Part shown: positions 1-42,021 of the stretch, one piece after another
How positions within the stretch are numbered: position 1 is the stretch's first letter
Layout of the letters: each line of letters starts with the position of its first letter
From: Candidatus Roizmanbacteria bacterium CG_4_9_14_0_2_um_filter_38_17
GTDB lineage: Bacteria; Patescibacteriota; Microgenomatia; GCA-00278855
Direction of reading: 5' to 3'
DNA: 42,021 bases
Assembly: GCA_002788855.1 (NCBI GenBank)
Contig: PFSB01000008.1
Location: 1-42,021, forward strand
Position numbers and translations under genes: made by a program
The notes under the pieces: generated by a model
Database searches by the model: none
What the model was told of the DNA's origin: nothing
The model's input: the letters and a program-made list of their open reading frames with translations, nothing else

Positions 1-2496
1 TGTACGATCTTTTTTTATTTTTTTTATGTATGTTTCAGCCTTTGGAAAAGCGGCAATTAATTTCTCATCTATTATTTTATCAATATTATTTAACAGTTCT
101 TTGTTGCTTTTCTCTTGCCTGTCCTGCGTGTACTTATTTTCATTAAATAATCCCGCATAGGTGGATCCAAAGATAGTTTGCCCCTTTATTTGATAATAAT
201 CCATTAGTTCATAACTTGAATCTATAAGATTATTTTCAGCATCTCCTACAATTCCAAGAAAGATTGAATCATTCTTTCTAAAAAGTCTACAATGGTAATC
301 TGATGAGGCTGGGTGATCTGAATTTTTATATACCCAACCATCTAATAAGTTATTGTAATCAAAATTCAACTTTACTTTTTCAGTCTCTTCCGGTCTTTTG
401 GTAATGTAGTTTCTGATGGCGTTAAATAGTGGCACGATCTGATTATCTTCTTTAAATTCTGTCACGACTGTATTAAGAAACCCAGATGTCACTCCTTCGG
501 GTACACTAAACAAAGCAAAGTACCTATTTATATCTGAAATTCTGGTACAGTATTCGTTGATAGCTTTTTTGCATTCAAAATCCTTTGCACGTTGCAGTTT
601 TTGTTTATTCTCAATAGCCTTTTTAAGATCGGTGAACGCCGATTCAAATTTTTCCTGCTTCTTTTCAAAACTATCCGCAATATCTTGAGTAAAGTTTTCC
701 TCAGAGAATTTATTAAGGAGTAACTCATCAACTCTTTCTCTCTCTTTTTGTGAATTTTTAAGAGATTGCTTCGTGGCTTTTATCTTCTCTTTATCCTCTT
801 GCTCTCTTTTGGTTAAAAAAGCTCTTCCGTTCAATAATGAATCTAGTTCAAATTTTAGGAATGAAAGAAAATTCTCAAAATTTCCTGATTCTTCTTTGTA
901 AACCCCTGCGTTTTTCAATAAATCAATATTTGTTTTGGAAGGATACTTGTAGTCACGGCAAAACCAGCCGTTTTTTATCGTTTCTATGAAATTTTCAACT
1001 GTCTCTTTATTCAGCAACTCCTTGATTTCTAGGAGCGAAATAGCAACTTTGGATATCCCCTCTTTATCTTTAAATTCACTGTCTTTTTTAGCTTGATCTT
1101 CATCCACAATATTATTTTGTTGGTAATATAAATCTCTTATATATGACCATGAACCAAAATATTTATTACAGAAATAATGTAGTTGATTTTCATTGAGTTG
1201 GATATCTTCAAGATTGTATTCTATTTTTCCCTGTAGGAAGGTTTTTATACCTTTTATTTTTTCTCTTGAAAGAGTAGAAAATTCTTCCAGTCCTTTTATA
1301 AGCTCGTCATCATCCAGTATTTCGTAGACAAAGTAGTCTTCTTCGCCATCTGGTTTATCTGTTAAGAGTAGTTGTTTTTGAAGCGTCTTGAGGTATTTGA
1401 TATCTGAATTGGGTTTTTTATTTTCATTAAAGAATTTATTTAGTTCGACGATCTTGGCGTTATATGTATTGATATCGGTTTGCAATAAACAATGAACGTA
1501 AAACTCCGGCGTAAAGATGCTAATCCCATCTTCAATATCTTTATTCTGAAAATCTTCTGTTTTTAGATTTTTTTTATTTGTCTCTGCCCAAATAGAATTC
1601 ATAACAAAAATTTCAAAATTTTCATCCAATATGCGGGTGGTAATTTGCCCTGCATTGGCTTTCCTTATCTTTATATCATTTTCTATATCACCTTCATCTA
1701 CTTTTCTGCCATCATCTTTATAGAGGTTACCTCTGATTTCATTAAAGTTCTTGAAGTATGTAGACCAACCTTGGAAATATTCGGTTAATGTCCCTTTTCT
1801 CAACTCTTCTTTTTTGAGATATTCAATGTTATTTAGTGCGTATAGATTATTACCATCCTTATCATTCTTTACTTTTTCTTTTATGTTATCGTTCTTAATT
1901 TTCTTGGCAAGAATCAGCAAAACATTTTGTGAGAGTAAAATATTATTCTTTTTTTGCTTTTCATCTTTGTTATCTTGAATTTTTTCGTTTTCATTGAGAT
2001 TATCTTTCAGCCAATCATAATAATCTTCTGCGGTCTTTTGAAATAAACCACCTTTACCGTCTTTATTTCCAAAGAACTTTACTAACCTAGCTTTTTCTTC
2101 GTTAATCCCTTTGGCAAGTTGAGATTTTTTGTTGTCATCTTTCTCTTTTTCAAAGTCTTTATATTTTTCAAACAAACTTGAGAAGTTAAGACTATCATTT
2201 ACTTTCGCTTTACCCAGTGCGTCTTTAATAAACAACTTGTGAAGTTCAGTTAGATAATACTTCAAGGCTCTGTATCGTTTCTTTCGCTCAATATCTACTT
2301 CAAAAACATCTTGTTTGTTTTCGTTAAAAAATTTTTCTATTTTATCCTGTCTTTGAATTTGATCTCTGTTCTTATAACCCTTTTGATAAAAAATATCTTT
2401 CTCCTGTTTTTCAGTCAGAATAGGAATCAAAGAAAACCTCAATGTTTTTATGAGGGAGTATTGTTGTGTAAAATGCGAAAAAAGGTTTTCGGACAT
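1..2496 (-). CDS. cas12a: Cas12a-family CRISPR nuclease, N-terminal 832 residues (3' end outside window)
   Basis: An open frame starts at ATG 2496 and runs without a stop to base 1. It would be an RNA-guided DNA nuclease of type V. Seen directly: the N-terminus carries YSLIKTLRFSLIP (residues 13-25), matching the Cas12a opening YSLSKTLRFELIP; GWSTYFKNF (243-251) followed by IRGNLY matches the REC1 motif GWTTYF..F..NR..(M/V)Y; IVPLFNAIRNYITKRP (687-702), KLNF (709-712), GW (720-721) and IFLGIVG (745-751) match the WED/PI entry region. The RuvC and Nuc parts lie off the left edge, so catalytic residues cannot be judged. The IVPL(F/Y)N motif comes later than I recall for AsCas12a or FnCas12a, so the REC lobe looks longer, with a Lys/Glu-rich stretch at about 560-640. 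The usual PAM-loop sequence (NKMLPKVFF type) is not recognisable. No array or cas1/cas2/cas4 is visible; in type V-A loci these normally follow cas12a, which here is off-window. Family confident; subtype (V-A versus a sister such as Cas12a2) open. Confidence 0.9.
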   Translation of the reverse strand, partial: MSENLFSHFTQQYSLIKTLRFSLIPILTEKQEKDIFYQKGYKNRDQIQRQDKIEKFFNENKQDVFEVDIERKKRYRALKYYLTELHKLFIKDALGKAKVNDSLNFSSLFEKYKDFEKEKDDNKKSQLAKGINEEKARLVKFFGNKDGKGGLFQKTAEDYYDWLKDNLNENEKIQDNKDEKQKKNNILLSQNVLLILAKKIKNDNIKEKVKNDKDGNNLYALNNIEYLKKEELRKGTLTEYFQGWSTYFKNFNEIRGNLYKDDGRKVDEGDIENDIKIRKANAGQITTRILDENFEIFVMNSIWAETNKKNLKTEDFQNKDIEDGISIFTPEFYVHCLLQTDINTYNAKIVELNKFFNENKKPNSDIKYLKTLQKQLLLTDKPDGEEDYFVYEILDDDELIKGLEEFSTLSREKIKGIKTFLQGKIEYNLEDIQLNENQLHYFCNKYFGSWSYIRDLYYQQNNIVDEDQAKKDSEFKDKEGISKVAISLLEIKELLNKETVENFIETIKNGWFCRDYKYPSKTNIDLLKNAGVYKEESGNFENFLSFLKFELDSLLNGRAFLTKREQEDKEKIKATKQSLKNSQKERERVDELLLNKFSEENFTQDIADSFEKKQEKFESAFTDLKKAIENKQKLQRAKDFECKKAINEYCTRISDINRYFALFSVPEGVTSGFLNTVVTEFKEDNQIVPLFNAIRNYITKRPEETEKVKLNFDYNNLLDGWVYKNSDHPASSDYHCRLFRKNDSIFLGIVGDAENNLIDSSYELMDYYQIKGQTIFGSTYAGLFNENKYTQDRQEKSNKELLNNIDKIIDEKLIAAFPKAETYIKKIKKDRT

Positions 2497-2546
2497 TTAG
2501 GTAATAGGTAAAAAGTAATATTTCAAAAAAATAAATTGTGCTGTTT

Positions 2547-2972
2547 TCATTGTAAAAACCGCGCTACGCTTTTAGCAAATATATCAAAATCACCAAGGTG
2601 GTTATTAATTTTATCTGCCACTTCGTCATAATCTATTTCCATATAGTCATGCACCAGAATGTTGCGAAAACTTGCGACAGAAGCAAATTTTCTTGAAAAT
2701 TCTAGCTCAAGCACATGTTCTCTACCAAGAATTTCTATAGCCTCTCGTCCGTTTTGAGGCATCTGGAAACGCTGATCAGATATAACAAGCTCGCAAATAT
2801 CTATACATGCTTCAGAAGCAAGTTGTAAAAATCGCTCCGCTTTAGCTCTTTTATTGATATCTTCCTATAATTCTTTTCCAGTTACTCCTTGGAGTGACTG
2901 CAAAATAACAAGATACTCTCTTAACTTTTCTAGTCTTAAATTAGCTTTGTCTATTGCATCTATATTATTCAT
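2547..2972 (-). pseudogene. hepT: HepT-like HEPN toxin, interrupted by an in-frame amber stop
   Basis: Reading from ATG 2972, the frame gives a full-length HepT-like protein of about 141 residues, but codon 36 is TAG (2865-2867). The same frame continues without a shift to the stop at 2547. Before the stop is LRLEKLREYLVILQSL, after it AKAERFLQLASEACIDICELV, both typical HepT helices. The catalytic RX4HXY motif is present as R103, H108, Y110 (RNILVHDY). In the known family HepT is an RNase or tRNA-targeting toxin neutralised by MntA, which adds AMP to the motif tyrosine. An internal ATG at 2762 could make only the C-terminal 71 residues. It overlaps mntA by 8 bases. It may be inactivated, translated by readthrough, or a sequencing error. 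Other genes here, such as the Lon-like gene and ftsK, end in TAG, so amber is a real stop. Confidence 0.85.
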
Positions 2973-3393
2973 ACTGTAATCCTTTCTCAGCTATTGTGGC
3001 AATGCTTATTTCACTATGTCTTCTTATATATGGTAATCTATCAAAGTACTCAGACATTACTCGATGCTCAAAATTAATTCTCTGAGAATCATTGTTAGAA
3101 ACAACATCTTTCCGTGGCAATATTGCAGAATACTGAAGCTGTATTGGGGCTAAATTTAGATCTATTACATCTATTTCATCGTGTTCTAATATCTTTCCAA
3201 GCTCACCTATATATTCAAGCCGCTTAGCAAATCGTTCTTTCTTACCAGTGTTTTTTTTGAAAAAAACACCAAAATCATAATCGCTTTGAAAATAAGACTT
3301 GTTCGTCGCTTGAGAACCAAAAAGATACACCATTTCAACTGGCTCATCAGAAAAATACTCCTTAATTTGTGTCATTTTTTTATCAGATATCAT
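2965..3393 (-). CDS. mntA: MntA-like minimal nucleotidyltransferase antitoxin
   Basis: This 142-residue protein has the minimal nucleotidyltransferase signature LFGSQAT (24-30) followed by SDYDFGVF, so the GSx(9-10)DxD motif is formed by G26, S27, D38 and D40. A third carboxylate is likely in the EIDVIDL strand. In studied MntA/HepT pairs this enzyme transfers AMP to the HepT active-site tyrosine and so acts as antitoxin. The gene order (mntA then hepT, overlapping by 8 bases) is the standard one. A TATAAT box sits 6 bases before the ATG. The reading frame is intact although its partner is interrupted, which fits loss of the toxin first. The cas12a-like gene follows hepT on the same strand after about 50 bases, so co-transcription is possible. 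Confidence 0.88.
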   Translation of the reverse strand: MISDKKMTQIKEYFSDEPVEMVYLFGSQATNKSYFQSDYDFGVFFKKNTGKKERFAKRLEYIGELGKILEHDEIDVIDLNLAPIQLQYSAILPRKDVVSNNDSQRINFEHRVMSEYFDRLPYIRRHSEISIATIAEKGLQYE

Positions 3394-3399
3394 AACTAC

Positions 3400-3405
3400 A
3401 TTATA
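3400..3405 (-). promoter_or_regulatory. -10 box of the mntA promoter
   Basis: TATAAT read on the minus strand, 6 bases before the mntA ATG. No good -35 box is visible. The spacing puts the expected transcription start at or next to the start codon, so a leaderless transcript is predicted. Confidence 0.55.
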
Positions 3406-3409
3406 TCAC

Positions 3410-3438
3410 TTCATACGTAACCAAAGACGTGTTATTAT
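3410..3438 (+). promoter_or_regulatory. promoter of the Lon-like gene
   Basis: TTCATA (3410-3415), a 17-base spacer and TATTAT (3433-3438), 6 bases before the ATG at 3445. It lies back to back with the mntA promoter in a 51-base divergent gap. The -35 box is a partial match. Confidence 0.45.
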
Positions 3439-3444
3439 ACAGAC

Positions 3445-4497
3445 ATGGATCAACAACCTATCCAAGAAATTCTAAAACTACAACAAACCATAGCTAATAC
3501 CAAACTTCCCGAGGATCTTAAAGAGAAAGTTAATCTATTACTACAACGTGCAGACTCAGCATTAAAGTACTCAGGTAAATCAGACACTTTGGACTCCGTA
3601 GAGCAATATATTGAGCAAGTTATCCGTATTCCCTGGTTTACTCAAACTCAAGACAGTCTTGATTTAAATCAGGCATCCCAGATATTACACAAAAGCCATT
3701 ATGGCCTAGACCCGCTAAAACAGCGCATACTTGAATATATAGCCGTAATGAAACTAAAGCAGCAACAGCAAAGTGGTGAGAGTGCTATGCGTGCACCAAT
3801 TCTCTGTTTTGTCGGACTAGTTGGCACTGGAAAAACTACCATTGCCTACTCAATAGCCGAAGCTATGGGCAGAAAATTGGTACGTATCCCTTTTGGTGGT
3901 ATGGGGTCTGCATTAGATCTAAGAGGGCAATCGCGCCAACACGCTGAAGCTGAACCAGGACAAGTTATCAAAGCGCTACAAAGAGCGGGAAGTTACAACC
4001 CCGTTATATTGCTTGACGAAATTGATCGAGTAGCTGAGGGAGCCCGCACCGACATCATGGGAGTCTTAGTCGAACTATTAGACCCGGAGCAAAATGCCGC
4101 TTTTACTGACCACTATATTGATTATCCCGTAAATTTAAGCAATGCCTTATTCATAGCCACCGCTAACAATACCAGAGGAATATCTACGGCGGTTATGGAT
4201 CGACTTGAGCCAATTCAGATGCCATCATACTCAGACGCTGAAAAAATCACCATCGGTAGAGACTATGTATTGCCACAAGTTATCCAAGCTTCTGGACTTC
4301 AGCCTGGACAATTGACCATTGATAACTCTGTCTGGCCTAATATTGTGCGACCACTAGGATACGATGCAGGTATAAGAACACTAAAACGCACAATTGGTGC
4401 TGTTTGCAGAAAAGCTGCAAAACTTATCATCGAAGGATCAGTGGTTTCCGTACGCGTTACTCCAGAAAATATCAAACAGTTTGTTCCACAGGTATAG
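3445..4497 (+). CDS. Lon-like AAA+ ATPase lacking the protease domain
   Basis: The 350-residue protein matches the central part of Lon. It has a helical lead-in with the Lon-like SVEQYIEQVIRIPW (about 51-64), HYGLDPLKQRILEYIAV (85-101), Walker A GLVGTGKT (124-131), Walker B VILLDEID (187-194), LLDPEQN followed by a F-DHY segment (211-224), sensor-1 ATANN (238-242), an arginine-finger candidate R253 and a sensor-2 region AGIRTLKR (308-315). It ends right after the alpha subdomain. There is no N-terminal substrate domain and no C-terminal serine-lysine protease domain, and the next gene starts 24 bases later, so nothing downstream can supply one. Full Lon is about 770-800 residues. The frame is clean and has its own promoter, so this looks like a functional stand-alone ATPase rather than debris. 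It may be an unfoldase or chaperone, or may work with a protease encoded elsewhere. Family certain, role unknown. Confidence 0.85.
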   Translation: MDQQPIQEILKLQQTIANTKLPEDLKEKVNLLLQRADSALKYSGKSDTLDSVEQYIEQVIRIPWFTQTQDSLDLNQASQILHKSHYGLDPLKQRILEYIAVMKLKQQQQSGESAMRAPILCFVGLVGTGKTTIAYSIAEAMGRKLVRIPFGGMGSALDLRGQSRQHAEAEPGQVIKALQRAGSYNPVILLDEIDRVAEGARTDIMGVLVELLDPEQNAAFTDHYIDYPVNLSNALFIATANNTRGISTAVMDRLEPIQMPSYSDAEKITIGRDYVLPQVIQASGLQPGQLTIDNSVWPNIVRPLGYDAGIRTLKRTIGAVCRKAAKLIIEGSVVSVRVTPENIKQFVPQV

Positions 4498-4509
4498 TTG
4501 TGCTAAAAT
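4481..4509 (+). promoter_or_regulatory. promoter of the metallophosphoesterase gene
   Basis: TTGTTC (4481-4486), a 17-base spacer and TAAAAT (4504-4509), overlapping the end of the Lon-like gene. The ATG follows 12 bases after the -10 box, so any leader would be only a few bases long. Confidence 0.45.
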
Positions 4510-4521
4510 AAGGTCATCCAC

Positions 4522-5001
4522 ATGAAGATTGCCGTAATTTCGGACATACACGACGCTAAAAAAAAGCTTGTATCAGTTCTCAAATCTATTAAAGAACAAG
4601 AGTGTAACATGATATTTGCACTCGGTGATTACACCACCTTAGAGACGTTTAAGCTCATTGCATTAACCGGAATACAGATCTACGCTGTTTTTGGAAACAT
4701 GGACGAAGAAAATGACAAAATTGAGAGCTGGATCCGCAAATCTACGAAAGATATTAATCTACGCCGTGAGATGAATCGAGTTCAGATAGAAGAAGAAAAT
4801 TATGCACTCACACATTATCCAGAAATTGCTGAAAAACTATTAAAAAGCGGTATGTATGCACTGGTACTATATGGCCATACCCATATTGCAAAACAAGAAC
4901 AAGATGAAGAAACATTAATGGCTAATCCTGGAGCTGTTAAAGATGGTACATTTGCCATATACGACACTAAAACAAAAATATTTGAAGTTAAATCTATTTA
5001 A
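4522..5001 (+). CDS. small metallophosphoesterase of the YfcE/MJ0936 type
   Basis: This 159-residue protein carries all five motifs of the calcineurin-like phosphoesterase fold: SDIHD (D8, H10), GD (35-36), GNMD (58-61), a histidine in ALTHYP (H98) and GHTH (118-121). Its length and the GNxD variant (instead of GNHD) are typical of the YfcE/MJ0936 group, cytoplasmic two-metal phosphodiesterases whose natural substrates are mostly unknown. It stands between the Lon-like gene and RNase J on the same strand with 13 bases to RNase J, so it is probably transcribed with it. A role in nucleotide or RNA turnover beside RNase J is plausible but only inferred. Confidence 0.88.
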   Translation: MKIAVISDIHDAKKKLVSVLKSIKEQECNMIFALGDYTTLETFKLIALTGIQIYAVFGNMDEENDKIESWIRKSTKDINLRREMNRVQIEEENYALTHYPEIAEKLLKSGMYALVLYGHTHIAKQEQDEETLMANPGAVKDGTFAIYDTKTKIFEVKSI

Positions 5002-5014
5002 ATCTACAAAATAA

Positions 5015-6667
5015 ATGAATTCTATTCGCATTATTCCTCTAGGTGGCTCAGACGATGTAACACGCAATATGTATGGTTATGAATACCGCCAATCGGGTAC
5101 GGTTACCGACATATTACTCGTAGACTGCGGTATTGGTTTTCCAGACGCTTCCATGCAAGGGGTCGACTATATTATTCCAGATATTAGCTACTTAGAAGAT
5201 AAACTAGATAAAATTCGTGGACTGGTACTTACACACGGACACATGGATCACATTGGAGCCCTTAAATATATTGCACCTCTGCTCAAGAATCCTCCACTAT
5301 ACGGAACAAGACTGACAGCTGCGCTAGCCGAAGCAAACATGCGAGAATTTGGATTACCAAATATTGTCAAAGTTGTAGATAATGACCAAAAATTAAATCT
5401 TGGTCCCTTCAAAGTTTCATTCGTACACGTTACTCACTCAATTCCAGACGCAGCGAATCTAGTAATTGAAACTCCAATAGGTAAGTTTTATCATGGTTCG
5501 GATTATAAATTTGATTGGTCTCCAATTGATGGACGACCAACTGAAGTAAATAAAATCGTAGCAGCTGCTGGAAATAATGGCTTCTTATGTCTACTATCTG
5601 ACTGCGTACGCAGTGAAAATTCTGGATATACTCTCTCGGAGAGAATAATAGACAAGCATCTTTATCAAGAACTACAGCAAACGGAAGGGAAACTTATCTT
5701 TGCCACTTTTTCTTCCAATATCTCTCGAATACAACAGGCAGTAAATGCAGCAGTTAAAAATAACCGTTTATTCTGTTTTCTTGGTCGTAGTATGCGAAAC
5801 AATGTTGAAGTGGCAAAACGCCTAAAGTATCTCCAATATCCAAAACATTCCGAAGTTAAAGAAAACATGCTTGGAAATATACCAGATAACAAACTTGTAC
5901 TTATTGTTACCGGTAGCCAAGGAGAACCAAATTCAGTATTAGCTCGCATTGCTAATGAAGATCACAGACGAGTTACTACCACCTCCAAGGATAGAATTAT
6001 TATTTCAGCCGATCCTATTCCAGGTAATGAGACATCTGTAAATAGCATAATCAATGCTTTTAGTAGTAGAGAAACCGAAGTCGTGTATACAGATATTCAT
6101 GATTCTATGCACGTATCTGGTCACGGGTCCCAGGGAGATATAGCTCTAATGCTGGGACTTACAAAGCCCAAATACAGCATTCCTATTGGTGGAGAACATA
6201 AACAGATGGCTCAATATAAAAAGATTGCAATCGGCATTGGACTCAACCCTAAGAGCATTTTCATACCTAAAGGTGGCGACACTGTCACATTCGATCAAGA
6301 AGGCAAGGCGTATATCGACACACCAATCGACTTGCACGATGTAATAGTTGATGGATATGGTATTGGAGATATAGATAGCAACGTATTAAATGACCGCCAG
6401 CAACTTTCTCAGGAAGGATTCGTCAATGTGGTAATATCTTCAAATAACATCACTCTCATTACTCGAGGCTTCATTTTTCACGGAGAAAAGGAATCTAAGG
6501 TTCTTTTTGATGAAGCTAGATCTATCGTAGCTAGCTTATTAAATAAGCAAAACGGGGATTATAAAGAATTAAAAAGTAGAATTACAAAACAACTAAAACA
6601 GTTTTTCTATGAAAAAACTGGTCGTAACCCACTAATTCTTCCTGTAATCATACAAAACAAGGTATAA
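5015..6667 (+). CDS. rnj: ribonuclease J
   Basis: RNase J is a metallo-beta-lactamase/beta-CASP ribonuclease with endonuclease and 5'-to-3' exonuclease activity, central to mRNA decay and rRNA maturation. The 550 residues match the full family length. Visible motifs are THGHMDH (73-79) for zinc binding, VTHSIPD (H141), HGSDYKFD (D163), a beta-CASP segment with VTGSQGEPNSVL, and HVSGHG near residue 369. The C-terminal domain is present, ending in the FFYEKTGRNPLILPVI type of tail. The N-terminal strand reads LGGSDDVTRNMY rather than the common LGGxxEIGKN, a modest deviation outside the metal centre. The stop codon overlaps the ftsK -10 box. Confidence 0.95.
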   Translation: MNSIRIIPLGGSDDVTRNMYGYEYRQSGTVTDILLVDCGIGFPDASMQGVDYIIPDISYLEDKLDKIRGLVLTHGHMDHIGALKYIAPLLKNPPLYGTRLTAALAEANMREFGLPNIVKVVDNDQKLNLGPFKVSFVHVTHSIPDAANLVIETPIGKFYHGSDYKFDWSPIDGRPTEVNKIVAAAGNNGFLCLLSDCVRSENSGYTLSERIIDKHLYQELQQTEGKLIFATFSSNISRIQQAVNAAVKNNRLFCFLGRSMRNNVEVAKRLKYLQYPKHSEVKENMLGNIPDNKLVLIVTGSQGEPNSVLARIANEDHRRVTTTSKDRIIISADPIPGNETSVNSIINAFSSRETEVVYTDIHDSMHVSGHGSQGDIALMLGLTKPKYSIPIGGEHKQMAQYKKIAIGIGLNPKSIFIPKGGDTVTFDQEGKAYIDTPIDLHDVIVDGYGIGDIDSNVLNDRQQLSQEGFVNVVISSNNITLITRGFIFHGEKESKVLFDEARSIVASLLNKQNGDYKELKSRITKQLKQFFYEKTGRNPLILPVIIQNKV

Positions 6668-6668
6668 T
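6663..6668 (+). promoter_or_regulatory. -10 box of the ftsK promoter
   Basis: TATAAT overlaps the RNase J stop codon and ends 7 bases before the ftsK ATG. No convincing -35 box is seen. The spacing predicts a leaderless or nearly leaderless ftsK mRNA. Confidence 0.5.
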
Positions 6669-6675
6669 TAACGTT

Positions 6676-8874
6676 ATGGTCCACCGTAAACGGAAAAAAT
6701 ATCGTAGACGAAAAAAACTACTTAACTTTAAACCTAAACAAGACACAATATATACTCTTATAGCAATTGGTTTATTTGCTGTAGCAGGTATTATCTTTTT
6801 TTCATTGAGAGACAATAGCTCTCCATTAGAAGTTGTACGCACAACTATAGTTGAATATATTGGCTGGGGAATAATATTAGCTCCAGTCATCCTAATATCC
6901 ATCGGTCTCTTGCTGTTAAAGCTTAAATTTAGCTTGACACGACCTAATGTTACGATGGGGCTCATATTAACAAGTATTTCAATAATAAGCTTAACGAAAG
7001 CTGGGCGAATTGGCGCAGATGTATTCGTCAATATTTCCTCATTTATTTCTACAATCGGCGCATTTTTCTTACTTCTTCTGTTCACAATTGCAGGATTAAT
7101 GATTCTATTTAATACTTCACTTGATAAAGTTATCATCGTGGCAGTAGATGCTCTTGATTACCTTAAAAAATTATTTGGAGCCGGATTTTTCTTTGACATA
7201 AAAAACGTATTTGAGGAAAAAACACCAGCTTTTGATAGCGCAGTGCCTAGTCTAAAAATTAAAGGCGGAAATGATGACACTAATTCATCGGAAAAAGAAA
7301 GTCAGCCAATTCCCGAAACACTTGAACCATCACAGTCACCTACCATTCCTCGAACTATTCCAATAGATCCACAAAACAGCTCTAACAATGGTTCAATATC
7401 CACAGTCTCAGCTATAGTAAATACCCCTGAAGCTATTGCTAAAAAATGGAATTACCCGCCATTAAATTTATTAGAAGATATGAAGACACCAAAAGCAGAC
7501 TCTGGCAATGTTAAGGAAAATGCAGATATCATAGAACGCACCTTGGAAAGTTTTGGAATAAAAGCAAAAGTAACAGAAGTAAATATTGGTCCGGCAGTTA
7601 CTCAATACGCTCTTAATATTGCCATGGGAACAAAATTGTCTAAAATTACTTCTCTTTCCAACGACCTAGCGTTAGCACTCTCTGCGCCAACTGGACAGAT
7701 AAGAATCGAAGCTCCAATTCCAGGAAGAAACTTAGTCGGAATTGAAGTACCCAATCTTACACTACAGTTTGTAACTCTTAAAAAGATGCTTTCAGACAAA
7801 GTCATGCATAATTCAAAATCTAAATTAACTGTTGCATTGGGTCTGAATGTAGCAGGTGAGGCAATGACGGTTGATATAGCAAAGATGCCACACGTTCTTA
7901 TTGCGGGAACAACTGGAGCAGGAAAATCAGTACTGCTAAACGCATGGATAACATCTATTCTTTACCGTACAACCCCTGCAGAAGTACGCTTAATTTTAAT
8001 AGATCCTAAGCGAGTTGAACTAACATCATATAATGGAATGCCACATCTATTAACCGAGCCTATTGTTGAACCGAAGGAAATCATTACTTCTTTAAGGTGG
8101 TCAGTAGGAGAAATGGAACGACGCTACAAAATATTCGCTCAAGTTGGAGCACGAAATATTGAGTCATATAACGAACATGCTGGTTATCAAGCCATGCCAT
8201 ACATTGTAATTATTATTGATGAACTTGCTGATCTCATGTCATTTGCTGCTTCTGAAGTAGAGGACTCCATAACACGAATTGCCCAGATGGCACGTGCGAC
8301 AGGTATTCACTTAATCATTGCAACCCAAAGACCATCGGTAGATGTTATTACAGGATTAATGAAAGCAAATATTCCATGCAGAATTTCGTTCAGCGTTTCA
8401 AGCTCTATAGATTCTCGAGTTATTTTAGATTCAGTTGGCGCTGAAAAATTACTAGGCAAAGGAGACATGCTGTACATTCCTCCAGATCAGGCAAAACCAA
8501 CACGCATTCAAGGTGTGTTTGTCTCCGATCAAGAGGTTAAGCATTTAACAACGTTCCTGCGCAGTGTAGAAACTCCGATTGAATATACCAACGAAGTGGT
8601 TGAAAATGCAGACAAAGTAAGAAGCGATGGCGTTGTTATGAAAGCCGCTGGCAGCAATAATGACCCTCTATTTAATGACGCTTTTCAACTAGTCTGCTCT
8701 GCAGATAAGGCATCAGCCTCTTTGCTTCAACGCAAGCTCTCCATAGGCTATGCTAGAGCTGCAAGGATTTTAGACCAACTACACGATGCAGGCATAGTTG
8801 GAGCTGCTGAAGGATCCAAGCCAAGAGAGGTATTAGTCCGCAACCCTGATCTAGTCAACGACCAGAATATATAG
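6676..8874 (+). CDS. ftsK: DNA translocase FtsK/SpoIIIE
   Basis: FtsK is a septum-anchored DNA pump that clears chromosomes from the division site. The 732-residue protein has a basic N-terminus (KRKKYRRRKK), about four membrane helices within residues 24-147, a variable linker (about 190-260), and the motor. Walker A is AGTTGAGKS (410-418) and Walker B ends in IIIDE (512-516), followed by the usual ARATGIHLIIATQRPS segment. The C-terminal gamma winged-helix domain (about 655-725) is present with the SxLQRxxxxGYxRAxRxxDxL pattern, which in studied proteins reads KOPS/SRS sites. The protein is complete and of normal length for a four-helix SpoIIIE-type translocase. Confidence 0.96.
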   Translation: MVHRKRKKYRRRKKLLNFKPKQDTIYTLIAIGLFAVAGIIFFSLRDNSSPLEVVRTTIVEYIGWGIILAPVILISIGLLLLKLKFSLTRPNVTMGLILTSISIISLTKAGRIGADVFVNISSFISTIGAFFLLLLFTIAGLMILFNTSLDKVIIVAVDALDYLKKLFGAGFFFDIKNVFEEKTPAFDSAVPSLKIKGGNDDTNSSEKESQPIPETLEPSQSPTIPRTIPIDPQNSSNNGSISTVSAIVNTPEAIAKKWNYPPLNLLEDMKTPKADSGNVKENADIIERTLESFGIKAKVTEVNIGPAVTQYALNIAMGTKLSKITSLSNDLALALSAPTGQIRIEAPIPGRNLVGIEVPNLTLQFVTLKKMLSDKVMHNSKSKLTVALGLNVAGEAMTVDIAKMPHVLIAGTTGAGKSVLLNAWITSILYRTTPAEVRLILIDPKRVELTSYNGMPHLLTEPIVEPKEIITSLRWSVGEMERRYKIFAQVGARNIESYNEHAGYQAMPYIVIIIDELADLMSFAASEVEDSITRIAQMARATGIHLIIATQRPSVDVITGLMKANIPCRISFSVSSSIDSRVILDSVGAEKLLGKGDMLYIPPDQAKPTRIQGVFVSDQEVKHLTTFLRSVETPIEYTNEVVENADKVRSDGVVMKAAGSNNDPLFNDAFQLVCSADKASASLLQRKLSIGYARAARILDQLHDAGIVGAAEGSKPREVLVRNPDLVNDQNI

Positions 8875-8888
8875 AGTCCAACTCTATA
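8870..8888. terminator. hairpin between convergent genes
   Basis: TATAGAGT and ACTCTATA form an 8-bp stem with a 3-base loop, starting inside the ftsK stop codon. The sequence after it on the plus strand is T-rich. It is suited to ending transcription from one or both of the converging genes, but the AT-rich stem makes it a weak terminator. Confidence 0.5.
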
Positions 8889-8890
8889 AT

Positions 8891-9184
8891 TTATTTCTTA
8901 ACTACTCCAGAAAAAAGCCTAATAGCTGGTCGTTCTTCTTTCTTATATATAATTGGTATTCCTAAAAGTTGACCACATTTGCACTTTAGTGGCTTTTTTG
9001 GTAGCTCTTTAAATATTCTGTCAAAATATAATCTTTTTAATATCCCCGCTCCATCCTTTTGATAATCAAATAAGTACTCCCCACACTCAACACAATGCAA
9101 CTTAATAATCCTCGACCACCCACCTCTAGCTTTCTTATATCTATCACTCTTGATCTTATATAATTCTTTACCAAAAACAACCAC
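8891..9184 (-). CDS. small zinc-ribbon-like protein of unknown function
   Basis: A 97-residue basic protein starting at GTG 9184 (there is no internal Met). Four cysteines sit in two knuckle-like groups, CVEC (31-34) and CKC (68-70), suggesting a zinc ribbon. The N-terminus is rich in Lys/Arg. I do not recognise a family. It converges with ftsK and diverges from the next gene. A nucleic-acid or ribosome-related role would fit the basic zinc-ribbon character, but this is only inference. Confidence 0.6.
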   Translation of the reverse strand: MVVFGKELYKIKSDRYKKARGGWSRIIKLHCVECGEYLFDYQKDGAGILKRLYFDRIFKELPKKPLKCKCGQLLGIPIIYKKEERPAIRLFSGVVKK

Positions 9185-9293
9185 CTTATATTACTTATAA
9201 CATATCTTGTCCTCACATTTTAACCACAAATAAGTATTGCTAGAATTCTAAATTTAAAACAATAACAACTAAACAAGAACCACAATAAGTATA

Positions 9294-9323
9294 TTGATGT
9301 AACACCAATAGTATTGGTACAAT
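9294..9323 (+). promoter_or_regulatory. promoter with a 15-bp palindrome in the spacer
   Basis: TTGATG (9294-9299), an 18-base spacer and TACAAT (9318-9323), 10 bases before the ATG at 9334. The spacer contains the perfect inverted repeat ACCAATA-G-TATTGGT (9304-9318), the right place and form for a repressor operator. Confidence 0.5.
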
Positions 9324-9333
9324 ATCTTTCATC

Positions 9334-9726
9334 ATGGGATTTGAGAAATTTATAAACACCAACAAAAGAACAGAGAGTAGAATAACAATTACAAAATTTA
9401 ATTTATTTGGCTTTCCAACAAAGTTTTACGAAGAAAATATCATGGATAAGTACAACCATGTTGTACTCTATTGGAATAAAGTAGAAAGGGAAATAGGTTT
9501 ACATTTCATAAGCGACGAAAATGAAAAATATAAGTTTAAAATTATCCACAACAAAAATGGGTACGGAGGTCAAATTATTGCTACAAGTTTTTTTAAAGTT
9601 AATGGAATTGATCCCTCGGTACACAGGAAAAGATATGATTGGGAAAAGAAATACGTGGATGGAATTGGAGAATTATACATAATTAAGTTATCTCCGAACA
9701 ACAACTTTTCTGCCAAGGAAAACTAA
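9334..9726 (+). CDS. conserved-looking protein of unknown function
   Basis: A 130-residue soluble, basic protein with no membrane segment or signal peptide. The middle region, NGYGGQIIATSFFKVNGID (about 85-103) followed by an aromatic and basic tail, resembles a small widespread family of uncharacterised bacterial proteins that I recall only loosely. It has its own promoter with an operator-like palindrome. It lies in the accessory stretch between ftsK and rmuC, next to another orphan gene on the same strand. No function can be assigned. Confidence 0.65.
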   Translation: MGFEKFINTNKRTESRITITKFNLFGFPTKFYEENIMDKYNHVVLYWNKVEREIGLHFISDENEKYKFKIIHNKNGYGGQIIATSFFKVNGIDPSVHRKRYDWEKKYVDGIGELYIIKLSPNNNFSAKEN

Positions 9727-9776
9727 CTATAACTGGTTATTCTAAGACAGAATATATGTAAAGAGATTCTGTTAAG

Positions 9777-10703
9777 ATGGCTAGCAATCTATTTGAAAAA
9801 GACATAGAAAGAGAACTAAATAAAGTTCATAATTTGATACCTCTACCAGCTAAGTATAAATCTATAGGTATATTAATAGGATTTATATTGTTCACCATTT
9901 TGAAATTTTTTAACCCACAAGAAATAAGTAATAATAAAAAGGAAATAAACCAATCCAGTGTTCTAGGAGATAATAATTTCATTACATACAATCAAAATGT
10001 AACTCCTATGCCCTCGCCAAACATAACAGAAAACAATTGCTATGTTGATAGCTGGATTCCCTTTGATGCACATAATTGGATAGGGCTAAATTACCTCTTC
10101 AATGAAATAAACGGAATTTATTCTCCCAAAAAAGTAGGTGGGGATACAATAATAATTGATTCGGTAGCTTCATATAATAAACCTTGCAAAGGTCCCGTTG
10201 ATTTTAAGATAAAATTTATTCCACGCTCAAACAAACTGATTAATCTTAACTTATATTACGGAACATGGTTTAGATGGGAAATTGGAGGAAATGATCTTCG
10301 ATCTGTTAGATTATATAAAAATGAAGATGGCTGTTCCACAGCTTTCAAAGGTATAGATTCAGTAGAAATACCAAATACATATCTTACAAATATGGATAGG
10401 TTTACAACTGGTGAACCAATAACCGCAACTATGTTCGTATATCTTACAAAAAAAGGTACTTTAAAAACTGAGCTACTATTTGCATATAAATCTGCCATTA
10501 CTAGAGAAAATATATCAGTTACAGGTAGATTTTTTCATGAATTTGACGTATCAGATTCATGCAGTAAGAATAATGAACTCCTAGATATCACAAAAGATTC
10601 ACAATTAATTGGAGTGGGATTAATGCCTAGTAAAGGTCAATTTTCACATCTTGGAGAGTTACCAAAGGTAGAATTTATTGAATTTACCGTAGCTAAACCA
10701 TAA
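9777..10703 (+). CDS. single-pass membrane protein of unknown function
   Basis: The 308-residue protein has a charged cytoplasmic N-terminus (about 1-28), one membrane helix (about 29-46, IGILIGFILFTILKFF) and a long outside domain rich in Asn, Thr, Ile and aromatic residues. The outside domain has five Cys (for example CYVDSW, NKPCKG, DGCSTA, DSCSKN), which could form disulphides. An Asn/Pro/Ser linker follows the helix. No known domain is recognised. The beta-rich composition suggests a carbohydrate-binding-like or adhesin-like fold, but this is a guess. It lies 50 bases after the 130-residue gene on the same strand. Confidence 0.65.
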   Translation: MASNLFEKDIERELNKVHNLIPLPAKYKSIGILIGFILFTILKFFNPQEISNNKKEINQSSVLGDNNFITYNQNVTPMPSPNITENNCYVDSWIPFDAHNWIGLNYLFNEINGIYSPKKVGGDTIIIDSVASYNKPCKGPVDFKIKFIPRSNKLINLNLYYGTWFRWEIGGNDLRSVRLYKNEDGCSTAFKGIDSVEIPNTYLTNMDRFTTGEPITATMFVYLTKKGTLKTELLFAYKSAITRENISVTGRFFHEFDVSDSCSKNNELLDITKDSQLIGVGLMPSKGQFSHLGELPKVEFIEFTVAKP

Positions 10704-10710
10704 ATAATCT

Positions 10711-10729
10711 GTACATTCCAGGAATGTAC
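10711..10729. repeat. 19-bp perfect inverted repeat
   Basis: GTACATTCC-A-GGAATGTAC lies 7 bases after the stop of the membrane-protein gene. It can form a 9-bp hairpin, but no T-run follows, so it is either a weak terminator or a protein-binding palindrome. Confidence 0.55.
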
Positions 10730-10902
10730 TAAGTTGACATATTAGGTTATGAAAGGCTGGACCTTTCATATTTCGCTTACCCCATCTCACTTGTCTCTTC
10801 ATAAGAAAACTTAGAAGAAATAGCCTGAATATAGTTTTGTAAAATATCTTGCATTGCAATCATTTTAACACTAGCTAGAAGAATTACACTCACGCTCAAC
10901 TT

Positions 10903-10954
10903 AAGGCTAGACCTTCCATTTCATGTAGGGTCTAGCCTTGTTTCGCTCTTTTTT
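10903..10954 (+). terminator. hairpin with T-run
   Basis: An 11-bp perfect stem (AAGGCTAGACC with GGTCTAGCCTT, 10903-10939) has a 15-base loop. A run of six T (10949-10954) follows about 10 bases after the stem. The form is that of an intrinsic terminator for plus-strand transcription from the orphan genes, although the gap between stem and T-run is longer than usual. Confidence 0.45.
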
Positions 10955-11159
10955 ACTCTTCCAGTTGAGATATTTGATCAAATGAATATATAAATCCGGG
11001 CCCTGTATTTTTCAACTATTAATAGTATCTATATAAAATATTTGCTGTCTGATATTCGCAAAGAGTCAATAATCTATCTGTTTCTACCATTTGGACCGTA
11101 TTTTAACACCAATAACACGAACCATTAATCTAGCCTTGTTTCGCTACAACTTAATAAGG

Positions 11160-12155
11160 TTACTCTTCCAATTGAGATTTTTCTTCTGATCCACCTAGAG
11201 CCTTGGTGGTTTGGATTCGCTGACCAAGCTTCGAGAAGCTCCCTGTGACCATATTAAGCATATTAGTAGCATTTGTAAGATGTTTCTGTAGAGTTCCCAT
11301 GCCGACCGATACATCCTCATATTCTTTTTCAATTGAGCGCAAGGAAGCCAAAATTTGCTGAGCCCTTTTCTCTATTTTTTCTCCTTCAAAACTCATCAAA
11401 ATCGCTTGCATATATGCATAAAAAGTAGTAGAAGAAACAGGTAACACGCGCTTCGTGCCAGCATACTCAAACAAATCTGGCGAATTTACTACTTCATAGT
11501 ATACAGATTCAGAGGGAATATACATCAAGGCATAATCAATTGTTCCTTCTTCGGTTAATATATACTTCTTTGAAATATCCCGAATATGTTTGCGAACATC
11601 ATTGGTAAATATTTTCTTATAGTTATTCGTCTCTTCCTCCGTTTTTGCTGTTGCTAATTTGCGAAAATTTTCAAGAGGAAATTTGGAATCAATTGGAATT
11701 AATCCATTACCAGTTTGAATTGCCGCATCTACAATAGCCCCTGATTTGAAAGCATATTGTAAATGAAATTTTTGCTTAGGCAGTAGTTCTGTTAATAACT
11801 CACTCAAAACCTGCTCACCTATGTTCCCACGCAACTTTGGAGACCGCAAAAAATCCTGCAACTCCTTCATTCCACGCCCAATTTCAGACATTTCACCAAT
11901 ATTATGCTGAACCTTACCAATAACTTCAGCCGCTTTATCCAGTCGCTCGTTTAAAGAACGGGTATTCGTCTCCATTGACTGACTAAAGTTCTTCCCCTGC
12001 TCATCCATTCTAACATTTGTAGATTTAAGCCATGATAATAGCTCATCAGATGGCTTTTGTTGTTTACTTAGATCCCCAAGCCACTTTCTAACCAAGAAAG
12101 CAAAAATAACAAAACCAATAATTATTATCCCTATAAGAATTAAACTTTGATCCAT
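11160..12155 (-). CDS. rmuC: DNA recombination protein RmuC
   Basis: RmuC proteins carry a PD-(D/E)xK-like nuclease core behind a membrane anchor and limit DNA inversions at short inverted repeats. The protein has an N-terminal membrane helix (ILIGIIIIGFVIFAFLV), a coiled coil, then the RmuC core, with the characteristic KLRGNIGEQVLSELL and IVDAAIQ...GLIPIDSKFP segments; D and K of IDSKFP are the likely catalytic pair. I prefer the ATG at 12155 over the one at 12167, because a TATAAT box (12166-12171, minus) overlaps the upstream ATG and would start the transcript downstream of it. Length (331 residues) is short for the family. The last codons are repeated downstream at about 10953-10971. Confidence 0.9.
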   Translation of the reverse strand: MDQSLILIGIIIIGFVIFAFLVRKWLGDLSKQQKPSDELLSWLKSTNVRMDEQGKNFSQSMETNTRSLNERLDKAAEVIGKVQHNIGEMSEIGRGMKELQDFLRSPKLRGNIGEQVLSELLTELLPKQKFHLQYAFKSGAIVDAAIQTGNGLIPIDSKFPLENFRKLATAKTEEETNNYKKIFTNDVRKHIRDISKKYILTEEGTIDYALMYIPSESVYYEVVNSPDLFEYAGTKRVLPVSSTTFYAYMQAILMSFEGEKIEKRAQQILASLRSIEKEYEDVSVGMGTLQKHLTNATNMLNMVTGSFSKLGQRIQTTKALGGSEEKSQLEE

Positions 12156-12175
12156 TGCAATAAGCATTATACAAT
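12147..12175 (+). promoter_or_regulatory. divergent promoter pair with overlapping -10 boxes
   Basis: On the plus strand TTGATC (12147-12152), 17 bases, and TACAAT (12170-12175) precede the ATG at 12182 by 6 bases. On the minus strand TATAAT occupies 12166-12171 for rmuC. The two -10 boxes overlap, so RNA polymerase should not be able to use both at once. The plus -35 lies inside the start of rmuC. Confidence 0.5.
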
Positions 12176-12181
12176 GTATAT

Positions 12182-12439
12182 ATGACGCGAAGACAACAAA
12201 TTACCCAAAAAAAAATTAATCCACTCTATTTTGGTTTGGTTTTATCAGGTACCGGTTTTTTATACATTTTGTTTAGAGTCACGCCATCTTCTCAACTTGT
12301 TATATCAATTGAACTTATACTCCTTTTTTTGGTTCTATATTTCATCCTCTCAATCATAAATCACAATAAACAAATTAGCTTGGTTTTAAGCTTAATTGTC
12401 TCCATTTTTCTAACCATAAAATTCCTGCTCAACCACTAA
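12182..12439 (+). CDS. small three-helix membrane protein of unknown function
   Basis: 85 residues with a short basic N-terminus (TRRQQITQKK) and about three hydrophobic helices (roughly 15-31, 39-59 and 65-82). The positive N-terminus predicts it lies inside. No family is recognised. A promoter sits 6 bases before the ATG. It precedes the SAM-hydroxide-adenosyltransferase-type gene by 43 bases on the same strand, so the two may be co-transcribed. Confidence 0.65.
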   Translation: MTRRQQITQKKINPLYFGLVLSGTGFLYILFRVTPSSQLVISIELILLFLVLYFILSIINHNKQISLVLSLIVSIFLTIKFLLNH

Positions 12440-12482
12440 AATCTTCATGGTAAAATAGCACTCTTAACGTCGTAACAAACCT

Positions 12483-13289
12483 ATGTTTACATCTATAATA
12501 ACCGACTGTAGTGATGATAATGCCTTAAACCGGCAGGTAACTCGGTATTCAAGTTTATTAGATACTCCCGTATCTGTCGTACGATTAAAGTTCTTTGGTT
12601 CAGAGGGAAATGGAGAATTAGAGGGAGCCGGTAATTTAATAGACACTATCGATGCCACAGGAGGCGCTCCTGGAGTTGTAATAGTCAATACTGCACACCG
12701 GGACGGTAAAGGTAAAAAATGGCCCAATGGAACCCCGTTTGGATATTTCTTTTACAAAAAAACACTGATCATAGCAACTATAGACGGGTACTGTCTGTCA
12801 CTAGCTAAAAAATTTAATCTTACAAAAAGCATTAAACTTACAGATGTACCAACTGTAATAGATGCGATGATTAAAAAAGATCTCCACCAAGAAGAATTTA
12901 GAAAACTTGTTGTAGACAGTCAATTTCGAAGTTATGAATATGTTCCCCGCTTAGCCAAGTGGATTACTGATGGTATAGAAATACCTTCAAAAGAGTATTC
13001 CATCTCTAAAGTACCAGATGCACCCAGATGCATTTGGTGGGTCGACAATTTTGGAAACACAGTAACGACCATTCTACCACAAGAAATTGGCCACAAACCA
13101 GGTAAGAAAATTAAAACTAAATACGGTGTGTTTACCTGTTATGACAGAATGAAAGACGTACCCAATGGAGAAACGGGCTTGATCATCGGAAGCTCGGGAC
13201 TTGGGCTAGATAGATTTATAAGCCTCATAATTCAAGGACAAAGCGCAGACAAAAAATATAATATAAAATCTGGCTCCCCTCTTTTTTAG
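12483..13289 (+). CDS. SAM hydroxide adenosyltransferase-type protein (chlorinase/fluorinase superfamily)
   Basis: The 268-residue protein has the two-domain layout of the DUF62 superfamily: an N-terminal domain opening with FTSIITD, where the family has ITDFG, and a C-terminal barrel with the hallmark VDNFGNTVTT. In most bacteria these enzymes split S-adenosylmethionine to adenosine and methionine using hydroxide. The opening is altered (ITDCSDDNALNRQ rather than ITDFGxxDxYVG). The aspartate is kept, but the phenylalanine/glycine pair and the tyrosine that normally follow are not, so activity on SAM is not certain. A small hairpin (13290-13304) follows directly. Confidence 0.85.
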   Translation: MFTSIITDCSDDNALNRQVTRYSSLLDTPVSVVRLKFFGSEGNGELEGAGNLIDTIDATGGAPGVVIVNTAHRDGKGKKWPNGTPFGYFFYKKTLIIATIDGYCLSLAKKFNLTKSIKLTDVPTVIDAMIKKDLHQEEFRKLVVDSQFRSYEYVPRLAKWITDGIEIPSKEYSISKVPDAPRCIWWVDNFGNTVTTILPQEIGHKPGKKIKTKYGVFTCYDRMKDVPNGETGLIIGSSGLGLDRFISLIIQGQSADKKYNIKSGSPLF

Positions 13290-13499
13290 TATACTTAAAG
13301 TATATGGCAAATAATTATCATCAAATTTTCCGAAAAGAAAGTTTAGCTCAATTAAAAACCCAGGTGCAATTTAATCTGCTCGGAAAAAGAAACTTCGCAA
13401 CTCTTCGCGTATAGAAATTAAAATATCTTACAAAACCTAAATAAGAACTATTGAATAGAATATACTCAAAACGAGATACTGAATTCGCCACACTAACCC

Positions 13500-13531
13500 A
13501 TCAACACCCGGTGTTAACACCGGGTGTTGAT
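13500..13531. repeat. REP-like 32-bp palindrome, copy 1
   Basis: A perfect palindrome with half-site ATCAACACCCGGTGTT. It lies 24 bases before the transposase ATG. It sits within a 36-bp block (13498-13533) that is identical, in the same direction, to the block after the gene (14231-14266). Each half is itself nearly palindromic, so a cruciform or double hairpin is possible. Confidence 0.9.
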
Positions 13532-13555
13532 TAAAATTATGATATACTATATTAT

Positions 13556-14224
13556 ATGCCTTACCGAAAAGAACCTCTTATAATCGGCCAATACTACCAT
13601 ATATTTAACCGAGGAATAGATGGAATGACTATCTTCAAAGAAACTAGTAATTATAGTAGGTTTATGGAACTTCTTAGCTATTATAATCATGTAAATCCTA
13701 ATAAAACTTTTTCGGTTTACAGTAAATCTATACCCTCAATACAACAAAAGATTCTCTCAAGTTTAAATAGTAAAAAACAACTTGTAGAAATTCTATGTTT
13801 TTGTCTTATGCCAAATCACTACCATTTGATTCTACATCAATCACAAGATAACGGAATCTCAACTTTTTTAAGAATTATACAAAATGCATATGCTAAGTAC
13901 TTCAACACTAAGTACAAACGGAGCGGTCCATTAATGCAATCAGCATTTCAGGTTAGATTAATAGACAGCGACGAAAAATTGTATCATGTTTCTAGATACG
14001 TTCATCTTAATCCTTCAACCGCCAATTTAGTTCAAACTGACCAGCTTCAAGATTACTCAATGTCTTCGTATCCATCATACATCGGAAAAACCAGTCTTTC
14101 TTTTATATCAACAAGTCTCATACTGAACAACTTCCATACAAGAAATAATTACAAAAAATTCGTCATAGACCAAGCGGATTATCAAAAAGAGTTAAAACAT
14201 ATAAAAGATCAAATAATTGACTAG
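13556..14224 (+). CDS. REP-associated tyrosine transposase (Y1/HUH family)
   Basis: The 222-residue protein is a single-strand DNA transposase of the RAYT/IS200-like class. Visible are the N-terminal YYHIFNRG motif, the metal-binding HUH motif as HYH (88-90) within MPNHYHLIL, the catalytic tyrosine helix STFLRIIQNAYAKYFN (102-117; Y112 or Y115), and the downstream GPLMQ and YVHLNP motifs (the latter near 160). RAYTs act on REP palindromes, usually as single-copy genes flanked by them. Here identical 32-bp palindromes sit just upstream and downstream, and a third related copy lies at 30396. The frame is complete, so it may be active. The element abuts the decayed HD-domain gene. Confidence 0.92.
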   Translation: MPYRKEPLIIGQYYHIFNRGIDGMTIFKETSNYSRFMELLSYYNHVNPNKTFSVYSKSIPSIQQKILSSLNSKKQLVEILCFCLMPNHYHLILHQSQDNGISTFLRIIQNAYAKYFNTKYKRSGPLMQSAFQVRLIDSDEKLYHVSRYVHLNPSTANLVQTDQLQDYSMSSYPSYIGKTSLSFISTSLILNNFHTRNNYKKFVIDQADYQKELKHIKDQIID

Positions 14225-14232
14225 TTAGATCC

Positions 14233-14264
14233 ATCAACACCCGGTGTTAACACCGGGTGTTGAT
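14233..14264. repeat. REP-like 32-bp palindrome, copy 2
   Basis: Identical to copy 1 and in the same flanking context (CC before, TA after). It starts 8 bases after the transposase stop. Its last base coincides with the end of the remnant HD-domain reading frame, so the element borders or entered the 3' end of that gene. Confidence 0.9.
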
Positions 14265-14711
14265 TAGAATTTATCCTTAAATTCTTCCCACTCCTTCTCA
14301 AATTCTTTTACATCTAATCCTTCATCCATTATTTTTTTGCCTGCATTCTTGGTATACATGTTTATTAAAAAGAACTAAATCAATAATCTTAGATACAGCT
14401 TTATCTTGTCCATGAAGATTTAAACCATACTCATTATTTTTTTAGACCATGTAGAAAATATCCGCCTCGTTATGCTGAATTACCACTTCAATTTCTACCA
14501 GATCATGACAAATTATCATCTGCAACAAGTGAGCTATATTAATTTTTTGCTTAATATATGGGACAAGAAGAATTCCCATCAAAGACATGCGCCATGAATG
14601 TTCAGCAACAGACTCTTGTCTACCATCAGATAGCCAACTATGTCTAAGCTCTCTCTTTAACCCTTCAGCTTTATGGAGAAAATTCAAAATCTGGATAAAG
14701 TCTGCATCCAT
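14264..14711 (-). pseudogene. decayed HD-domain phosphohydrolase (YfbR/HD_3 type)
   Basis: The N-terminal part from ATG 14711 is a good HD-domain sequence: LNFLHKAEGLKRELRHSW, then ESVAEHSWR (first metal histidine) and CHDLVEIE (HD doublet). After this the protein jumps straight to VIQHNEADIF, a segment normally found some 50-70 residues later, and the frame stops at 14442. Further family-like sequence follows in shifted frames, ending in a Glu/Lys-rich tail (KEFEKEWEEFKDKF) at 14264. I read this as an internal deletion plus at least one frameshift. Intact relatives are nucleotide or 5'-deoxynucleotide phosphohydrolases. It follows rpoC by about 20 bases and would be at the end of the rpoBC transcript. 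Confidence 0.7.
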
Positions 14712-14730
14712 GACCACATTCTAACACTTA

Positions 14731-17700
14731 TTAGTTAAGCATTACTGCGCGCTCGGGGGATGTGGGGATAAGACGACCAATAATAACATTCTCTTTAAGA
14801 CCACGTAATTGATCTATATCACCTTTAGTTGCTGAGTTAGTTAGCACCTGGGTTGTACGCTGAAAAGATGCAGCTGACAGCCATGACTCTGTATGTAATG
14901 CTACTTTAGTAATACCTAATATCGTAACGCTACCAGTTGCAGCTTCGCCACCCTCAGCTAATATTTGTGCATTAGTTTTTTCAAAAGTATCTCTATTAAT
15001 AACTTCACCAACTGTTAGAGTAGTATCGCCCGCAGTATCTATATGAACCTTTTCGCTCATCTTGCGAATAATAACTTCCAAATGCTTATCATTAATAGGA
15101 ATACCCTGCGACTCATACACTCTCTGAATCTCATCTAGTAGATAGAGTTGCGAACCTCTTAAGCCCCTAACCTTAAGCACATCTTGCAGATTTAAGAACC
15201 CTGAAGATAGCTGCTCACCTGCTTCTATTAACTGCCCATCTTTAACACTAAGTTGTAATATATGAGGAATATGGTATTCACGTGTTTCGTCATCACTTGA
15301 ACCAACTCCCTGAATTGTCACTACCCAACCTTGCCCCTCTTCCACACTAACTTTTCCAGATATTTCAGCAATAGGCGACTGTACTTTTGGTGTACGAGCT
15401 TCAAATAGTTCTTCTATTCGTGGTAAACCCTGTGTAACATCTAATCCAACAATTCCTCCAGCATGTTTAACTCGCATTGTTAACTGAGTACCTGGCTCTC
15501 CAATAGATTGCGCAGCAACTACGCCTACTGGTGTGCCCAGCTCAACCTGCTCTAAAGTAGCAAAGTCTCGTCCATAACACTTTGCACACATACCATACTC
15601 AGTGTTGCAAGTAATTGGCGAACGAACAACTACTTCAGTTATACCGCTCTCTGCAATCTTCGCAGCGTCTTCTTCTAAGATATAGGCACCTGCTTTATAT
15701 AACACCTTTTTAGCATTAGGAACCAAAACATCCGCTGCTAAGAAGCGGCCTGCTATCCTCTCGGCAAAAGTTGCTTGGCGGTGATCATATGCAACAATTT
15801 CAAAACCTTGTCCCGCACCACAATCATCCTCCCGGATAATTGCATCATGAGCTACATCAACCAATCTTCTAGTTAAGTATCCTGCATCAGCAGTTTTCAA
15901 AGCTGAGTCAGTTAATCCTTTACGTGAACCTCTAGTAGAAGTAACATATTCAAAAATAGAAAGTCCTTCTCTAAAATTACTCTTAGTAGGGAGTTCCACA
16001 ATTTTACCCAAAGGATCAACAACTAGTCCTCGCATTGCCGCTAATTGCTTTAACTGATCTCGACTTGCACGAGCTCCACCTGATTGAATAATATGCCGAA
16101 TTGGATTCGTAGAAGACATATTGTCCCAGGTAAGATCAGCCAATTTTTCTGTAGTTTCAATCCAGATATCATTAGACAAGCTACGACGCTCAGTATCTGT
16201 AATTAGTCCCTGATTATAATTTTCTTCTGCCTCAGAAGTGCGTACTTCAGCTTCTTTGATCATCTTGTCTTTGTCCGCAACCATCTCATTATCAAAAACA
16301 GAGACAGATAATCCTCCTGAGCGAATGGATCCCCAGAAACCCAAATTCTTAAACGCATCAATCATTCCAGCAACTTTCTCATTACTATAGTCACCCATCG
16401 CGTTTTTAACAAATGCTTTCAGCTGTTTTTGATCAACAGTTTCATTAAAGAATTCCATCTCTTCTGGTAAAACTTCATTAAACCTTATCCTACCAACTGT
16501 TGTTCGTACTATATTTCCAGCACTCAATCGCACACGAATTGGCTCACGTATAGAAATTAGACCACTATCTGATGCTAGAATTGCATCATAACCACTGCTG
16601 AAGACTTTTAGATCTTCATCTTTTTTATCAACAAGTTCTGGATCTAATGAAGTTAAGTAGTAACACCCAACTGCCATTTCTTTATTTGGTACAGATACTG
16701 GACTTCCATCAGCTGGCTTTAATAAGTTCTGCACTGGCGTCATGGATTCTGCCGACTCTTTAATCGCTGCCTTGGATAAAGGAATATGTACCGCCATTTG
16801 ATCTCCGTCAAAGTCTGCATTGTAACCAGAACATACACAAGGGTGAATACGAATAGCTTGACCTTCAATCAGTAAAGGATAAAATGCTTGAATACCCAGC
16901 TTATGCAAAGTAGGTGCACGATTTAAGAGCACGGGGTGATCTTTAATAACTTCTTCTAAAATATCAAAAACCTCCGCATGTCTTTCATCCAAAAATGTAC
17001 GTGCTCTCTTTACATTTGGACAAAGTTCGCGCACAACTAATTCATGCAAAATAAATGGCTTAAACATCTCAAGCGCCATTTCTTTTGGAAGACCGCACTG
17101 ATTAAGTTTGAGTTCTGGGCCCACTACGATAACAGATCTACCTGAGTAGTCAACACGCTTACCTAGAAGATTTTGACGGAAACGTCCTTGCTTACCCTTG
17201 AGCATATCTGAAAGTGACTTAAGCTCTTTACCATATCTACGTCGACGTTGAGTCTTATCTATCAATGCATCGACTGATTCTTGAAGCATACGTTTTTCAT
17301 TACGCAATATAATCTCCGGAGCACCCAAGTCAATCAGATGTTTCAGTCGATTATTTCTGTTGATAACTCTACGATATAGATCGTTAAGATCAGATGTAGC
17401 AAATCTTCCTCCAGATAACTGGACCATTGGTCTAAGATCAGGAGGAATAACTGGAAGCACTCGCCAAATCATCCAAGATGGATCAATTCCAGCATTCTTA
17501 AACTCTTCAATCGTTCTCAATCTCTTAATAAGTTTTACTAATTGCTGCCCCTTAACTTTGTCTATTTTTTTGCGTAGATTAGTCATCGTCTTATTAAGAT
17601 CCAATCTTTTCATCACATCTAACAATCCGTCTGCTCCAATTCCTACTTTAAGGAAATCAAGATTAGTGTATTCGCTTAAACTAAAGTACTCATCTTCTGT

Positions 17701-18453
17701 CAAAACAGAATGTGGTCTAAGATCTTTAATCAAGCGCATTAAACGCGTCATTAATTCTTCGGCTTGGCCCTTTTCAACATTTTCACGCTCACTCACATTA
17801 GCTACTCGCTGCTTACCTTTAAGCTTAAGCTCGCTCATAGCCAGTTCCGTTGATTCTTTTGAAGAACTTTTACTGCCCTTTGCCTCGGTTTCTCTGTCTT
17901 TAAATAAGGATTCTAATTTTTCCTTTTCTTGAGCATATAATTGAGTAATTGCCTCAATTTTTTCTTTTAGTCCTTTTTCAAGGTCGGCAAGTGCATTCTT
18001 ACGCTTGTCCTCTTCAACGTCAATTATTATGTACGACGAGAAGTAAATTACCGATTCAAGGTCCTTGGCTGACATATCTAAAAGTAAAGATAATTTTGAA
18101 GGGGCCCCACGGAAAAACCAAACATGCGCAACAGGAGTTGCCAGTGTAATATGACCCATTCTCTCTCTTCTTACTCTAGAATGTGTTACTTCAACTCCAC
18201 ATTTATCACAGATAATTCCACGATAACGAACTCTCTTATATTTACCACAGTAACATTCCCAGTCCTTGGTTGGTCCATAAATTCGCTCATCAAACAAGCC
18301 ATCTTTTTCGGGTTTTAAAGTCCGATAATTAATAGTTTCTGGTTTAGTTACTTCCCCATATGACCAGGACAAAATTTCTTCTGGTGAGGCAAGCTTTATC
18401 TGTAGACCACCAAAATCTGTTATATTTTTAATTTGTTGTTTAAACAAAACCAT
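14731..18453 (-). CDS. rpoC: RNA polymerase beta' subunit
   Basis: The 1240-residue protein forms half of the RNA polymerase active centre. The N-terminal zinc site is seen as CYCGKYK and CDKCGVEV (about 68-90). The catalytic NADFDGDQM loop is at about 545-553, with the three magnesium-binding aspartates. Then come the bridge-helix and trigger-loop regions and a second zinc site with CNTEYGMCAKCYGRD. The C-terminal GEPGTQLTMR region is present. A charged coiled-coil segment at about 150-240 lies in the clamp region and looks somewhat extended. It starts 2 bases after the rpoB stop, so rpoBC is one operon. Confidence 0.98.
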   Translation of the reverse strand: MVLFKQQIKNITDFGGLQIKLASPEEILSWSYGEVTKPETINYRTLKPEKDGLFDERIYGPTKDWECYCGKYKRVRYRGIICDKCGVEVTHSRVRRERMGHITLATPVAHVWFFRGAPSKLSLLLDMSAKDLESVIYFSSYIIIDVEEDKRKNALADLEKGLKEKIEAITQLYAQEKEKLESLFKDRETEAKGSKSSSKESTELAMSELKLKGKQRVANVSERENVEKGQAEELMTRLMRLIKDLRPHSVLTEDEYFSLSEYTNLDFLKVGIGADGLLDVMKRLDLNKTMTNLRKKIDKVKGQQLVKLIKRLRTIEEFKNAGIDPSWMIWRVLPVIPPDLRPMVQLSGGRFATSDLNDLYRRVINRNNRLKHLIDLGAPEIILRNEKRMLQESVDALIDKTQRRRRYGKELKSLSDMLKGKQGRFRQNLLGKRVDYSGRSVIVVGPELKLNQCGLPKEMALEMFKPFILHELVVRELCPNVKRARTFLDERHAEVFDILEEVIKDHPVLLNRAPTLHKLGIQAFYPLLIEGQAIRIHPCVCSGYNADFDGDQMAVHIPLSKAAIKESAESMTPVQNLLKPADGSPVSVPNKEMAVGCYYLTSLDPELVDKKDEDLKVFSSGYDAILASDSGLISIREPIRVRLSAGNIVRTTVGRIRFNEVLPEEMEFFNETVDQKQLKAFVKNAMGDYSNEKVAGMIDAFKNLGFWGSIRSGGLSVSVFDNEMVADKDKMIKEAEVRTSEAEENYNQGLITDTERRSLSNDIWIETTEKLADLTWDNMSSTNPIRHIIQSGGARASRDQLKQLAAMRGLVVDPLGKIVELPTKSNFREGLSIFEYVTSTRGSRKGLTDSALKTADAGYLTRRLVDVAHDAIIREDDCGAGQGFEIVAYDHRQATFAERIAGRFLAADVLVPNAKKVLYKAGAYILEEDAAKIAESGITEVVVRSPITCNTEYGMCAKCYGRDFATLEQVELGTPVGVVAAQSIGEPGTQLTMRVKHAGGIVGLDVTQGLPRIEELFEARTPKVQSPIAEISGKVSVEEGQGWVVTIQGVGSSDDETREYHIPHILQLSVKDGQLIEAGEQLSSGFLNLQDVLKVRGLRGSQLYLLDEIQRVYESQGIPINDKHLEVIIRKMSEKVHIDTAGDTTLTVGEVINRDTFEKTNAQILAEGGEAATGSVTILGITKVALHTESWLSAASFQRTTQVLTNSATKGDIDQLRGLKENVIIGRLIPTSPERAVMLN

Positions 18454-18455
18454 AA

Positions 18456-21400
18456 TTATTCCTCCTCTACAATTTCTTCGCTCTCTTCTTTTAGCTCCTT
18501 ATTATCGCTTAAATCATCTACAATGTCATCAGAAATTTTTGCTTTGAGTTTTTCAACATCCTCAACTTTTTCTTCTGGAACACTAAAGTCTTGTTGTTCC
18601 TCTTTCACATCAGTTGCATCCACACTCAATCCCAATGCCTGAAGTTCTTTAATTAAAACCTTAAATGATTCTGGAATTTCCGCCTCAGGAATTGTGGTAC
18701 CTTTTACTATTGCTTCAAATGCTTGAGCTCTTCCAACTACATCATCAGATTTAATTGTCAACATCTCCTGTAATGTATGAGCTGCCTTATGTGCTTCCAG
18801 AGCCCAAACTTCCATTTCTCCAAGTCTTTGGCCTCCCATTTGCGCTTTTCCTCCAAGAGGTTGTTGTGTTACTAATGAATAAGGTCCAGTCGAACGAGCA
18901 TGGATCTTATCTTCAACCATATGTATCAATTTCATAACATACCCAACACCTACGGTAATTGGTTGTTCATATAAATCTCCTGTCTTGCCATTCCTCAGCA
19001 TTGCTTTACCTGTTAAAGGTAGCCCAGCGTTTCTCAATTCATCTGTCATGCGACTTTCTTCAACTTTTTCAAATACAGGTAAACCTACTTTAAATCCCTG
19101 ACTACCCGCTGCCCAGCCTAAATGAACTTCCATCAGTTGTCCCAAATTCATACGCGACAACACAGATAGTGGTGAAATTATAATATCCACTGCAGTACCA
19201 TCTTCTAAATAGGGCATATTTTCTCGTGGAACTACCTTAGAAATAACTCCCTTGTTTCCATGACGACCAGCTAGTTTATCTCCCACGGTAACTTTACGTA
19301 TCTGGGCTACTTGAACAATGATCTTCTTCATAACTCCTGGCTCTAGCTCATCTCCCCCATCCCGATCTAAAACCTTCACATCAATTATTACGCCACGCTC
19401 ACCATGTGGCATACGCAAACTTGTATCACGGACATCTCGAGCTTTTTCACCAAAAATTGCTCTAAGAAGCCTCTCTTCTGCTGTTAACTCTGTTTCACCT
19501 TTGGGAGCAATTTTACCTACAAGTATACTACTAGGACCAACTTCCGCTCCAACAATTATAATTCCATCTTCATCTAAATTAGCTAAAGCCTCTTCCCCAA
19601 CATTGGGAATATCTCGCGTCGTCTCTTCAGGACCCAGCTTGGTCTCTACTACCTGCGCTTCGTACTCTTCGATGTTTACTGAAGTTAATAGATCTTCTCT
19701 TACCAACCGATCCGAGACAACAACAGCATCCTCATATTCCAATCCTTCGTAACTCATGTAGGCCACAATCAAATTCTGACCCAAAGCCAACTCTCCCTCT
19801 TCACAAGCAGGACCATCAACAATTACTTGACCCTTATCAACTTCTTCTCCCATAATAACTGCAGGTTTTTGTGTAAAGGTTGTGCTCTGAGCTGTTTTTG
19901 TAAATTTAGCAATATCATATTCTTTCTTTCCGCTCTTGTATTTCATAATGAGTTTAGTAGCATCAACATATTCTACTGTTCCTGACTCGGGAGCTCTAAT
20001 AACACGCCCCATAGCCAATGGTACCTCTGCTTCCATTCCTGTCCCCACTACAGGAGAAGAGGCTCTTAACAAGGGAACCGCTTGTGACTGCATGTTTGTA
20101 CCCATCAAAGCACGAATTGCTTCGTCATGCGCAATGAACGGAATTAGCGAAGCGGCTACACCTACAACTTGGCGTGGGACAAGATCAATATACTCAATAT
20201 TTGTTACATCTGTTTCAATAAATTCACCTTCAAAACGAGCTGGCACACGTTTCTGCGTAATGTAATTATTTTCATCTATCTCAACGCTAGCATGAGTAAG
20301 ATGATGATGTTCCTCATCATCTGCTCTTAAATATACGACTTCTTCTGTTATCTTCATTTTGTTTCCTTGTTTTTCAACTTTACGATACGGACTTAGCAAA
20401 AAGCCATATTCATCAATCTTGGCAAATAAAGAAGCATATGTAACCAATCCAATATTTGGTCCTTCTGGTGAACGTACAGGACAAATTCGTCCATATTGAG
20501 AAGAATGAATATCTCGAATCGAAAATGATGCGCGTTCTCTAGTAATTCCACCTGGGCCCATAACAGTTAATCGTCGTAAATTATCTAGCTCAGATAAAGG
20601 ATTAGTTTGGTCAACTATAGAAGATAGCTGATTTGTACGAAAAAAATCATTAACAACAGCCATTAGTGGCCTAGCATTGACTAAATCTGTAGGAGTAATT
20701 TCTCCCTTAGAACCAGCTAAACTCATGCGTTCTTTTACAATTCTCTCCATCCGGAATAAGCCAACTCTAAAAGCCACGTGCGATACCAACTCACCCACTC
20801 GGCGTACCCTACGATTAGCCAAGTGGTCAATATCGTCAACTTCACCAATTCCATTCTGCAGTTGAACTAAATACCGCAATGTTGCTGTTACGTCTTCAGG
20901 TTGAAGCGTATGGAATTCATTTGTTTCTGGTATGTCCAATTCTAGTTTTTTGTTAATCTTAAACCTTCCAACTTTATTTAAAGTATAACGACGAGGATCA
21001 AAAAAAGTATTATGAAAATAGTCCTGTGCAGTATCAAACACCGCAGGTTCACCTGGTCGCATACGCTTGTAAACATCTAAAATACCTTCTTCATATGTTT
21101 TAGCTGTATCTTTATTAATAGTCGATTTAATATATTGATGATCGGGATCGTTATCTATATCACCAAAAAGTCCATTCAATTGTGCATCGCTTACTGTCTC
21201 TCCCATTGCACGTAGTAGTGTAGTAGCAGGAAACTTACGACGACGATCAATGCGTGCTGTAATAACATCGTTACGTCCCACAGCAAACTCTAACCAAGAA
21301 CCATGAACAGGTCTAATTTCTGCCTGATACAACATTCTACCCGTAACAGAGTCTTGCTCTCCAGTAAAGTATACTCCAGGCGCACGAATAAGCTGACTAA

Positions 21401-21791
21401 TAATACAGCGTTCTACTCCATTAACAATAAAGGTTCCCCTCTCTGTCATCACTGGAATATCACCTATAAATACATCTTCCGTAGACTCTATTTCTGTTTT
21501 TAGGTTTTTTAAGGTAACTGTAAGATATAGAGGTTGGGTAAAACTAAGACCTTTAGATTGTGCTTGAGGATCTGTAAGGCTAGGCTCCTCAAAGTGATAA
21601 CCACTGTACGAAAGTCTCCAATTTTTACCAGTATAATCCTCAATTGGAAAAACTTCCTTGAGTAAACTAGGAATTTCTTCTTCCAATAACGAAGAATACG
21701 ATTCTTTTAGAATAGCAATAAGATCTAATTTTGGCAGATTTTCTGGAAAGACTTTTCCCCAGTTTTGTCGTATTGTTTTTTTCTTTGACAT
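18456..21791 (-). CDS. rpoB: RNA polymerase beta subunit
   Basis: The 1111-residue beta subunit has the protrusion, lobe and fork with the rifampicin-pocket region (LSSIVDQTNPLSELDNLRR, then GPGGITRERASF), the flap, the GDKLAGRHGNKGV active-site segment and the C-terminal EMEVWALEAHKAAHTLQEML clamp contact. The frame is open upstream to a GTG at 21860, but the ATG at 21791 (MSKKKTIRQ) is the better start, because the upstream codons do not look like RpoB. A strong promoter lies about 95 bases upstream. The C-terminal 60 or so residues are acidic (EEKVEDVEKL, EESEEIVEEE), a lineage-specific tail. The fork position normally Asp in rifampicin-sensitive enzymes cannot be scored without an alignment. 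Confidence 0.98.
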   Translation of the reverse strand: MSKKKTIRQNWGKVFPENLPKLDLIAILKESYSSLLEEEIPSLLKEVFPIEDYTGKNWRLSYSGYHFEEPSLTDPQAQSKGLSFTQPLYLTVTLKNLKTEIESTEDVFIGDIPVMTERGTFIVNGVERCIISQLIRAPGVYFTGEQDSVTGRMLYQAEIRPVHGSWLEFAVGRNDVITARIDRRRKFPATTLLRAMGETVSDAQLNGLFGDIDNDPDHQYIKSTINKDTAKTYEEGILDVYKRMRPGEPAVFDTAQDYFHNTFFDPRRYTLNKVGRFKINKKLELDIPETNEFHTLQPEDVTATLRYLVQLQNGIGEVDDIDHLANRRVRRVGELVSHVAFRVGLFRMERIVKERMSLAGSKGEITPTDLVNARPLMAVVNDFFRTNQLSSIVDQTNPLSELDNLRRLTVMGPGGITRERASFSIRDIHSSQYGRICPVRSPEGPNIGLVTYASLFAKIDEYGFLLSPYRKVEKQGNKMKITEEVVYLRADDEEHHHLTHASVEIDENNYITQKRVPARFEGEFIETDVTNIEYIDLVPRQVVGVAASLIPFIAHDEAIRALMGTNMQSQAVPLLRASSPVVGTGMEAEVPLAMGRVIRAPESGTVEYVDATKLIMKYKSGKKEYDIAKFTKTAQSTTFTQKPAVIMGEEVDKGQVIVDGPACEEGELALGQNLIVAYMSYEGLEYEDAVVVSDRLVREDLLTSVNIEEYEAQVVETKLGPEETTRDIPNVGEEALANLDEDGIIIVGAEVGPSSILVGKIAPKGETELTAEERLLRAIFGEKARDVRDTSLRMPHGERGVIIDVKVLDRDGGDELEPGVMKKIIVQVAQIRKVTVGDKLAGRHGNKGVISKVVPRENMPYLEDGTAVDIIISPLSVLSRMNLGQLMEVHLGWAAGSQGFKVGLPVFEKVEESRMTDELRNAGLPLTGKAMLRNGKTGDLYEQPITVGVGYVMKLIHMVEDKIHARSTGPYSLVTQQPLGGKAQMGGQRLGEMEVWALEAHKAAHTLQEMLTIKSDDVVGRAQAFEAIVKGTTIPEAEIPESFKVLIKELQALGLSVDATDVKEEQQDFSVPEEKVEDVEKLKAKISDDIVDDLSDNKELKEESEEIVEEE

Positions 21792-21884
21792 CCGAAGCGT
21801 ATTCTCATTAAAAAATACAAAAATAAGCGTAGGACACGCTCTTTTGTACTCTGGCGACACTGCCAGGCTTAATGATGAATGCTC

Positions 21885-21913
21885 ATTCTATCACAGTCAA
21901 CCAAAGCCGTCAA
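21885..21913 (-). promoter_or_regulatory. promoter of rpoBC
   Basis: On the minus strand TTGACG (21908-21913), a 17-base spacer and TAGAAT (21885-21890). It predicts a leader of about 85 bases before rpoB that contains a small hairpin (CTGGC/GCCAG arms). It is one of the few promoters here that predicts a real 5' leader. Confidence 0.65.
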
Positions 21914-21927
21914 CAGTTAATTAGGGA

Positions 21928-22851
21928 TTAGTTCTTGTCTGTGGAGAAGATTTTGGGTTTTAACCAATCATTCGCAATAGTTGCAGGTTCTGTTTGTTTA
22001 ACTGGAGCTGGTGAGAGAGTCTCTACTAACACAGCTTCTTCTACTTCTTTCCGTACAGGATCTGCGATCCGTACTGGACCTGCGGTCCCTACAGGATCTG
22101 CGACCTGCTTAGCTGGTTGTATTTGCATACGTACAGCACCGCTACGCATAGTTAAAGCAGCTGCTTCAAATGTTAATGCAGATACTTTATCTGACGCAAA
22201 GTCATCAGTTGCATGCTGTAATCCACGATAAAGATTAGTAGCAATGTCTTTATCCATGACAACGTTTAAGTTCTTTAGCACTAGCGCAATAATTTCTGAA
22301 ACAGTTGGTAGCTTGGGATTAACAATGTTAACTTTTCCATATGAACTTACTTCTTGACCATTGCCAATATTTATTATATTAGCACTACTAAATAGCGCTG
22401 ACTGGCTTACATATAACTCACCAATATCTTCAAGTTTACTCACTCCAACTGTGAATACTACGTCTACATTATTTCCACCGCTATTAAAGCGTACGTCTTC
22501 TTTTGAGAATTTAAGTTGTTTATCTGTTGGTTCAATAACAATATTCAGACGCCCAAGTTCCTCTGTGTAACTTACTTTCTCAATACTTCCTTCATCATAT
22601 GGAAAAGAAATAACTAGATTTGCTCCATCCAAGGAAGTTTTAATTTTTTCTATACCAACAAGATTATCTCCCTGCTTGGGTTTAGAACTTGCTAGTACTG
22701 ACACAGATTTACCTAATTTAAGCAGACCCAAATACAGACCAAGCGCTGCAGCAAGTTGATCAAAAGTTGCATTTTCTGGAACAACTATTGCAATGCTCTG
22801 TGCTTTATCTAATACTAATTTAAGCTGATTAAGTTCTTGTTGTAAACTCAT
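21928..22851 (-). CDS. NrnA-like DHH-family protein lacking the catalytic motifs
   Basis: About 307 residues. The fold signature follows DHH phosphoesterases (NrnA/RecJ group): an opening strand and helix as IAIVVPENATFDQLAAALGLYLGLLKLGKSVSVL, then FTVGVSKLEDIG, a strand INIGNGQE, PTVSEIIALVL, and ATNLYRGLQHATDDF. Every position expected to bind metal is changed: DGDAIGS has become ATFDQLA, and DHH has become GNG. The position after infB is where nrnA and its relatives often lie. I infer a pseudoenzyme with a retained structural or binding role, because the frame is long and clean. The C-terminus has a Pro-rich repeat (ADPV, AGPV, ADPV). ATG 22851 is chosen; a GTG at 22860 overlapping the infB stop is an alternative. 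Confidence 0.75.
   Translation of the reverse strand: MSLQQELNQLKLVLDKAQSIAIVVPENATFDQLAAALGLYLGLLKLGKSVSVLASSKPKQGDNLVGIEKIKTSLDGANLVISFPYDEGSIEKVSYTEELGRLNIVIEPTDKQLKFSKEDVRFNSGGNNVDVVFTVGVSKLEDIGELYVSQSALFSSANIINIGNGQEVSSYGKVNIVNPKLPTVSEIIALVLKNLNVVMDKDIATNLYRGLQHATDDFASDKVSALTFEAAALTMRSGAVRMQIQPAKQVADPVGTAGPVRIADPVRKEVEEAVLVETLSPAPVKQTEPATIANDWLKPKIFSTDKN
22054..22107. repeat. three 18-bp tandem repeats, each with a mini-hairpin
   Basis: Three consecutive 18-bp units begin TACAGGATCTGCG, TACTGGACCTGCG and TACAGGATCTGCG. The first two contain 5-bp hairpins around TGC (GGATC/GATCC and GGACC/GGTCC), the stem differing by paired changes. They encode the Pro-rich repeat in the C-terminus of the NrnA-like protein. 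Confidence 0.7.
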
Positions 22852-22859
22852 AGTACTCA

Positions 22860-24302
22860 CTATTGAATATTATAGGCTATAATAACATCTCCTTTAATAA
22901 AATCAAGTTCTGAGGATACCCCAATTCCATATTCACCTCCCTGTTTTGCTTCATTGACCTCAACTTTTTGCTGCTTAATAGAGACTATTTTACCCCTAGA
23001 TATTTTTCCTTCATGCTCAACTTTAACCATATCCTTAAGTCTAAGGATACCTTGTTCCACTCTCACTCCAGCCACATTTACATCTCCAATGCTAAATTTA
23101 GCCAAAACCTTGGCCACGCCTGTGGCTACTTCTTCCGGTACGCTTGTTAACTCTTTAATTACATCTTCTACTTCCTCAATAAGTTGGTAAATAATTTTAT
23201 AAGTTCTTAAAATAATTTTTTGGTCTGCTGCTAATTGTGTTACAGCAGAATCTGCATCAACTTCAAACCCTATAACAGCAGCTTTTGAAACGATTGCAAA
23301 CTCTATATCATCACGATTAACATCTCCCACCCCTGAACGAATTACTTCAATTCCAACTGGTAACCCTTCCAACACAGATTCTAATGATCCATTTGAAGAA
23401 GATTTAACTATTAACTTCAATATTCCTTTCTTTTTATGAGTATCAGAAGTTGAATTAGTTTCCAACAATACTTTCGTAGAGGCATGTTCACCAACTCTTG
23501 TTACAACCGAACCGACTGGAACCAGTTTAGTAAAACCTAGTATTTCTACTGGTGAAGATGGTAAAACCTGATCTACTCTTTTTCCAAACTCATCAAGCAA
23601 TGCTTTAACTTTACCTTGAACATTTCCTGCCTTAATAATTTCTCTATTTCTTAAGGTACCATTTTTAACAATAATAGTTGTTAATATTCCAGATCTTTTA
23701 TCTAATTTAGATTCAACAACAACTCCCTCCAAATCACCTTGCGGGTTTGACATTAACCCTTGCATATCTGCTACTAAACCAATCATCTCCAATAACTCAT
23801 CAATGCCTTTACCGGTCTTGGCTGAAATATTAACCGCAACAGTATCTCCACCATAACCTTCACAAGCAACACCTACACGTAATAAATCTTTTTTTACTTT
23901 TTCTGGATCAGCTGCTGGCAAATCAGTTTTATTGATAGCAACTATCATGGGAGTTCCCGCTTCCTTAATATATTTAACTGATTCTTCCGTCTGGGGTTTA
24001 ACAGAATCATCAGCCGCTACTACCAAAATAGCTATATCAGCAACAACCGCTCCACGACTCCTCATCTTAGAAAAAGCTTCATGACCAGGAGTGTCTATAA
24101 AAGTAATTTTTGTGGGTGACACGTCTATCTGATACGCACCAATTCCTTGGGTAATTCCACCAGCCTCACGTTCTACAACTCTTGTTTTACGGATATAGTC
24201 AAGAAGAGAAGTTTTTCCGTGATCAACATGACCTAATACTGCTACAATTGGCGGTCTCTTACTAGAACTAGTTGCTGGTTTTTTTTCTTTTTTACTTGCC
24301 AT
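22860..24302 (-). CDS. infB: translation initiation factor IF-2
   Basis: IF-2 brings initiator tRNA to the ribosome with GTP. The 480-residue form has almost no N-terminal extension. The GTPase domain starts at residue 20 with GHVDHGKT (24-31), then DTPGHEAF, and NKTD for base recognition. The beta-barrel domain II and the C-terminal domains III and IV follow (IIYQLIEEVEDVI and the DMVKVEHEGKISRGKI type). Bacterial IF-2 in model species is 740-890 residues; short forms are common in CPR genomes. It follows nusA by 34 bases and overlaps or abuts the next gene. Confidence 0.97.
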   Translation of the reverse strand: MASKKEKKPATSSSKRPPIVAVLGHVDHGKTSLLDYIRKTRVVEREAGGITQGIGAYQIDVSPTKITFIDTPGHEAFSKMRSRGAVVADIAILVVAADDSVKPQTEESVKYIKEAGTPMIVAINKTDLPAADPEKVKKDLLRVGVACEGYGGDTVAVNISAKTGKGIDELLEMIGLVADMQGLMSNPQGDLEGVVVESKLDKRSGILTTIIVKNGTLRNREIIKAGNVQGKVKALLDEFGKRVDQVLPSSPVEILGFTKLVPVGSVVTRVGEHASTKVLLETNSTSDTHKKKGILKLIVKSSSNGSLESVLEGLPVGIEVIRSGVGDVNRDDIEFAIVSKAAVIGFEVDADSAVTQLAADQKIILRTYKIIYQLIEEVEDVIKELTSVPEEVATGVAKVLAKFSIGDVNVAGVRVEQGILRLKDMVKVEHEGKISRGKIVSIKQQKVEVNEAKQGGEYGIGVSSELDFIKGDVIIAYNIQ

Positions 24303-24336
24303 TTTTTTATTGGAAAATTAGTTAACAACATGTTAC

Positions 24337-25386
24337 TTATTTTTCCTCACTTACTTCATCATTTTTTAACTGTTTCTTCTCTTTCTCGTCTCCGCCAGAA
24401 GCATCGCGAATATCTATCTTATACCCTACAAGCTGTGCAGCAAGACGAACATTTTGACCATTTCTACCAATTGCCAGTGATAATTGATCTTCAGGTGCTA
24501 ATACTAGAGCGTGTTTCTCTTCCTCATTTATCTTAACCGTTAATTCATCAGCTGGAGCTAACGATTGGCGAATAAATTGTTCAATATTATCGCTCCAGGC
24601 AATAACATCTATTTTCTCTTCTCCTCCAAGCTCATTTATTACAGCTTGTACCCGAACACCTTTCTGACCAACACAAGAACCCACCGGATCTACTCCTTGC
24701 TGATCTGAAAATACAGCTATCTTTGTACGAGAACCAGCTTCACGAGCAGTAGCTTTAATTTGAACAGCACCTTGAGCAACCTCAGGAACCTCATTACGAA
24801 ACAAACCTTCAACTAAGCTCTTATCCCCGCGAGATACAATAATTTCATTACCACGGCGCCCCTCACGAATTTCTTTGACATATACAGCAATACGTTTATT
24901 CTTCGAATAGTCTTCAGAGGGAATTTGTTCTCGAGGAGGCATTATTCCTTGTGCTCGACCAATATCTATTAATACATTTGGTCCATCAATCCGAAGTACC
25001 ATGCCATTTATTACTGTTCCTACTTTATCTTGGTAGTCAGTCATAATTGAAGATTTTTCTGCTTCACGCACTCTCTGCAATATTACTTGCTTAGCTGTTT
25101 GAGCTGCAATTCGCCCAAAGCCAGCAGGGGTAATATCTTTACCATCTTGAACTAGTTTTGCCCCACCAGTAACTGGATCGAGCTTGATCTTAATAGTTTC
25201 TTCAAACTCCTCACTATTCTCTGCATTTTCGTCATCTTTAAGATCTGGTTCATCAGTTCCATAGTCCTTATGATAAGCAGCCAGTATTGCCTGCTCGATA
25301 GATTCAAGAACAACCTTTGGATCAATGCCTCTTTCGGAGGCAACCTGATTCAATGCTAACGCAAACTCTGATCGTACTATTGCCAT
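24337..25386 (-). CDS. nusA: transcription factor NusA
   Basis: NusA binds RNA polymerase and nascent RNA and modulates pausing, termination and antitermination. The 349-residue protein has the N-terminal RNAP-binding domain ([20 protein letters not shown]), an S1 domain ([22 protein letters not shown]), and two KH domains ([27 protein letters not shown] type and [24 protein letters not shown]). An acidic insertion, [19 protein letters not shown], sits at about 44-62. The C-terminal repeats found in E. coli NusA are absent, as in most bacteria. It heads the nusA-infB-nrnA-like group, but rimP, which usually comes first, is not here. Confidence 0.96.
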   Translation of the reverse strand: [349 protein letters not shown]

Positions 25387-25430
25387 ATGTAAATAATAAA
25401 TAAGACGGGCAACAAACCCACCTACGCTTC

Positions 25431-25459
25431 ATTTTAACAAAACTAGCCCATTTGAGCAA
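25431..25459 (-). promoter_or_regulatory. promoter of nusA-infB
   Basis: On the minus strand TTGCTC (25454-25459), a 17-base spacer and TAAAAT (25431-25436). It predicts a leader of about 38 bases before the nusA ATG. The -35 box lies inside a small palindrome (TTGAGC-AA-GCTCAA, 25452-25465). Confidence 0.5.
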
Positions 25460-25525
25460 GCTCAAGCTATATATGACCAGGGTATACTCAAATATTAACC
25501 TAATTGTATACGGAAGTAATAATCT

Positions 25526-26065
25526 TTATTTTGCTACAAGCTTTTTAACTTTTTTTGCTACACTAAAACAAAACTCTAAGTCATTCTTACTATACTCCCT
25601 TTCCATTTCAGCAAGACCACCAAGATGAAGCCTGTTTCTTAACTCTCTCACATTATCTATCTCTATCTTAAGTTTAGCTGACTTAACTATTTTATACTTA
25701 AAACATAAATCTGTAACACGCACAAAATCAAGTTTACTTAAATTTCGCTCTTCCTTCTTACGAAATCCTGATATCACTTCCTCAGAATCACTTATTGGAT
25801 AAATTACTCTAATATTTAAGTATTTCCACTCATCAATTAATACCACACTTTTCCCATTGCAAACATTTCTAAACTTCCACAGTAAAAGAGCTTCAATAAT
25901 TGAAGCAGTATGAATAATTATCGTTTTTCTTAAACTACTAACCAAGGTTTTCTTATTCTCGTATGATTGTGACTCTGAAAGCGCCAAGAGATCAACAACA
26001 TGAACAAACGCTAAATCTAAATTATTTTGAAGAATCCTATCATCAACAAATGGAAAATTACTCAT
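25526..26065 (-). CDS. HEPN-like putative RNase/toxin
   Basis: A 179-residue mostly helical protein. Near the C-terminus is DNVRELRNRLHLGGL, where R140 or R143/N144 and H147 give the R-N-x(n)-H signature of HEPN ribonucleases. The earlier helices (IIIHTASIIEALLLWKFRN) also fit a HEPN four-helix bundle. The ATG overlaps the stop of the preceding 62-residue gene (TAATG), so translation is coupled, as in toxin-antitoxin pairs. I infer a HEPN toxin with a new small partner; the family itself I do not recognise. The pair lies between dnaJ and nusA, two core operons, with a dispersed hairpin repeat next to it, which suggests insertion. Confidence 0.65.
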   Translation of the reverse strand: MSNFPFVDDRILQNNLDLAFVHVVDLLALSESQSYENKKTLVSSLRKTIIIHTASIIEALLLWKFRNVCNGKSVVLIDEWKYLNIRVIYPISDSEEVISGFRKKEERNLSKLDFVRVTDLCFKYKIVKSAKLKIEIDNVRELRNRLHLGGLAEMEREYSKNDLEFCFSVAKKVKKLVAK

Positions 26066-26253
26066 TAAGCATCTGCGTCTCTAAGCATTCCTGACAACGA
26101 GGGATAGCCTTTTTGCTGCAGATAATTACCAAGTTTCATATCAGAACGAACCCCTAAGTCTACACTGTATTTCTTTTCTATAGTGCCAATCTTCATATCA
26201 CTTCTAACCGATCGGTATACTCCTTTACTAGTGCGTGAACGATTACTTTTCAT
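26065..26253 (-). CDS. 62-residue partner of the HEPN-like protein (putative antitoxin)
   Basis: A short basic protein with an internal repeat: VRSDMKIGTIEKKYSVDLG is followed by VRSDMKLGNYLQQKG. The C-terminus, YPSLSGMLRDADA, looks like a short helix that could bind a partner. A TAGAAT box lies 6 bases before the ATG. Its stop overlaps the start of the HEPN-like gene. Gene order (small basic gene first, HEPN gene second, coupled) fits an antitoxin-toxin pair. No known antitoxin family is recognised. Confidence 0.6.
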   Translation of the reverse strand: MKSNRSRTSKGVYRSVRSDMKIGTIEKKYSVDLGVRSDMKLGNYLQQKGYPSLSGMLRDADA

Positions 26254-26259
26254 GCTTTA

Positions 26260-26265
26260 ATTCTA
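26260..26265 (-). promoter_or_regulatory. -10 box of the HEPN cassette
   Basis: TAGAAT on the minus strand, 6 bases before the ATG of the 62-residue gene. No clear -35. The arrangement predicts a leaderless transcript for the cassette. Confidence 0.45.
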
Positions 26266-26296
26266 CCATAATTTCTGGCAAACTCACTTTTTCTGC

Positions 26297-26327
26297 ACTG
26301 GATTCCCAGTCAAGCTGGGAATTACAG
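26297..26327. repeat. dispersed 31-bp hairpin repeat, copy 1
   Basis: ACTGG, then arms ATTCCCAG and CTGGGAAT around the loop TCAAG, then TACAG. The same 31-bp layout and loop occur at 35763-35793 with a different but fully paired stem. It lies after dnaJ and before the HEPN cassette and may double as the dnaJ terminator. Confidence 0.75.
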
Positions 26328-26338
26328 AGGCGGGCAAC

Positions 26339-27193
26339 CTACTCTATCTCTTGGAGCTGTTTTAAAAGCTCTTTTTGACGGCTAGTAAGCTTTTTTGGAA
26401 CTTGAATATTTAGCTTTATATACAGATCTCCCTTTGTTGAACGCCTGGGATAGGCAAGTCCCTTACCAGATAATCTGATTAATGTTCCAGGTTGAGTACC
26501 GGGTCTTACCTTAACCTTAATTGGTTTATCTAATGTTTCTACTTCCATCTGAATACCTAATGCTGCCTGAGTAAAGCTAATATCTTTTTCTACTATGATA
26601 TCTTGCCCACGCCGCTTAAATTTTGGATGCACTCCAACTTGTATAACTAAATCAAAGTCGTCAAAGCGAATCTGGGTTCCATCGGCTACCCCAGGAGGAA
26701 TCTTAACTTTTCTATTCTTTCCTTGAATTACAAATTCTTTTTCTACACCCTTAGCTGCTTCCATAAATTCAATCTTTGTCCTATAAGCTGCTCGTGGTTG
26801 ATAAGACCTTGCTCCACCAAACGGAGAAGCTCCTCCAAAAAATTGCTCAAATATGTCAAATGGATCTGAGAATCCTTTGCCCCCTCCAAATATATCTTCA
26901 AATCCCGCTCCTCCAGCGCTACTGTAGGTATAGTTGAAAGGACCTTGTTGACCCGCCGCACTTCCACCTTTAAATGCATCTTCTCCAAACTGATCATACA
27001 TCTGCCGCTTTTTAGGATCTGAAAGAACTTCATACGCCTGATTTATCTCTTTAAATTTAGCTTCCGCTGCTTTCTTATCTACTTCTTTATGCTTATCTGG
27101 GTGCCATCTTAGAGCCATTTTGCGGTAAGCCTTTTTCATTTCATCCGCCGTGGCTGACCTACCTACACCTAGTATTGAATAATAATCTGCCAT
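26339..27193 (-). CDS. dnaJ: DnaJ/CbpA-type co-chaperone without zinc finger
   Basis: The 284-residue J-protein stimulates DnaK ATPase. The J domain has WHPDKHK with HPD at 31-33, followed by a Gly/Phe-rich stretch (about 72-125: [22 protein letters not shown]). The C-terminal peptide-binding domains begin near 135. No CxxCxGxG zinc motifs are present, so this is the class B (CbpA-like) form rather than classical DnaJ. It is the last gene of the hrcA-grpE-dnaK-dnaJ order, but is separated from dnaK by a terminator-like hairpin whose T-run ends just before its ATG. Confidence 0.93.
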
Positions 27194-27200
27194 TTTTTTG

Positions 27201-27227
27201 TATTAAAAAAGCGCGACTATCGCGCTT
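27201..27227 (-). terminator. intrinsic terminator between dnaK and dnaJ
   Basis: On the minus strand the stem AAGCGCGA/TCGCGCTT (8 bp, loop TAG, 27209-27227) is followed at once by a T-run (27205-27210 partly in the stem). The dnaJ ATG lies about 8 bases after it. It should cut transcription from dnaK and lower dnaJ relative to dnaK, unless read-through or an extra promoter supplies dnaJ. Confidence 0.75.
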
Positions 27228-27255
27228 ACCAAAATTACACAACCTAAACTAATAA

Positions 27256-29163
27256 TTAGTCCTCAACAACTTCTCCTTCTTCAACATCCCCATCAACTTT
27301 ATTAGGATCAGCTTTTGCAGGTTCTTCTTTATCTAACTCATTATTTTCTTTAGTTTCTTCTTTCTCCTGTTGTTCCTTATTTAAAACTTCTCCCACTTTA
27401 GATAACGACTGTGATAACTCTTCAATCTTTGTAGTTATTTCATCTTTTTCTCCCTTTTCAAGAATTTCTTTAAGCTCCTTAATTTTGTCTTCAATTTCTT
27501 TTTTATCCTCCTTTTTAATCTTATCCTTAGACTCACGCAAGGTTTTTTCAGCAGTATATATAACTGTTTCTGCTTGATTCTTTATCTCTATTGTTTCCTG
27601 CTCTTTTTTATCTTCCTCTGCATGTTCTTCGGCTTCTTTTTTCATCTTCTCAACTTCTTCCTCAGACAATCCAGTTGCTCCTTTAATTTGAATGCTTTGC
27701 TCCTTGCCAGTTGCTTTATCCTTAGCCTTAACCTTTAAAATACCATCAGCATCAAGATCAAACTCAACCTCGACCTGCGGTACACCACGCGGCGAAGGAG
27801 GAATTCCGTCTAAAACAAATCTTCCCAACGACTTATTATCCACTGCTCTTGGTCGCTCACCCTGCAACACATGAATCTCAACCTGTGTTTGATTATCTGC
27901 AGCTGTAGAAAACACCTGGCTTTTAGAAGTTGGAATTGTAGTATTGCGCTCAATAAGTGGTGTTTTTACTCCCCCCAATGTTTCTAATCCCAAAGTCAAT
28001 GGTGTAACGTCAAGCAATAATACGTCTTTAACATCTCCCATCAATATCCCAGCCTGAATTGCTGCACCAGCAGCCACCACTTCATCTGGATTAATCCCCT
28101 TATGTGGTTCTTTGCCAAAAAATTTACCAACTTCCTCCTGGATTTTGGGCATCCTTGTCATTCCACCAACCAAAATAATCTCATCGATCTTAGATTTTTC
28201 TTTACCAGAATCTTTCAGACATTCTTTAACAGGTTCAAACGACTTGAGCACCAAGTCTGATACTAAATCTTCCAGTTTCGCTCTAGTTAACTTGGTAACT
28301 AAATGAAGTGGCCCATCAGCGCCTTGGGTAATAAATGGCAAGTTAATCTCCGCATCAGAACTCGTAGAAAGCTCTATTTTTGCTTTTTCTGCGGCTTCCC
28401 GCAACCTCTGTAAGGCTTGTTTATCCTTCTTAAGATCTATATTATGTTCTTTCTTAAAACTATCAGCTAAGAAATTTATAATTTTTTGGTCAAAGTCATC
28501 TCCTCCTAGATGAGTGTCCCCATTGGTCGCCTTAACTTCATATACTCCTTCATCAAGCTCAAGAATAGTAATATCAAAAGTTCCTCCACCTAAATCATAG
28601 ACGGCTACCGTATGTGAATGTTTTTTGTCCAGTCCATACGCTAGAGCAGCCGCAGTTGGTTCATTTAAAATACGCTTTACTTTAAGCCCAGCTATTTCAC
28701 CTGCTTCTTTTGTTGCTTGCCTTTGGGAATCATCAAAGTATGCAGGAACTGTTATAACAGCTTCTTCGACTTTCTCTCCAAGATAATTTTCTGCATCTTT
28801 TTTTAACTTTGAAAGAATCATGGCAGAAATTTCTTGCGGTGCATATTCTTTGCCTTCAACTTCCACAACCGCAAGATTATTTTTTCCTTTAATAACCTTA
28901 TATGGCAGCCACTCCTTATCTTTCTGCACAGATTTATCATCAAATCTGCGCCCCATAAGTCGCTTGATTGAAAAAATAATCTGTTCAGGTTTTAAGACTT
29001 GTTGACGTTTAGCAACGTCTCCCACGACTCGTTTAATTGGGTCCACCACGGACGGCACAATATTTCTTCCTTCTGAAGAAGGGATCATCTTAGATTCGCC
29101 ACCTTCCATCACGGCTATAGCTGAATTAGTTGTTCCTAGATCTATTCCTACTATTTTTGTCAT
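27256..29163 (-). CDS. dnaK: chaperone DnaK (Hsp70)
   Basis: The 635-residue Hsp70 is of normal length. The nucleotide-binding domain shows [13 protein letters not shown] (5-17), [15 protein letters not shown] and [14 protein letters not shown]. The substrate domain carries [17 protein letters not shown] and the interdomain linker region. The lid is followed by an acidic, Glu/Lys-rich tail that ends in EEGEVVED instead of the classic EEVD-like DnaK tail (EVKDKK in E. coli). It folds newly made and stress-damaged proteins with DnaJ and GrpE, whose genes flank it. It starts 3 bases after the grpE stop. Confidence 0.98.
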
Positions 29164-29166
29164 ATT

Positions 29167-29628
29167 TTAAGTATATACTCTTACTTCTGCTGGGCGCAAC
29201 ACGCGTTCCTTATATTTAAATCCTGCCCTTAACACTTCTGCTACAACGCCAATTTTTTTACCTGATTCTGCCTTAATTCCATCAATCGCCTCCATCACTT
29301 CCGGATCAAACTTAGATCCAGCCTCAAGCTCAATTTTGCTAACTCCTTCTTGAGAAAGTGTATCATCGAATTGCTTTAATATCAATTGTACACCACTTGT
29401 CTCCTCAAGATGATCTATTGCTCTAACCAATGCATCGCGCACAGGCAAAAAAGCTGTTATAAGTTTCGAATTTGCATATTTAGCAAAATCTTCTTTTTCA
29501 CGTATCACTCGTGCTTGCAGATTTCTGTAATCTGCTACAGCCCTTTTCATTTGGTCTTCGGCCAGTTTCACCCTGTTCTCAACCAGTTTTACTTGGTCTT
29601 CCTTATTATATTTTATTTTTTTTACCAT
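29167..29628 (-). CDS. grpE: nucleotide exchange factor GrpE
   Basis: About 153 residues. A charged coiled coil comes first (NRVKLAEDQMKRAVADYRNLQARV), then the GrpE beta domain with the hallmark GVSKIELEAGSKFDPEVMEAI, GVVAEVLRAGFKYKERVLRPAEVRV. It releases ADP from DnaK. I place the start at ATG 29628, which overlaps the hrcA stop (TC-ATG-GTAA) by 7 bases. The open frame continues upstream but that part is hrcA sequence in another frame. The protein is a little shorter than E. coli GrpE (197), mainly at the N-terminus. Confidence 0.94.
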   Translation of the reverse strand: MVKKIKYNKEDQVKLVENRVKLAEDQMKRAVADYRNLQARVIREKEDFAKYANSKLITAFLPVRDALVRAIDHLEETSGVQLILKQFDDTLSQEGVSKIELEAGSKFDPEVMEAIDGIKAESGKKIGVVAEVLRAGFKYKERVLRPAEVRVYT

Positions 29629-30347
29629 GATGCTACCTCTCCAAGTAAACGCGCACAATAATCTACAGTTGGTACGAGCTTGCGATACTGCAAACGTCTT
29701 GGCCCTACAACTCCAATATATATTTTACGTCCTTGGCTTAATTGTACAGGTGCAAAGATAAATGAATAAGGATTAAAGATTTCATCTTTTAACTCTGGTC
29801 CAATAAATATTCGAGTTCCCTCTTCTCCCATCTGAGAAAAAACATCATCCCAGCGTTCAAATTCATCCAACATTAATAATAAATTACGTGTAATATCTAT
29901 ATCATAAAACTCTGGCATATTTAACACATTACCCGCACCAGAATAATATAAATTACCATCTTCAACAGCTATAACTGAAAGCGTATTCGTGGCTGCTGCC
30001 AGAGCTCTTGTTAAATTACGAAGCATCTTATCAGACTGATGCCTTGAATCCCAAATTTTCTCTTTAATGGAGACTTCGTCTGCTACGCTCATATCCTGTG
30101 TCTGCATTAATTCTTTCACATATAGTTGAAGTGCTTTTGATGTAGGAATGCGTCCAGCAGATGTATGTGGTTGCTTAAGATAGCCTGCCGCATCCAATGC
30201 TGCCGTTTCGTTGCGAATAGTTGCAGGAGAAACACCAAGATCATACTTTTTTTCCAGCGTAACAGAACCCACTGGCTCAGCAGTATCTATGTACTCCTCA
30301 ATCAGAACTTTCAAAATTTGAGTCTGTCTTTCACTCAATGTATCCAT
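29622..30347 (-). CDS. hrcA: heat-inducible transcription repressor HrcA (short form)
   Basis: HrcA binds the CIRCE operator and represses heat-shock genes. The 241-residue protein keeps the winged-helix N-terminus (LSERQTQILKVLIEEYIDTAEPVGSVTL) with the conserved VSPATIRNETAALDAAGYLKQPHTSAGRIPTSK type segment. The GAF-like and C-terminal parts (GVVGPRRLQYRKLVPTVDYCARLLGE) are present. It is about 100 residues shorter than B. subtilis HrcA; the insertion domain appears trimmed. A CIRCE-like site overlaps its own promoter. It heads the grpE-dnaK operon, overlapping grpE by 7 bases, so the operon is probably self-regulated. Confidence 0.95.
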   Translation of the reverse strand: MDTLSERQTQILKVLIEEYIDTAEPVGSVTLEKKYDLGVSPATIRNETAALDAAGYLKQPHTSAGRIPTSKALQLYVKELMQTQDMSVADEVSIKEKIWDSRHQSDKMLRNLTRALAAATNTLSVIAVEDGNLYYSGAGNVLNMPEFYDIDITRNLLLMLDEFERWDDVFSQMGEEGTRIFIGPELKDEIFNPYSFIFAPVQLSQGRKIYIGVVGPRRLQYRKLVPTVDYCARLLGEVASW

Positions 30348-30349
30348 AA

Positions 30350-30376
30350 TTAGCAGAATAATACCACGACTGCTAA
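30350..30376. promoter_or_regulatory. CIRCE-like HrcA operator
   Basis: TTAGCAGAA-N9-GACTGCTAA: the outer six bases of both half-sites match the CIRCE consensus TTAGCACTC-N9-GAGTGCTAA exactly with the correct 9-base spacer. The right half matches 8 of 9, the left 6 of 9. It ends 2 bases before the hrcA start codon and covers the -10 box, as expected for a repressor site. Confidence 0.85.
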
Positions 30377-30387
30377 TTCCCTGTCAA
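30358..30387 (-). promoter_or_regulatory. promoter of the hrcA-grpE-dnaK operon
   Basis: On the minus strand a consensus TTGACA (30382-30387), an 18-base spacer and TATTAT (30358-30363), 10 bases before the ATG. The leader is predicted to be very short or absent. The CIRCE-like operator overlaps the spacer and -10 box. The REP-like palindrome copy 3 starts 8 bases upstream of the -35 box. Confidence 0.75.
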
Positions 30388-30395
30388 CACTTTAC

Positions 30396-30423
30396 TAACA
30401 CCCGGTGTTAACACCGGGTGTTA
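30396..30423. repeat. REP-like palindrome, copy 3 (28 bp)
   Basis: A perfect 28-bp palindrome with half-site TAACACCCGGTGTT. It shares the inner 26 bp of the palindromes flanking the transposase at 13.5-14.3 kb. The outer bases differ. It lies between mltG and the hrcA promoter, about 16 kb from the transposase. Confidence 0.85.
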
Positions 30424-30553
30424 AATTCATTTTGAGTACAAAATCTGCATGCTGCTTAGGATTTACAACCTCGGGGGTTACGGAGCTTTTACTAGTTATT
30501 TTATTTACTTAACTTAAGGCAAAGCCTTGTCTAGCCTTGAAATTCACTTATTA

Positions 30554-31507
30554 TCAGAGGTATTTTTGGATATTCAAAAGGTGTTCGTCGTAGGTTTCGG
30601 AAAAATGAGTTGTTCCATCTGCTTCAGAGACATAATAAATATAGTTGGTATTAGCAGGATTAAGCACTGCTTTTATTGCAGCAAGTCCTGGATTAGCAAT
30701 TGGTCCTGGAGGAAGACCGGTGTTTAGATATGTATTATAAGGAGAATCTAACTCTTTATCTAGAGAGAGAGCTTGGGGCCACCATTTACCAGTTGCCTCA
30801 TCGTATCCCTTAATATACTGTAGGGTAGCATCTGCCTGTAATGGCATACCAATTTCTAACCTATTTAACAATACCGATGCTACTTTAGGCCTATCATTAG
30901 CAAAACGAGCCTCTCTCTCTACAATCGAAGCAATTGTTATTATTTGATGAAGCGAGTATGGTGAATTGGCAATTTGAGCAGCTAATTCTTCCTTAATCTT
31001 AGTTTCAAAGTTTCGATTAAATATAGCTAAAACTACTTCTGCAGATGCCTCCTTGGGTATAAGATAAGTGTCTGGAAACATGTATCCTTCTTTGGCAAGT
31101 GCTAAAAACTCAATCTCTGGAATTCCTAGTTCTTGAGATATTCGCATTGCAACTTCACCACTGCGCCAGCCTTCGGGAATAGTAATCCAAGAATCAATGG
31201 TTCCATGCGTTAACCCATCTGCCACTTCCCGCGCACTCATGGAGGGCGATAAACGAAAATCCCCCGCTTGAATACCTTTTGCTATGTCATTAAGTCGCAC
31301 GATAATGAAAAATCCCAGGGGACTTCTAATAAGTCCTTCTTCTTTAAGTCGCGCTGCTATACTGCGTACACCTTCACCCTTTTTAACCACAAAAATAACC
31401 GCTTGGGAAGATTGATTAACAGGAGAAGTGGATTCTTTATACCAAATTAACAACCCTCCTACTACTAATAGGGCTATAACCGTCGCAACTGTTAGTCTAT
31501 TTTTCAA
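30554..31507 (-). CDS. mltG: endolytic transglycosylase MltG
   Basis: MltG cuts nascent glycan strands in the inner-membrane face of peptidoglycan synthesis. The 317-residue protein has an N-terminal membrane anchor (about 5-22), a LysM-like module (VVKKGEGVRSIAARLKEEGLI, 40-60), a linker and the YceG catalytic domain. Catalytic glutamate E197 lies in ASIVEREA, with YNTY and GLPPGPIANPG further on. The start is a TTG at 31507, since no suitable ATG precedes the membrane helix. The gene overlaps the end of the phosphorylase gene by 11 bases, so the two are probably co-translated. It is the last gene of the surface/phosphorylase cluster. Confidence 0.95.
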   Translation of the reverse strand: MKNRLTVATVIALLVVGGLLIWYKESTSPVNQSSQAVIFVVKKGEGVRSIAARLKEEGLIRSPLGFFIIVRLNDIAKGIQAGDFRLSPSMSAREVADGLTHGTIDSWITIPEGWRSGEVAMRISQELGIPEIEFLALAKEGYMFPDTYLIPKEASAEVVLAIFNRNFETKIKEELAAQIANSPYSLHQIITIASIVEREARFANDRPKVASVLLNRLEIGMPLQADATLQYIKGYDEATGKWWPQALSLDKELDSPYNTYLNTGLPPGPIANPGLAAIKAVLNPANTNYIYYVSEADGTTHFSETYDEHLLNIQKYL

Positions 31508-32774
31508 GATAATACATCGGTAGCTGCATTAACGTATCAACCGCTTCATCCAGCCGCCACTTGCTCGAACTATACAATACCGCCAGTATATCATTTTTAT
31601 TGACCTTGTCTGATAAACGTTTGACTATTTTCATACCTGCCTGCTTATCCTCTGGCGAACCTAATATTCGAGAAACTCCATTTAATTCTTTGGAATTAAT
31701 CGCTTTAACAACTCCAGAAGTTGAAGCTTTTAACTCAAATTTATATTTACCAACTTTAAACATGCTCCTGCTAAAATTTGGGTCTCCTCCTTGTGCTTTT
31801 ACTATTTCACGCATCTTTAAAAGCGCCGCACCGCTCTTTAATACTTCTTCTGCTATCTCGCGCCCTGTTCCAGATTGGCTTACTACTGGAAGAGAGTTGC
31901 GATCTACCACGTCAGCTAAACACATATCTAACAAACTTCCCGCTAAACGGAGTGATCGATCTTCAAACTTTATTGGTCTATCTTTATCTTGCTCAAGAAT
32001 AGCCAACACATCATGTATTTCTAGCACTGGCCCAACCCCAAATCCATTTGACTCATCGGTTGGAATAACTTCAATTTTAATTTTAATTCCAAATTTCTTA
32101 GCTATATACTCAAATTTTTCAGTCACAACCTGGGCATCTTTCATATGACGCACTTTCATGTATGGCCCAAAGGGTATATCTATCACTAGATGAGTTGAAC
32201 CCATAGCAATTTTTTTAGCCATGACAGATACAGCTATCTTGTCAAATGATTCAAATGCTAGCGGTCGCTCAACTTGAATAATTACATCATCGGCTGGAGC
32301 TATTCCAAGCTTTCCACCCCAAACAATACAACCATTGGTTTGATTAACTATATTCTTTATTTGGTCTACCGGAAACTCAACAGGCGCCAATACTTCCATA
32401 GTATCTGCAGTTCCTGCTGCTGCTGTAATAGCTCTGGTCGAACTTTTAGGAATTTTGAATCCGGCTGCTGCAACAATAGGCGTGACTATCATCGACGTTC
32501 TTGTACCTGCAACTCCACCAATAGAGTGTTTATCGGCCACTATACCCTCAAACTTGATCTGTTTCCCCGTCTTTACCATTGCATCGGTAAACTCAACTAG
32601 CTCATGCTTGGTAAATCCCTGACTAAATCCGGCTGCGGCAAAATACGTAGTAAGAATAGGACCTAAGCGATTGTGGCCAATCTCATCCATCAATGCAAAA
32701 ATTTCATGGTCAGTTAGCTTCTGACCTTTTAATTTCTTTTTTATTGCTTCAATAGCCTCTTTTTTGCTGTTCAT
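31497..32774 (-). CDS. AMP/thymidine phosphorylase, archaeal-like
   Basis: A 425-residue pyrimidine/AMP phosphorylase family member, splitting a nucleotide or nucleoside with phosphate. The active-site loop DKHSIGGVAGTRTS, SSTRAITAAAGTADTMEVLAPV and TNGCIVWGG match archaeal AMP phosphorylases more closely than E. coli thymidine phosphorylase (DKHSTGGVGDVTS). The C-terminal domain (ASTSGVVKAI) is complete. The extra N-terminal domain of about 80 residues found in archaeal AMP phosphorylase is missing. In many CPR genomes such enzymes feed ribose 1,5-bisphosphate to RuBisCO, but no RuBisCO or isomerase is in this window. The ATG overlaps the sortase stop (ATGA). I cannot tell AMP from thymidine specificity by eye. 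Confidence 0.85.
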   Translation of the reverse strand: MNSKKEAIEAIKKKLKGQKLTDHEIFALMDEIGHNRLGPILTTYFAAAGFSQGFTKHELVEFTDAMVKTGKQIKFEGIVADKHSIGGVAGTRTSMIVTPIVAAAGFKIPKSSTRAITAAAGTADTMEVLAPVEFPVDQIKNIVNQTNGCIVWGGKLGIAPADDVIIQVERPLAFESFDKIAVSVMAKKIAMGSTHLVIDIPFGPYMKVRHMKDAQVVTEKFEYIAKKFGIKIKIEVIPTDESNGFGVGPVLEIHDVLAILEQDKDRPIKFEDRSLRLAGSLLDMCLADVVDRNSLPVVSQSGTGREIAEEVLKSGAALLKMREIVKAQGGDPNFSRSMFKVGKYKFELKASTSGVVKAINSKELNGVSRILGSPEDKQAGMKIVKRLSDKVNKNDILAVLYSSSKWRLDEAVDTLMQLPMYYLEK

Positions 32775-33526
32775 AACGACTTTAACCTAGCTCTAACTAC
32801 TAGTCGCTCCATATATGTACCCGGAGGTACACATGTTACTAAAGTTAGGTACGAGTCGTCAAATTTTTGCTCTAATATCTGAACATCTTGTGGTTTAACT
32901 ACAAACATCTCTTCCACAACATATTTATACTTCAGTCCATCATATTCTGCAAAAATCTCATCCCCTTCTTTCAGTTTTGGTAAAGTAGAAAAAATAGTCT
33001 TATAGTCTTCTGGATTATAAAAATACGGCAAGGTTGAATGACCAAAAATTACAGCATTACCATAATCTCCAGGTAGTGCTGTTCCTCCAAAATGGATTAA
33101 GCTCTTACTTAAATCTTCACCACCAACCAATGCATTGGCATCGCTAATTCCCAACTTAGGTATAGATATCTTATATGAATTTCCTTGCACATCTGCCGAT
33201 TGCTGAGCAACTTCTGGAAACCAGTTTGATGCCTGAGTATAGTCAACGCTTGTTCCACTATAAGTTAATACAGATTCCTTTTCGATAGTTTTAGCTTCAA
33301 CTGATTCAACAATGTTCGCAACTGGCACTGGATTGAGCAATGGTCTTAGTTTTGGAGCTTGAATCAACTGGAAGGAAAGAATCGGCCATGCAACCCAAGA
33401 AATAATACCCATACCCATACACATCAATACACTAGAAGTTATAGAGGATTTTTTCTGCCCAACCATAGTCATAAACGATTGACTAGGTTCCGCTTTTAAA
33501 TAGACGTACTTTACTCGGGCAGACAT
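32771..33526 (-). CDS. sortase-like transpeptidase
   Basis: A 251-residue membrane-anchored cysteine transpeptidase. An N-terminal membrane helix (about 28-54) leads to the sortase barrel with catalytic His163 (FGHST), Cys232 (TLVTC) and Arg241 (MERLVVRARL). The YKISIPKLGI strand opens the domain. In studied bacteria sortases join surface proteins or pilins to the envelope. In this cluster the next upstream gene encodes a 696-residue anchored surface protein, a possible substrate or partner. I do not see an LPxTG-like sorting signal in the window, so its substrates are probably elsewhere. It overlaps the phosphorylase gene by 4 bases. Confidence 0.92.
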   Translation of the reverse strand: MSARVKYVYLKAEPSQSFMTMVGQKKSSITSSVLMCMGMGIISWVAWPILSFQLIQAPKLRPLLNPVPVANIVESVEAKTIEKESVLTYSGTSVDYTQASNWFPEVAQQSADVQGNSYKISIPKLGISDANALVGGEDLSKSLIHFGGTALPGDYGNAVIFGHSTLPYFYNPEDYKTIFSTLPKLKEGDEIFAEYDGLKYKYVVEEMFVVKPQDVQILEQKFDDSYLTLVTCVPPGTYMERLVVRARLKSL

Positions 33527-33577
33527 ACTACAACTTTAGCAGAACTATCCCATAGATTGCAACCTGTAGTATACAAA

Positions 33578-35668
33578 TTACCTTGTAGAAATAACTATAG
33601 TCAGCTTATCTTGTTTGGGTAGGTGTATGGGGGTAATAAATGGTAAAAACTTGCTAAATGAAACCTCAAACCCAGATACTAACTTTTGTGATCGCAGCTC
33701 TTTTTCAAGCTCCGAAACTTTATTACCAGCTACTAATTTAGCTATCTCATCTTTATCTACATCTGGTATTAATGTTGTAGCAAATGAGACTTTAAAGTCC
33801 ACTGACCCATTTTTATTAACTTTTTTATCCAATATGGTTTGGCGACTGAACCCTCTAATGCTTTGATATCCCTCAGGAAAATCCGTCTCCGATTCCTGCT
33901 TCAGTAATAAAGCAATATCTTCAGGATTAAATCCCACAGCAGTAAACTTTACTTCTGCGCTCATTGACACCGATTTAGCCTGCTCCCCAACTTTTTCACT
34001 CAACTTTTCACTAATTATTTCGCTTTCAATGGTATCTTCTACAACTGTAACCTTATCTTCTTTATTAGATTCAATATCACCCTTAGCTTTTTTCTGAAGA
34101 CTATCAGTAATTTGTTTTCGTAAATTCGCAATATCCTCCTTGCCTACAACGGATACCTCTCGACTTGTTCCTCCAGAAAAGTCTTCATCAGCTGTAGCTG
34201 AGTAGTCAGATGAAACAAAATCTTCAAACACCAGATCTGTTCCACTGCTAATATTTCCATCAGGTCCAATATCCACCGCCGTGACAGATGTCTGCGTTTT
34301 ACCATATATTTTTGTTTCACTTCCTGCTTCAATCTTTACTGATGCCGAAGCTATTTTGACCTCTTCATCTAAGCTGTATCTAATTTTGTTAGGAGCAACT
34401 AATCTTTCACCTTTGGCGAAGGTTTTTGAGCCAGATGCCTTATTATACAAAGTTACTTTACCTGAGGCGGGGTCTCCAATTAATTTTGTTCCCTCCGTAT
34501 CGGCAGAAGCTTCTCCTTCAAGCGTAACAGATACAGTTTTTCCTGGAACAATCCTCTCTTCAACATCAACTTCCTCTGCTTCTGGATCAAGCGTAAAATC
34601 CAGATCTTGTTCAAACAGTTTTGTGTCCACAATTATTTTAAGCTCTGCGCCACTTGAATAAAAAAGCTGCGCCATAATAGCTCCCACAACCAATAACACA
34701 AGGACTATCATAAAACCACCTACTATTCCCAATTTTGGTTTAAAACTAAAACTAGGCACGCTAAACTTGGGTCGTGGCAAAAATCTTGTTTTGGGCTCAT
34801 CACGTTCCACTTGTTTTGGCTCCATTGTTTCAATCTGATTTTCTGTAGATTCTGTTTTTGATAAAAATCCAACATCTTCTGGTTTAATTTTCTTAATATC
34901 TCCATCCATCTCAATCAAGCTTTTTTGAGTGTATGCTCCCACCACCGCTTGCAATGTAGTTTGAGCAGGTAATGCTTCTATTTTAGGAAAGTGCAAAAAG
35001 TTACTTTCTTTATCCCAAGCAAAATTCAAAAACTCATCTTTAGTACTACTTAAGTCCATAGTTCCGTCATAAAGAATAATTTTTGCAGGTAATACTTCTT
35101 GCTTGAAATCGGCAAGCGCAGATTTAACGTCCATACATATATTATCCGTGTGAGCAACTGTTTTTTCCTCTACAATATTGCCAATCTTCATTAAAGAGAC
35201 CTGTATTTCATCAGGGTACACGCCAACAAAAATCGCGCTCTCCTGCATCCCGCTTTTGGCAGATAGAAAATATGCTAATGCTTCAGAAATAACCACAAAT
35301 CCTGTGGGTTTTAGTGACAACTCTTCCACCAAATTTTTTAGCTGATTTTTTACTTCAGGCTTAATACCATCACCTTCAACATATTCTTGAGATAAGCCAA
35401 ATATAGTTTCTTCAATTTTCTCTGTCCCAGGTAGATCCTCTGCGATACCTGTAAATAAACTGTCTAGTGTTTCAATAGAATCGGGGATTGAGCCAGAAAA
35501 AATTGCGGCGCAGTAAGACAAAATATTAACCTTATCCTCCTTAGTTGTGAATGCAGCAACAGTAATCGTGGATAGCTCAAACAGAACAGCAAAAGAGATT
35601 TTTACCTCCTCCCCACCAACAGCAGATTTATTAAATAATTTCTGCGAAATAACCTCAGGCAGCCGCAT
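33578..35668 (-). CDS. large single-pass membrane protein with actin-fold-like inside and baseplate-J-like outside
   Basis: 696 residues. The cytoplasmic part (about 1-290) resembles an actin/FtsA/PilM fold: alternating strands and helices, GFVVISEALAYFLSA, AIFVGVYPDEIQVSLMKIGNIVEEKTVAH, AKIILYDGT. A Pro/basic linker precedes one membrane helix at about 312-334. Outside (about 340-696) is a Ser/Thr/Asp/Lys-rich beta region; EAGSETKIYGKTQTSVTAVDIGPDGNI resembles baseplate J/gp47 modules. I recall similar proteins in Microgenomates, of unknown role. The DNA has no obvious compositional break. It lies upstream of the sortase with about 50 bases between. Both parts are inferences from pattern. 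Confidence 0.7.
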   Translation of the reverse strand: MRLPEVISQKLFNKSAVGGEEVKISFAVLFELSTITVAAFTTKEDKVNILSYCAAIFSGSIPDSIETLDSLFTGIAEDLPGTEKIEETIFGLSQEYVEGDGIKPEVKNQLKNLVEELSLKPTGFVVISEALAYFLSAKSGMQESAIFVGVYPDEIQVSLMKIGNIVEEKTVAHTDNICMDVKSALADFKQEVLPAKIILYDGTMDLSSTKDEFLNFAWDKESNFLHFPKIEALPAQTTLQAVVGAYTQKSLIEMDGDIKKIKPEDVGFLSKTESTENQIETMEPKQVERDEPKTRFLPRPKFSVPSFSFKPKLGIVGGFMIVLVLLVVGAIMAQLFYSSGAELKIIVDTKLFEQDLDFTLDPEAEEVDVEERIVPGKTVSVTLEGEASADTEGTKLIGDPASGKVTLYNKASGSKTFAKGERLVAPNKIRYSLDEEVKIASASVKIEAGSETKIYGKTQTSVTAVDIGPDGNISSGTDLVFEDFVSSDYSATADEDFSGGTSREVSVVGKEDIANLRKQITDSLQKKAKGDIESNKEDKVTVVEDTIESEIISEKLSEKVGEQAKSVSMSAEVKFTAVGFNPEDIALLLKQESETDFPEGYQSIRGFSRQTILDKKVNKNGSVDFKVSFATTLIPDVDKDEIAKLVAGNKVSELEKELRSQKLVSGFEVSFSKFLPFITPIHLPKQDKLTIVISTR

Positions 35669-35674
35669 ACTTAC

Positions 35675-35704
35675 ATCTTACCATTTATAGAGCTGTCAAG
35701 ACAA
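35675..35704 (-). promoter_or_regulatory. promoter of the surface protein-sortase-phosphorylase-mltG cluster
   Basis: On the minus strand TTGTCT (35699-35704), an 18-base spacer and TAAGAT (35675-35680), 6 bases before the ATG of the 696-residue gene. It predicts a leaderless transcript for this four-gene cluster. Confidence 0.45.
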
Positions 35705-35762
35705 AAAAGTATCCTTCTCTATCAGGCGGATAAACTCCGGCGGTAATCCATGTTTGTTATTT

Positions 35763-35793
35763 ACTGGATCCCCGATCAAGTCGGGGATGACAG
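35763..35793. repeat. dispersed 31-bp hairpin repeat, copy 2
   Basis: ACTGG, arms ATCCCCGA and TCGGGGAT around loop TCAAG, then GACAG. Same length, borders and loop as copy 1 at 26297, while the stem differs by paired substitutions. It lies downstream of the 98-residue gene and may act as its terminator. Confidence 0.8.
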
Positions 35794-35835
35794 CATGAAT
35801 CCTTTTTAAACCCCTAGGACTTAAAAAGACCGTAG

Positions 35836-36132
35836 TTACGAACTAAACTCAATATTTCTTAGTTTTACAGTCTCACTCGTCACTAATTTTGCTAGCTTGC
35901 CCCAATTTTCAACATCTCTTTTATCAACCTCAACCTCATTATAGAGAGTATCACCAGGTCCACAACTATTAAAACGAATACCTAACCTTGCTCCCACAAA
36001 TCCAAAGTTATCCGTAGTATCTTGAAGCCAAGCGAAAACATCTCTACCTATGGTCCATTCTGTCCTATCTCCAGTAGCTACTACAACATCGAAAAAATCG
36101 CCCCCAGTAGACACTTCTGCTTTAGTTGTCAT
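35836..36132 (-). CDS. 98-residue protein of unknown function
   Basis: A small acidic soluble protein with no known domain recognised. The N-terminus TTKAEVSTGGDFFDVVVATGD and the segment IGRDVFAWLQDTTDNFGFVGARLG suggest a small alpha/beta fold. It has the only strong ribosome-binding site I found in the window (GAGGAGGTG, 7 bases before the ATG), which supports real and possibly high expression. It lies between alaS and the surface-protein cluster on the same strand. Confidence 0.7.
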   Translation of the reverse strand: MTTKAEVSTGGDFFDVVVATGDRTEWTIGRDVFAWLQDTTDNFGFVGARLGIRFNSCGPGDTLYNEVEVDKRDVENWGKLAKLVTSETVKLRNIEFSS

Positions 36133-36147
36133 ATTAACACCTCCTCA
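36133..36147 (-). promoter_or_regulatory. strong Shine-Dalgarno site of the 98-residue gene
   Basis: GAGGAGGTG on the minus strand, 7 bases before ATG. It is notable because most genes in the window lack a recognisable site. Confidence 0.8.
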
Positions 36148-36181
36148 CGGGCAAAGAATGACCAGATTGTAACACAAGGAC

Positions 36182-37993
36182 TTATTTTTTGCTTAGCGTG
36201 GCATAGATTCTTCTAATACCAGAGCCAGCTGATTGTTCTTTTATTATTTTGAAAGTGCCCAATTCTCCAGTATGTTCCACATGCGGGCCTCCACAAAACT
36301 CTTTAGAAAAAGCTTCTGCCTCTTTTCCTTTATTACCAATAAAGTACACATTTACTTTGTCACCATATTTCTCTCCAAAAAAAGCCATGGCTTTTAACTT
36401 TTCTGCATCTTTCTTATCTAATATTTCTGACCAAACATCAAAGTTGCCCTTTATCTTAGAATTGACCAATTCTTCTATTTGTTTTAACTCGTCTTCAGAC
36501 AAGGTTTGGGAGTGAGAAAAATCAAACCGCAACCTTTCGGCTGTAATATTGCTTCCTTTTTGTTGCACATGCTCGCCCAGTATTTCCCGAAGTGCATAAT
36601 GCAATAAATGCGTAGCTGTATGCAATTTTATTGTCTCTTCATTATGATCTGCCAAACCTCCAGCAAAGCGCTTAGTTGCTCCCTTCTTAGATATTTCACG
36701 ATGTTTAGTGAGCGCTTTATCAAAATCTGCCTTACTAATTTTAATCTTTCTCTCAGATAGCAACTCTTCTGTTATCTCAAAAGGAAAGCCGTATGATTGA
36801 TATAAATCAAATACAAACTCGGAAGTTATCCTCTCAGCTGGAGTTTGATCAATCATTTTTAATCCCTTAGTCAAGGTAGAACTAAACTGAACTACTTCCT
36901 TGGTTATTAAATCTGTAATATTTTTCTCTGACTTTTCTGGTTTAGAAAAATACGGCGACTCATCATACATTTTTATCACCTGTTTACAAATAGAAATAAT
37001 CTTACCTGGAGACCTAACATCTAACCCCAGACTTCGCATTTTTACAATGGAACGACGAATTAGCTGACGTAGCACATAACCCTGATCTTTATTTGAAGGA
37101 ACAACTCCATCTTCAATTAAGAAGGTTGCCGCACGCAAATGATCAGCAATAATTCGCATTGCTACCTTATTTTGTTCATAATCTCTATCTGTGACAGAGA
37201 CAATTTCATCAATAATTGGCTTGAAAGTTGTTGTTTTAAACATATCTGGTTGATTTTCTACTGCCGCTACTAACCTTTCTAAACCTCCTCCAAAATCTAC
37301 GTTTTTTTTTGGTAATTTCTCCAAACCAGCCTCAATTTTTTTGTAGGTCATAAAAACAGAGTTTCCGATTTCAAGAAATCTCCCACAATCACAGTTAGGA
37401 TGACATTTACTACCAAACTCGTTATCATGAGCAGTTCCAAAATCATAAAATACTTCAGACGTGGGGCCACCTGGCTCACCGATTGGCATATTATCTGGAA
37501 TTCCTGCACGGCTCCACCAATTTTTTGTAGCTGGATAGAAAAAAATATGATCTTCTTGTACTCCTAATTTTTTCCAAATTTTGACTGAGTCAGTGTCCTT
37601 TGGAATATTTTTATTTCCTTCAAATAAAGTAACATATAATTTTCCAGAAGACAGATTTAATTCTTTTGTCAAAAATTCCCAAAACCAAGTAAGCTGTTCT
37701 TGTTTCCAGTAATCACCCAAACTCCAGTTCCCGAGCATCTCAAAAAAAGTAGTGTGGCGATTATCTCCTACTTCATCAATATCCATAGCTCGAAAACATT
37801 TTTGCGAATCGGCTATTCGGGTTCCTTCTGGGTGTTCTTTTCCTAATAGATACTGCAACATTGGCTGCATGCCAGATCCAGTAAATAATGTTGTAGGATC
37901 ATCTTCAGGCACCAAAGAACCTGAAGCAACTATCACATGCCCATGATTATTTAAATAGTCGAGGTATTTGCGCCGAATCTCATTTATTTGCAT
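36182..37993 (-). CDS. alaS: alanyl-tRNA synthetase, short form
   Basis: The 603-residue enzyme charges tRNA-Ala. The class II catalytic domain starts with NEIRRKYLDYLNNHGH, with GSGMQPMLQYLLG and FFEMLGNWSLGDYWK. The tRNA-binding helical part follows, then the editing domain with HTATHLLH and CGGPHVEHTGELGTF (HxxxH and CxxxH zinc/editing motifs). The C-terminal oligomerisation (DHHA1) domain is missing: the protein stops right after the editing domain, about 270 residues short of E. coli AlaRS (876). Short forms occur in CPR and archaeal-like enzymes. ATG 37993 is preferred over the TTG at 37999. It follows the small membrane genes by about 20 bases. Confidence 0.95.
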   Translation of the reverse strand: MQINEIRRKYLDYLNNHGHVIVASGSLVPEDDPTTLFTGSGMQPMLQYLLGKEHPEGTRIADSQKCFRAMDIDEVGDNRHTTFFEMLGNWSLGDYWKQEQLTWFWEFLTKELNLSSGKLYVTLFEGNKNIPKDTDSVKIWKKLGVQEDHIFFYPATKNWWSRAGIPDNMPIGEPGGPTSEVFYDFGTAHDNEFGSKCHPNCDCGRFLEIGNSVFMTYKKIEAGLEKLPKKNVDFGGGLERLVAAVENQPDMFKTTTFKPIIDEIVSVTDRDYEQNKVAMRIIADHLRAATFLIEDGVVPSNKDQGYVLRQLIRRSIVKMRSLGLDVRSPGKIISICKQVIKMYDESPYFSKPEKSEKNITDLITKEVVQFSSTLTKGLKMIDQTPAERITSEFVFDLYQSYGFPFEITEELLSERKIKISKADFDKALTKHREISKKGATKRFAGGLADHNEETIKLHTATHLLHYALREILGEHVQQKGSNITAERLRFDFSHSQTLSEDELKQIEELVNSKIKGNFDVWSEILDKKDAEKLKAMAFFGEKYGDKVNVYFIGNKGKEAEAFSKEFCGGPHVEHTGELGTFKIIKEQSAGSGIRRIYATLSKK

Positions 37994-38014
37994 ATGCAAA
38001 TTTTACCACGCAAA

Positions 38015-38299
38015 TTAGGATGCCTTTTTAGCCGCCTTTTTGAAAAAACGCTTAGCTGATCTGCTTATAGTCTCCAATGCTCCAGTATTTTGTTTAGTTT
38101 CGCTTACAAGCGTATGACCAGCAAGCTGAGGATGTTCGTCGATAAATTCCTCCCAGATTTCTACTCCTTCTTCTTTAATTTGCTCAATAAGTTTTTGTCC
38201 TTTTTTTGTACCCAAAGCAAACAGCAGAGATGATCCTAAAACCAAACCCGCCACAAAACTCAAGTTCAACTCATGGTCTTTGTGTTCAATATCTGACAT
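38015..38299 (-). CDS. small YtxH-like membrane protein
   Basis: 94 residues with one hydrophobic segment near the N-terminus (about 13-30) followed by TKKGQKLIEQI, the pattern of YtxH/GvpP-like proteins. A charged helical tail ends in KRFFKKAAKKAS. Such proteins are envelope-associated with unclear functions. Its ATG overlaps the stop of the upstream 90-residue gene by 1 base, so the two are translated together. Confidence 0.7.
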   Translation of the reverse strand: MSDIEHKDHELNLSFVAGLVLGSSLLFALGTKKGQKLIEQIKEEGVEIWEEFIDEHPQLAGHTLVSETKQNTGALETISRSAKRFFKKAAKKAS

Positions 38300-38571
38300 T
38301 ATTCCTCCTTTTCACTATCCGCAGAACGTTTCTTAAGTATTGATATTAAACTCAATGCCGCGCTCATTCCAGCACCAAGACCAGCAAGGCTACCAACAGA
38401 GGAAGATACTTTATTCGTGAAACCAGAAATATTATCAACAGTGCTATTAACCTTACGAATAACCTGGCGGATTTCTTTAATCACATAGACTACCTGTATC
38501 CCAATTACCGCAAGCAACACTGTGAGCACAATCACCACGACCACCAACAACACTTGCCAACCTTCAATCAT
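38299..38571 (-). CDS. small DUF948-like membrane protein
   Basis: 90 residues: an N-terminal membrane helix (about 7-28), then an amphipathic helix with a heptad-like pattern (IKEIRQVIRKVNSTVDNI) and a Ser/Gly/Ala-rich tail. This resembles DUF948-type proteins, often paired with YtxH-like proteins, as here. Function is unknown; a membrane-stress or envelope role is the usual guess. Confidence 0.7.
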   Translation of the reverse strand: MIEGWQVLLVVVVIVLTVLLAVIGIQVVYVIKEIRQVIRKVNSTVDNISGFTNKVSSSVGSLAGLGAGMSAALSLISILKKRSADSEKEE

Positions 38572-38622
38572 GATTCAAGTATGAAACATCTATCCGAGTG
38601 TGTCAAGTCTTAAGACAGTTAA

Positions 38623-39261
38623 TTAGGGCTGATAACGAATATTGCGCTCAATCCTTGACACCTTTCCATTTTTATTAACTGCCTCTAACACGAACTCATT
38701 TACCCCTTCAATTACTCCTACCTCAATCATAAAATCACCGCCTTGTGATACTTTTTTTTCTTTACCGTTTAAAAACAGCTCAGCTTCAGGATTAACTTTT
38801 CCTTTGAAAGTCAGCTGCCCAACATTTATGACCTGGTCCTGAGCAGGCTCCACCAGCTCTAGTATTGGCGCTCCAAGTAAACCCCTAGCCTGATTAAACA
38901 GATATGCAAAAAATATAAGCAAGATCAAGAGAACGGAAACCACCACGGCTCTCTGTGGTGTAATTTTGAGCAAAGGATTATCTAATGGACTATGCATTCC
39001 TTCTGGCATTATTTCACCAACTTGACCATCTGCATATTGTCTACGAAATACAGCTAAAACTTTAACCGAGTCCAGATCTAAAAACTCACTATAATTTTTA
39101 ATAAAACCGCGAATGTAATTAGGAGAGGAAAAAATCGTAAAATCATCTCTCTCAATTGCTAATAAATATTGCTTGCGTATGCGCAACTTATTCTCAACAT
39201 CTTCCACAGATAATTCTAGTTGCTTTCGCCTTGAACTTAATAATCCACCTGCTGTTTTCAT
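38623..39261 (-). CDS. RodZ-like cytoskeletal anchor protein
   Basis: The 212-residue protein has an N-terminal Xre-type helix-turn-helix (LLSSRRKQLELSVEDVENKLRIRKQYLLAIE, then YIRGFIKNYSEFLDLD), which in RodZ binds MreB instead of DNA. A membrane helix spans about 105-123. An outside beta domain (about 132-212: FKGKVNPEAELFLNGKEKKVSQGGDFMIEV) is shaped like an Ig/glucodextranase-B fold. Whether the cell has MreB cannot be seen here. It diverges from the glycosyltransferase gene with 25 bases between. Confidence 0.85.
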   Translation of the reverse strand: MKTAGGLLSSRRKQLELSVEDVENKLRIRKQYLLAIERDDFTIFSSPNYIRGFIKNYSEFLDLDSVKVLAVFRRQYADGQVGEIMPEGMHSPLDNPLLKITPQRAVVVSVLLILLIFFAYLFNQARGLLGAPILELVEPAQDQVINVGQLTFKGKVNPEAELFLNGKEKKVSQGGDFMIEVGVIEGVNEFVLEAVNKNGKVSRIERNIRYQP

Positions 39262-39286
39262 TTATTATTGTAAAATAGAGTTATAC

Positions 39287-40603
39287 ATGTTGAGCTTATT
39301 ATGGCAATTTCTTAATCAGCACACGCCTCTATTTTACCTTACCCAGCCTATCTGGCGAGACGAAGCTTTTTCTATTCTTATCGCCCAAACAAATCCCATA
39401 GAGATAATTCGTGCTACATCTGCTGACTTTACACCTCCACTATTTTATCTAATACTAGATTATTGGATATTGCTTTTTGGCACAAGCGAAGTAGCTACGC
39501 GCTTATTATCACTAATATTTCACTTTGGAACCGCAATTATTGTCTATCCACTTACTAAATTGCTATACAGAGAATTAAAACTTAAAAATCAACAATTACC
39601 TCTATACGCCAGTATTCTTACCTTTCTAAATCCCATGTTGCTATATTATGGATTTGAAGTACGCGCCTATTCTCTCTTAACTCTATTCGTAACATTATCT
39701 TTTTATGCACTCATCACGCGTCGCAAATATATATACATCATCAGTGCAGGTCTGGGGTTATATACTCATTATTATTTTATACTTGCATATCTAGCTCAAA
39801 TCATATACCTAGTTTTTACTACTTCCAGTATAAAAGCTGTCAAAAAGAAGCTGTATGTAACTATTCCTGTTGTTGTCTTTGCGCCCTGGATACCATACCT
39901 AATTAATCAGATAAGGGCCTCTTCTGAATCCTGGTATTATCCTATTACTCAACAAACTTGGCTAACATCATTAGCAAGCCTGTTTACAAATTACCAGAGT
40001 AAACCAGCTAGTTTAGATAAGCCTCTCACTTACCTTACTATAGCTACTATTGGCCTTGCGATTTTTTTGGCTACAAAAAAGACTAGAATGACTAAATTAC
40101 TAGCAATCTGGTTATTATTTCCACCACTCACCCTATTAACCATATCCGAGTTTAAGCCTCTTTGGGTTAACCGCTACTTATTACACATTGCAGTAGTTGA
40201 ATCTATTTTAATTACACTATCTATAGGAATGTTATCTAAAAAATTTCATCTACTACTCTTCTGTTTAGTCACTGTGTGTTTAATCTGGTTTAATAGCTGG
40301 TTCGTAGATTATCAGCGAAAAATGGACTACCGCACTCCTCTCCAGACGCTCTCTCAAAGACTTCAACCCGATGATATTGTAGCCACAACGGATTCTTTAG
40401 TATTATTTGAAACTCGTTATTATCTACAAAGATATATGAAGTCAAATATCACTAAAATTCTCTTAAAAGAAGGCGAACATTTACCACGTTACGTCGGAAC
40501 TGCTATTATAGATAAGAAAGATATAATATATACATTACCAACAAATAACACAGTGTATTTATTAAATCTTGACGGAAGTATAATTTTAAAGCCAAAACAA
40601 TGA
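39287..40603 (+). CDS. membrane glycosyltransferase, GT39/ArnT-like
   Basis: 438 residues, with about ten membrane helices. The opening WRDEAFSILIAQ (near 24-35) carries the acidic DE motif of GT-C glycosyltransferases, which move sugars from lipid-phosphate donors to acceptors at the outer face. A second acidic/proline pattern, TPPLFYLILDYW, follows. The C-terminal outside domain includes QRLQPDDIVATTDSL. The frame opens earlier at 39173, but the ATG at 39287 gives the normal start and avoids overlapping the rodZ-like gene. It overlaps the next gene by 4 bases. The donor and acceptor cannot be told from sequence. Confidence 0.88.
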   Translation: MLSLLWQFLNQHTPLFYLTQPIWRDEAFSILIAQTNPIEIIRATSADFTPPLFYLILDYWILLFGTSEVATRLLSLIFHFGTAIIVYPLTKLLYRELKLKNQQLPLYASILTFLNPMLLYYGFEVRAYSLLTLFVTLSFYALITRRKYIYIISAGLGLYTHYYFILAYLAQIIYLVFTTSSIKAVKKKLYVTIPVVVFAPWIPYLINQIRASSESWYYPITQQTWLTSLASLFTNYQSKPASLDKPLTYLTIATIGLAIFLATKKTRMTKLLAIWLLFPPLTLLTISEFKPLWVNRYLLHIAVVESILITLSIGMLSKKFHLLLFCLVTVCLIWFNSWFVDYQRKMDYRTPLQTLSQRLQPDDIVATTDSLVLFETRYYLQRYMKSNITKILLKEGEHLPRYVGTAIIDKKDIIYTLPTNNTVYLLNLDGSIILKPKQ

Positions 40604-40968
40604 ACATCCGCAACCACATAACTAAGTTCTTGTTTTTTATAAAGCAATCTCCAATTAAACAAAGTAGTTACGCTTTTCTTGCAATGTTAGTCATCTCTAT
40701 TATTAGCTTAGCCGCATACTGGTCTAAAATCCCGCCCCAAGTGCCACTCTATTATTCTCTACCATGGGGAGAGCAACAACTAGCTTCACCAGTTGAGCTA
40801 ACCTTACTCCCAACGCTTGCTACAAACATCTTTCTAACCAATCTTCTCCTGGTATACGCACTTGTACCAAATGAAAAACTACTAGTACGCATAGGTGTTT
40901 TGGGAGGACTTTTCTCGAGTGGTTTACTGTTTTACACTTTTTTAAATATTATATTCTTGGTCACTTAA
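40600..40968 (+). CDS. small three-helix membrane protein
   Basis: 122 residues with about three hydrophobic helices (roughly 23-41, 67-87 and 96-120). The outside segment KIPPQVPLYYSLPWGEQQLASP is reminiscent of DUF1648-like proteins, without clear identity. It is coupled to the glycosyltransferase (ATGA) and ends directly before the GTG of the next gene (TAAGTG). Context suggests a helper in surface-glycan synthesis. Confidence 0.7.
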   Translation: MNIRNHITKFLFFIKQSPIKQSSYAFLAMLVISIISLAAYWSKIPPQVPLYYSLPWGEQQLASPVELTLLPTLATNIFLTNLLLVYALVPNEKLLVRIGVLGGLFSSGLLFYTFLNIIFLVT

Positions 40969-42021
40969 GTGAATTTAATTACTCCATTTATTTTAAGCTT
41001 CGTTCTAAGTTTGCTATTCACCCCTTTGGTTATACGCTTAGCCCATAAATACTCCTTAATAGACAATCCTACTAGACGCAAAAAAACAACCCAAACACAC
41101 AAAGGGAGTATTCCTCGAGCTGGTGGACTTGCAATTGGTACAGCTATTTTGCTCGCTATTTTAATCATTCTTCCTTTATCTAAGCTCATAATTGGAATAA
41201 TATTGGCAATACTAATTACCATTATTATTGGAATCATCGACGATATAAAAGAAAGCAACCCCTATCTTCGCTTTATCTCTAACTTAGTTGTGGCCGGCAT
41301 CATTGTTGGAGTAGGAGTTGGCATTCCTTTTATAACCAACCCTTTTAACGGCGCAATATTACTGGATAAACTACAGTGGACATTTGAATTTTTAGGTCAA
41401 AGCCACTCTGTTCTCATCTTTGCAGATCTTGCTGCCTTAATCTGGATCGTCTGGACAATGAATATTGTGGGCTGGTCTGGTGGTGTAGATGGGCAATTGC
41501 CTGGGTTTGTTACGATCGCTGCGTTTGTCATTGGAATTCTCTCATTTAACTATTCAGCTCATGATGTTTCCCAGCTAACCGTTGCTACTTTAGCATTTAT
41601 CACTGCTGGAGCTTATGCTGGATTTCTACCCTGGAATTTTTATCCTCAAAAAATAATGCCTGGCTATTCTGGTAAAAGTCTCGCTGGTTTACTTCTTGCC
41701 ACTCTCTCTATTCTTTCAGGTGCCAAGCTAGGTACAGCCCTCTTAGTACTCTCTATTCCTATGACAGACGCCGCCTTTACTCTCTTTCGGAGAATTGCTA
41801 AAGGAAAATCTCCTTTCTGGGCAGACAAAGGTCATCTTCACCATAAACTACTAGAGAGGGGTTGGGGGCGGAGAAAAATAGCTCTCTTCTATTGGTTAAC
41901 TAGTGGAGTATTGGGGTTAATAGCTCTTTCTTTAACATCAACCGAGAAAAAATTCTTTGCCGCAGCTCTTATTGTTACTCTTATATTAATGCTCCTATCC
42001 TGGCTCCACCTGGCCACCCAC
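40969..42021 (+). CDS. WecA/TagO-type undecaprenyl-phosphate sugar-1-phosphate transferase (3' end outside window)
   Basis: 351 codons are open to the right edge, starting at GTG 40969 directly after the preceding stop (first ATG is too far inside). This integral membrane enzyme starts lipid-linked glycan synthesis by joining a sugar-1-phosphate to undecaprenyl phosphate. Motifs: KKTTQTHKGSIPRAGG (binding loop), GIIDDIKE with the catalytic DD, NIVGWSGGVDG in place of the common N..NF.DGLDGLA, PMTDAAFTLFRR and DKGHLHHKLLERG. HLHH marks the WecA/TagO group rather than MraY. The GWSGGVDG variant keeps the last DG but changes the first half of that motif. The operon context (glycosyltransferase, membrane protein) fits surface polysaccharide. 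Confidence 0.92.
   Translation, partial: MNLITPFILSFVLSLLFTPLVIRLAHKYSLIDNPTRRKKTTQTHKGSIPRAGGLAIGTAILLAILIILPLSKLIIGIILAILITIIIGIIDDIKESNPYLRFISNLVVAGIIVGVGVGIPFITNPFNGAILLDKLQWTFEFLGQSHSVLIFADLAALIWIVWTMNIVGWSGGVDGQLPGFVTIAAFVIGILSFNYSAHDVSQLTVATLAFITAGAYAGFLPWNFYPQKIMPGYSGKSLAGLLLATLSILSGAKLGTALLVLSIPMTDAAFTLFRRIAKGKSPFWADKGHLHHKLLERGWGRRKIALFYWLTSGVLGLIALSLTSTEKKFFAAALIVTLILMLLSWLHLATH

Follow-up and report, generated by a model that had tools for sequence, protein, structure and literature searches.

A gene resembling REP-associated transposases (RAYTs) lies between two identical palindromes in the genome of Candidatus Roizmanbacteria bacterium CG_4_9_14_0_2_um_filter_38_17 (assembly GCA_002788855.1, contig PFSB01000008.1; the whole stretch of 42,021 nucleotides that was analyzed is hereafter called the window). 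This arrangement raises the question of what kind of genetic element the gene and its palindromes form together. Descriptions of RAYT/REP systems have so far come mostly from Proteobacteria, together with a small number of other phyla. Our analysis indicates that the locus is very probably a REPtron, namely a gene for a TnpAREP-like HUH single-stranded DNA (ssDNA) endonuclease/ligase with a cognate REP-like palindrome on each side. As alternatives, we considered an insertion sequence, operators, and transcription terminators.

Anatomy of the locus and the encoded protein

The initial annotation described a RAYT-type gene between identical 36-bp blocks, each holding a perfect 32-bp palindrome. 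We recovered exactly this arrangement, with the following features in the window:

13498-13533, + strand: left repeat block, with the palindrome at 13500-13531 and its 26-bp core at 13503-13528
13540-13548, + strand: probable extended -10 promoter box of the RAYT gene, TG-A-TATACT (TGATATACT), as read from the sequence
13556-14224, + strand: RAYT-type HUH/Y1 transposase of 222 aa, with H88, H90, and Y148 (Y-x3-NP motif) intact
14231-14266, + strand: right repeat block, with the palindrome at 14233-14264 and its core at 14236-14261

The two blocks agree at all 36 nucleotides and are part of a direct repeat of 41 nt (13498-13538 and 14231-14271; 40/41 identity), the right block beginning 7 nt past the stop codon of the RAYT gene. 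Within the palindrome, ATCAACACCCGGTGTTAACACCGGGTGTTGAT, the 26-bp core AACACCCGGTGTTAACACCGGGTGTT consists of two 13-nt odd palindromes set head to head, AACACC-C-GGTGTT and its reverse complement. The blocks had also been described as pointing in the same direction, a statement that is nearly meaningless for a palindrome and holds only for its imperfect margins (CC...TTARAATT), which are directly oriented. A search of the window for perfect even palindromes having arms of at least 13 nt gave three, every one of them with the sequence of the RAYT-flanking element, while 20 shuffles of the window yielded none; the 32-bp palindrome is thus not a product of chance. A folding energy of -16.4 kcal/mol (z = -7.3) was computed for the left block as ssDNA. 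The left palindrome extends over the -35 region of the gene, and the putative -10 box sits 7 nt before the ATG, so that the transcript is possibly leaderless.

Adjoining the right palindrome is an HD-domain (HD_3/YfbR-like) gene (14266-14717, - strand), in which the profile matches only positions 2-64 of 165. It looks like a frameshifted remnant, since by eye the rest could be traced in other reading frames as far as the palindrome.

We further analyzed the encoded protein. The 222-aa ORF matched Pfam Y1_Tnp above the gathering score (E 7e-7) and the NCBIfam model REP_Tyr_transpos (NF047646) with an E-value of 2e-14 and 53.5 bits, below the curated cut-off of 80 bits. This RAYT model was the sole NCBIfam family match of the protein and was also matched by all 46 proteins that we aligned. 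The annotated HUH/Tyr active site proved intact: the HUH motif (H88-Y-H90), Q95, and Y148 are invariant in the alignment, and N152-P153 is kept in 43 of the 46 proteins, which gives the Y-x3-NP motif, the signature of the TnpAREP class (Quentin 2018, PMC6006769).

An AlphaFold2 model of the protein (pLDDT 94.5) had TnpAREP bound to a REP hairpin (4ER8) as its top structure match in the PDB (E 2.3e-7, TMt 0.68), followed by the ISDra2 and IS608 transposases of IS200/IS605 (E 1.6e-4 and weaker). The predicted fold is accordingly nearer to TnpAREP than to TnpA of IS200. A sequence-only search of the PDB with the single protein gave no match, and a profile search scored ISDra2 TnpA and 4ER8 at similar E-values; the family was therefore assigned from the combination of motif, fold, and layout. 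With its domain, its fold, the layout of the locus, and the dispersed repeats described below, the gene fits the label of RAYT-type.

Dispersal of the palindromes and their pairing with individual RAYT genes

Genome-wide palindrome counts were obtained by pattern searches of the assembly and of extracted stretches. The 26-bp core was found without mismatch at six sites in the 1,086,880-base assembly, two flanking the RAYT gene and four solitary (C6:7574, window 30397, C9:17654, and C16:38352); allowing up to three mismatches added no site in the assembly, and the backward control found none. The palindrome is thus not confined to the RAYT locus, and the minimal REPtron layout proposed by the initial annotation, a gene flanked on both sides by a palindrome that is also dispersed in the genome, is borne out. 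The solitary copy within the window is the following:

30397-30422, no strand assigned: solitary 26-bp core copy between hrcA and a YceG/MltG-family gene

Another solitary copy overlaps the stop codon with which a sugar-nucleotide dehydratase gene ends, one on C9 follows a gene end, and the last is located beside a MurJ gene at its 3' end. All four are extragenic, one of them touching a stop codon. The six cores are identical, whereas the sequence outside the core is unrelated among the solitary copies; this is the pattern of differing flanks around a shared core that the initial annotation had suggested looking for. The exact 13-nt half alone was found only inside three genes (C13, C22, and C24); these single 13-mers are in-frame TPGV codons of ordinary genes and were rejected as repeat copies. 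Because no lone extragenic 13-mer was present in the genome and the half occurs alone only within genes, the repeated unit is the 26-bp doublet. The 26-mer was not found in 136 class relatives, GTDB genomes, or IMG/VR, the nearest genomes compared being of the same class only and offering no clean empty site.

Between the solitary palindrome of the window and hrcA, we also observed an inverted repeat, TTAGCAG-N13-CTGCTAA (30350-30376), beside a TTGACA promoter. By its sequence, it resembles a CIRCE element.

To place the locus among its paralogues, we considered all Y1-transposase genes of the 1.09-Mb genome, of which there are 18. Pairwise identity among the 17 intact paralogues does not exceed 63%, and a matched left/right palindrome pair of at least 12 nt was present at 14 of the 17 loci tested; the eighteenth RAYT has exact palindrome copies on both sides. 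The palindromes mostly differ from RAYT to RAYT. Those of three other RAYT genes were found at 24 (C24:17816), 21 (C9:41105), and 8 (C16:43431) sites genome-wide, with zero control hits for each, and these other families are single hairpins rather than doublets. The low identity among the paralogues suggests that the genes were not recently multiplied, whereas the palindromes look multiplied. Two further palindromes of this kind lie in the window:

10712-10728, no strand assigned: solitary extragenic palindrome TACATTCCWGGAATGTA of another family, whose owner is the RAYT at C16:43431
10750-10768, no strand assigned: probable solitary palindrome TGAAAGGCTGGACCTTTCA of a third family, two mismatches from one flanking the RAYT at C26:52690

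Only 11 of 38 copies of four families fell inside ORFs by a crude ORF call, mostly overlapping the ends and about three of them deep, compared with 92% of random positions (binomial P below 1e-20 for the extragenic bias). Two deep copies are in frame, one in gatB (L030:2018) and one in a gene for a DUF2298 membrane protein (L102:1501), both in the same genome. The gatB palindrome falls within a protein loop whose length varies and which most relatives have in a shorter form; taken as an empty site at the protein level, this is consistent with insertion, though no more than suggestive.

One RAYT paralogue (L022:10064-10168; G000:C6, near 138,100 or 134,100 as reckoned from the locus offset) has an in-frame TGA after residue 34 with both flanking palindromes intact, and is possibly a decaying RAYT.

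These counts bear on the alternative that the locus is an IS200/IS605-like insertion sequence, whose left- and right-end hairpins would be the palindromes and whose whole unit of ~770 bp would move. Such an element would account for the hairpin at each end, in direct orientation in the window, and for a Y1-family protein with HUH whose next best structure matches are the ISDra2 and IS608 TnpA. However, there is one gene copy per palindrome type, and no near-identical copies of the transposase unit were found among the 17 intact paralogues. Because lone palindromes rather than genes were multiplied, we regard this explanation as unlikely; the TnpAREP signature Y-x3-NP (PMC6006769) and the inverted orientation of the repeats at many related loci (39/94) also speak against it.

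The positions of the solitary copies likewise disfavor the idea that the palindromes are operators, that is, binding sites of the RAYT itself or of another repressor that are selected and not mobile. A symmetrical 26-mer that is perfectly conserved in all six copies, the left copy over the -35 region of the putative RAYT promoter, and the solitary copy upstream of hrcA would all suit a regulator. Copies by the MurJ 3' end, on the dehydratase stop codon, and after a gene end would not, and neither would a different palindrome at nearly every RAYT, two other families with over 20 copies beside unrelated genes, or the copies inside gatB and the DUF2298 gene; we consider operators quite improbable. 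That the palindromes are terminators or mRNA 3'-end hairpins repeated by happenstance is highly improbable: several copies do lie near 3' ends of genes, and the hairpin is strong, but there is no T-tract, a scan found no terminator-like site, a copy with the same sequence precedes the RAYT gene, and the identity of each family is private to its RAYT.

To quantify this private matching, we used the longest word common to the left and right flanks as a measure. Across 46 loci (17 from the same genome and 29 from class relatives), the shared word averaged 17.6 nt within a locus versus 7.4 nt between loci, the own partner was the best in 41 of 46, and the observed mean was reached by 0 of 10,000 permutations. 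Similar values were obtained with 73 loci from named genomes, of which almost every one belongs to Patescibacteria and many to Microgenomates (16.8 nt within versus 7.2 nt between; own partner best in 56/73; 0/10,000 permutations). The two sets partly overlap (L034 and L107 are the same DNA), which limits the independence of the second as a replication. At some loci of both tests, such as L035, L055, L062, L019, and L112, no palindrome pair was detected. Similarity between palindromes was weakly correlated with similarity between proteins (Mantel rho 0.18, 0/2000). An own repeat family per RAYT, as in REPtrons, is thus observed here.

The palindrome-RAYT-palindrome layout recurs across Patescibacteria; related CPR transposases, far from lacking palindromes, are bracketed by palindromes of their own. 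In the complete genome of Candidatus Beckwithbacteria (CP011210.1), which belongs to the same class, the palindrome of its RAYT was found at seven sites, two flanking the RAYT and five elsewhere. This and the other named relatives agree with the CPR origin assumed by the initial annotation.

In three related RAYTs (L017:5467, L023:616, and L028:6909), an extra in-frame copy of the own palindrome closely follows the catalytic Tyr, and Q-A stands there in place of N-P. In-gene REPs of a similar kind have been reported for TnpAREP subclass 2.4.

The missing tag and a possible mechanism

Most REPs fall into groups defined by a tag at one end, either GTAG or CGTC (Di Nocera 2013, PMC3733652), and cleavage by the E. 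coli TnpAREP requires the GTAG tag (PMC8266576), which is recognized by W94, Q95, E100, H101, and R104 (PMC6006769). We inspected up to 6 nt around the 38 copies from the four families and found GTAG once and GTGG and CGTC not at all; GT[AG]G was near 36 of 94 flanking units, which is about chance level by estimate. In a profile alignment to 4ER8 inspected by eye, only Q95 of the five contact residues is kept and the other four are replaced. Because the GTAG/CGTC tag is missing, activity is not transferable from the E. coli enzyme. Atypical structures also flank the RAYT genes of TnpAREP subclass 2.6 in Bacteroidetes (Quentin 2018, PMC6006769), so tag-less RAYT repeats are not unprecedented.

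Within the clade of the window (29 class relatives and the genes of the same genome), many flanks consist of a hairpin and a half-hairpin block, TTGACACCTNNGGA, ~9-12 nt inward. In the flanks of L036-L058, this block overlaps the -35 box of the RAYT gene. By eye, the block seems to change with the hairpin arms, as GACGCTCC accompanies CGTTCC-type arms in L043 and GCAACTT accompanies CAACC arms in L052. From its sequence and position, it could be a guide or cleavage site and an autorepression operator in one. We tentatively raise the possibility of a distinct CPR RAYT branch in which the hairpin is recognized without a tetranucleotide guide.

Under the REPtron reading, the palindrome would fold as a hairpin when the strands part during replication or transcription, and the RAYT would bind this hairpin, nick beside it via Y148, and rejoin it elsewhere as ssDNA. 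The ~26-bp palindrome, rather than the gene, would thereby spread to new intergenic sites, and the gene itself would rarely move. Since there is no GTAG-type foot, the hairpin as such is expected to be what the enzyme recognizes. With one private palindrome family served by each RAYT, up to 18 parallel systems would exist in the 1.09-Mb genome. Autorepression by the RAYT is also possible, given that the left palindrome overlies the -35 region; hits of a promoter scan were no more numerous than in shuffles, which makes this step a weak one.

Significance and comparison with known systems

Within the limited coverage of the literature that we searched, we found no description of RAYT/REP in CPR bacteria, in line with the earlier remark that such units are little described in these genomes. 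With 18 enzyme genes, most of them framed by different palindromes, the locus seems to represent a known type of parasitic repeat in a branch that has received little description. It is best read as part of a RAYT/REP system of Microgenomates-type CPR in which each genome carries many REPtrons in parallel and the palindromes are near-perfect, present in few copies, and devoid of a tag. The ~100 natural enzyme-hairpin pairs, with their sequence divergence, offer a set for studying how HUH enzymes read hairpins without a GTAG guide. Why minimal genomes retain so many RAYT-type genes is also a question for genome-reduction theory.

As in the known RAYT/REP systems (TnpAREP REPtrons; PMC2817692, PMC6006769), a gene for an HUH and Tyr protein with Y-x3-NP is flanked by a repeat that is also scattered over extragenic sites, every transposase is paired with a repeat family of its own, several such families coexist in a genome, and paralogues share little identity. 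In contrast to these systems, the palindromes lack the GTAG/GTGG tag and are perfect or nearly so, the protein falls under the NCBIfam RAYT cut-off, and one 1.09-Mb CPR genome carries 18 Y1/RAYT-type genes. Copy number also differs: REPs usually exceed 100 copies per genome (Nunvar 2010, PMC2817692), whereas we counted 6 here and 24, 21, and 8 for the other families, 24 being the maximum among the families counted.

TnpAREP subclass 2.6 (RAYT group 5; PMC6006769) is alike by description, with atypical flanking structures that have copies elsewhere in the genome, but belongs to Bacteroidetes, another phylum than the present CPR host. IS200/IS605 elements (IS608, ISDra2) share the Y1 HUH fold and hairpins near both ends, and differ in that here the lone palindromes, not the gene, were multiplied and the TnpAREP structure matches better. 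REPINs (REP doublets; PMC3116915) resemble the present repeat, which is likewise built from two short palindromes in inverted order and has no extragenic copy of the 13-mer alone. Unlike REPINs, it has no spacer between the units (26 bp in total), no GTAG, and a low copy number. By this analogy, the 26-bp doublet is like a minimal REPIN without a spacer.
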